A stretch of 42,460 bases of DNA from positions 1-42,460 of IMG/VR virus record IMGVR_UViG_3300047360_000019; one strand, 5' to 3'. This document shows positions 1-42,460 of this stretch, piece after piece; within the stretch, counting starts at the first letter, position 1, and each line of letters begins with the position of its first letter. The position numbers and the translations under genes are program-made. Source of the DNA: a virus. The notes beneath the pieces were generated by a model, which was not told the origin of the DNA, searched no databases, and saw only the letters and a list, made by a program, of their open reading frames with translations.

Positions 1-417
1 CGTTGACGCACAGGCTACTGATGTAGCAGCAGATACCACCCTCAAAGGCAAACAAGGTTCTTTAGTTGACGCACAGGTTACAGACGTAGCAGCAGACACA
101 ACCCTAAAAGGTCAGCAAGGACGTCTTGTATATGCCCAAGCTACGGACGTGGCTGCTGATACAACTTTAAAAGGTAAGCAAGGTTCATTAGTAGATGCTC
201 AGAAAACTAAGTTAACTGAAGAAACAGCTTTCATGGTAACTGAAGAAAAGGATTATAATGATAATATTGGAGTTGCTATAACTACAGCAGGGGGTACTAT
301 AAAAAGCTACAAAGATTACAGACCTGAAATGCGAATAATGGGTTTCCAAGAGACTACATTTAATGCCTTACCTGCTTACAAAAAGAAAGAATTATTATAC
401 GATGCACAATCTATGCG
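1..417. repeat. Contig-end overlap, left copy
   Basis: This stretch aligns with 41960-42460 at the other end of the window. Both lie inside the same gene in the same reading frame. They match closely but not exactly: a few substitutions (for example near 78-81, 166-190 and 234-240) and one 84-bp in-frame stretch present only in the right copy (about 42159-42242). The simplest reading is a circular or circularly permuted genome assembled from a mixed population and opened inside a tandem repeat. These are not phage terminal repeats, because they are not identical and they sit mid-gene. Confidence 0.85.
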
Positions 418-1015
418 TACAGCTAGAGCTGAATCTAACTCTTCAAATCTAGGTATTCTAAACAATATCTTACGACTTATTGGTGAAGAAACAGTTACTA
501 ATACAAGTGCATCATCTATAGCAACTGAAGCTCATGCCTTAATGAATAAGACAAGTGATGAGTTACAAGCTCGTGGATGGTGGTTTAATACCGAGAAAGA
601 TGTTGTACTAACTATTTCAAATGGCATGATATCTTATGCTAGTACAATGTTAAATATTGAAGTAAATGGTGTACCTACAACCAAACAAAAGGTATCTAAT
701 TCTTTTTTTGTACGTAATTTAGAAACTAAGAAGTACAATGATTGGGCAGGTGAAGTCAAAGCTACTATCATATATAAGCGTGACCTTGATGAGACACCTA
801 AGAAGTTCCAAGAGTTACTAGAAGTTCGTGTAGCTCGATTACTAACAGAGCTTTACCCACAAAGTGGTATTGATATTCAACGCTTACCTAAGATGGAAGC
901 AGAACTTAATGCTTACTTCAAAGACCGAGAGAATGACCAAGGTAATTACTCTGTGTTTGACAACTATGACGCTGCCGTTAGAGTTGGTATTAACCGTTCC
1001 TATAATTTATTCTAA
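2..1015 (+). CDS. Tail tubular protein A (T7 gp11-like), C-terminal part; 5' end lies at the other contig end
   Basis: The frame is open from the first base and ends with TAA at 1013-1015. It is the continuation of the gene starting at 40725. It begins with three 21-residue repeats, then a spacer, then from about position 446 a gp11-type adaptor domain. The opening of that domain (ILNNILRLIGEE ... LQARGWWFN) matches the T7 gp11 pattern (VNDILASIGEPP ... IQSRGWTFN). In T7, gp11 forms a 12-fold ring between portal and nozzle. The next gene, the nozzle protein gp12, starts within the stop codon (TAATG). An in-frame GTG at 149 is not a credible start because coding sequence continues upstream. 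Joined with the right end, the protein is about 749-777 residues, against 196 in T7. Confidence 0.85.
   Translation, partial: VDAQATDVAADTTLKGKQGSLVDAQVTDVAADTTLKGQQGRLVYAQATDVAADTTLKGKQGSLVDAQKTKLTEETAFMVTEEKDYNDNIGVAITTAGGTIKSYKDYRPEMRIMGFQETTFNALPAYKKKELLYDAQSMRTARAESNSSNLGILNNILRLIGEETVTNTSASSIATEAHALMNKTSDELQARGWWFNTEKDVVLTISNGMISYASTMLNIEVNGVPTTKQKVSNSFFVRNLETKKYNDWAGEVKATIIYKRDLDETPKKFQELLEVRVARLLTELYPQSGIDIQRLPKMEAELNAYFKDRENDQGNYSVFDNYDAAVRVGINRSYNLF
14..202 (+). repeat. Three 63-bp (21-residue) tandem repeats in tail tubular protein A
   Basis: The units start at 14, 77 and 140. Each encodes a version of ATDVAADTTLKGKQGSLVDAQ, read as 21 residues. They are the left-end view of the same array seen at 41553-42161. 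Here the third unit runs straight into AQKTKLTEE, whereas the right copy has 28 extra residues at that point. Confidence 0.9.
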
Positions 1016-3855
1016 TGCCCTTAGTAAATACTTCCTTACCTAACCTTATTCAAGGGGTTTCTCAACAGCCTGCTCTAAATAGATTTGCAGGACAGGCAGA
1101 CGAACAGGTTAATGCGATTAGTTCTGTTGTTGATGGCTTAACTAAAAGACCAAATACAAGACATTTAAGTCAACTTCTAACAACAGCAGTTGATTCTAAT
1201 TCATTTGTTCATTTCATTGATAGAAGTGAAAATGAAAAATATGTCACTATACATGACGGAACATCATTTAAAGCGTGGAACTTAGATGGCACTCCGTGTA
1301 CTATTAATGGGGTATCTTCATACGCTACATCTACTTCAAATTATATTAATACAAGTAACCCTAAAAATGATTTAAAAGGGCTTACTGTAGGCGATACTAC
1401 ATTTCTTTTAAATAAAAAGAAAACAGTTGTTGCTTCTACTTCTGTATCCCCTGATTTAGAAAAACTAGCAGTTGTTACAATTACACAAGGTGATTACGAA
1501 AAGAATTATAGAGTTGATGCAACTGTTAGCCCTAATGCTGTAGCTCCAGCAAATTTAACTCTTCCGACCTTTTCGATTACATTGGAAAGATATCTGTATC
1601 ATGCATATCAAATTGACCATCTATATGGGAGAGAGTATCATCAGGTATTTAGATGGAGAGTTGCTTCTATTGCTATAACTAATGGAGGAGCTAATGTAAC
1701 TGATTCACCCTCTTTAACTATAACAAGTAGTCACGATATTTATGCTATGCCCACCTTTGAGTTTACTGTAACTAGTGGGACTGTTACTGCTGCTACAGTT
1801 ACTTCACAAGGTGCTTTCGAAGGATACAATGGTACAGGTAATTTAAATAGTTATGATAATAGTGACGGAGATTATATAAGGGAACACGACTATACTCCTC
1901 CTACAATTAGTCAGTCTATATCATCAGGATACGTAGTAACTACTGTTGATGTTTACGCTAAAGAACAATCAGGTGGTTCAGGTGGAAGTTCTCCGACCTC
2001 CGAAAATGCAAATTCAGATAAAATAGCAAAGGATTTAAATACACGAATATCAGCATCTACTGCTGATACTTCAGGAGATGATATTACTTCAGGTAATTGG
2101 GCTGATTATTTTAATAATGTTTATAACACTAATTCAAATAACATTTATCTATCTCTAAAAAATCAAGGTAATGACTTTGAAATAACTACACATGACTCTT
2201 TATCCGACACAGGTATGTCTGTTGCCTATAAACAAGTCGCAGATATTACAGATTTACCTACTGAAAATAAAAACGGATTTGGAATTAAAGTTAGTGGTTC
2301 AACAGAACTAAACGAAGACGATTATTATGTAGAGTTTGAAACAAATCAAGGTGGAACTTATGGTGATGGAACATATAATGAAACAGTTGGTTTCGGTATT
2401 TCTATAGGTATAAAAAACGATACTATGCCTCACACATTAGTATTAACTGCCCCAAATACATTTACTTTACAAACAGCATCATACACTACAAGAAAAGCAG
2501 GTGATGAAGACACTAACCCACAACCTTCGTTTGTTAATTCACAAATCAGTAATATTTTCTTTTTCAAAAATAGACTTGGTTTCTTAACGGAAGATAAAAT
2601 TGTTCTGTCTGAAGCAGGTGAACCTTTTAACTTTTTCAGAACCACAGTTACTACATTATTAGATAGTGACCCTATTGATGTTCAAGTATCTACTCAGAAA
2701 GTTACAAACTTAAAGTCTGCTGTAGGTTTCCAAGAAAACTTAATTTTATTTTCCGAGAATGCACAGTTTGTATTAAAGGGTGGAGAGCTCCTTACTCCTA
2801 AAAGTGTTTCTATATCTCCTGTAACAAACTTTGATGCATCGTCTAAAGCTAATCCTATTCCTTTAGGTGCATATATGTATTTTCCTGTAGAAAGTGAAAA
2901 CTTTACTTCATTAAGAGAGTATACTGTCAATGCATCCACAGATGTGTATGATTCAACAGATATTACTGAGCACGTTCCCGCCTATATCCCTTCAAATGTT
3001 CGTATATTCGCAGGTTCTTCAACTAAAGATGTTCTAGTATTAACTAGTGATGATGAGCCTAATGCTATATATGTTTATAGGTTCTTTTTCAACGGACAGA
3101 AAAAGTTACTAAGTTCTTGGTTTAAGTTTACATTAGATGGAGACATACGAGGACTACATTTCTCTCAATCTGATTTATTTATCGTTGTTTCTTACAATAA
3201 TAATACTCAATTAGTTAAGATGCCTTTTACTGAGAATCTACGTGATAAAGAGGATGCACCTACTGATTTCCCTAATTCTGAACATACCACATATTTAGAT
3301 TTTAGAACTTTACTTACAGTTGCTCAAGGGGACACTTCTGTGGCTCTTCCATATAATTTACCTGTAGGGTCATTACAATGTTATACAGGAGATGGAGGTC
3401 AAATTAGTGGCTCTAACTCCTCTACTCATTTTAATTTTAGTTCCCCTATAACAGCAGAACAAGCAGGGAAAATATGGGTAGGTAAAAACTACACTATGTC
3501 TTATGTCTTTAGTGAGTTAATATTTAAAGACCAAGCAGGTAGTGGACAGAGTGCCACTAACTCAACTCCGTTGATGTTAAAAAATGGTACTATTTTCTAT
3601 TCTAACACTAAAACATTTACAGTTGAAGTAGAGCCTATAAATAGAGATAAACAATCAGATACATTCTCTGCAGACATTGTAGGACAAACTGTACTCGGAG
3701 ATTTGAAGTTAGATAGCGGAAAGTTTCGTTTCCCTATTTTCTCGAATGCTCAAGATACCAAAATAACAGTTACAGATAGTTCTGTATTTCCTGTACAACT
3801 AACCTCAGCAGAATTTGAAGGTCTTGTCAAACCACGCTCAAAACGTGTCGGATAG
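1015..3855 (+). CDS. Tail tubular protein B / nozzle protein (T7 gp12-like)
   Basis: A 946-residue protein, longer than T7 gp12 (794). The N-terminus (SLPNLIQGVSQQPALNRF, then VDGLTKRPNT) has the diagnostic gp12 opening (IKNLKGGISQQPDILR, then EGLQKRPP). In T7, gp12 forms the hexameric nozzle that carries DNA through the tail and contacts the fibres. A central block, about residues 540-680, with NIFFFKNRLGFLTED and LDSDPIDVQVS, is also typical of the family. A Ser/Gly/Thr-rich insertion near residues 318-335 probably accounts for part of the extra length. The ATG overlaps the gp11 stop, so translation is probably coupled. Confidence 0.92.
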   Translation: MPLVNTSLPNLIQGVSQQPALNRFAGQADEQVNAISSVVDGLTKRPNTRHLSQLLTTAVDSNSFVHFIDRSENEKYVTIHDGTSFKAWNLDGTPCTINGVSSYATSTSNYINTSNPKNDLKGLTVGDTTFLLNKKKTVVASTSVSPDLEKLAVVTITQGDYEKNYRVDATVSPNAVAPANLTLPTFSITLERYLYHAYQIDHLYGREYHQVFRWRVASIAITNGGANVTDSPSLTITSSHDIYAMPTFEFTVTSGTVTAATVTSQGAFEGYNGTGNLNSYDNSDGDYIREHDYTPPTISQSISSGYVVTTVDVYAKEQSGGSGGSSPTSENANSDKIAKDLNTRISASTADTSGDDITSGNWADYFNNVYNTNSNNIYLSLKNQGNDFEITTHDSLSDTGMSVAYKQVADITDLPTENKNGFGIKVSGSTELNEDDYYVEFETNQGGTYGDGTYNETVGFGISIGIKNDTMPHTLVLTAPNTFTLQTASYTTRKAGDEDTNPQPSFVNSQISNIFFFKNRLGFLTEDKIVLSEAGEPFNFFRTTVTTLLDSDPIDVQVSTQKVTNLKSAVGFQENLILFSENAQFVLKGGELLTPKSVSISPVTNFDASSKANPIPLGAYMYFPVESENFTSLREYTVNASTDVYDSTDITEHVPAYIPSNVRIFAGSSTKDVLVLTSDDEPNAIYVYRFFFNGQKKLLSSWFKFTLDGDIRGLHFSQSDLFIVVSYNNNTQLVKMPFTENLRDKEDAPTDFPNSEHTTYLDFRTLLTVAQGDTSVALPYNLPVGSLQCYTGDGGQISGSNSSTHFNFSSPITAEQAGKIWVGKNYTMSYVFSELIFKDQAGSGQSATNSTPLMLKNGTIFYSNTKTFTVEVEPINRDKQSDTFSADIVGQTVLGDLKLDSGKFRFPIFSNAQDTKITVTDSSVFPVQLTSAEFEGLVKPRSKRVG

Positions 3856-4324
3856 ATTTGTAGCTAAACAAGGGTCTTGTACCATTGTTGAAGCTCATGC
3901 AGGTCATATTCCTCAAATAGCTCCTTTTATAAGAAAAGAGGAAGTAATGGAAGTCGCTTGCTTAAATCATACGATTGAAGATTCTTTATTACAAGGATTA
4001 CGTCAAGATGATTGTACCTTAACAGTTAAAGACAAATATGATGTTCCGTTCGCTATGTTTGGTGTCGGACGTACATTAAATCAAGCATATATATGGATGC
4101 TTAGTACAGACGCTGTAAGAGATAATATGTATGACTTTGTGCGTTATTCTCGTAAGTGGACACAAATATTAACTAAACCTTATAAAGTAACATACAACTT
4201 TGTTCATCAGGATAATGAATTATCTATACGATGGCTAAAGTTTTGTGGTGCTCAGTTTATCCGAAAACTAGAAATTAACTCTCAACCTTTTATGGAATTT
4301 ATAATTATATCGAAAAATGTGTGA
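3845..4324 (+). CDS. Internal virion protein gp13-like (GNAT-like fold)
   Basis: About 159 residues from GTG at 3845. A longer form from TTG at 3815 would overlap gp12 by 41 bp, and no ribosome binding site decides between them. The C-terminal part (VTYNFVHQDNELSIRWLKFCGAQFIRK) resembles T7 gp13 (WNYVWVGNTSHIRFLKTIGAVF). gp13 is needed in T7 for core assembly and has an acetyltransferase-like look, although no catalytic role is known. Position between gp12 and gp14 supports the call. The gene overlaps the start of the next one by 8 bp. Confidence 0.8.
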   Translation: MSDRFVAKQGSCTIVEAHAGHIPQIAPFIRKEEVMEVACLNHTIEDSLLQGLRQDDCTLTVKDKYDVPFAMFGVGRTLNQAYIWMLSTDAVRDNMYDFVRYSRKWTQILTKPYKVTYNFVHQDNELSIRWLKFCGAQFIRKLEINSQPFMEFIIISKNV

Positions 4325-4922
4325 ACCAATATCAATGGCAGTAGGAGCGGCTTCGGCTGCTCACAGCTACTCTTCCCAAAAAGCTGCAGCTAAGGCTCAA
4401 CGCCAAGCTCAAGCAAACGCTTCAGCTGTTGAAAGACAAAGATACTTAAATCAAGTAAGTGCTACAAGAGCAAATCAGCGACAAGAAGAAATTGCAGCGG
4501 CTCAAAAAATAAGAAGAGCTCAGATTCAAACAATGGAAGCTCAGGCAACCACTTTTACATCTGCAGGTGAATCAGGAGTAGCAGGATTAAGCATAGATGC
4601 AATCCAACAAGACCTAATGAGACAAGAAGGTCAATATCGTCAAAGCGTAGACCAACAACTAGAGTTCTCAGAACAAGCTAGAGATATGGCATTAGAGGAT
4701 GCAGGATTAGGATTTACAAGTAATATGTTGAGTATAAACAAACCAATAGAACAACCTGATTTATTCGGTTCTATCTTAAGTGGAGCTCAAACAGGTTTAA
4801 GTCTCCAATCAGGAATGGATGCAGCAGGATTTGAGGGAGGTTCATGGCAAAACATAGGCAGAAAAATTAAAGCTCCTGATTTGGGAACATATGGAGTTGA
4901 CTACGGAGTAATGAATAAATAA
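4317..4922 (+). CDS. Internal virion protein B (T7 gp14-like)
   Basis: 201 residues, close to T7 gp14 (196). It starts MCEPISMAVGAASAAHSY, like the small-residue-rich N-terminus of gp14. A long Gln/Ala-rich helical region follows (about residues 20-130), containing the SAGESGVAGLSIDAI segment that parallels the T7 AAIGESMLEGSSMDRI region. gp14 is ejected at infection and forms the outer-membrane part of the T7 DNA conduit. The neighbours gp13, gp15 and gp16 are in the standard order. Confidence 0.87.
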   Translation: MCEPISMAVGAASAAHSYSSQKAAAKAQRQAQANASAVERQRYLNQVSATRANQRQEEIAAAQKIRRAQIQTMEAQATTFTSAGESGVAGLSIDAIQQDLMRQEGQYRQSVDQQLEFSEQARDMALEDAGLGFTSNMLSINKPIEQPDLFGSILSGAQTGLSLQSGMDAAGFEGGSWQNIGRKIKAPDLGTYGVDYGVMNK

Positions 4923-4925
4923 TTT

Positions 4926-7313
4926 ATGGCAATAGTAATATCAGATACAAACGACAAACGTAAGGTAGGCAAAGTTGATTATGATGTAATTAATTATGCT
5001 CCTACTATTGGTACACGGGCAGGTTCAAGAACTGTAGTACAAGATACCACCCCTCTACGTTCTTCTGCAGATAAATTCATGCGTAACATGCAGAAAGCAG
5101 GACAGTTATATAGTCAAGGCGTTGATGTTATGCAAAACTCACAAAAACAGACTGTAGCTGAAATGAGTGAGGAAGAATTTAATACATTACTGACTGCAGG
5201 GGGTACTAAAGAGATGAATAATCTTTTTGGTCAGAGTAAAGCATTTCATGAGTCTGTCGTTAAACGTGCATACGCTACACAAGTACCAACAGGGTTGACT
5301 CAGTTATCTACTGAGCTACATGCTGATATTACTCAATATGAGGATATAGATGATTTTCAAACAAAAACTGAAGATAAAGTTAATGAATACTTCACAAACC
5401 TAGAAAAATCCTTTGGAGGAAATGTCTTCTCTCAAAAAGCTAATAATACTCTTAAGGCTGTAACTAAGTCTAAATTTCTACTAAATCAAACAAAGAAGTA
5501 TAATGAAGAAATACTAGCATTTAATAAAGATGAGGCAAATCGAACTGCCTATTCAGCCTTTAGTGATGTTAATCTAGATACATTTCAGACAGATAATATT
5601 GATACAATAATGACTGACCTAGATAAAGGGTTAGCTCCTACTATCACTAACAAAGCTGAACGTAAGAAAATTATTACAGGTGGGTACATGAGTGCTATTA
5701 CATCTGCATGGGAAGCTAATGATTGGAATAGAGTCGAAGTACTTATAGAAAAAATAGAAGGTAATATAAACTTTTCATCAGGAACTTCAGGTAACATTAA
5801 AGGCGATGAGTATAAAGTTAATGGAGTTCCTTTCTTTAGTGACCCTAAACAACAAAGTTTAATTACTCAGTATATAGGAAACCTCGAAGAAGCTAAATAC
5901 CGCCATAATGAATTTATGGTGAAAAGCGAAGGTGTAACTATATTATCTGATATGAATTTAGAAATGAATAAGATATTTGAGTTAGAAGGCGAAGAAGCCC
6001 TCGCAGGTTGGATTCAGGATACTAAGGAAAGTATCGCTAAGACTAACTCTGTAACTCTAAATGGTAAAAACTATAATCATAATCAAGTGCTTTCATTAGG
6101 ATTAGATTATCTAACTTCACAGGATTCTAAATATTTTGAAGGTACAAAGAATTTACAGTATCAAAGAAACACAGAACAACCGAGTAAGCTTTATAAAGAC
6201 TCTTTATTTAAAGATGAAAATACATTTAAAGCTTTGTTATCCACTACAGACTTAGATTCTAATCACTATTTTAAAGTCATAGCAAAAGGACTTGAGACAG
6301 AAGAAAGTGACGAAGTTGCTCCTTGGTTAGCTGACATGACTTCCGAAATGGATGCTTGGTATAATGAAACATATCAATCATACATTAGAGACAATGACAT
6401 TAATGCAGGTAATTACACAGTTGAGCTAGGTGAGGAGTTTCATACAAAGTTCCGAGAGCAGATTAAAGATAAAGCTTTAGAGCTATTAACTAAATATACA
6501 CCACAAGACGCTGTTGAAGATGCCTCTTTTGAACAAGATGCTATTGATGCAGGTATTGAGGTAAATGTATATGAAAAATTAAAAAGACAATACTCAGAAG
6601 ACCCCACTACATTTAAAAAAGTAATTACTGAATTAAAACGTAATAAAGCTGACTTAGAAAATGGAACAGGTTCTTATGACTTAGAATTTAATAATGATGG
6701 AACAGCTACACCTAAAATTAGAGGTTTCTTCTACGAAACTAGAGCAGAGTCTTTTATAGATGCGTTCGTTGATGGTCAATTTGAAGGAAACTCTGCATCT
6801 CTAATTAAAGAGCAAGAAAAATTGAAACGTAAAAGTGATGGTGCAGGTGCTCTTGATAATCAATTTAGAGATTATAATAAGGCTACTCCTATCGAACGTA
6901 TTAAATTATCTCAAGAGATTAATAAAACATTAAATATAGTTGGTCTTCCTGTATCTGACATAACTGCCAAAAATAGCAGGTACAATTATATAGCAGCTAC
7001 AGATTCAAGCGGATATAAAAATCATGAAGGATTTAATACGTTTGGTATCAGACTTATTCCTAACGACAAGATTTCAAGTAATCCCCTAACAGGAATAACT
7101 CACTACAATTCACCCTTTGCTAGAGTAGCAAGCACCTATCAAGCTACAATTACCGCATTAGAAGAATATCAAAATAATGGGAAAATAAACCAACAACTTC
7201 AAAAAGCTGCAGATAAATTGAATATGCGGGTTGAAGATTTAATTGAACAACAAATAGACTTTTTTACAACAGGTGGATATATGACCGCCCCTACTCAACA
7301 AACAGAAGAATAA
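4926..7313 (+). CDS. Internal virion protein C (T7 gp15-like)
   Basis: 795 residues, compared with 747 in T7. It is predicted mostly helical and strongly charged, with few recognisable motifs. The call rests on size, on position between gp14 and gp16, and on composition. In T7, gp15 forms the periplasmic section of the ejected DNA conduit together with gp16. The near-C-terminal segment (RYNYIAATDSSGYKNHEGFNT) has the look of a small folded domain. The gene starts 3 bp after the gp14 stop. Confidence 0.8.
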   Translation: MAIVISDTNDKRKVGKVDYDVINYAPTIGTRAGSRTVVQDTTPLRSSADKFMRNMQKAGQLYSQGVDVMQNSQKQTVAEMSEEEFNTLLTAGGTKEMNNLFGQSKAFHESVVKRAYATQVPTGLTQLSTELHADITQYEDIDDFQTKTEDKVNEYFTNLEKSFGGNVFSQKANNTLKAVTKSKFLLNQTKKYNEEILAFNKDEANRTAYSAFSDVNLDTFQTDNIDTIMTDLDKGLAPTITNKAERKKIITGGYMSAITSAWEANDWNRVEVLIEKIEGNINFSSGTSGNIKGDEYKVNGVPFFSDPKQQSLITQYIGNLEEAKYRHNEFMVKSEGVTILSDMNLEMNKIFELEGEEALAGWIQDTKESIAKTNSVTLNGKNYNHNQVLSLGLDYLTSQDSKYFEGTKNLQYQRNTEQPSKLYKDSLFKDENTFKALLSTTDLDSNHYFKVIAKGLETEESDEVAPWLADMTSEMDAWYNETYQSYIRDNDINAGNYTVELGEEFHTKFREQIKDKALELLTKYTPQDAVEDASFEQDAIDAGIEVNVYEKLKRQYSEDPTTFKKVITELKRNKADLENGTGSYDLEFNNDGTATPKIRGFFYETRAESFIDAFVDGQFEGNSASLIKEQEKLKRKSDGAGALDNQFRDYNKATPIERIKLSQEINKTLNIVGLPVSDITAKNSRYNYIAATDSSGYKNHEGFNTFGIRLIPNDKISSNPLTGITHYNSPFARVASTYQATITALEEYQNNGKINQQLQKAADKLNMRVEDLIEQQIDFFTTGGYMTAPTQQTEE

Positions 7314-7316
7314 TAT

Positions 7317-10300
7317 ATGGCATTTGAAAACATACTAAGACCATCCGCTAGAGGTGTATCACAAGAACAGGACATAACTCCTAAAGACCCTAACGCAAAT
7401 GTTATAGCTGATATGGCTTTAGGTATACCTAGAGGTGTTGAAGGGTTTGCTCAAAGTATTTATGACTTAGCAGACTATGCTACAGGAGATAAATTATTAC
7501 CTAACTATGATGAAAGATTTCTAGGTAAATCTAAAACTACTGCAGGGGGTTTTGTTGAAGGTACATCTCAGTTTCTTACAGGATTTATTCCTATTGTAGG
7601 ACAACTAGGTAAAGTATCTAAAGCATCAAAAGCTTTGTCTGCATTTAGTAAAAGTAGACCTGTAGTTTCTAATATAGGTAAAGGAGCAGTTGCAGGTGCA
7701 GGTTCTGACTTTTTATCATTCCAAGCACAGGAGGAACGTCTTAGTAACTTAATAGAACAGTTCCCCGAACTTAATAATCCTGTAACAGCATACTTAGCTG
7801 CAGATGATAACGATGGAGAAATCGAAGGTAGATTTAAGAATGTTATCGAAGGTTTATTTATTGAAGCAGGTATGGTTGGGTTAGGTACTACTTTTACTCA
7901 GGCAGTTAAAGCTATTAAGAAAACTAAAAAAGGAAACTTAAAGGATTCGGATGTACAATTTAATTCCGAAGAAGCTAAAAAGAATGTTATTTCAGAAGCA
8001 AACGATACAGATACTGTTCGTAACTTTTCATATAATATATATGGAGCGGATGTTGAAAATAAAAAGATACCTTTATCTGATTGGTTAGGTAAATATACAG
8101 AAAACTTTGATGATGAATACGCTGATTTAGCTAAAACTTTGTTAGGTAGATTTAGAAACTCATTAGACCAAGAAACAATAACAATTGGTAGTGATGTACA
8201 AGGACGTACTACATGGTCTGCAGGTGATGGAGTAAAACTTGGTAACGGAGGTATAAAGACTGTTATACACGAAACGATGCATAGTCTTACTTCTCGTACA
8301 TTAATGGAGAAGATGCCTTTCACTAATTCAGGAGCAGAGTTTAAAGAACAGTTAAATACAATTTTAAATACTGCCCCTATTGATGACACAGACACAGCAA
8401 TACAAGGGTTAGCTAAGTCCTATTTAAAAGTAGTTGATGCTCTTAAGGTTGATAAACAAGTATTTAATCCTGCCCAAGGTAAAGGAGCTAACATTGATTC
8501 AATGGTAGATGCTAGAGCAATGGAGTTAGATTTAGATGAATTACCTTATGGTTTAACTAATTTACATGAGTTTGTTGCTGAAGCTTTTACCAATAGAGAA
8601 TTTCAAAAGACATTAGCAGGTATACAAGGTGAAGGAGCAGGACGTAATGTGTTCTCTGAAATCTTAGATTACCTAAAACAAGTTATGGGGTTAACCCAAA
8701 GACAAGGGACTGTACTTGATGATGTCTTTGTATCTACAGGAACTATAGCTAAAAACAATGAGTTCTATTTAGACCAAACATTTAGTTTGGCAAAGCAGAT
8801 GGAGAAGTTTAAGAAAAGCTTTGGTTCTCAGGATATAGAAGATGGAGTTTATAGAAGTGATAATGAAATAAATGCCCCGAAAGATGAAGTAGAGGGTATT
8901 GATTACGTAATGGTTGATGGTGTTCCTATGCGTTTTGATGATGTTCATAGTGATTTAGATAGTGTTAAACCTACACGTTATGCTGACTTACCTAGACAAC
9001 AGTTAGATATAAAAGACAGTTTTAATCAAGGTGATTTCTTAGATGAAATGAACACAGGTACATTAAGAAGTCTTTTAAATGGAAACGCTAAAACAACTGA
9101 AGGTAATCCTATAGTCTTAGGCGAAAGAAACCCAACACGTTGGAAAATAGAAGCCGAGCTTCGTCAACGAGGTAAAAGAACAGGAGATGGAGAGCCTAGA
9201 GATTTTGTTAAAGAAACAGATTCAGAGATTATTGAGATGGAGAAATCAAAATATAATCCTGAAGGATACAAAGTAATCAATGATGGAAAAAATACATTTA
9301 AAAAGATTGATGAAATGGTTACTAGAGGTGAAGGTGTAAGTGCTCTTGGTAAAATAGATGGGCAGTTTACTCACTATGGTAACCCTTGGTCTCACTTAAA
9401 GAGTGCTCAGAAAATTAATAAAAGATTAATACCTGCAAAGAGTCTTAAGGAATCTACTCAGAATTACAAAGATTGGTTAGAAGGTAAAGCACATACAGAT
9501 GTAGCTCAAGACCAAAGAGAGTGGATTCTAAAACAGATAGACTCAGGTAAATTAGATGATAAGGCAATTCTATATAACTCTCGTACGACAAATAAAACTA
9601 AAGAGTTAGGCTCAGGAGATGGTAAGTTTCCTATTAATCCTAGACAAAATAATCATGCTGTAGTTTTAGCTAACTTTCGTAATCAGCGAAGAAAAGATAA
9701 CATTTCTTTCCAAGAAAAAGCTTCTACTCCTAAACAAGGAATCTTAAATACAGACCAAGAAAACTACTTAAGAGCATTGGTTAAAGAATACACTACTAAA
9801 GAAGGAGAGTTAGATTTAAATTTAGGCGAATCTGTTATTAAAGCTATTAACGATGGCACAGCCTCAGAATACATAGACACCTTACGCAAAATAGTTGGTG
9901 AAGATAAAAAAGCTACAGGTATTATAAATAAGATATTAGATATGTCTCGTAAAGTTGACATAGAAAAAACAGTCCGTGAGGAAGCCCGTCCAAATATTAA
10001 AGCTAATAAGTTCCGTGAGTTACAACGTAAGTTAATGCGTATGGAAGCAGGTGTTGAGGCTAAAGACCCTTCAGCAGGTTTATTCGCAGCCCGTTCTCAG
10101 AAATCATATGGAGATGAAATGAAGGCAGGCGAACAGGCTATGCAAGATTTAGGTTCTTTCCAATCAAAAGCTGATGCCATTCGTGGTTACAACTTTGGCT
10201 CACAGCCAACTCCTGAAGATTTTGAAAATACATTAGATGCTTTTATAGCTAAGATGGTAAAACCATTTATGAAAGACTTGAAGACAGGTGGAGCTAAAGC

Positions 10301-12953
10301 ATTAAAAAGTGCAGCTAAAAATATTGAGTCTTCTACAGGGGCAGTTACATTAATTAGTGCTGTTGCCAAAAACCTAGATGAAACAGGAACTAAAACTACT
10401 GTAACTGAAGAAGAATTAATTAAAGAAACTAAAGAGCTTCTAGACCTTTTAGGTGGTAAAGAAATAGACCACATGAAAGCTATTGAAACAATTAAAGCAA
10501 ATGGAACTAGTTTAGAAAGCTTTAGAAATGAACAAAAAGCGATTAAACAAGTTATACAAACGTTAGCGGATACAATCGTTGATACGTCTATACAAGCACA
10601 GAAAGCTAGAAAAGCAGACTCAGGTTTAAACCGAGAAGAACTCGAAGTACAAGTATTAAGTCTACTTGACCAACTTACAGAAGCAAATCGTATATGGTCA
10701 CTACAAGGTAAAGAAGCAGGTCTTACGTTAGTACAACGAAAGTTCTTAAAAGGTGGTGATGGATTTAGTTTAAGCACCCACAATCGTAAAGTAGGTTATG
10801 ACTTTAACCAAGATACTAGAATGCTTTCTTCATATAAAGATAACATTAAAGGTTCTAAAGGTATAGATGAATTGATTGATACATTGGCAGGAGCTAAGAA
10901 TGTAGCAGATGTTAATCATAGACTTAAGATGGTTAATACTACAGCCACTTCCGCAAAAGGTAATCAGTTATTTAATGTTATTAATGAGTATTGGATTAAC
11001 TCATTGTTATCAGGACCAACTACTCAGATAGTTAATATACTAGGTAACTCAATGACAACTGCCTTAAGATTTACAGAGCTTGCAGTTGGTAGTGTTCTAA
11101 ATAAAGATACTAAACTTGCTAGGTCAGCGATGAGCTTTGCATTTAATATAGAAGCTTTTAGTGAATCCCTACGAGCTGCTGTAATAGCAGGTAAAGAGAA
11201 TAGAAGTATTATAACACAATCAGGAACTCAGTTTAAAGATACTGCAGGGTATATGAAGCCTAATGAATTTGATGCTATTCGTAGTGATGATGAGGGGGCA
11301 GTCGGACAGGCAATTAATGCTATCGGTGCTATTGTAAGATTTCCTAGTCGCATGCTTCAAGCAGGTGATGAGTTCTTTAAACAACTTAACTATAGAGCTT
11401 ATGTTCGTACTGACTTAGCTATGGAAGCTATGGAAAAGTATAAGATGACTGATGGTAAAGACATTGCTGAGTATGTAAATACTAAGATGAATGACTACAT
11501 AACTGAAGGTGGTCGAGCATATAACGAATACAATCTATATCTTGATGCTGAAGCCGCTGCTGATAAGAAAGGACTTATGGGAAGAAGCCGAACTGCGTAT
11601 ATTAATGCAGGTGAAGAGCTCATGAACTTTGATGCTAAACGTGGTAAGTTAGCAGATGAAGCACTACAACGTGCACGAGTAAATACATTTACAAATGATT
11701 TAGATAGTAAAGGTGCAGTAGATACTGTTGCTAACTTTATTTCTACAGCTAAAGAAAGAAATAAGATGTTTGCATTCATTGTTCCTTTCGTGCGTACTCC
11801 TACAAACATCCTTAAGTTTTCACTAGCACGTTCTCCATTAGGTTTAGGTGTTGATGCATATAAAGGTATTGTTAATAAAGAATCTATTATAAGACAAAAA
11901 CTTAATAGTAAAGACCCTAGAGTTGTAGCTGAAACAAAAGGTCAATTAGCTACTGCCTCTACATTTGTTGCTACTGCTGCTTGGTATATGACAACAAATA
12001 AAGATTGGATTACAGGAGCAGGACCAACCGAGAAAGCACAGAATGAAGCATGGAAGCAAGATGGTAAAACACCTTATAGTATTAAGGTGGGTAATACATG
12101 GGTAAGTTATCAACGTCTTGACCCTTTCTCTACTATCATCGGTATTATTGCAGATACTGTTCATGCTGCTGACTATAATGATTTTGATAATAGTGATACA
12201 ATAGGAGGAGATTTACAGACTGTATTATCCGCACTAGGTATAGCTGTAGTAAATAATGTTACCAATAAATCTTATGTAAAAGGTTTGGACAGTCTTGTAC
12301 AAGCATTCAAAGACCCTGAAGCTAACTTTAGTAAGATAGGTAAGAACATTGCAGGAGGCTTTATGCCTACCTTTGTTTCTCAGATGCAAAATGTATTTCC
12401 TGAAAGAGAATTAAAAGAAACTAGAACATTAATGGATGCCTTCTTAAAGAAAGTTCCTTATAACAATGTTCCTAACAAACGTAACTTCTTAGGTGAAACT
12501 GTTAAGATTACTAACCCTCCTATTATTGGAGCTTTTAATCCTCTATATATGAACCCTGCTAGTCATGATTCAGTTGATAAAGAAATCGCTCGTCTAGGAC
12601 ATGGGTTCAATAAGGTTAACCCTAAGTTATATGATTCTATAGATTTAAGAGATATACAAGAAAATGGTCGTCAAGGTTATGACAGATTATTAGAAATACA
12701 AAGTGACTCTAAAATCAATGGTATGACACAGCGACAAGCTCTTAGAAAACTAATTAATAGTGCTTACTACAAAGCTCTTCCTGAAAGTGATGATGATATA
12801 GGAATGAAATCTCCAAAAGTCAGAGCTATTAATAAAGTATTAAAATCATTTAGAACTTTTGCTCGAAGTGAACTTCTTAAAGAGTTCCCTGAGCTAAGAC
12901 AACAATTTAATGAACTTGCTGCGAACCGCAATGAGTATCGAACCACCTACTAA
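7317..12953 (+). CDS. Internal virion protein D (T7 gp16-like ejection protein) with a putative HExxH metallopeptidase domain
   Basis: 1878 residues, much longer than T7 gp16 (1318). Position after gp15, size, and the hydrophobic/helical segments in the C-terminal half (about residues 1225-1700) support a gp16-type ejection protein that spans the inner membrane. T7 gp16 has an N-terminal lytic transglycosylase. I see no such motif here. Instead residues 318-322 read HETMH, a zinc-peptidase HExxH signature, within IKTVIHETMHSLTSR. A further conserved-looking segment, LHEFVAEAFTN, lies at about 416-426 and could supply a third ligand. The peptidase role is inference. It would fit local opening of the envelope or processing of core proteins. 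Confidence 0.8.
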   Translation: MAFENILRPSARGVSQEQDITPKDPNANVIADMALGIPRGVEGFAQSIYDLADYATGDKLLPNYDERFLGKSKTTAGGFVEGTSQFLTGFIPIVGQLGKVSKASKALSAFSKSRPVVSNIGKGAVAGAGSDFLSFQAQEERLSNLIEQFPELNNPVTAYLAADDNDGEIEGRFKNVIEGLFIEAGMVGLGTTFTQAVKAIKKTKKGNLKDSDVQFNSEEAKKNVISEANDTDTVRNFSYNIYGADVENKKIPLSDWLGKYTENFDDEYADLAKTLLGRFRNSLDQETITIGSDVQGRTTWSAGDGVKLGNGGIKTVIHETMHSLTSRTLMEKMPFTNSGAEFKEQLNTILNTAPIDDTDTAIQGLAKSYLKVVDALKVDKQVFNPAQGKGANIDSMVDARAMELDLDELPYGLTNLHEFVAEAFTNREFQKTLAGIQGEGAGRNVFSEILDYLKQVMGLTQRQGTVLDDVFVSTGTIAKNNEFYLDQTFSLAKQMEKFKKSFGSQDIEDGVYRSDNEINAPKDEVEGIDYVMVDGVPMRFDDVHSDLDSVKPTRYADLPRQQLDIKDSFNQGDFLDEMNTGTLRSLLNGNAKTTEGNPIVLGERNPTRWKIEAELRQRGKRTGDGEPRDFVKETDSEIIEMEKSKYNPEGYKVINDGKNTFKKIDEMVTRGEGVSALGKIDGQFTHYGNPWSHLKSAQKINKRLIPAKSLKESTQNYKDWLEGKAHTDVAQDQREWILKQIDSGKLDDKAILYNSRTTNKTKELGSGDGKFPINPRQNNHAVVLANFRNQRRKDNISFQEKASTPKQGILNTDQENYLRALVKEYTTKEGELDLNLGESVIKAINDGTASEYIDTLRKIVGEDKKATGIINKILDMSRKVDIEKTVREEARPNIKANKFRELQRKLMRMEAGVEAKDPSAGLFAARSQKSYGDEMKAGEQAMQDLGSFQSKADAIRGYNFGSQPTPEDFENTLDAFIAKMVKPFMKDLKTGGAKALKSAAKNIESSTGAVTLISAVAKNLDETGTKTTVTEEELIKETKELLDLLGGKEIDHMKAIETIKANGTSLESFRNEQKAIKQVIQTLADTIVDTSIQAQKARKADSGLNREELEVQVLSLLDQLTEANRIWSLQGKEAGLTLVQRKFLKGGDGFSLSTHNRKVGYDFNQDTRMLSSYKDNIKGSKGIDELIDTLAGAKNVADVNHRLKMVNTTATSAKGNQLFNVINEYWINSLLSGPTTQIVNILGNSMTTALRFTELAVGSVLNKDTKLARSAMSFAFNIEAFSESLRAAVIAGKENRSIITQSGTQFKDTAGYMKPNEFDAIRSDDEGAVGQAINAIGAIVRFPSRMLQAGDEFFKQLNYRAYVRTDLAMEAMEKYKMTDGKDIAEYVNTKMNDYITEGGRAYNEYNLYLDAEAAADKKGLMGRSRTAYINAGEELMNFDAKRGKLADEALQRARVNTFTNDLDSKGAVDTVANFISTAKERNKMFAFIVPFVRTPTNILKFSLARSPLGLGVDAYKGIVNKESIIRQKLNSKDPRVVAETKGQLATASTFVATAAWYMTTNKDWITGAGPTEKAQNEAWKQDGKTPYSIKVGNTWVSYQRLDPFSTIIGIIADTVHAADYNDFDNSDTIGGDLQTVLSALGIAVVNNVTNKSYVKGLDSLVQAFKDPEANFSKIGKNIAGGFMPTFVSQMQNVFPERELKETRTLMDAFLKKVPYNNVPNKRNFLGETVKITNPPIIGAFNPLYMNPASHDSVDKEIARLGHGFNKVNPKLYDSIDLRDIQENGRQGYDRLLEIQSDSKINGMTQRQALRKLINSAYYKALPESDDDIGMKSPKVRAINKVLKSFRTFARSELLKEFPELRQQFNELAANRNEYRTTY

Positions 12954-12965
12954 CCCCCTTAATTT

Positions 12966-13961
12966 ATGGCTAACTCATATGCAGAATATACGTCCCTTAG
13001 TGGGACTACATACGCAGTTCCTAGTAACTTCTTAAGTATCGATGATATAATTGTCAAAGGATACAATGGAAGTACATGGACTACACTTACAATCAATCAA
13101 AGAGATGCATCAGCAAAAACTGTTACACTCTCTAGTGCTCCCTCAAGCTACCAAAAGATACGAGTTTATCGAATGACAAGCTCTAGTCCGTTAGTAGACT
13201 TTGCTAGTGGTGCTACATTAACTGCTTCTGACTTAGACACATCCTACCAACAAGGATTACTATTATCTCAGGAGGTAGCAGAAGATGCCGACCCCGAAGG
13301 CGGTAGTGGTATAGGTAACATAGTCAGCTCGCAACTAGCAGATGTGAGTATTACTAACAGTAACCTAGCTGGGGGTATCACTAACGATAAGCTTGCTAGT
13401 GGTGTGGGAACAAGTGCGAACAACCTAGTGAAACTAGATGCGAACGCCAAGCTACCTGCGGTTGATGGAAGTCAACTTACGAATGTTGGTGGTGGTAAAA
13501 TGTTGCAGTTTAAATTAGCTAAAGAAGATAGTGGAACAGCCCAACGAACTACAACTAATACAAACTTTGTATCAAGTGGTTTGTTTGTTCAAATAACTCC
13601 CTCTTCTGCTTCTAGTAAAATATTAATTTCATTTGGCTTTACTGGACTTAACGGAAATGGAAATGCATATGTTCAAGCGAATGTTTATAGAAACATTACT
13701 AGTTCAACAAATCACGATACTCAAATAGCAGGAGGAACTAGTTTATCAGGTAGTTCTGCTTTGCAACAATATGGAATGGCAACCCTTTATACTGGTGGTA
13801 CAGGTAGTGGAGTGTTAACTTCTATGGCATTAGATAGCCCAAATTCTACTTCACAACTAACATATACATTAGCATATTCTGCTAACGGAAATGGAGGTAC
13901 TGCCATATTTGGATGGAACGGAGGTTATAGATATATCTCAGCAACAGAGATAGAAGAATAA
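12966..13961 (+). CDS. Tail fibre protein with T7 gp17-type N-terminal attachment domain
   Basis: 331 residues. Residues 1 to about 115 match the T7 tail-fibre N-terminal domain that docks on the tail: YAVPSNFLSIDDIIVKGY, LTINQRDAS, IRVYRMTSSSPLVDFASG and the DLDTSYQQ segment correspond to the gp17 pattern ending RLVDFTDGSILRAYDLN. A middle linker carries short repeats of the NDKLASG type often seen in marine phage fibres. The C-terminal 160 residues look like a beta-rich receptor-binding tip. At 331 residues the fibre is short (T7 gp17 is 553), so the large adhesin at 31728 may share host recognition. Confidence 0.88.
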   Translation: MANSYAEYTSLSGTTYAVPSNFLSIDDIIVKGYNGSTWTTLTINQRDASAKTVTLSSAPSSYQKIRVYRMTSSSPLVDFASGATLTASDLDTSYQQGLLLSQEVAEDADPEGGSGIGNIVSSQLADVSITNSNLAGGITNDKLASGVGTSANNLVKLDANAKLPAVDGSQLTNVGGGKMLQFKLAKEDSGTAQRTTTNTNFVSSGLFVQITPSSASSKILISFGFTGLNGNGNAYVQANVYRNITSSTNHDTQIAGGTSLSGSSALQQYGMATLYTGGTGSGVLTSMALDSPNSTSQLTYTLAYSANGNGGTAIFGWNGGYRYISATEIEE

Positions 13962-13965
13962 TAAA

Positions 13966-14115
13966 ATGGAATCACAGCACTTCCCCTCACTTGTCGGATT
14001 CATGGGTATCCTCGGCACTCTAACATTAGCAGATATTAATGTTGTCGTAGCTATATTCGTGGGTCTCGCCTCGTTCATTTATCTTATCATAAAAATATTA
14101 AAGGAATTAAAATGA
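13966..14115 (+). CDS. Small class II holin-like protein (T7 gp17.5 position)
   Basis: 49 residues. Two hydrophobic stretches are visible: about 6-22 (FPSLVGFMGILGTLTLA) and 26-42 (VVVAIFVGLASFIYLII). A lysine-rich tail (KILKELK) follows. This is the topology of class II holins. The position between the tail fibre and the small terminase gene equals that of the T7 holin gene 17.5. The stop overlaps the terminase start (ATGA), so the two are probably co-translated. A second holin-like gene lies at 37745. Confidence 0.75.
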   Translation: MESQHFPSLVGFMGILGTLTLADINVVVAIFVGLASFIYLIIKILKELK

Positions 14116-14363
14116 GTGAAACAACAAAGAAATTAAACAACCTCCAAGATATGCTTATCGATGAATTTATTGAGCGTATCAATAGTGGTGCAGCAACCCC
14201 TAGTGACCTTAATGCTGCTCGTCAGTTACTTAAAGACAACGGAGTGCATGCAACAGTCACTAATGAAAACCCCTTAACCGAGTTAACGAAGGTATTACCC
14301 TTTGAAGACCCATCAGAAAACATAGTTAGTATCAATGAGCAGAGATTACAAAAAAGAATATAA
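14112..14363 (+). CDS. terS: Terminase small subunit (T7 gp18-like)
   Basis: 83 residues, close to T7 gp18 (89). The N-terminus is helical (ETTKKLNNLQDMLIDEFIERI). A segment typical of DNA-packaging small subunits follows (ATPSDLNAARQLLKDNGV). The small subunit recognises concatemer DNA and hands it to the large terminase. It overlaps the holin gene by 4 bp and the following HNH gene by 29 bp. Confidence 0.85.
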   Translation: MSETTKKLNNLQDMLIDEFIERINSGAATPSDLNAARQLLKDNGVHATVTNENPLTELTKVLPFEDPSENIVSINEQRLQKRI

Positions 14364-14559
14364 CAACTACCATTCCTCTGAAAAACAGAAGAAACGTAGA
14401 GCAGGACGAAATCAAGCTAGAAGATTAGCCGTTAATAAGTACGGAAAGTCAGCTTTAGCAGGAAAAGATGTTGACCATCGTGACAGAAACCCTAATAATA
14501 ATAGTAGGTCAAATCTCCGTATTCAATCCAAGAAAAATAATCGCTCACGAAATAGCTAA
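14335..14559 (+). CDS. HNH endonuclease-like protein between the terminase genes
   Basis: 74 residues, highly basic. The C-terminal half carries an HNH signature: DVDHRDRN at residues 45-52, then NNN and SNLR (residues 54-62), giving the D-H, N and N-L elements expected of the fold. The N-terminal half is Lys/Arg-rich and may bind DNA. It overlaps the small terminase gene by 29 bp and ends directly before the large terminase start. HNH proteins beside terminases take part in packaging in some phages. A free-standing homing endonuclease is the alternative. It occupies the place of the T7 Rz-like gene 18.5. Confidence 0.72.
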   Translation: MSRDYKKEYNNYHSSEKQKKRRAGRNQARRLAVNKYGKSALAGKDVDHRDRNPNNNSRSNLRIQSKKNNRSRNS

Positions 14560-16224
14560 ATGGAAATCCCTGAACAGTTAAGGGACTTTAGAAACTTCTT
14601 ATATCTCGTTTGGAAGGAGCTAAACCTTCCTGACCCTACCCCTATTCAATATGAAATCGCAGAATTCATGCAACATGGACCTAAGAGAGGAATTATCGAA
14701 GGCTTCCGAGGAGTTGGAAAATCTTGGATATGCTCTGCTTTCGTTGTCCATCAACTCTACCTCGACCCATCAAAAAACATTTTGGTGGTCTCAGCTTCAA
14801 AGACTCGTGCAGACGATTTCTCTACTTTCACGCTTAGACTCATACATGAGCTCCCAATGCTCGCCCACCTCAAACCTAATGCAAAACAAAGATTTTCTAA
14901 AATTAGCTTCGATGTTGGTCCTGCCCCCGCAAGTCACGCCCCCTCCGTCAAATCGTTGGGAGTCACCTCACAGCTAACAGGTTCTCGTGCTGATATTATT
15001 GTAGGTGATGATATCGAAGTGCCCACTAATAGTGCCACTCAAGGTATGCGAGAAAAGCTCTCAGAGCAGGTCAAAGAGTTTGACGCTATTCTCAAACCTA
15101 ACGATGACTCTAAGATACTTTTCCTAGGTACACCTCAATGTGAGGACAGTATATATAATAAACTTACTGAGAGGGACTACAAGGCTCGTATATGGACTGC
15201 ACGATACATCACACCAACCTTTAACCAAACACAGTATAGCGGGGCTGTGAGTGCCCTTTGTGTGGATTCTGAACAAGAGGGAGCGTCCACCGAGTACACC
15301 CGATTTTCTGACATCGATTTAAATGAGCGTGAGCTTAGTTATGGTCGTAGTGGTTTCGCTATGCAGTTCATGCTCGATACCCGTCTCTCTGACACAGACA
15401 GATACCCTCTAAAGCTATCTGATTTGATTGTTATGGACATAAATAACAAGGTTGCCCCTGAGCAACTTATATGGGCACGTAATAATGACCTTATATGGGA
15501 CTCAGAAGTCCCTAACGTTGGTTTTAGTGGAGATAGGTACTACCGACCCTTCCAAACCATTGGAGACCACATAGAGTACACAGGAAGCGTACTAGCCATT
15601 GACCCTAGTGGTCGTGGTAAAGATGAAACAGGGTATGCTGTCATTAAGATGCTCAATGGTACACTCTTTGTGCCTGATTGTGGTGGACTACAGGGTGGTT
15701 ATAGCGATACAGTACTAAAAACACTAGCTATGAAAGCCAAAGAGCATAATGTTAACTACGTTATCTCTGAAAGTAACTTTGGTGATGGTATGTTCACCGA
15801 GATTTTTAAACCAATCCTTCAAAAGATACACCCCTGCTCTATGGAAGAGGTTAGACACAATGTTCAGAAGGAAAGACGCATAATTGATACCCTAGAGCCC
15901 GTTATGAATCAACACCGATTGGTCATATCACCCAAAGTTATCAAGAATGACTTCGAAACAGCTCAAGGTTACCCCGCTGAGTCACAACTTAAGTACCAAT
16001 TAATGTACCAAATGTCTAGAATTACCCGTGAGAGAGGAGCAATCACTCATGACGATAGGCTAGATGCCCTTAGTATTGGTGTTAACTATTGGGTAGAACA
16101 AATGGCACAAGATGCTAACAAGCGTATCCAAGAACGTAAGGTAGAACTCATACATAAAGAACTAAGTGCCTTTCAGGACTCTTACTTCAAGAACAAATCT
16201 CAGAGTAATACACTAATATGGTAA
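14560..16224 (+). CDS. terL: Terminase large subunit (T7 gp19-like)
   Basis: 554 residues (T7 gp19 has 586). The packaging ATPase motifs are clear: Walker A GFRGVGKS at residues 48-55, and Walker B DIIVGDD ending at D150-D151 followed by E153. The RNase H-like nuclease domain follows, with acidic residues D348 (AIDPSGRGKDE), the SESNFGDGMF segment, and D498/D499/D502 (HDDRLDALSIG). The enzyme cuts concatemers and drives DNA into the prohead through the portal. It starts directly after the HNH gene stop. Confidence 0.96.
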   Translation: MEIPEQLRDFRNFLYLVWKELNLPDPTPIQYEIAEFMQHGPKRGIIEGFRGVGKSWICSAFVVHQLYLDPSKNILVVSASKTRADDFSTFTLRLIHELPMLAHLKPNAKQRFSKISFDVGPAPASHAPSVKSLGVTSQLTGSRADIIVGDDIEVPTNSATQGMREKLSEQVKEFDAILKPNDDSKILFLGTPQCEDSIYNKLTERDYKARIWTARYITPTFNQTQYSGAVSALCVDSEQEGASTEYTRFSDIDLNERELSYGRSGFAMQFMLDTRLSDTDRYPLKLSDLIVMDINNKVAPEQLIWARNNDLIWDSEVPNVGFSGDRYYRPFQTIGDHIEYTGSVLAIDPSGRGKDETGYAVIKMLNGTLFVPDCGGLQGGYSDTVLKTLAMKAKEHNVNYVISESNFGDGMFTEIFKPILQKIHPCSMEEVRHNVQKERRIIDTLEPVMNQHRLVISPKVIKNDFETAQGYPAESQLKYQLMYQMSRITRERGAITHDDRLDALSIGVNYWVEQMAQDANKRIQERKVELIHKELSAFQDSYFKNKSQSNTLIW

Positions 16225-16251
16225 GAACATACACTTATTGACCTGTTTAAT

Positions 16252-16491
16252 ATGTCACATTTAACCCCCATAGAACAAGCTAGAGCCACTTTAGGTGAGC
16301 ATTATGAACATTTTATTATTATTACAGCTAATGACAATGAGTATGATGTTGTTTATAACAATGTATTTGCTGCTAATGGTATGTTAGTAGCTGCTCAACA
16401 CTCCCTTAATGATGCCTTAGCGTGTGCTGAGGAAGACTTAGAACTAATATGGGAGGATGATGATGAAGATGAGGAAGAAGACTCACTATAA
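16252..16491 (+). CDS. Small acidic protein of unknown function
   Basis: 79 residues, with a run of Asp/Glu over the last 15 (WEDDDEDEEEDSL). I do not recognise a family. It is the last gene before the non-coding stretch that probably holds the genome end. Such acidic proteins at genome edges are sometimes DNA mimics or inhibitors of host DNA-binding proteins. For this protein that is only a possibility. Confidence 0.65.
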   Translation: MSHLTPIEQARATLGEHYEHFIIITANDNEYDVVYNNVFAANGMLVAAQHSLNDALACAEEDLELIWEDDDEDEEEDSL

Positions 16492-16943
16492 GTAACCTTA
16501 AGGTAACTATAAGATATTTATTATAATAATAATTATAGATTATAACTTATAGTATTCACTTATGGTGACACCTAAGGTGTATTGTAAGTTAACTAAATGT
16601 CCTGTCAAGACAAACCCTTGGTTTTGGTAAAAATATCTGAAGGGGTATATTGATAAAGGTCGGGCGAATCTTTCCCCCGTGCGTACCCCTCGCAAACTTT
16701 TAAAAAACACGCTAAGACTATCATCGGTCACGCAAATTTCCTGTTAACGCAGAAAATAAACGATTGCAACGGATTTATTATCCGAAAATAGATGTTTTTA
16801 AAAATTTTTTTCGCTCGGCAAGCCTCGCTCAGGTGGCAACAGGTGTGTTTACATGTGTCTGTGTTTGCTAGCGTTTTTTGCGATACGGCTATCCAACCTA
16901 TAATGACCAATAGTTATCTTTATTATAATTTTTATTTTTTATT
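16492..16943. other. Non-coding region, likely genome terminus and early promoter region
   Basis: About 450 bp without a credible gene. It lies between the terminase operon and the first early gene, which is where T7-like phages keep their terminal direct repeats and host-type promoters. It holds several foldable elements: ACACCTAAGGTGT at about 16567, the 7-bp inverted pair AGGGGTA/TACCCCT (16641-16647 and 16684-16690), CGGAT/ATCCG around 16770-16784, and a long T-rich tract at 16794-16811. A middle block (about 16640-16740) is visibly richer in G+C than its surroundings. The exact terminus cannot be read from the sequence alone. Confidence 0.55.
16876..16904 (+). promoter_or_regulatory. Candidate host-type sigma-70 promoter for the early module
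   Basis: A perfect -10 box TATAAT lies at 16899-16904, 39 bp before the first early ATG. Upstream there is TTTTGC at 16876-16881 (17-bp spacer) or TTGCGA at 16878-16883 (15-bp spacer). The -35 element is weak. The position, just ahead of genes that precede the phage RNA polymerase gene, supports transcription by the host enzyme. Confidence 0.4.
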
Positions 16944-17168
16944 ATGACTACTACATACAATCCAAACAAATCCATAAGCCTCGAATCACCTTGCAATGAG
17001 CTTATTATTAACTTCGAACCTGCCGAAAAAGGTATGGTAACTATAGAAACCATTGATGATGCAGGCTATAGTTGCTTCGCTGATAACTATGCAACAGAAT
17101 GTTACTACACCAATGACGCTAAGTCTTTGTTCTATTCTTATATCTCTTCAGGTTACTCAATTATATAA
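16944..17168 (+). CDS. Early protein of unknown function
   Basis: 74 residues, rich in Tyr, Ser and acidic residues, with no recognised family. It is the first gene after the putative terminus and so probably among the first expressed. An AT-rich leader without a Shine-Dalgarno sequence precedes the ATG, as for its neighbours. T7-like phages keep host-takeover proteins in this position, but nothing in this sequence shows such a role. Confidence 0.6.
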   Translation: MTTTYNPNKSISLESPCNELIINFEPAEKGMVTIETIDDAGYSCFADNYATECYYTNDAKSLFYSYISSGYSII

Positions 17169-17209
17169 TTTATATTTCTTTTTTTATTAACAATCAAATA
17201 CACACATAT

Positions 17210-17485
17210 ATGAAAAATACAGGTATCATTAATACTTACGACAATAACCTTCGTGGTGCATTGTTTCGCAACTTAGACGCAACAGAAACTAACAAACAAC
17301 CTAATTATCGTGGTGTTACCGAAATAGATGGTAACAAATACGACATATCAGGTTGGGTTGAGACATCTAGTATGAACTCAAAACTCAAAGGTGCTAAGTT
17401 CCTATCTATTAAATTATCACTTCAAGACAATATGCTTGACGAGGTAGTTACTCAATCACAAGCTAAAGAAGAAATTACATTCTAA
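17210..17485 (+). CDS. Small early protein, DUF736-like
   Basis: 91 residues. The pattern NTGIINTYDNNLRGALFRN, then YRGVTEIDGNKYDISGW, then LKGAKFLSIKLS resembles small phage and plasmid proteins of the DUF736 type. These are short beta-rich proteins that often sit near replication genes and have no established function. The assignment rests on pattern memory only. Its stop overlaps the next ATG by one base. Confidence 0.6.
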   Translation: MKNTGIINTYDNNLRGALFRNLDATETNKQPNYRGVTEIDGNKYDISGWVETSSMNSKLKGAKFLSIKLSLQDNMLDEVVTQSQAKEEITF

Positions 17486-17769
17486 TGGATAATAAACATA
17501 CATTCTTTAAAGTAATCCTCAGCTATATAGTTGGTGATTATACCTACGAAGATACATTCTTCATAAACTTCAAAAATCCTGCAACTCTTACACAATGTAA
17601 ATTATATATTGCTCAAGATTATATAGGATATAAGCCTAAAAAACATCTAGATTCCGACAATAATCACGCATATCCTCATCGTTGTTTTGCAGATATTAAT
17701 TACGCAGATGTAGATGATATCGAAACTATGAAAAAATATCACTTAGTTTCAACTGTTCATAACCCTTAA
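17485..17769 (+). CDS. Early protein of unknown function
   Basis: 94 residues, rich in aromatic residues and His (FFKVILSYIVGDYTYEDTFF; PHRCFADINYADVDD). No family recognised. It starts within the stop codon of the preceding gene, so the two are probably co-translated. Confidence 0.58.
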   Translation: MDNKHTFFKVILSYIVGDYTYEDTFFINFKNPATLTQCKLYIAQDYIGYKPKKHLDSDNNHAYPHRCFADINYADVDDIETMKKYHLVSTVHNP

Positions 17770-17780
17770 TTACACACATA

Positions 17781-17897
17781 ATGAATAAATCAACACTCAA
17801 TAAACTCAAGTTACGAGTATATGTAACCACGCCATCTATATGGTTTCGTAAAATCACTAATACTATCATACGCAAACTAGAAAGGTTTGTTAGATGA
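17781..17897 (+). CDS. Short basic peptide gene coupled to the amidoligase-like gene
   Basis: A 38-residue frame from ATG at 17781, reading MNKSTLNKLKLRVYVTTPSI and then a Lys/Arg-rich amphipathic end. Its stop overlaps the ATG of the amidoligase-like gene (ATGA at 17894-17897). It fills an otherwise empty gap in a tightly packed operon. It may be a real peptide or only a coupling leader. Given the neighbouring enzymes, it could also be looked at as a peptide substrate, but no evidence here shows that. Confidence 0.45.
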   Translation: MNKSTLNKLKLRVYVTTPSIWFRKITNTIIRKLERFVR

Positions 17898-19636
17898 TAT
17901 ACAGCCAAAAACGACTATCAGATGTACTACCTATAGCTTATGTCGACAATGACAACTACGAGTATATTAACGTAGATACAATAGAAGACAGCTATGTTCA
18001 CCCTGCTGACAATAACTATAACTTCAATGGTTTTGGTAATCTTCAGAGTACTGTAGAAGAAACAATCAATGTAGTTACAAAGCTACATAGGAATATGACT
18101 GACATTATGCTTAACGGTGATGATTGGGATGACCAAGACCAACTGTTACGCAACTTGTTTGTAAACCACGGTGCATCATTCCACGAACGATTACACGCTA
18201 ATGCTAACTTAGTTAACACATTATGTAGTTATATCTTCGATGAACATAACAGATATCCACTAACAGACTTCATCAAATATCCTGAAGAACCTACAAATCA
18301 ACATCAACTATATACTGATATGTTCAAACTCTTTGAGCTACACAGTAGAAATTCAGGTTATCGTAGTGTTTCTTGGTGGGTAGATATCAAAAAATACCTA
18401 AAATTCATTATAGATGTATATGAACAATATGGTGTCTTACCTATATTCAACCACGATGTTGTAGGATATATAGATAACTATGTTTCAGTACAGGGTGACT
18501 ACTATCATAAGGACTCTGACGATGTTGTATATTCAGACTACTCAAGTGAGTATGAATGGCGAGAGCATTGTAATTGGGTAGAATCAGAAAGTGATTGGAT
18601 AAATTCAGAATATCTTAGATGGTGTGATGACTGCGAAGAATACTTCCTAGAAGAAAACGATTGTAACTGTCAAGAATGTAGAGATGCTAAAGAACGCATT
18701 AACGAATACCATTGTTCACCTAAACCTGAATACAAAGGTAAACTGTCAGGTAACACAACATATAATCCACCAACAGACCTTAAAAATCTAGAACGATTTA
18801 CTATTGGTTTCGAAGTAGAAAAACGCAATATCAATGGCTATAATGACGAAGGTGACCCTGTTAATATTCAACCTTTCTTTGCAGGTTGGGAATGTGACTC
18901 AAGTTGTGGTGTAGAAGGTATATCACATATCTATTCACTAGATGACTTCACACACTTCAAACAAGATACTAACAGGTCTCATTATCTAGATAGCGAAGTC
19001 AATAGTAATTGTGGTGGTCATATCAATATTGTAGATACACGCAATCAACTACAATATTGGCATCTAACACCTTGGATGGGTATCATGTATTCATTATACA
19101 GAGGTAGACTCAACAAAACATATTGTAATCATAACAAAAAGCTTAATCCATATCAGAAAAATAACTCTCATTACAATGTTATCGCAGAAAAACGCATCCA
19201 TAGTAACACACTCTATGAATTACGTATGCCATCTGCTGTAAAGTCTATCAAACAAATACAGACTAGATATCTAATAATGCAACATATTATGCAAAGTGTA
19301 CTATCATTCATGGAAGAAGACTTCTCATATACTACATACACTTATGACCACGACAAAGAATTCTGTCCTGACCCTAATGTAAGTCATATGGTTTCAGAAT
19401 ACTTCCAAAACGAATGTTATTATGATGAGTCTGAACCTGTTATACTTAACAAACCTACATACAAACGCAGTCGTTATATCATAGAACAACTATGGCATAT
19501 ACTAACTGACATATATGACATCAAAAGTAATACACTAACAGAGATTGTGTTCTATACTTACCTATTCCAACATTGGTTAGATGGTAATATGGACATCTCT
19601 CAACCTCAATCAATCCGTAAATTCCTAGCTAACTAA
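17894..19636 (+). CDS. Amidoligase-like protein (carboxylate-amine ligase) with a zinc-binding cluster
   Basis: 580 residues. The C-terminal half shows the pattern of phage and bacterial amidoligases of the glutamine-synthetase-like fold: FTIGFEVEK (E307, E309), then WECDSSCGVEGIS, then NCGGHIN (C373-H376), then YELRMPS (E442, R444), then a helical end. These enzymes are predicted to form amide bonds between carboxylates and amines using ATP. Residues 244-262 carry five cysteines (CxxC, nine residues, CxCxxC), which looks like a zinc-binding insert. The first 240 residues are rich in Asp, Asn and Tyr and are not recognised. The next gene encodes glutamine amidotransferase and cyclotransferase domains, a partnership known for this family. 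Confidence 0.7.
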   Translation: MIYSQKRLSDVLPIAYVDNDNYEYINVDTIEDSYVHPADNNYNFNGFGNLQSTVEETINVVTKLHRNMTDIMLNGDDWDDQDQLLRNLFVNHGASFHERLHANANLVNTLCSYIFDEHNRYPLTDFIKYPEEPTNQHQLYTDMFKLFELHSRNSGYRSVSWWVDIKKYLKFIIDVYEQYGVLPIFNHDVVGYIDNYVSVQGDYYHKDSDDVVYSDYSSEYEWREHCNWVESESDWINSEYLRWCDDCEEYFLEENDCNCQECRDAKERINEYHCSPKPEYKGKLSGNTTYNPPTDLKNLERFTIGFEVEKRNINGYNDEGDPVNIQPFFAGWECDSSCGVEGISHIYSLDDFTHFKQDTNRSHYLDSEVNSNCGGHINIVDTRNQLQYWHLTPWMGIMYSLYRGRLNKTYCNHNKKLNPYQKNNSHYNVIAEKRIHSNTLYELRMPSAVKSIKQIQTRYLIMQHIMQSVLSFMEEDFSYTTYTYDHDKEFCPDPNVSHMVSEYFQNECYYDESEPVILNKPTYKRSRYIIEQLWHILTDIYDIKSNTLTEIVFYTYLFQHWLDGNMDISQPQSIRKFLAN

Positions 19637-19639
19637 TAT

Positions 19640-20623
19640 ATGTGCTTAATTATACACAAACCTGACGCAAACTCAGTAATACCTGAACACTATCTTGACA
19701 ATGCAGAACGCATCAATCCTGACGGCTTCGGTATTACTTTCTTAGACGGTGCTATACCTGAAACACATACTACTATGTGCTATGACGAAGCTCGTGCATT
19801 TATCAAACAAAATCGTCCCTTTGTTGCTCATTATCGTTATGCAACTGTAGGTGATGTCAACGAGCATAACTGCCATCCGTTCTCTTTCGGTACTAATCAT
19901 TGGCTATACAGTAATGGTACTGTTGCTGACCTAGGTGACAAAAACAAATGCGACACCAAAGTAGTAGCAGAGTATCTCAACAAGACACCTAAACAATATT
20001 GGTATATGATGCTCTCTATGACCGATACTAGATTTACTATCATCAATGACAAATGCCGTGTCAAACGCTATGGCAAATGGCATATCAAAGATGGTATATA
20101 CTACAGCAAGAACAACTGCTTCTTCAAGAAAACTGTAGGATACAATACATACTACGATTCCAAAGGTTGGGCTATAGACCCGTCCGATGCAATCAATCCT
20201 TACTACGATGACGACTTCATAGATGATGACGATTTCGAAGATAATAACTTTATTGCCGTGTATGGCACACTCAAACACGGTGAATCAAACAACGCCTTAA
20301 TATCAGGTAGTAACTTTGTAGGCACAGGCGTAACTGTAGACAAATACCCAATGTTCTATAGTATCGACAATCGTGGCTACAAAGGTATACCATATGTATA
20401 CGACTATCCTGACGAAGGGCATCAAATCCAAGTCGAAGTATATGAGGTGGATGACCCTCTAATGCGAGAAGATATCGATATACTCGAAGGTCACCCTACG
20501 CACTACACTAGGCAACAAATCGAAATACGACTAGATAACGATGAGCTAGTGACTGCGTGGTTATACTTCTCAGCAACTGACTTCGGCTACAACCAACTCG
20601 ACACCATGAAATCAGTATACTAA
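19640..20623 (+). CDS. Fusion: class-II glutamine amidotransferase domain + gamma-glutamylcyclotransferase (AIG2/GGCT) domain
   Basis: 327 residues in two domains. Residues 1 to about 190 begin MCLIIHKP, placing Cys2 as the N-terminal nucleophile of a class-II glutamine amidotransferase, followed by NPDGFGI and VAHYRYATVGDVNEHNCHPF, the usual family signature. An acidic linker (about 190-203) leads to a GGCT/AIG2 domain with the signature VYGTLKHGE (Y208-K212) and a candidate catalytic Glu at 283 (DILEGHPTHYTR). The first domain would release ammonia from glutamine or act as an amidohydrolase. The second cleaves gamma-glutamyl amides to 5-oxoproline. The gene starts 3 bp after the amidoligase-like gene, so the products probably act on one pathway. 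Confidence 0.8.
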   Translation: MCLIIHKPDANSVIPEHYLDNAERINPDGFGITFLDGAIPETHTTMCYDEARAFIKQNRPFVAHYRYATVGDVNEHNCHPFSFGTNHWLYSNGTVADLGDKNKCDTKVVAEYLNKTPKQYWYMMLSMTDTRFTIINDKCRVKRYGKWHIKDGIYYSKNNCFFKKTVGYNTYYDSKGWAIDPSDAINPYYDDDFIDDDDFEDNNFIAVYGTLKHGESNNALISGSNFVGTGVTVDKYPMFYSIDNRGYKGIPYVYDYPDEGHQIQVEVYEVDDPLMREDIDILEGHPTHYTRQQIEIRLDNDELVTAWLYFSATDFGYNQLDTMKSVY

Positions 20624-20636
20624 AATCTGTATTGGT

Positions 20637-20699
20637 ATGATTATGTATTTGTTTACTCTAATTACATTTATCATACTAGCTTTTGTATCTATACAATAA
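20637..20699 (+). CDS. Possible 20-residue hydrophobic peptide
   Basis: A short frame, MIMYLFTLITFIILAFVSIQ, forming a single membrane-spanning stretch. It lies between the fusion gene and the terminator, within the same transcription unit. It has no ribosome binding site that I can see, and chance is a real alternative in AT-rich DNA. Confidence 0.25.
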   Translation: MIMYLFTLITFIILAFVSIQ

Positions 20700-20708
20700 T
20701 ACTATCAT

Positions 20709-20744
20709 CAAGCCCTATTGCTTCACAGCTTTAGGGCTTTTTTA
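20709..20744 (+). terminator. Rho-independent terminator closing the early module
   Basis: An 8-bp perfect stem, AAGCCCTA at 20710-20717 and TAGGGCTT at 20732-20739, with a 14-base loop, running into a T-tract (20738-20743). It separates the host-transcribed early module from the integrase and RNA polymerase genes. Confidence 0.85.
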
Positions 20745-20949
20745 TACTAAACTTGTTACTTTGCCACACAGCCACACGACCTTCTTGCCCACTCAATTCC
20801 TCTTGCCCACTTAGTGCCTAAAAATTAGGCATTCTTATAGTACGTATTATTACTCCTAATTAAATCCAAGAGTATATATTTACAAAAATTTACATAACTT
20901 GTTAATTAATGCTTGCAAAACAATTTTAGATACGATTCACTTGGGAGAT
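20745..20949. other. Non-coding region upstream of the integrase operon with direct and inverted repeats
   Basis: About 200 bp. It contains the 11-bp direct repeat TCTTGCCCACT at 20783-20793 and 20801-20811 (18-bp period) and the hairpin TGCCTA/TAGGCA at 20815-20831. The core TGCCCACT recurs once more downstream of the integrase and tRNA genes at 22570-22577. Such repeats next to an integrase gene could be recombinase arm-binding sites or operators. I see no convincing promoter. Confidence 0.45.
20783..20811 (+). repeat. Direct repeat TCTTGCCCACT (two copies)
   Basis: Two identical 11-bp copies at 20783-20793 and 20801-20811, eighteen bases apart, upstream of the integrase gene. A partial third copy (TGCCCACT) lies at 22570-22577, past the tRNA. 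Confidence 0.8.
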
Positions 20950-21189
20950 ATGACAGCAATACACACTAAAAATAAAAATACACGGAATTTGTTTAGAGCA
21001 GTTCCTGCGAAAGCAAAACACGATTCAGTTCACGATTATACTTCCTTAGAAGGAAGAAAATTAATTGACAAAGGTTGGAAAAACTTTTGGAAAAAACGAG
21101 GTTTTGATAAGCCACCTAGAGTTTCAAACCAACATCTAGGTGAATTTGATTTACCACAACACACATGCAAAATGAGGGAGACAAAATGA
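20950..21189 (+). CDS. Small basic protein upstream of integrase, unknown
   Basis: About 79 residues from ATG at 20950, with GGGAG just ahead. A longer version from TTG at 20899 is less likely. It is strongly basic (RKLIDKGWKNFWKKRGFDKP). No family recognised. It overlaps the integrase start by 4 bp (ATGA), so the two are translationally coupled. The place is one where excisionases or small regulators are often found, but the sequence shows no helix-turn-helix that I can identify. Confidence 0.55.
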   Translation: MTAIHTKNKNTRNLFRAVPAKAKHDSVHDYTSLEGRKLIDKGWKNFWKKRGFDKPPRVSNQHLGEFDLPQHTCKMRETK

Positions 21190-22193
21190 GTGTAAGACCT
21201 AAAGGAAATAAATGGTTTGCCGATATTACTATTGACGGGCAAAGATATCGTAAAAGTAAGGATACAGAAGTTGAGGCTTTCGCATGGGAGTCAGAACTTA
21301 AACGTAGAATTACACTTGGTATACCTTATGAAGACATGCTTGAAGGTAAAACAATAGGACTGTCGTTACGAGAAGTATTAGACAAGACACATACTAGATA
21401 TTGGACTAATACAAAAAACGAAGACAATGTCATATATCTTTCGAAACAAATCGAAACTTTTTATGGCTCAAATCTTCCTATCAACTCGCTAACAACAGAT
21501 AGGATTGATGAGTATGTACTATCATTACAAAAAAAAGGATTAGCAAACTCTACTATTAATAGTAAACTAGCTATATTATCTAAGTCATTAAAATATGCTC
21601 ATCAAAGAGGATATATTAAAAATATGCCTGCTATTGAACGTCTTAGTACAGTAGGGAATGCTCGTATGAGGTTTCTTACTGAGGAAGAGGAAAAAAGTAT
21701 CGTTGATATTCTAGAATACAGAGACAGATGGCACTTTGCCCGCTTCTTTGAGTTTTCAATAGATACAGGACTACGTCCTTCCGAGGCTAGAGACCTACAC
21801 AAGAAAACGTTAAGAGAAGACCCTGACTTAGGTTGGATAATAGACCTAAGACGGACAAAGACAATGGTTTCTCGTACAATCCCATTGACAGATAGAGCTT
21901 ATAACGCTTTTACAACTATATCCGAAAATACGTTTCCTTTTTCTAGGTTTACAAAACAAGAAATAAGAAAATGTTGGGCTCTAGTAAGAGAAGAACTAGC
22001 TGAAAATGACCCTGAGTTTGTTTTTTATATGACAAGACACACCTGTGCGTCACGTTTAGTTCAACGTAATGTTCCTCTTCAAATTGTAAAAGAATATATG
22101 GGACATAAAACGTTTGACATGACTCTTAGATACGCTAAGTTAGCCCCTAAGAACATGTTAGATGCAAAACTAGCACTTGAATCAATTAACTAA
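21186..22193 (+). CDS. int: Tyrosine site-specific integrase
   Basis: 335 residues from ATG at 21186, chosen because GAGGGAG lies at 21174-21180. An upstream in-frame ATG at 21165 lacks such a site. An N-terminal arm-binding part and a SAM-like core-binding domain (about 60-155) precede the catalytic domain. Catalytic residues visible: R197 (TGLRPSEA), R284 followed by H285 (MTRHTCASRL), H307 (MGHKTFD) and nucleophile Y316 (LRYAKL). A Lys in RRTKTMVSRTIPL fits the beta-hairpin lysine. The usual His of the HxxR box is Tyr here, a common variant. The adjacent tRNA-Leu gene suggests integration into a host tRNA gene, as reported for pelagiphages. Confidence 0.93.
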   Translation: MSVRPKGNKWFADITIDGQRYRKSKDTEVEAFAWESELKRRITLGIPYEDMLEGKTIGLSLREVLDKTHTRYWTNTKNEDNVIYLSKQIETFYGSNLPINSLTTDRIDEYVLSLQKKGLANSTINSKLAILSKSLKYAHQRGYIKNMPAIERLSTVGNARMRFLTEEEEKSIVDILEYRDRWHFARFFEFSIDTGLRPSEARDLHKKTLREDPDLGWIIDLRRTKTMVSRTIPLTDRAYNAFTTISENTFPFSRFTKQEIRKCWALVREELAENDPEFVFYMTRHTCASRLVQRNVPLQIVKEYMGHKTFDMTLRYAKLAPKNMLDAKLALESIN

Positions 22194-22202
22194 TATATAT
22201 AC

Positions 22203-22397
22203 ATGAGTGAAAAAAGAAAAGAAAGAGGTCTTTGGGACACAAGTTCTGAAGATGTATTAAAACGTGGACTAAACGCAATGACTAAAATGTGTGATGTCCT
22301 TACAACACAAAACGAAACTTTAAATGAGGATATTCAAAAGTTACGTAATAAAGTTGAGAGACTCCAAGACAAACTATTGACGGACCGAGTCAATTAA
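22203..22397 (+). CDS. Small coiled-coil protein, unknown
   Basis: 64 residues. Residues 35-60 form a clear heptad pattern (TLNEDIQKLRNKVERLQDKL). The start is 9 bp after the integrase stop, so it belongs to that operon. It could be a partner or regulator of the integrase or of the following RNA polymerase. No family recognised. Confidence 0.6.
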   Translation: MSEKRKERGLWDTSSEDVLKRGLNAMTKMCDVLTTQNETLNEDIQKLRNKVERLQDKLLTDRVN

Positions 22398-22415
22398 CTT
22401 AAAAGGTGACAATAT

Positions 22416-22567
22416 GGTGACGAAAAAGCGGGAAATGAGACATGCGAGGGTGGTGGAATGGTAGACACATCAGACTTAAAATCTGAAGCCTGTAAAGGCG
22501 TAGGGGTTCAAGTCCCCTTCCTCGTACCAAACCTAAGTTTGGACTTAAAATCCGTTTTTTCGTCACC
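22416..22567 (+). repeat. Inverted repeat flanking the tRNA gene
   Basis: GGTGACGAAAAAGCGG (22416-22431) and CCGTTTTTTCGTCACC (22552-22567) are complementary over 15 of 16 bases and enclose the whole tRNA gene. In RNA they could close a long stem with the tRNA in the loop. In DNA they could be recombinase-binding arms. An additional GGTGAC at 22405-22410 precedes the left arm. A short hairpin, CCAAAC/GTTTGG (22527-22542), overlaps the tRNA 3' end. Confidence 0.8.
22444..22529 (+). tRNA. tRNA-Leu (anticodon UAA)
   Basis: An 86-base class II tRNA with encoded CCA. Acceptor GCGAGGG pairs with TCCTCGT, with two G-U pairs. The D arm has the GGTGGAATGGTAGACAC pattern of leucine tRNAs. The anticodon stem TCAGA/TCTGA closes loop CTTAAAA with anticodon TAA. 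A long variable arm GCC/GGC and a T arm AGGGG/CCCCT with TTCAAGT complete it. It reads UUA, a frequent codon in AT-rich genes. All arms look intact. It probably also contains or resembles the phage attachment core, because an integrase gene lies 250 bp upstream. Confidence 0.95.
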
Positions 22568-22656
22568 TATGCCCACTAACCCTTAATATAACCTACTGTT
22601 TCCTATAAATAAATCCGTTTCAGCCTAATCCCTTATTTGACGAGGGTGACCGATTA

Positions 22657-25074
22657 GTGCCTTATACCCCTATGTTATCACAACACGAATTAAATAAAGA
22701 TATGACCAAACTTGGTGTCGGTAGATACCAATCGAAAGTTGAGTCTGCTCGACAAAGAGATGCTGAATTACAAACTCAATATGGTCAGCGTCTTATGCGT
22801 GGTGCTTTACCAAAACTATATAAAGGTATTGAAGATTGGCAAAAGAGTATAACAAACCCCAACAAGGCTCGTTATCAAATAGATTGTATACCCCTAGACC
22901 CTAAAGTCATTGCCTTCATAAGTATCAAAGCAATCTTAGACAGTATTACAAAAAAGAAACCTTTGAGCGGTGTAGCTCATAACTTAGGTGCTCGTATGGA
23001 AGATGAGTTACGTTGTAGGTTTTTAGTTGAAGCAAACCCTAATAAAGGTAAAGGGATTCTTCTTGGGGCAGTAAAACGTAAAGGGGAAAAACAAAAAGTT
23101 AGACACGTACGTTCCTCAATGAAACACGAAACTCAAAAAGGTTTAATGGAAGAATGGAAACCTTGGGCACATAGAGACAAATTAAATATGGGCTTACAGA
23201 TGACTGAGCTCGTCCGTGTGACCACAGGAATCATTGAATATGTCTACATACTCGGCTCAGGTAAAAAACGTCCTACACGTTATGTAGCCCCCACAAAAGA
23301 GACAATGGAGTGGATTGAGAAGTATAATGATTATAAAGAATTTATTGAGCCCTTTTGGTTACCAACAGTAGACCTACCTAAGAATTGGACAAATGTTTGG
23401 GATGGAGGTTACGACCAAAGTAATACTTACTTACCTAAAGTACCATTCATAAAAAGCCCCAACATGGAATACCTACGTTCCATCAAAGGTGCACTTCCTG
23501 AACCTATGGAAGCTTGTAACTTAATTCAACAAACACCATGGACAGTTAACACTCGTGTACTATCATCAATGAAGTGGTGTTGGGAAAACAATCTAGTAGT
23601 TGGTGGGTTACCTAGTCGTGAAAATGAAGACCTCCCTCCTGTACCTATTGATTTTAAAGAAAACAAAGAAGCTAACACAGAATGGCGAAGACAGGCTGCC
23701 AAAATCTACAGAGGACGTGTAGCCACGATGTCACGAAGATTGTTAGTAGCAAAAATTTTATATATAGCAGATAAGTTAGCAGGTAATCGTTTCTTTTACC
23801 CTTCTCAATTAGATTTCAGAGGACGTATTTATAACATTCCTGCGTTCCTGGGTATTCAAGGTCCTGATATAAGTAGAGGATTAATTCAATTTAATCGACC
23901 TGAAAAGATTAAGAAGGATTCAGATGTTAGATGGTTAGCAATACAAGGAGCAAACACCTTTGGAAATGATAAATTATCACTTGATGAAAGAGTAAACTTT
24001 GCCAACCACTATACAAAAACTGCCATCAAGATTGCTAGTGACCCTACTACGCATTTAGAATGGACAGAAACTGATGAACCATTTCAATTCTTAGCTTGGT
24101 GTTTTGAGTGGGCACAACTTCATAACACAGGAAAGTTAAATAGTTGTCTTCCTGTAAACATGGATGCCTCTAACAATGGGTTACAGATTCTCAGTATGTT
24201 AATGCGTGATGAGCATGGGGCTTATTCAACTAATGTATTACAAACAGATGAGCCTCAAGATTTATACAGAGTTGTTTCTGATAAAGTCATTGAAAAACTT
24301 AGAACAGAAAATACAGAGATAGGTAGAAAATGGTTATCGTTCGGCATTGATAGAAAACTTGCTAAACGTCCTACGATGGTATTCCCTTATGGAGGTACAT
24401 TCTACAGCTGTCGTGCCTATGTTGATGAGTGGTATCAAGATAAACTTAAAAGTAAAAGAGTAACTAACCCATTCTCTGAAATGGAAAGATATACAGTCAC
24501 AGGCTACTTAAGTAAATTAACATGGCAGTCCATCAATGAAGTACTAGATAAACCTACTCAATGTATGACTTGGTTAAAACAAGTAGCGAAACTTATTGCT
24601 AAAACTAATCAAGGTATTCAATGGACAACACCAACAGGATTTCCTGTACAACAGGACTACAAAAAAACAATCGCCCAAACAGTTACTACCAAACTTGGAG
24701 GACAAGGAACTCATATTAAATGGCACGCAGAGAGTGATGAAATATCCTCCAAGAAAGCACAACAAGGTATCTCCCCCAATTTTGTGCACTCACTCGATGC
24801 CTCTGCCTTAACTAAATCTGTAATCAAAGCTAACGAAGAAGGAATATATGACTTCGCTATGATACACGATAGCTATGGTACACACGCTAATAAATGTGAT
24901 GTATTTAGTAAAGTTTTAAGAGAATCTTATTATGAGCTTTTTAGTGTTGACCTCCTTCAAGATTTCCTTAGACAAGTAACAATACAACACCCACATATAG
25001 ATTTTCCTGAAATACCTACTTATGGAAACGCAGACATATCACAAGTTCTGCAGAGTAAGTATTTCTTTTCATAA
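22657..25074 (+). CDS. T7-type single-subunit DNA-directed RNA polymerase
   Basis: 805 residues from GTG at 22657, with GAGGG at 22642-22646; ATG at 22672 is the alternative. T7 RNAP has 883. Polymerase motifs are clear: D503 in motif A (NMDASNNGLQ), K570, R571 and Y578 in motif B (DRKLAKRPTMVFPYGG), and D738 in motif C (ISPNFVHSLDASAL ... IHDSYGTHA). These match T7 D537, K631, Y639 and D812. The enzyme transcribes middle and late phage genes from its own promoters, which I could not define with confidence. In this genome it comes after the early module and the integrase. Confidence 0.97.
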   Translation: MPYTPMLSQHELNKDMTKLGVGRYQSKVESARQRDAELQTQYGQRLMRGALPKLYKGIEDWQKSITNPNKARYQIDCIPLDPKVIAFISIKAILDSITKKKPLSGVAHNLGARMEDELRCRFLVEANPNKGKGILLGAVKRKGEKQKVRHVRSSMKHETQKGLMEEWKPWAHRDKLNMGLQMTELVRVTTGIIEYVYILGSGKKRPTRYVAPTKETMEWIEKYNDYKEFIEPFWLPTVDLPKNWTNVWDGGYDQSNTYLPKVPFIKSPNMEYLRSIKGALPEPMEACNLIQQTPWTVNTRVLSSMKWCWENNLVVGGLPSRENEDLPPVPIDFKENKEANTEWRRQAAKIYRGRVATMSRRLLVAKILYIADKLAGNRFFYPSQLDFRGRIYNIPAFLGIQGPDISRGLIQFNRPEKIKKDSDVRWLAIQGANTFGNDKLSLDERVNFANHYTKTAIKIASDPTTHLEWTETDEPFQFLAWCFEWAQLHNTGKLNSCLPVNMDASNNGLQILSMLMRDEHGAYSTNVLQTDEPQDLYRVVSDKVIEKLRTENTEIGRKWLSFGIDRKLAKRPTMVFPYGGTFYSCRAYVDEWYQDKLKSKRVTNPFSEMERYTVTGYLSKLTWQSINEVLDKPTQCMTWLKQVAKLIAKTNQGIQWTTPTGFPVQQDYKKTIAQTVTTKLGGQGTHIKWHAESDEISSKKAQQGISPNFVHSLDASALTKSVIKANEEGIYDFAMIHDSYGTHANKCDVFSKVLRESYYELFSVDLLQDFLRQVTIQHPHIDFPEIPTYGNADISQVLQSKYFFS

Positions 25075-25101
25075 TAACAATAACAAAAGGCAAAAGATAA
25101 A

Positions 25102-25686
25102 ATGGCTACAATAGTAACAACACCAAAGGGTAAAGCAATTTACCCACGAATAGATACACCTGATACCAAGTTTGACCCTAATGGGGTTTATACTTGTAAA
25201 TTACATATATCTGAAGATGAGTTTAACGCATTTTCTAAAAAGGTAACAGATGTAGTAACCAAAGCATACGATGATGAATGTAGGATTAAAGGTAAGAAGC
25301 TTAAGGTTTCTGAAAATAAACCTATTCGCATTACTGCTGAAGGTGACTACGAAATATATGCGAAGCAAGTAGCTAAAAGAGATACACGAAAAGGTGTTAT
25401 CGAATTTAGTGTTCCTGCTTTTGATTCCAAAGGACAAAAGATAGACCCAACCCCTGCTGTTGGAAGTGGTTCAATCGTTAAGATGAGCTGTGAAATCTAT
25501 ACTTGGTTCAGCGATATGCAAGGGTTCGGATATACCTTGCGTTTGAAAGCAGTACAAATCCTTGAATTAATTGAATATCAAAATGGAAGTGCAAATGCAT
25601 ACGGATTTGATTCAGAAGAAGAGGGCTACGTAACGGATGGAGAATCGTTGGATACAGCGTTCGAAACCGAGCAAGCCCCGTTCTAG
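25102..25686 (+). CDS. Single-stranded DNA-binding protein (T7 gp2.5-like)
   Basis: 194 residues (T7 gp2.5 has 232). The N-terminal part is an OB-fold-like region opening IVTTPKGKAIYPRIDTPDTK. The C-terminus is an acidic tail ending in Phe (DSEEEGYVTDGESLDTAFE, then APF), the feature by which gp2.5-type proteins contact DNA polymerase and primase-helicase. It lies between RNA polymerase and endonuclease I as in T7. A purine-rich stretch (AAAAGGCAAAAG) ahead of the ATG may be a weak ribosome binding site. Confidence 0.88.
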   Translation: MATIVTTPKGKAIYPRIDTPDTKFDPNGVYTCKLHISEDEFNAFSKKVTDVVTKAYDDECRIKGKKLKVSENKPIRITAEGDYEIYAKQVAKRDTRKGVIEFSVPAFDSKGQKIDPTPAVGSGSIVKMSCEIYTWFSDMQGFGYTLRLKAVQILELIEYQNGSANAYGFDSEEEGYVTDGESLDTAFETEQAPF

Positions 25687-26035
25687 TGTATATAGGAGTC
25701 GCTTCGAAGCTCAGGTCGCTCTTGCCCTTTCGAGGGCAGGGGTTTCCTTCGAGTTCGAAACCTTGCGACTATCATACACCAAGGAAGCTACCTACACACC
25801 TGACTTTATCTTACCAAATGGGGTCATTATTGAGTGTAAGGGATATTGGCTTCCTTCCGACCGAACCAAGCACCTCAGAGTGCGTAAAGATAACCCTGAC
25901 AGAGATATAAGATTTTGTTTTCAGAACCCATACAACACACTAAGCAAGAAAAGCAAAACCACATACATGGAGTGGTGCGAGAAGCACGACTTCCTGTGGT
26001 GCGACAAGATAATACCAACCGAATGGACACACTAG
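25637..26035 (+). CDS. Endonuclease I / Holliday junction resolvase (T7 gp3-like)
   Basis: 132 residues (T7 gp3 has 149). The PD-(D/E)XK core is clear: YRSRFEAQVALAL (helix with Glu), TYTPDFILPNGVIIECKG (catalytic D, E and K), then IRFCFQNPYNTLSKKSKTTY and a C-terminal WCEKHDFLWCDKIIPTEW closely matching T7 FCEKHGIKFADKLIPAEW. It resolves branched DNA and degrades host DNA. It overlaps the ssDNA-binding gene by 50 bp; no later start would keep the full fold. Confidence 0.95.
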   Translation: MENRWIQRSKPSKPRSSVYRSRFEAQVALALSRAGVSFEFETLRLSYTKEATYTPDFILPNGVIIECKGYWLPSDRTKHLRVRKDNPDRDIRFCFQNPYNTLSKKSKTTYMEWCEKHDFLWCDKIIPTEWTH

Positions 26036-27603
26036 AATCAGCAATAACACACCAACCATGTCCCGAATGTAACTCAAGCGATGCATTAACCATTAACAAA
26101 GATGGTTCTTCAAAATGTTTTAGTTGCGGGGCATTCACTCCTACTAAAGGAGGAACACCTAAACCGATAAACACAAACGGATTTATTAAAGGAAAGGCAA
26201 TCCCTATTCCTACACGAGGTATTCACGAAGATACCTGTAAGCGATACAACTATGAGATAGGACAAGTTAATGGTAAGCCATGCCACATAGCGAACTATTA
26301 TGACTTAAACAAAAACCTAGCGTTCCAAAAGTATCGTTTCGAAAACAAAGATTTCTCTTCTAAAGGAAGCCCTAACTTTTTTATGGGGCAGCACTTATTT
26401 CCTAACGGAGGTAAGATGCTATGTATTACAGAAGGAGAGATTGATTGTTTAACTATGTCACAAGTCCAAGGTAATAAATGGGCGTGTGTTTCTTTACCAT
26501 CAGGAGCTCAATCAGCAAAGACAATATTTAAACGTCAGCTAGAATGGCTCAACCTTTTTGACTCTGTTATTCTTATGTTTGACGAAGATGAGGTAGGACG
26601 TAAAGCAGTACATGAAGTCTGCCATATCCTTCCTGCAGGCAAAGCCAAGATTGCTCGACTACCTATGAAAGATGCTAACGAAATGTTATTAGCATCAAGA
26701 GGTGATGAATTACTCAGAGCATTTTGGGAAGCGAAAGCTTGGAAGCCTGATGACATTGTTGATGGTAGTGAGTTATATGAAAGACTTACTACTCCTAAAA
26801 ACTTTGAATCTATCCCCTATCCTTTTACAGGATTGAATGACCTTACCCACGGCATTCGTAAGGGAGAGATTGTAACTTTCTGTGCAGGTTCAGGCATAGG
26901 TAAAAGTCATGTGTGTAAGGTAATAGCTCACCACATCTTAAAGACCACAGATTCTCGTATGGGTTACATAGCTCTTGAAGAGTCTATGGAGAGAACTGCT
27001 AATGGTATTATAGGTCTTGAGATGGGTGAGCTGTTACATATTAATCCACCTACGGACTCACCTGAATACAAAGAAGCATTTAATAATACTGTCGGAAGCG
27101 GACGAATGTTCTTATATGACCATTGGGGTTCACTCGATAGCGATAATTTAATCGGGCATCTCCGTTATATGGCGAAAGCCATGGATGTCACTCATATTGT
27201 GTTAGACCACTTGAGTATCGTGGTTTCAGGTATGGGTGACGGAGATGAACGTAGAATGATTGATAACACAATGACAAAGCTCCGTGCTTTAGTTGAAGAG
27301 ACTAAGCTAGGACTTATCCTTGTAAGTCATTTAAAACGACCTGAAGGTAAAGGTCACGAAGAAGGTGCTAATACCTCACTAGCACAACTACGTGGCTCTG
27401 CAGGTATTGCTCAGTTGTCTGATATGGTTATCGGCTTAGAACGAAACCAACAAGACTTTGAAAATAAACATCGCACCTGTCTTCGAGTCTTGAAGAACAG
27501 ATTTAGTGGCGACACAGGTATAGCCTGTAACCTTATCTACAACTCTCATACAGGATTGATGTCGGAGGAGACATATGTTCCTGATGGAGAAAACCCCTTC
27601 TAA
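26023..27603 (+). CDS. DNA primase-helicase (T7 gp4-like)
   Basis: 526 residues from ATG at 26023; an upstream in-frame start at 25915 would lie deep within gp3 and add no known domain. The N-terminal zinc finger has C13, C16, C32 and C35 (CPEC ... CFSCG). The TOPRIM part shows LCITEGEIDCLTM and LMFDEDEVGRKA. The helicase has Walker A GSGIGKS at 289-295, then LALEE-type and VLDHLSI (Walker B) segments, and a VSHLKRP motif. It unwinds the fork and makes primers. T7 gp4 has 566 residues. It overlaps gp3 by 13 bp. Confidence 0.96.
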   Translation: MDTLESAITHQPCPECNSSDALTINKDGSSKCFSCGAFTPTKGGTPKPINTNGFIKGKAIPIPTRGIHEDTCKRYNYEIGQVNGKPCHIANYYDLNKNLAFQKYRFENKDFSSKGSPNFFMGQHLFPNGGKMLCITEGEIDCLTMSQVQGNKWACVSLPSGAQSAKTIFKRQLEWLNLFDSVILMFDEDEVGRKAVHEVCHILPAGKAKIARLPMKDANEMLLASRGDELLRAFWEAKAWKPDDIVDGSELYERLTTPKNFESIPYPFTGLNDLTHGIRKGEIVTFCAGSGIGKSHVCKVIAHHILKTTDSRMGYIALEESMERTANGIIGLEMGELLHINPPTDSPEYKEAFNNTVGSGRMFLYDHWGSLDSDNLIGHLRYMAKAMDVTHIVLDHLSIVVSGMGDGDERRMIDNTMTKLRALVEETKLGLILVSHLKRPEGKGHEEGANTSLAQLRGSAGIAQLSDMVIGLERNQQDFENKHRTCLRVLKNRFSGDTGIACNLIYNSHTGLMSEETYVPDGENPF

Positions 27604-27604
27604 T

Positions 27605-27976
27605 ATGAAATATTGTTCAAACTTCAAATACGACCTTAAAGTCGGTCAGACAGCTGAAAAGGAAATAGGCGAGATGCTATCTAAGAAAAAAATAGAAATA
27701 AAAAAAGATATGCTTGCCAAGAAGACAGGAAATGTTTTTGTTGAATATATGTCACGAGGGAAACCTAGTGGCGTAGCTAAAAGTGAAGCTGACTACTTCT
27801 GCTTTGTAGTTGAAAATCTTATTATATTTTACCCAACACAACTCCTTCGAGAAATGATTGAACCACTTAAGAAGACACGAGCTGATGTTAGGGGCGGAGA
27901 TAATAACACATCACGAGGAATTATCCTCCCACTCACACGACTAATACCTACAACTGAAAAAACACAAGATGAATAA
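27605..27976 (+). CDS. Small protein between helicase and polymerase, possible PD-(D/E)XK-type nuclease
   Basis: 123 residues from ATG at 27605. The core reads GQTAEKEIGEML, EIKKDMLAKKTGNVFVEYMS, then RGKPSGVAKSEADYFCF. An early Glu, then Asp, then Glu after a short beta stretch, followed by the SGVAKSEADY segment, resembles a family of small phage proteins that look like degenerate restriction-endonuclease folds. A canonical E-x-K is not present (VEY), so activity is uncertain. It overlaps the DNA polymerase start by 8 bp. Confidence 0.55.
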   Translation: MKYCSNFKYDLKVGQTAEKEIGEMLSKKKIEIKKDMLAKKTGNVFVEYMSRGKPSGVAKSEADYFCFVVENLIIFYPTQLLREMIEPLKKTRADVRGGDNNTSRGIILPLTRLIPTTEKTQDE

Positions 27977-29759
27977 TATTCTATTTTTTGACATAGAAAC
28001 TAATGGTCTAAAGGACTTTACAAGACTCAGCGACTTAGAGTGTATACATAGTCTTGTTATCATTGATAACGAAGATAAAGTATATAAATATAAACAGTCT
28101 AACCTCAAAGAAGCTCTCTACTTATTAGAGAAAGCAGATATGATTGTTGGGCACAACTCTATAGGATTTGATTATCCTGTATTAAACAAACTATTTGGTT
28201 TTACCCACAGCAAAGTATACGACACAATGGTTATGGCGAAATGTATTTTTCCTGACCTATATCAAGCAAGCTTTGCAAACGAACCTGAGTTAAAACTAAC
28301 ATCTTCTCATAGTTTGAAAGCATGGGGACAACGTTTAGGAGCTCTTAAAGATAGCCACGGAGAGACAGAAGATTGGACACAATGGACTCCTGAATTGGAA
28401 GCTTATTGTGTACAAGATGTAGTTGTCACTAAGAAGCTATTTAAGTTTCTAATGAAACGAGAGCCTTCTGAGCAGATGCTAGAACTAGAGCATACTTTTG
28501 CTAGAGTTATGCGTAAGCAAGAATACAATGGGTTTCCCTTTGATACAGAAAGTGCAAACAAACTTGTAGCAGAATTAATGATTACAAGACAGAAACTACA
28601 CCAAGAGTTTCAAGCAATGTTTCCACCTAAAATAGAAACACTAAAAAGTTTTTGGTACACTAATGGTATGGGAGATAATTTCCCTACTAAGAAATCTATG
28701 ATTGAGATAGGTTACTCAGCTAACCAAATATTTAAAGGTGCTCAAAAACAGAAAGAGATACCATTCAATCCTAATAGTCGTGACCAAATTTGTGAACAAC
28801 TTATAAAGTTAGGTTGGAAACCCAAAGCTTATGATGGTAAGCGTCCTGCGATTAATGAAGGTGTATTAAAAGAGATAGGCACTCCCGAAGCATTAAAGTT
28901 ATGCGAGTACTTACTTCTTACTAAACGTCTTGGACAGATTGCCGAAGGTAAACAAGCTTGGATTAAATTAGAAAACAATGGAGTCTTACATGGACGTGTT
29001 AACACTAATGGTACTGTATCGGGTCGTTGTTCTCATAATAATCCTAATGTAGCACAAGTACCTGCAGTACGTGCCCCTTATGGGAAAGAATGTCGTTCAT
29101 TGTTTACTGCCCCTCTTGGGAAAGTATTAGTAGGATGTGATGCTTCAGGATTAGAGTTACGTTGCCTCGCACATTATCTTTCAATATGGGATGAGGGTGA
29201 GTATGGACGTAAGATTGTAGAAGATGATATTCACACAGTTAATCAAAAAGCCGCAGGCTTACCTACAAGAGATGATGCTAAAACATTTATCTATGGAACA
29301 ATCTACGGAGCAGGTGATGCGAAGATAGGAAAGATTGTTGGAGGTACTGCTCAAGATGGAAAGAGATTAAAGAATAAATTTAAACAAAGTATTCCTGCTT
29401 ATCAGAAGTTATGGGATGCTGTAGCTAACAAAGTCGAGACAAGTAATACCCTTATAGGTCTTGATGGTCGTAAGCTACCCTGTCGTTCATCGCACTCTGC
29501 GTTGAATCTTTTACTGCAATCTGCAGGTGCTGTTATCATGAAACAGTCAGTTGTAGAATTTATTAAGCTTGCCAAGCACCCTTATACTCTACACGCTAAT
29601 ATTCACGATGAGGTTCAGTTCTCTTGTGATGAATCCAACGCAGATGAGTTAGGACAAGCATTTGTTCAAGCTATAAAAAATGCAGGAGATACTCTTAAGT
29701 TTAAATGCCCGTTAGACGGAGAGTATAACATTGGTAATAATTGGGCGGAGACACACTAA
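27969..29759 (+). CDS. DNA polymerase, family A with 3'-5' exonuclease (T7 gp5-like)
   Basis: 596 residues (T7 gp5 has 704). Exonuclease motifs: FFDIETNGL (D8, E10), VGHNSIGFDYPVL, and YCVQDVVVTKKL. Polymerase motifs: A with D391 (GCDASGLELRCLAHYL), B (DDAKTFIYGTIYGAGDAKIG), and C at I545-V549 (IHDEV). Being shorter than T7, it probably lacks most of the thioredoxin-binding loop, and no thioredoxin-dependent insertion is obvious. It replicates the phage genome with the primase-helicase encoded upstream. Confidence 0.97.
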   Translation: MNNILFFDIETNGLKDFTRLSDLECIHSLVIIDNEDKVYKYKQSNLKEALYLLEKADMIVGHNSIGFDYPVLNKLFGFTHSKVYDTMVMAKCIFPDLYQASFANEPELKLTSSHSLKAWGQRLGALKDSHGETEDWTQWTPELEAYCVQDVVVTKKLFKFLMKREPSEQMLELEHTFARVMRKQEYNGFPFDTESANKLVAELMITRQKLHQEFQAMFPPKIETLKSFWYTNGMGDNFPTKKSMIEIGYSANQIFKGAQKQKEIPFNPNSRDQICEQLIKLGWKPKAYDGKRPAINEGVLKEIGTPEALKLCEYLLLTKRLGQIAEGKQAWIKLENNGVLHGRVNTNGTVSGRCSHNNPNVAQVPAVRAPYGKECRSLFTAPLGKVLVGCDASGLELRCLAHYLSIWDEGEYGRKIVEDDIHTVNQKAAGLPTRDDAKTFIYGTIYGAGDAKIGKIVGGTAQDGKRLKNKFKQSIPAYQKLWDAVANKVETSNTLIGLDGRKLPCRSSHSALNLLLQSAGAVIMKQSVVEFIKLAKHPYTLHANIHDEVQFSCDESNADELGQAFVQAIKNAGDTLKFKCPLDGEYNIGNNWAETH

Positions 29760-29760
29760 C

Positions 29761-29910
29761 ATGCAAACCACATTTACTGTAACAGAAACATTCACAGTAA
29801 CAGCCAACACTATTGGCGAAGTACAAACAGCAGTCAGTAATGGCGACTACTCAGACGTTAATGCTGATTTTGATAAATCCTACAAAGTAACCATTGAACC
29901 AAACATTTAA
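29761..29910 (+). CDS. Small protein of unknown function between polymerase and exonuclease
   Basis: 49 residues: MQTTFTVTETFTVTANTIGE followed by an acidic middle and VTIEPNI. The start is directly after the polymerase stop and the stop is one base before the exonuclease ATG, so it fills the gap exactly. A beta-rich, Thr/Val-repeating peptide. No family recognised. Confidence 0.6.
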   Translation: MQTTFTVTETFTVTANTIGEVQTAVSNGDYSDVNADFDKSYKVTIEPNI

Positions 29911-29911
29911 C

Positions 29912-30634
29912 ATGGAAGCATATATTGACGGAGATATGTTAGTTTATCGTTCAGCGTTCTCTAATGAAACAGAGACACGTTGGAATGATGACATACATAC
30001 ATTACATACAGATACACATCAAGCCATCGCATATGTAGATGATATGATTGAAAGTATCTGCAACACAATTAAAGTTGATAATTATCTAGTTGCTTTTACA
30101 GCACCTGATAATTTTCGTACTAACTTGTTGCCTTCATATAAATCTAATCGTAAATCTAAGCGTAAGCCTCTAGGTTTAAAAACTATTATCGAAGCTACGC
30201 AAGCTAGACATCCTACTATCATTATAGACAATATCGAAGCAGATGATGTTATTGGTATTATGTGTACACGAAACCCTAACACAACTATTGCTGTTAGTGG
30301 TGATAAAGACTTCGCTACCTTGCCTATTACTTGGTACAACTTTCTTAACAAAGAAACTAAAACTCTTAGTCTAGAAGAAGCGAATTACAATCACCTAGTA
30401 CAAACACTCACAGGAGATAAAGTTGACGGCTTTGAAGGTATCAAAGGTGTCGGTCCTGTGACGGCTCGAAAAATATTAGATAAAGAAGGAGCTTCGTGGG
30501 CTACGATTGTCGATGCCTATCAGAAGAAAGGTCTAACAGAATATGATGCTCTTCTCACAGCTAGAATGGCTTACATCTTAAGAAACGAAAACTATATAGA
30601 AGGAGAAATTAAATTATGGCTACCAAACAAATAA
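29912..30634 (+). CDS. 5'-3' exonuclease (T7 gp6-like, FEN family)
   Basis: 240 residues from ATG at 29912. Metal-binding acidic motifs of the flap-nuclease family are in order: YIDGDMLVYR, LPSYKSNRKSKRKP, IEADDVIGIM and VSGDKDFATLP. They are followed by the helix-hairpin-helix TGDKVDGFEGIKGVGPVTAR. It removes RNA primers and helps degrade host DNA. T7 gp6 has 300 residues. It overlaps the next gene by 19 bp. Confidence 0.94.
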   Translation: MEAYIDGDMLVYRSAFSNETETRWNDDIHTLHTDTHQAIAYVDDMIESICNTIKVDNYLVAFTAPDNFRTNLLPSYKSNRKSKRKPLGLKTIIEATQARHPTIIIDNIEADDVIGIMCTRNPNTTIAVSGDKDFATLPITWYNFLNKETKTLSLEEANYNHLVQTLTGDKVDGFEGIKGVGPVTARKILDKEGASWATIVDAYQKKGLTEYDALLTARMAYILRNENYIEGEIKLWLPNK

Positions 30635-31323
30635 CATATATATCAGGACCAATGACAGGATACGAGCGTTTTAACTTTGAAGCGTTTGATAAAGCATCTC
30701 ATAAACTTAAAGAATTAGGTTATAAGACTATTAACCCTGCACAGATAGCTAGAGACTTGGGGTTTGACCCTAAACAATTAGCTGATGATTGGAATTGGAA
30801 TAAACTTCCTAAAGACATATCATTAGATACTATTAAAGGAGTCATCATTGATGAGTTAAGACATAACTGTAACTCTATTTATATGCTTCAAGGGTGGACA
30901 CATTCAACAGGAGCTAAGGCTGAACATGCTTTAGCTGAGTGGTTAGGATATGAAATAATATATCAAGAACCAAAAGACTGTGAGATACACCAACACTATA
31001 ACAAAGAGTGGTGGTTTACATTTCAACATAATACCTTTGAAGACCTGAAAGAATTAACAAAGAAAAAGAACAATGATTACACAGGAGGTAGAGAACACAC
31101 TAACCCCTTCGCTAATTTTGATGAAGCTGAAGGTTTTGGGATTGACCCTATTATTGGGCTCAGTCTACGTATTGGGGATAAAATGCAAAGACTACGAGCG
31201 TTCTGTAATTCAGGGTTATCTCTTGAGACCAAGGGTGATACTGTTGCAGACATCTTCAAAGACTTAATTGGTTATTCAACGCTAGCATTAGGAATGTTGG
31301 AAAGAAAGAAAGGTAAGAACTAA
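30616..31323 (+). CDS. Two-domain nucleotide-metabolism-like protein (DUF4406 + DUF1599/Nmad1-like)
   Basis: 235 residues. Residues 6 to about 115 (ITYISGPMTGYERFNFEAFD ... INPAQIA ... STGAKAEHALAEWLGYEIIY) match DUF4406, related to nucleoside 2-deoxyribosyltransferases. Residues about 135-230 (KKKNNDYTGGREHTNPFANF ... LSLRIGDKMQRLRAF ... KGDTVADIFKDLIGYSTLAL) match DUF1599, also described as a nucleotide-modification-associated domain. The fusion suggests work on a free nucleotide or a modified base, but the substrate cannot be read from the sequence. It lies at the end of the replication block. Confidence 0.75.
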   Translation: MATKQITYISGPMTGYERFNFEAFDKASHKLKELGYKTINPAQIARDLGFDPKQLADDWNWNKLPKDISLDTIKGVIIDELRHNCNSIYMLQGWTHSTGAKAEHALAEWLGYEIIYQEPKDCEIHQHYNKEWWFTFQHNTFEDLKELTKKKNNDYTGGREHTNPFANFDEAEGFGIDPIIGLSLRIGDKMQRLRAFCNSGLSLETKGDTVADIFKDLIGYSTLALGMLERKKGKN

Positions 31324-31324
31324 T

Positions 31325-31513
31325 ATGAAAAATTCTTTTCCAACTGTAACTAGTAGTTTGCTGAAGGAGTTAAATGAAGTTTTCCCTAAAAGGGACTTCT
31401 CGACCAAGGATAGTCTAAGAGATATAGATTATCATTCAGGTCAACGCTCCGTAGTAAACTTCTTACAACATCAGTTTGAAATCCAAAACGAAAATATACT
31501 AACGAAAGAATAA
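31325..31513 (+). CDS. Small conserved-looking phage protein, unknown
   Basis: 62 residues, with SLLKELNEVFPKRDFSTKDS and then IDYHSGQRSVVNFLQHQFE. The GQRSVV element recurs in small proteins of many marine phages, as far as I recall. No function known. It starts one base after the preceding stop. Confidence 0.65.
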   Translation: MKNSFPTVTSSLLKELNEVFPKRDFSTKDSLRDIDYHSGQRSVVNFLQHQFEIQNENILTKE

Positions 31514-31517
31514 TATT

Positions 31518-31724
31518 ATGTGCAAAACTCCTGATATCCCTGACCCTGTTCCACCACCTGCACCCCCTCCTCCTCCTACCAATATGGCTAGAGGAATGCG
31601 TAATCGTAGTTATACGCAACGTAGAAAAAGAGGAACAAAAACTACAGGTGTTTCATCTTTAACTGTAAGACGACCTTCAGTAAATGTGTCTTCCACAGGC
31701 ACAGGTGCAAACGTAAAATATTAA
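31518..31724 (+). CDS. Small virion protein, T7 gp6.7-like
   Basis: 68 residues. The start MCKTPDIPDP, followed by a run of prolines, resembles the T7 gp6.7 start MCFSPKIKTP. The basic middle and the SLTVRRPS segment parallel the gp6.7/gp7.3 pattern near the C-terminus. gp6.7 is a minor T7 head protein ejected with the DNA. The position before the structural genes fits. The similarity is short, so the assignment is tentative. Confidence 0.55.
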   Translation: MCKTPDIPDPVPPPAPPPPPTNMARGMRNRSYTQRRKRGTKTTGVSSLTVRRPSVNVSSTGTGANVKY

Positions 31725-31727
31725 TTT

Positions 31728-34700
31728 ATGCCAAGAAATCTAGGTTTCTCAGACGGCTCTTCGATGTCTGTAAATAGGACACGAGAAGCAGGGGTAAGAA
31801 CGTTAGGCTTTTCCGATGGTACTTCTATAGTTGCTAATCGTACAGCTAGTGTTCAGACAGACCCTGTAGGAGAGAGTCGTCCACTTTTAAGTAAAGTAGT
31901 TGGTGGTGCATCAGTTGCCTACTCACTTAGAGACTTAAATGATAAGCAAGGTGAAAACAAAGTTGTTAATGTAAGACGAAGTGGAGATAACGAAGAGAAA
32001 ATATTTAAAGCTAAGGAAGTACCTACTATTGACAAATGGGTAAGCGGTAAACAAGATACAACACTTCCTTGTGATGTATCCGAAGCCGCAGCTGCTTATA
32101 GTCTTCGTAAGGTAAACTCAAGTCATGGAACTGATATAGTAAAACTTTCAAGTTTAGAAGATGCTCGGTTAGATGACCTAGCAACAGAATTTACAACCTT
32201 TGGGGACAGATTAACTTTACCTAGTGGTATCAGTATCCGAAACTTTAAAAGCAATTCAGAGGTAACTGCGAGCCGCACTTATGCTAATGGGATTGTTACT
32301 TTAAATGTTACATCAAATGGAAATACTATAGCAGGTGGATTTAATAATACACTAAGGTTTGAAGATTTAACACCTAATAAACGATATGTAATTAAAGGTG
32401 AAACTAGGGTTATAAAAGATACTATAACAGGGACAAACCCACTAGCTACTGCTCGTGTTGATATTAATGACCAATACAACCAAGTCGCTATTTATCCAGA
32501 AGCAGACACTAAGGTTTGGACATCCTTTAGTGTCGTTGGGGATACTCGTTCTCCTCTAATTGTTAATGGAGAGGATTATAACGCAGGAAGTAGATTTATA
32601 GATATAGCCGCTCAAACAGGCGGAACAAACATATCGGGAGAAGTTACAGTTCAGTTTAAAAACATTCAGATTATTGAAGACCCTAACTATGTAGTCCGTA
32701 TAAGACGAGCGGACAATGTTGAAGCTGATGTTAAGTTTGATTCCAATGATAAACTTAGTTTAAATTCAGAAGTAGTAAACACACACGAAGATACAAATGC
32801 TGATGGTACTTCTAATGGTGTTCGTTCTAGATATGATTATGATACAGGAAGTACAACCGCTAGGACTCTCGGAGACTTTCTAAGTGAATCTAATTTCTCT
32901 GATATAGCAGTGAACTCTTTTATTAATTCTTCTAGGAACGCAAATGATAATCTTAATGTAGAAGAATTTACACCTCATACAAATGGCTTTACTGTTGAAG
33001 CTAAGGTTGATGGCATGTCTACAACTGATACAGTAAGATGTTTTGCTGACCTACAATATCTTATGTCTGAAGCTGATGCTTTGGCAAGTAAATTTAAAGT
33101 TACCTTTACTATTGATGAAATCAGTGGACAAGGAAGTGAAACTACCGCAGGTGTACTTTATGTAAAAGCAAGTAATAATATTGGTACTGGGGGTGGTAGT
33201 TATTTCTTACAAAACACACCGAACCTAACAACTAATTCAGACACTGCTACTGCTTTATTTACTACTCTTGGTACTCACACATTAGAAGGTTACTCTTATC
33301 AAACAGGTAATACTCCGTTCGGTGGATTTAGTTTTGTTATATACAAAGGTACTCGTGTAAAAGTTTCTAATATCAAATATGAAGTATTACAGGGAGCATC
33401 AGTAAACACTTGGTATAACCAAGCAACATTCAACGAGGATGCAGTTCAACAAGTAGCTTCTAACCAACCAAGGATTGCAGAGAGTGGAGCATTGCTTGCT
33501 GATGGATTAAACTTTGATGGGACTGATGATGATTTGAAAACAGCTAGTATAGGAACTTACCAATCATCTAATGGACATGGAGGATTTGCGGTTTACAAAA
33601 AAGATACTGTTTCAACATCCGACACTTTTGATAGCACAAATCCAGTGTACTTGTATCAAATTGGAGAAAGTTTAAATACAACAACTCAAGCAATGAGAAT
33701 ATTGGGTGGCAGAATATATTCAGTACAAGCTGATACTAATGGAGATGGTAGTGGTTTTATTGATAGAGCAGCTACACCACACACAATAGGCACTAACAAA
33801 ACTTTGTCTTCTATAGTAGGTTCAAATCAAATGGCTATCGCAAACAATGGTGTTGCATTATCCGTTGGAGGTAGCGAAAGCGGAGATTCATTTAATTCAA
33901 CATCAAATACTTTTATACGAATTGGCTCACAAACAAGTGCAAGTAGATTCTTTGATGGAAGCATAGAAGAATTAATTATTTACAAGTCAGACCAATCAGA
34001 CAATCGCTTCAAGATTGAGTCCAACATCAATAACTATTATGGTTTGTACAATGATGCGAATGATTTAAGTGCTGCTTTTGATGGTAATGGAACTATTACT
34101 AATAAAAGCAAAGATGGATTTACAGCAGATGTAGCTACATTTAGTCACTATGTAAATGCTACATTTAATAATTCAGTAGCAACTAACGAAACAATATATG
34201 TATCATTTAATGCAAAACTTGCACCCAATGGAGGAACTGCCGCATCACCTTCCCTTCGTTTACAAAATGCTCAAGTAGGAACTAACACATCTAATCAATC
34301 ATCTATATCGGAGGGATTTAATTCAGTTCCATTAACTGCAACTGGAACATCAGATAGAGTAGGATTCTTGGAACAAGATGATAATGTTGATTACATAATA
34401 TCTGACTTCAAAGTATCTCGCATAGCTCGTGATGGTTTCGTAGAAACTTGGTACGACCAAAGTGGAAACGACAGGCACGCTTCTCAAGACGAAGAACCTG
34501 CTCAACCATATATTGTTCGTAATGGTAACCTAACAAAAACTGAGAATGGAACTATAGCACTACACCAAGCGGGTCGCCAATCAGGTAGTGGGACTACTCA
34601 GAGAGCAGGACTTGCATCAGAACATAATCCAACACAAACTGATGGTGCATTAACTGAATATTCTTTATTTGCCTTGTATGAACAAACTAATAGTGATGGG

Positions 34701-35180
34701 GGCACTAATGAAGGTACTATATTTAGTAGTGGAGGAGCTGCAGGAGCTGCAGGTTATGGTGGAATGATGTTAAAAAACGTAGGTGGTGCACGTCTCGTCT
34801 TAAACAATACTGATGGAAACCAAACAGGGGGAGGAAGTTCAAGTAGTGCATCTGCTTTCCTTGCTATGACCCCTACTGATTCAAATGCGTATAATTCAGT
34901 CTATGGTGAACACCTTATATCAGGACATTTTAAAAGTGGTGTAGGATTAATTGCTAGGGAAGATGGAGTAACCTCAACTGATACTAAACCTGACGCACCT
35001 ATACCCCACGCTTCAAAAAATTTAGGTCAAGGAAAGATTTTAATAATGGCTGAAAGAACATTTCAACAAACTAACCCTTTTTACGGAAGAGTATCAGAAG
35101 TTATCTTTTTTGAAAAAGACCAACGAATTAACACTTTAGCAATCGAAGCTAACATTAACAATCAATATAGTATTTACTAA
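31728..35180 (+). CDS. Large structural or adhesin-like protein with LamG / arabinofuranosidase-like segments
   Basis: 1150 residues. The N-terminus holds a duplicated motif (LGFSDGSSMSVNRT and LGFSDGTSIVANRT). Two elements typical of marine phage adhesins recur: AYSLRxxN / VVRIRRxxDN strands, and WYNQATFNEDA or WYDQSGNDRHASQ motifs around residues 564 and 908. These resemble the catalytic-like domain of alpha-L-arabinofuranosidase B and LamG-type carbohydrate-binding sandwiches. A virion surface protein that binds glycans is likely. T7 has no counterpart between gp6.7 and the portal. Given the short tail fibre, this may be a main host-recognition protein. Confidence 0.7.
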   Translation: MPRNLGFSDGSSMSVNRTREAGVRTLGFSDGTSIVANRTASVQTDPVGESRPLLSKVVGGASVAYSLRDLNDKQGENKVVNVRRSGDNEEKIFKAKEVPTIDKWVSGKQDTTLPCDVSEAAAAYSLRKVNSSHGTDIVKLSSLEDARLDDLATEFTTFGDRLTLPSGISIRNFKSNSEVTASRTYANGIVTLNVTSNGNTIAGGFNNTLRFEDLTPNKRYVIKGETRVIKDTITGTNPLATARVDINDQYNQVAIYPEADTKVWTSFSVVGDTRSPLIVNGEDYNAGSRFIDIAAQTGGTNISGEVTVQFKNIQIIEDPNYVVRIRRADNVEADVKFDSNDKLSLNSEVVNTHEDTNADGTSNGVRSRYDYDTGSTTARTLGDFLSESNFSDIAVNSFINSSRNANDNLNVEEFTPHTNGFTVEAKVDGMSTTDTVRCFADLQYLMSEADALASKFKVTFTIDEISGQGSETTAGVLYVKASNNIGTGGGSYFLQNTPNLTTNSDTATALFTTLGTHTLEGYSYQTGNTPFGGFSFVIYKGTRVKVSNIKYEVLQGASVNTWYNQATFNEDAVQQVASNQPRIAESGALLADGLNFDGTDDDLKTASIGTYQSSNGHGGFAVYKKDTVSTSDTFDSTNPVYLYQIGESLNTTTQAMRILGGRIYSVQADTNGDGSGFIDRAATPHTIGTNKTLSSIVGSNQMAIANNGVALSVGGSESGDSFNSTSNTFIRIGSQTSASRFFDGSIEELIIYKSDQSDNRFKIESNINNYYGLYNDANDLSAAFDGNGTITNKSKDGFTADVATFSHYVNATFNNSVATNETIYVSFNAKLAPNGGTAASPSLRLQNAQVGTNTSNQSSISEGFNSVPLTATGTSDRVGFLEQDDNVDYIISDFKVSRIARDGFVETWYDQSGNDRHASQDEEPAQPYIVRNGNLTKTENGTIALHQAGRQSGSGTTQRAGLASEHNPTQTDGALTEYSLFALYEQTNSDGGTNEGTIFSSGGAAGAAGYGGMMLKNVGGARLVLNNTDGNQTGGGSSSSASAFLAMTPTDSNAYNSVYGEHLISGHFKSGVGLIAREDGVTSTDTKPDAPIPHASKNLGQGKILIMAERTFQQTNPFYGRVSEVIFFEKDQRINTLAIEANINNQYSIY

Positions 35181-35182
35181 TC

Positions 35183-35431
35183 ATGTCAGAAGAAACAATC
35201 ACCCCTAAGTACATCGTGTTTGACACAGAGGAAGAAGGGTTCGAAAGAGCCGCTACCGAAGGTCAATCTCGTGGTTATGCCTACTACAAAATAGGTAGTG
35301 GCACTCGTTATTATAGTTCGCCTACTCCATGTGCAGACGGCACTTGGGCTTTAGATGTTACAAACTATGAAACATTAACAGAAGATGAGACAACAGTAGA
35401 ATCTGTTACATTATTAACTGAAGAAGAATAA
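35183..35431 (+). CDS. Small acidic protein between adhesin-like and portal genes
   Basis: 82 residues, with aromatic-rich YAYYKIGSGTRYYSSPTPCA and an acidic end (LTEDETTVESVTLLTEEE). It overlaps the portal ATG by one base. Its position suggests a virion or assembly factor tied to the upstream adhesin-like protein, possibly a chaperone. No family recognised. Confidence 0.6.
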   Translation: MSEETITPKYIVFDTEEEGFERAATEGQSRGYAYYKIGSGTRYYSSPTPCADGTWALDVTNYETLTEDETTVESVTLLTEEE

Positions 35432-36969
35432 TGCATAATACAGCCGAATCATTATATACAAACCTTGAAGCTAACCGCTATAGTTATCTTACAAGAGCAA
35501 GACAAGCTTCTAGAATTACCCTTCCGTATATAATGCCTGATGAAGGCTTTGGCTCACATAGTCGTTTACATACCCCCTTTCAAGGCATTGGGGCACGAGG
35601 AGTGAATAACCTCGCTTCAAAATTACTACTAGCACTCCTACCTCCCAATGCCCCATTTTTCCGTCTTAACGTAGACAAGTATGGATTACAAGCCGAAGGT
35701 GCTCCTGAAGAAATGATTACAGGTATAGAGACTGCCTTACAGCAAGTCGAAGATTCTGTGATGGACGAAATCAGTAGAGAGACCTATAGAGTTGGTGTCC
35801 ATGAAGCACTTAAACATCTTATCGTTACAGGTAATGCTCTTGTATATTTACCTGATGAAGGTGGTTTAAGAGTATTTCATTTAGATAGATATGTTGTAGA
35901 GCGTGACCCTATGGGTAACATCTTAAAAATAGCTACGAAAGAAACTGTATCCTACGCAACCTTAGATAATAATATTAAAGAAGCAATCGGAGCTAACTAT
36001 GAAGGTAAATCAGGAGATGATGATTGTGATATATATACAGCTATATGTAGAGAAGATAATAAATGGCATGTGTACCAAGATATACATGGAGTACGTTTAC
36101 CTGACTCAGAGGGATATTATCCTTTAGATAAAAATCCATATATACCATTAAGGTTCTCTAGAATTGATGGTGAGTATTATGGTCGAGGGTATGTAGAAGA
36201 ATACTTAGGAGACTTACAGAGTTTAGAAACACTTACTCAATCTATTGTTGAGGGTAGTGCTGCTGCAGCTAAAGTATTATTCCTAGTTAACCCAAATGGT
36301 ACTACAAGGGCTAGAACATTAGCAGACAGTCCAAACGGTGCAATCACTCAAGGTAACGCTCAAGATGTTAGTGTTCTTCAATTAAACAAATTTAATGACT
36401 TTCGTGTTGCACAGGAAACAATCAACACAATCAAAGATAGATTAGGTCATGCATTCTTATTAACTTCAGGTGTCGTTAGACAGGCTGAACGTGTTACTGC
36501 AGAAGAGATACGTATGTTATCTCAAGAACTAGAGTCTGCCTTGGGTGGTCTATACTCTTTACTAAGTACTGAGTTACAGATGCCAATGGTACATAGACTA
36601 ATGTCAGTAATGAATAAAAAGAAATCATTACCTAAGCTACCTAAAGATATTGTTAACCCTGTTATTATTACAGGGGTAGAAGCATTAGGTAGAGGACATG
36701 ATTTACAAAAATTAGATATGTTCTTACAAGGAGCTACTCAAGTAGTCGGTCCTGACGCTGTAGCTCAACACGTCAATGTAAGTGAATACTTTAGTCGTAG
36801 AGCAACCGCTCTAGGAATTAAGACACAAGGTCTTATCAAATCAGTTGAAGAAATTCAAGGTGAACAGCAACAAGCTCAACAAATGCAAATGACTGAGAAA
36901 CTCGGTCCTGCAGGTATTCGAGCAGTTTCTGATAACATTAAACAACAACAACAAAGCGAGGAACAATAA
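35431..36969 (+). CDS. Portal / head-tail connector protein (T7 gp8-like)
   Basis: 512 residues (T7 gp8 has 536). Recognised by family segments: RITLPYIMPDEGF, FQGIGARGVNNLASKLLLALLPPNAPFF, YVVERDPMGNI, SRIDGEYYGRGYVEEYLGDLQSL and ERVTAEEIRMLSQELESALGG. The protein forms the 12-fold ring through which DNA is packaged and leaves. The C-terminus is Gln-rich. The scaffold gene follows after 2 bp. Confidence 0.96.
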   Translation: MHNTAESLYTNLEANRYSYLTRARQASRITLPYIMPDEGFGSHSRLHTPFQGIGARGVNNLASKLLLALLPPNAPFFRLNVDKYGLQAEGAPEEMITGIETALQQVEDSVMDEISRETYRVGVHEALKHLIVTGNALVYLPDEGGLRVFHLDRYVVERDPMGNILKIATKETVSYATLDNNIKEAIGANYEGKSGDDDCDIYTAICREDNKWHVYQDIHGVRLPDSEGYYPLDKNPYIPLRFSRIDGEYYGRGYVEEYLGDLQSLETLTQSIVEGSAAAAKVLFLVNPNGTTRARTLADSPNGAITQGNAQDVSVLQLNKFNDFRVAQETINTIKDRLGHAFLLTSGVVRQAERVTAEEIRMLSQELESALGGLYSLLSTELQMPMVHRLMSVMNKKKSLPKLPKDIVNPVIITGVEALGRGHDLQKLDMFLQGATQVVGPDAVAQHVNVSEYFSRRATALGIKTQGLIKSVEEIQGEQQQAQQMQMTEKLGPAGIRAVSDNIKQQQQSEEQ

Positions 36970-36971
36970 TT

Positions 36972-37742
36972 ATGGCTGAACTACAACAAGTCAGTATTAA
37001 CGAGAAAACAGAGGAAGAAAATATTTCTCTTGAAAAAGAATTAGAAATGCAGGAAGCAATTAAACAAGATGCAGAGAACGCTGAAGCTAAGAATGAAGTA
37101 GCCGAAGAGCGTCCTGATTGGTTACCTGAGAAATTTAAATCTCCTGAAGATATGGCTAAAGCCTATGGTGAAATGGAGAAAAAGCAGTCCGTATCAGATG
37201 AAGACAAAGTTGATGCAGAACCCCAAGATAAACAGAACACCTCTAGTGTTGACAATGTCATCTCTAAAGCATCTGAAGTCTTTGCAGAAAAAGGAGAACT
37301 TGGTGATAAAGATTATAATGCTCTTGCTAAAGCAGGGATTTCTAGAGAGATGGTTGATACATATATTAGTGGACAACAAGCTATGGTTACAGCTCAGGAA
37401 CTTGAAGTCCAAGAGGTAGTCGGTGGTGGAGCTAACTATGAAGCAATGTCTTCTTGGGCTAGTGAAAATTTATCTGAAACAGAAATAGATGCATATGATG
37501 AAGTCGTTACTCAAGGAAGTGTTGAACAAGCTAAAATGGCTGTGCAAGGACTTTACGCTCGATTTGTATCTAGTGGTGGAAAACCACCTAATGTTACTCA
37601 AGGGTCAGTTACAGGTAGCTCTGCTAAACCTTTTGGTTCTGCTGCTCAAATTACTCAAGCTATGGCAGACCCACGTTATGCGAATGACCCTGCATATCGT
37701 CAACAAGTTGAACAAAGACTAGCAGTCTCTAACGCATTTTAA
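36972..37742 (+). CDS. Capsid assembly scaffolding protein (T7 gp9-like)
   Basis: 256 residues (T7 gp9 has 307). Acidic, Glu/Lys/Ala-rich and mainly helical in the first half. A conserved scaffold segment (ERPDWLPEKFKSPEDMAKAYGEMEKK) and a C-terminal AQITQAMADPRYANDPAYRQ segment are typical of T7-like scaffolds. It directs capsid shell assembly and leaves before DNA packaging. Confidence 0.93.
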   Translation: MAELQQVSINEKTEEENISLEKELEMQEAIKQDAENAEAKNEVAEERPDWLPEKFKSPEDMAKAYGEMEKKQSVSDEDKVDAEPQDKQNTSSVDNVISKASEVFAEKGELGDKDYNALAKAGISREMVDTYISGQQAMVTAQELEVQEVVGGGANYEAMSSWASENLSETEIDAYDEVVTQGSVEQAKMAVQGLYARFVSSGGKPPNVTQGSVTGSSAKPFGSAAQITQAMADPRYANDPAYRQQVEQRLAVSNAF

Positions 37743-37744
37743 TT

Positions 37745-38140
37745 ATGAGTACAGAATTATTAGCAATGCTTGGGGGTTCGGCTAGTGGGTTTATCTTTAA
37801 ATTGATAGGCACACTTTCACAAGCCCAACAAGCAAATTTACAATCTCTTCTAAAAAGACAGAAAGCTACAGACATAAGTCAAAATAATGCAGCTAAACGT
37901 GGAGGAGAATGGGTAAGACGAGTCATAGTAGTAACAGTTCTATTTGGAGTTATTGTTGCTCCCTTCTTATTAGCCCATAGTCCTGAAGGAGTTACAGTAG
38001 GTAAAGACTCTACTTTCTTCTTTGGTATCTTTAATAGCACTACATATCAAACCTTACAGGGTTACGTTATATTGCCTGAGATACGACAAACAGTTCTAGC
38101 TATTGTTGGTTTCTATTTTGGGTCATCGACAATCAAATAA
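37745..38140 (+). CDS. Holin-like membrane protein
   Basis: 131 residues with two clear membrane segments, about 59-81 (VRRVIVVTVLFGVIVAPFLL) and 110-128 (ILPEIRQTVLAIVGFYFGSS), plus a possible weak one near the N-terminus (LLAMLGGSASGFIFKLIG). The ending VGFYFGSSTIK resembles the three-helix holins linked to gene-transfer agents. The gene is followed after 5 bp by a secreted lysin, which strongly supports a lysis role. Confidence 0.7.
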   Translation: MSTELLAMLGGSASGFIFKLIGTLSQAQQANLQSLLKRQKATDISQNNAAKRGGEWVRRVIVVTVLFGVIVAPFLLAHSPEGVTVGKDSTFFFGIFNSTTYQTLQGYVILPEIRQTVLAIVGFYFGSSTIK

Positions 38141-38145
38141 TATGA

Positions 38146-38682
38146 ATGAAATTTCTAGTAATATTTTTATTAACTTTACAAAGTTTACAAGCAAATGAAT
38201 TGTCCAAAATTACCCTCAACGAACTCGTGCACCTCATCCCCTTGTGGGAAGTGCCTGCGAACTCTCCTCTCGATGTTAAAGGAGACAATGGTAAAGCTTA
38301 TGGCTATTATCAAATCACTCCTATTATGGTCGATGATTTCAATCGTATTAGTGGTAAAACGTATCGGCACGAGGATTGTTTCGATATTGAGAAGAGTAGA
38401 GAAATTGCTGAGGTAGTTCTCACTCACTACGCAAATCATATAGTTTCACAAGGATACACTCTTAGAGTATCTCACCTACTATACATATGGAATGGTGGAG
38501 GAGGTGCTTGGCGAAGAGTACATTATCGTGTGGATGATATTAAACAACAAAGGTTGGAAAGATATTATGCAAAAGCAATGGTTTTTATAAATAAATTTTA
38601 TGAGCAGAAAAAAATTAAGCATGAGAAAAGAGCACAAGAACCCTTCAGGGGGCTTAAGTGCGAAAGGTCGTGCTTATTATAA
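38146..38682 (+). CDS. Secreted endolysin (lytic transglycosylase / lysozyme-like)
   Basis: 178 residues. Residues 1-16 form a signal peptide (MKFLVIFLLTLQSLQA) with a probable cut before NELSK. The catalytic region shows Glu35 in LIPLWEVPANSP, followed by GKAYGYYQITPIMVDDFNRI, which parallels the E...G-x-x-Q-I-T signature of soluble lytic transglycosylases. HLLYIWNGGGGAWRR follows. It would cleave peptidoglycan in the periplasm. The C-terminus overlaps the next gene by 83 bp. Confidence 0.82.
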   Translation: MKFLVIFLLTLQSLQANELSKITLNELVHLIPLWEVPANSPLDVKGDNGKAYGYYQITPIMVDDFNRISGKTYRHEDCFDIEKSREIAEVVLTHYANHIVSQGYTLRVSHLLYIWNGGGGAWRRVHYRVDDIKQQRLERYYAKAMVFINKFYEQKKIKHEKRAQEPFRGLKCERSCLL

Positions 38683-38857
38683 TAATAGAACAGGTTCTAA
38701 CTTAAAAGCACCTGTCACCGAAAGTAACCCAAAAGGTAAACGAGCAGGACGAAAGAAATCATTCTGTGCTCGTATGAGTGGTGTTAAAGGTCCTATGAAG
38801 GACTCAAAAGGTCGCCCCACTCGTAAAGCCTTAGCATTAAGAAAGTGGAAATGTTAA
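38600..38857 (+). CDS. Small basic protein with DUF6321-like domain
   Basis: 85 residues, Lys/Arg-rich. The pattern NPSGGLSAKGRAYYNNRTGS, then KSFCARMSGVKGPMKDSKGR and PTRKALALRKWKC is a familiar phage family (DUF6321). Its function is not known, but these proteins often lie beside structural genes and are probably virion-linked or DNA-binding. It overlaps the lysin gene by 83 bp in another frame. Confidence 0.8.
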   Translation: MSRKKLSMRKEHKNPSGGLSAKGRAYYNNRTGSNLKAPVTESNPKGKRAGRKKSFCARMSGVKGPMKDSKGRPTRKALALRKWKC

Positions 38858-38858
38858 C

Positions 38859-38984
38859 ATGAGCTTATACGAAAATATAAACAGACGTAAACGACTAGGA
38901 ATCAGTCGCTCTAAAAAGAATTCAACAGTTTCTTCTAAGTCCTACAGTAATATGAAAAAGGGCTTTCCTAAGAAGAAAAAATAA
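38859..38984 (+). CDS. Very small basic phage protein
   Basis: 41 residues: MSLYENINRRKRLGISRSKK, then a Ser-rich middle and a Lys-rich end. The pattern (INRRKKxGxSRSKKxSTxS...YxNMKxGF) recurs in many marine phages, as far as I recall. Function unknown. It starts two bases after the preceding stop. Confidence 0.7.
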   Translation: MSLYENINRRKRLGISRSKKNSTVSSKSYSNMKKGFPKKKK

Positions 38985-39105
38985 GACTTTCCGTACTAAT
39001 CAAAGTAAAGAAGTGCCCCTTGCGAGGGATAACATTAAAGCTGACCGAGAAAACGTACACCAATCAAAACTAACAATAATAACCCTTAATAGGAGAATAT
39101 AAATT
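38985..39105 (+). promoter_or_regulatory. Leader of the major capsid gene, probable phage promoter region
   Basis: A 121-bp gap ahead of the capsid gene in an otherwise tightly packed late operon. It contains a CCC/GGG hairpin (about 39017-39028), the element AACCCTTAAT at 39081-39090, and a good ribosome binding site AGGAG at 39091-39095, ten bases before the ATG. In T7 the strongest phage promoter precedes gene 10. No consensus could be fixed here. Confidence 0.4.
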
Positions 39106-40218
39106 ATGGCTTTAACAAGCTCAACACCCGCATCACGTGTAGGACAAAATCTTGCTAGTGGTGACACAAATGCGTTGTTTCTGAAAGTTTTCTCAGGTGA
39201 GATTCTAACAGCTTTCGAAACTTCTACAGTCATGAAGGGACTACAAACACTTAGAACTATTTCTAGTGGTAAGTCTGCTTCATTCCCTGTGACAGGTATC
39301 GCTTCAGCGGACTATCACACAGTCGGTAACTCTATCCTAGAAACAGAATCAAGTGGAAGTTCTAAATACTTATCAGACATCCAAAAGACAGAGAAGCAAA
39401 TCTTCATTGATGATATGCTAGTATCTTCAGTCTTCTTGGCTAACATTGATGAGATGAAGAACCACTATGATATCCGTTCTATCTATGCATCAGAGTTAGG
39501 TAAAGCATTAGCTAAACGTTTCGACATTGCTACAATGAAGACTCTATTTGGTGCTTCTGCTGCTGCTGCTAACATCTCAGGTGTTACTGCTGCAGGTACT
39601 CGTATCACATCAGGTGTAGACCACTCTACTGCTCAAGGTATCATCGATTCCTTATATGCAATGGCTGCTAAACTCGATGAGAACGAAGCTCCATCAGAAG
39701 GACGTTTCGCTATCTTAGCTCCATCTACATACTACAAGTTAATCACTTCTGACAATGTTGCTGTATCTAATGCAGGTGCATTCGGAGGTACTTCAGACGT
39801 AGTTGGTGGATTCAATGTTAAGTCCCCATTCGAGAGTGCTACTGCTTCAGGCGTAGTTCCTCAAGTTGCAGGTATTAGCTTATTCAAGTCTAACCACTTA
39901 GTAAGTATTGCTAATTCAGGTAACTTAGCTTCTACTGCTTCAGGTGATGGCGATGCAGGAGTAAAGAATGATATCCTTGCAGGTAATGGTACAGGATATA
40001 ACTCCGACTTCACAGGACTTGTAACAGGTTCAGGTGGTAATGAAACTTATGGTATCATTGGTGGTACTAAAGGAGCTATCGGTACTGTTAAACTCTTAGA
40101 CTTAGCTACTGAGTCTGAATACCAAATCGAAAGACAAGGTCACTTGTTCGTTGCTAAATATGCAATGGGACACGGATTCCTTCGTCCTGAGTGTGCGGTA
40201 TCAGTCCTAGTTGACTAA
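39106..40218 (+). CDS. Major capsid protein (T7 gp10-like)
   Basis: 370 residues (T7 gp10A has 345). HK97-fold capsid of the T7 type: LKVFSGEILTAFETSTVMKG, SFPVTGIASADYHTVGN, KQIFIDDMLVSSVFLANIDE, and RFAILAPSTYYKLI. The ending GHGFLRPECAVSVLVD is typical. Strong ribosome binding site and a T-phi-like terminator directly after. No sign of the T7 10A/10B frameshift extension. Confidence 0.96.
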   Translation: MALTSSTPASRVGQNLASGDTNALFLKVFSGEILTAFETSTVMKGLQTLRTISSGKSASFPVTGIASADYHTVGNSILETESSGSSKYLSDIQKTEKQIFIDDMLVSSVFLANIDEMKNHYDIRSIYASELGKALAKRFDIATMKTLFGASAAAANISGVTAAGTRITSGVDHSTAQGIIDSLYAMAAKLDENEAPSEGRFAILAPSTYYKLITSDNVAVSNAGAFGGTSDVVGGFNVKSPFESATASGVVPQVAGISLFKSNHLVSIANSGNLASTASGDGDAGVKNDILAGNGTGYNSDFTGLVTGSGGNETYGIIGGTKGAIGTVKLLDLATESEYQIERQGHLFVAKYAMGHGFLRPECAVSVLVD

Positions 40219-40230
40219 TTAACCCTCTTC

Positions 40231-40270
40231 GAAACCCTCATAGGTCTATTCCTATGGGGGTTTCTTTTTT
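40231..40270 (+). terminator. Strong rho-independent terminator after the capsid gene
   Basis: A 14-bp stem (40231-40244 with 40251-40264) with one G-U pair and a six-base loop, followed by TTTTTT (40265-40270). It occupies the place of the T7 late terminator T-phi, which lies between genes 10 and 11. Partial read-through would set high capsid and lower tail expression. Confidence 0.93.
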
Positions 40271-40275
40271 ATAAT

Positions 40276-40722
40276 ATGTCTCACAATTATTCAACAGACT
40301 CTAACAACCCCCAAGATTGGTTTGGGAGTGACTATACTTATAGTGGTATGGGTGGTCAGGAAAATATCTCTCTAGCTTTAGATTTAGAAGAAGCTGTAGG
40401 AGATGTTACAGGTCAAAGCTATGGTAGAAAAGGTATTGACGGATTTAGTAACTTTACAATGGCTAATGCCTTACCTAATACATCAGGTGATGTACGATAT
40501 GTATATCATATTCTATTAAGATACTTATGGGATAAATATAATGCCAAAGACCAAGATACTTCACATGTAATGCCTGAAGGATTAAAAATGACTCGTAACG
40601 AAATAAGAGACAGAGATAAAAATAGACGTTACGTTTCCTATACAATTTCATTTATAGAAAGTGAACAATATACAACAGATACTGTAGGTTCACGAACTAT
40701 AGCTCACGAATCTGATTTATAA
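40276..40722 (+). CDS. Unknown protein between capsid and tail tubular A
   Basis: 148 residues, with DNNPQDWFGSDYTYSGMGG-type start, FTMANALPNTSGDVRYVYHI, and YVSYTISFIESEQY. No family recognised. The ATG lies six bases after the T-tract of the terminator. T7 has nothing here. A virion protein or head-completion factor is plausible from position only. Confidence 0.65.
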   Translation: MSHNYSTDSNNPQDWFGSDYTYSGMGGQENISLALDLEEAVGDVTGQSYGRKGIDGFSNFTMANALPNTSGDVRYVYHILLRYLWDKYNAKDQDTSHVMPEGLKMTRNEIRDRDKNRRYVSYTISFIESEQYTTDTVGSRTIAHESDL

Positions 40723-40724
40723 TT

Positions 40725-42460
40725 ATGCCTACAATTCAAGACCCATCAGGGAATACCCCAACGACTCTCCAAGAGTCAGTAAACATAGTACTTTCCGTTC
40801 TCGGAGAAGCACCTGTAAATACACTTCAAGGGACTACAGCGTCTCTAGCATTAAATATAATTGATGAGGTAAATACAGATGTACAGAGTAAAGGATGGTA
40901 TTTTAATCAATTTGTAACAGGAGGTCCTGTAAATTTGTTTAGCCCTACAGCTAACATAATTATATACCCTTCTAATTCTAATAATGATTGGCATAGTAGT
41001 ATCCCTGAGGAAGCTAGACGTTATATTACAATTAGAGCTGCTCGGATAGCTCATACACGATTAATAGGTACGGAAGAAAATTTTAAATTTACGTACCAAG
41101 AAGAATTAGCTTCGTTAGCTATTTTACAACAAACTCATGTACGAAACTCAGATAGTGTATTAAGTTTTAGTTCCTACCCAACTGAATTAAGAGAATTAGG
41201 TATAGATGAATTTCTGTTCCTCCAAGGTAATTTAGAAGAAAAATTAGGTAACTTAAAGTTAGCTCAAAATATTAAAGAGCAGACTATTCTTACAAAGCAA
41301 GCTGAAAAGCTAGATGAGGAAATTGATTTATTACAAGCACAAGACCTCAAGGTACAAGAAGAGACTGATTTATTACAATCTCAAGACCTCAAAGTACAAT
41401 CTGAGACAGATGTAATAGATGCTCAGAAGTTAAAGACTTTAGAAGAAGTAACTCTAACTATAGAGCAGAAGAATAAAATAGCTGAAGAATCTAAATTAAT
41501 TACTGCTCAGGAACTTAAGGTAGACGCAGAGACAGCCACAGAAGGCTCAAGAAAGACAGACATAGAAGCGGATACCACACTCAAGGGTCAGCAAGGACGT
41601 CTTGTATATGCACAGGCTACAGACGTAGCAGCAGACACAACTTTAAAAGGTAAACAAGGTAGTCTCGTAGATGCACAAGCAACAGATGTCGCTGCTGATA
41701 CTACGTTAAAAGGTAAACAAGGTTCTTTGGTAGACGCTCAAGCTACAGATGTCGCTGCTGATACTACGCTGAAGGGTAAGCAAGGAAGTCTTGTAGATGC
41801 ACAGGCAGACGATGTGACAGCCGCTAAAAATCTAAAGATTAAACAAGCTATAGACGTAGTAGCTGATGTCACACTCAAAGGTAAACAAGGCAGTCTTGTA
41901 GACGCACAAGCTACAGATGTTGCCGCAGATACTACGTTGAAAGGCAAACAGGGCTCTCTCGTTGACGCACAGGCTACTGATGTAGCAGCAGATACCACCC
42001 TCAAAGGCAAACAAGGTTCTTTAGTTGACGCACAGGCTATAGACGTAGCAGCAGACACAACCCTAAAAGGTCAGCAAGGACGTCTTGTATATGCCCAAGC
42101 TACGGACGTGGCTGCTGATACAACTCTCAAAGGCAAGCAAGGTAGTCTTGTAGATGCACAAACATCTAAAACAGACGCTGAGAAAGCTCTTATAAATGAC
42201 CAAGAAGCTAAGACAGTAGCTGAAACAGAGTTACTAGAGGCTCAGAAAACTAAGTTAACTGAAGAAACAGCTTTCATGATAACCGAAGAAAAGGATTATA
42301 ATGATAATATTGGAGTTGCTATAACTACAGCAGGGGGTACTATAAAAAGCTACAAAGATTACAGACCTGAAATGCGAATAATGGGTTTCCAAGAGACTAC
42401 ATTTAATACCTTACCTGCTTACAAAAAGAAAGAATTATTATACGATGCACAATCTATGCG
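40725..42460 (+). CDS. Tail tubular protein A (T7 gp11-like), N-terminal gp11 domain and repetitive linker; continues at the left contig end
   Basis: ATG at 40725, open to the end of the window (578 codons), continuing at about position 418 on the left. Residues 15 to about 165 form a gp11-type adaptor domain (LQESVNIVLSVLGEAPVNTL ... VQSKGWYFN), matching T7 gp11. A helical linker follows, with 14-residue units (201-242) and an array of 21-residue units (277-479). A second gp11-type domain lies in the left-end part. The full product would be about 777 residues. No stop codon or frameshift interrupts it. T7 gp11 forms a 12-fold adaptor ring, so a two-domain chain could build the same ring from six copies. 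The linker may project from the tail. Confidence 0.85.
   Translation, partial: MPTIQDPSGNTPTTLQESVNIVLSVLGEAPVNTLQGTTASLALNIIDEVNTDVQSKGWYFNQFVTGGPVNLFSPTANIIIYPSNSNNDWHSSIPEEARRYITIRAARIAHTRLIGTEENFKFTYQEELASLAILQQTHVRNSDSVLSFSSYPTELRELGIDEFLFLQGNLEEKLGNLKLAQNIKEQTILTKQAEKLDEEIDLLQAQDLKVQEETDLLQSQDLKVQSETDVIDAQKLKTLEEVTLTIEQKNKIAEESKLITAQELKVDAETATEGSRKTDIEADTTLKGQQGRLVYAQATDVAADTTLKGKQGSLVDAQATDVAADTTLKGKQGSLVDAQATDVAADTTLKGKQGSLVDAQADDVTAAKNLKIKQAIDVVADVTLKGKQGSLVDAQATDVAADTTLKGKQGSLVDAQATDVAADTTLKGKQGSLVDAQAIDVAADTTLKGQQGRLVYAQATDVAADTTLKGKQGSLVDAQTSKTDAEKALINDQEAKTVAETELLEAQKTKLTEETAFMITEEKDYNDNIGVAITTAGGTIKSYKDYRPEMRIMGFQETTFNTLPAYKKKELLYDAQSM
41325..41450 (+). repeat. Three 42-bp (14-residue) repeats in the tail tubular A linker
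   Basis: Units at 41325-41366, 41367-41408 and 41409-41450. The first two encode DLLQAQDLKVQEET and DLLQSQDLKVQSET; the third is diverged. The 14-residue length equals two heptads, consistent with a coiled coil. Confidence 0.85.
41553..42161 (+). repeat. Tandem array of 63-bp (21-residue) repeats in tail tubular protein A
   Basis: Nine 63-bp units start at 41553, 41616, 41679, 41742, 41847, 41910, 41973, 42036 and 42099. One shorter diverged 42-bp unit lies at 41805-41846. The peptide unit is ATDVAADTTLKGKQGSLVDAQ (21 residues). The peptide is well conserved while codons vary strongly between units (for example GATGTCGCTGCTGAT versus GACGTAGCAGCAGAC), so selection appears to act on the protein. 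Confidence 0.95.
41960..42460. repeat. Contig-end overlap, right copy
   Basis: This aligns with 1-417. Compared with the left copy it has 84 extra bases (28 codons) around 42159-42242, encoding TSKTDAEKALINDQEAKTVA and a few more residues. It supports joining the two ends into one continuous gene, and shows that at least two length variants were assembled. Confidence 0.85.

Follow-up and report, generated by a model that had tools for sequence, protein, structure and literature searches.

Our computational analysis of a viral DNA record of 42,460 nucleotides (the source record in its full length, hereafter the window) revealed two adjacent genes which probably act as one module that, early in infection, writes and edits an amide of the gamma-glutamyl type in the cytoplasm of the host. 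The first gene codes for an amidoligase-like protein of 580 aa (P0001, positions 17894-19636, plus strand), and the second for a 327-aa fusion of a class-II glutamine amidotransferase (GATase-II) domain and a GGACT domain (P0002, 19640-20623, plus strand), with 3 bp between the stop at 19636 and the start at 19640. The computation established the domain identities, the intact active sites, the near-obligate pairing of the two genes, the exchange of the ligase and the position of the genes.

Profile searches of the window revealed a T7-like gene content, with genes for terminase, tail and internal virion proteins, a single-subunit RNA polymerase, primase/helicase and DNA polymerase. Along the contig the terminase is followed by a few small ORFs, the P0001/P0002 pair, a tyrosine integrase (21165-22193, plus strand; PF00589, E 1e-23) and the T7-type RNA polymerase (22657-25074, plus strand; phrog_414, E 2e-222). 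Judged by gene order alone, the module should thus lie at the presumed early end of the genome. The first-pass annotation had described it as the main part of the early module of a T7-like phage ahead of the RNA polymerase gene; the T7-like content and the position were borne out, and the early timing is a reading of gene order alone. Sigma-70-type sites showed no excess between 16000 and 22700 (30, versus 29.2 in shuffled sequence). A small ORF with an uncertain TTG start lies 3' of the module (20899-21189, plus strand) and has counterparts in loci L005, L006, L007, L078, L079, L086, L087 and L088.

Several further features of the window were recorded. A complete tRNA-Leu(UAA) gene (22444-22529, plus strand) lies between the integrase and RNA polymerase genes, is a possible attachment site and could name the host. 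The small early ORF at 17210-17485 is akin to families of single-strand DNA binding proteins (phrog_18154, E 1e-8) and is distinct from the gp2.5-like protein at 25102. A small HNH-nuclease-like ORF (14335-14559) separates the genes of the small and large terminase subunits, which is not the usual T7 arrangement. The tail protein gene, running off the contig end (40725-42460 and 1-192), carries an array of 21-aa repeats encoded by 63-bp units, e.g., TDVAADTTLKGKQGSLVDAQA, which are present at both contig ends. The two ends share 230 bases at 98% identity (188-417 and 42231-42460), an end overlap that marks the genome as circular or terminally redundant; its few mismatches may come from the repeat array or from assembly.

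The identification of P0001 required profile-profile and fold comparison. Direct scans of Pfam, PHROGs and NCBIfam returned no match for the protein, PF12224 (Amidoligase_2) matched neither P0001 nor the window at its cut-off, and a PDB sequence search with the ligase profile gave only noise. A search of viral contigs with the P0001/ctfjg026 pair as query provided 70 loci; scans with exact single-protein patterns, which were probably too strict, found none, and alignments succeeded. Against the 70-member family PF12224 matched three proteins at E up to 1 (best 0.0049). The family profile, in turn, aligned to Pfam-positive Amidoligase_2 phage proteins with an hhalign probability of 96.4% (E 1e-9) and to ligases of the MEP401/Marvin/ctgrD200 kind with 94.3%. 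When the AlphaFold model of P0001 was compared with the PDB by Foldseek, glutamine synthetases led the matches, followed by GmaS, YbdK and Dop, with modest E-values (best 1.4e-3), and among viral models the named matches were mostly annotated as amidoligase, including those of phages tf, CW02 and Salgado. The ligase domain (residues about 290-480; 18761-19333, plus strand) is mostly modelled at pLDDT 90 or more, and is preceded by a variable N-terminus, much of it modelled at low confidence, and a Cys cluster, and followed by a helical C-terminus. Fifteen residues are invariant in all 70 aligned ligases (G305, E307, E309, K310, E333, D335, S337, E341, G374, G375, H376, R405, E442, R444 and R458), including an ExE motif (307, 309), the acidic residues E333, D335 and E341, H376 and an ExR motif (442, 444), a pattern which we take to match the residues that bind metal and phosphate in glutamine synthetase. 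Since profile comparison, fold search and invariant residues agree in this respect, P0001 can be placed, by sequence and model, in the amidoligase superfamily outside the coverage of PF12224. The first-pass annotation had called it amidoligase-like, and this call stood despite the direct library misses; profile support for the amidoligase fold, named beforehand as its test, was positive with the family profile and negative with PF12224.

P0002 was more readily recognised. Its second domain (residues about 204-315; 20249-20584, plus strand) matched the GGACT family PF06094 with 73.3 bits versus a cut-off of 22.8 (E 3e-20), and carries a YGTLK motif (208-212) and the putative catalytic Glu E283. 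The first domain, with the Ntn fold of GATase-II (residues about 1-160; 19640-20119, plus strand), scored 22.8 bits with GATase_4 (PF13230), 0.2 below the cut-off of 23. The AlphaFold model of P0002 (mean pLDDT 85.8) resembled mouse and human GGACT most closely (E 5e-9 to 9e-8) and also matched the glutaminase domain of GlmS (E 2e-6). These results confirm the fusion of GATase-II and cyclotransferase that had been proposed from the reading frames 3 bp after the ligase. All 136 homologues share the residues C2, R66, T69, H79, N92, G93 and D105 of the GATase domain, and all 123 that have a GGACT domain keep E283, so that both active sites are predicted to be intact in every homologue carrying the respective domain; the loss of catalytic residues in relatives, considered in the first-pass annotation, is thus seen neither in the fusion nor in the ligase. 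The last domain had been named a gamma-glutamylcyclotransferase, and the cyclotransferase family holds, with the correction that its nearest solved relatives are GGACT enzymes, GGCT and ChaC2 ranking lower in the fold comparison. A direct role in glutathione metabolism is less likely for this reason. Human GGACT (3jub/3juc) and the mouse protein (1vkb) share the fold, the YGTLK motif and the catalytic Glu with P0002, and differ in standing alone, whereas in P0002 the domain is fused behind an Ntn GATase.

The ligase-fusion pair was found in more than 100 other phage sequences. Among 143 loci with a GATase gene, 137 have an amidoligase, always on the same strand and upstream in 132; in the six unpaired loci the GATase gene begins no more than 1.21 kb from the upstream contig end. 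Some of these loci had been retrieved by a ligase query; of the 80 retrieved with the GATase/GGACT query alone, 74 were paired, the exceptions being the same six end-clipped loci. The two genes stand together far more often than chance would allow. The loci examined hold 128 fused GATase-GGACT ORFs, which rules out the fusion as a curiosity of the window phage. The fusion is common in phages and not specific to the window, because the pairing holds so widely, even where an Amidoligase_2 replaces the ligase in one clade. The first-pass annotation had singled out the fusion as notable, a view that did not survive these counts, the same arrangement being already present in the GenBank phages C75C1 (OQ984151) and ctfjg026 (MW202828).

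An Amidoligase_2-kind ligase (C75C1 and MEP401 type) is present in 24 loci. In an unrooted tree of the GATase proteins, calculated by a quick method, the loci of this kind form one supported clade (SH-aLRT 99), outside which stands the distant outlier MEP401 (L004), and the clade groups with the fusions of T7-like phages. On this grouping, the fusion was kept while its ligase partner was exchanged. A third conserved gene in the neighbourhood was sought (acceptor peptide, ATP-grasp, transporter), and none was common to all loci. In L049, L059, L061, L065 and L074, two P0001-type amidoligase genes flank or adjoin one GATase-only gene. In a search of 84,980 genomes of bacteria and archaea, full-length fusions occurred in at least three loci, a lower bound because candidates were picked with short patterns. 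One of the three, on a Campylobacteraceae contig, sits among cellular genes; this fusion (L166:8001-8822) is without a detected amidoligase and has an Eco57I/MmeI-like methylase gene and a uracil-DNA glycosylase gene as neighbours. A lysogeny-specific role of the module was also considered and is weakened, as an integrase occurs in only 5 of 35 compared records.

The two proteins diverge fast. In relatives that share 74-81% terminase identity with the window, P0001 is 27-36% and P0002 44-48% identical, and among close relatives the ligase domain retains 47% identity versus 17% for residues 1-190. Just ahead of the ligase domain P0001 carries the Cys cluster C244-x2-C247 ... C257-x-C259-x2-C262 (18623-18679, plus strand), read from the sequence, which may be a zinc ribbon. 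A Cys-rich stretch stands in the same place in MEP401, Marvin and ctgrD200; in most of the long ligases close to P0001 the CxxC...CxxC motif is incomplete or degenerate, and in 68 of 74 loci with short ligases it is the fusion that carries it, at its C-terminus. As the motif sits on the ligase or, with short ligases, on the fusion, it could represent a recruiting module carried by one or the other partner. The order terminase, ligase, fusion, small ORF, integrase and RNA polymerase is conserved in L079 and L086, and in L078, L087 and L088 as far as these loci reach. In the T7-like loci L009, L076, L080 and L085 the pair occupies the same place on the strand opposite to terminase and polymerase, and this inversion suggests that there it forms a transcription unit of its own.

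Comparison with known phages places the module as a stripped-down, rearranged relative of the 'peptidoglycan modification cassette' of phiEco32, LUZ24 and RIO-1, in agreement with the kinship to amidoligase/GATase/GGCT clusters suggested earlier. In phiEco32, LUZ24/PaP3 and RIO-1, genes for amidoligase, GATase-II and GGCT/AIG2 are clustered outside the structural region and near replication genes; amidoligase and GATase, with GGCT in most, are present in phiEco32, PaP3/LUZ24, RIO-1 and OM43 phages, and the window combines all three activities as well. In contrast to the separate GATase and GGCT genes of the phiEco32-type cassette, the window holds two genes only, and it is without the COOH-NH2 ligase (PF14395) and the ATP-grasp protein of that cassette. 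PF14395 matched the phiEco32 and PaP3 controls and gave no match in the 33 remaining records, the window among them. An ATP-grasp query (PaP3 orf43) matched PaP3, phiEco32 and Vibrio phage 1.293 and none of the other 33 records; a RimK model was too weak for this search and missed even the controls. OM43 phage MEP401, mycobacteriophage Marvin and podovirus ctgrD200 share with the window a Cys-rich stretch joined to an amidoligase with the GATase-II gene directly after it, and in ctgrD200, which has a T7-type RNA polymerase gene, the pair also lies between integrase and polymerase; they differ in a GATase without a GGACT domain and in a ligase more distant from P0001. Marvin gp105 (L159:2836-4197) carries the annotation of a glutamine amidotransferase domain protein but resembles a Cys-rich amidoligase, and gp106 is the GATase. 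Phages C75C1 and ctfjg026 combine the GATase-GGACT fusion with a same-strand amidoligase, but a Pfam-recognised Amidoligase_2 replaces the P0001 type in C75C1, and in ctfjg026 the fusion has a Cys motif at its C-terminus. EgtA and EgtC of the ergothioneine pathway likewise combine a GS-type gamma-glutamyl ligase with an amidohydrolase of the class-II GATase fold. The EgtC model TIGR03442 was the top, weak NCBIfam match of P0002 (E 0.015; 14.7 versus a cut-off of 218.65 bits), and no other Egt genes were seen.

In the proposed mechanism, P0001 would act as an ATP-dependent ligase that activates a carboxylate as acyl phosphate and joins it to an amine; in characterised relatives this carboxylate is usually the gamma-carboxyl of glutamate. 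The GATase-II domain of P0002, with its N-terminal Cys, would cleave glutamine or a gamma-glutamyl amide and thereby supply ammonia or strip off the glutamyl group, and the GGACT domain would free a gamma-glutamyl group from its amine as 5-oxoproline. Early in infection, the two proteins together would make and edit amides of the gamma-glutamyl type in the host cytoplasm. We infer the substrate, reaction directions, timing, target and benefit, and an editing role of P0002 is not compelled, since a GATase-II domain may simply serve as a glutaminase. We lean towards a target that is host-specific and macromolecular, either a protein or an envelope precursor, because the ligase changes most rapidly at its N-terminus and a Cys-rich module is repeatedly present on one partner or the other.

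The envelope could provide one way of realising this write/edit activity, and we regard it as possible, though doubtful, that the module modifies peptidoglycan precursors at their gamma-linked glutamate and thereby hampers adsorption, injection or lysis by other phages (superinfection exclusion). Peptidoglycan stems contain gamma-linked D-Glu. The three activities are the same as in the phiEco32/LUZ24/RIO-1 cassettes; in the literature, the genes of these phages and of OM43 phages are assigned a peptidoglycan-modifying role against superinfection, with Iyer et al. 2009 and Hardies et al. 2013 cited as the source for the phiEco32-type cassettes. The cited role is, however, itself a prediction, the COOH-NH2 ligase and ATP-grasp genes are absent from the window and 32 compared records, and the scarcity of integrases speaks against a tie to lysogeny. 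An equally tentative possibility is that the ligase adds a glutamyl-type group to a host protein or a defence component, in protein tagging or counter-defence, and that the fusion removes or limits it. The module at the front of the genome and the fast-varying ligase N-terminus are consistent with this, the GS-fold relatives PafA and Dop modify proteins, Dop being among the fold matches of P0001, and the GGACT family cleaves gamma-glutamyl-epsilon-lysine. Against it, the solved GGACT acts on free gamma-glutamylamines and is not known to act on intact proteins. A bolder formulation, which we hold more speculative still, is a minimal two-protein write/erase system of phages that, early in infection, would attach a gamma-glutamyl-type amide to one particular host macromolecule and remove it again; its ligases would be interchangeable, its eraser fusion conserved and its recognition region fast-evolving, and it would serve takeover or counter-defence. 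It seems unlikely that the two are auxiliary metabolic genes, serving phage replication by a change in the pools of glutamine, glutamate or ammonia: a nitrogen-metabolism role has been proposed for phage ZRK32 with similar genes (PMC10945688) and the GATase-II domain is able to act as a glutaminase, but this would leave the strict ligase pairing, the partner exchange, the GGACT fusion, the fast divergence and the variable N-terminus unexplained. Finally, that P0001 is an unrelated virus protein standing by chance beside the fusion is highly improbable, for its missing match in three family libraries is outweighed by profile comparison, fold search, catalytic pattern and conserved pairing, which largely refute it.

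Amidoligase cassettes have been noted in phages for more than 15 years, and the literature searched held neither a test of their chemistry or role nor biochemistry on any family member. P0001 defines a ligase family missed by Pfam, PHROGs and NCBIfam. The chemistry of the write/edit module is predicted with fair confidence, whereas any target or benefit is conjecture. The pair stays together across unrelated phages despite the exchange of the ligase, and the module reduces the question to two proteins, a predicted ATP-dependent maker of a gamma-glutamyl-type amide and a predicted releaser of 5-oxoproline.
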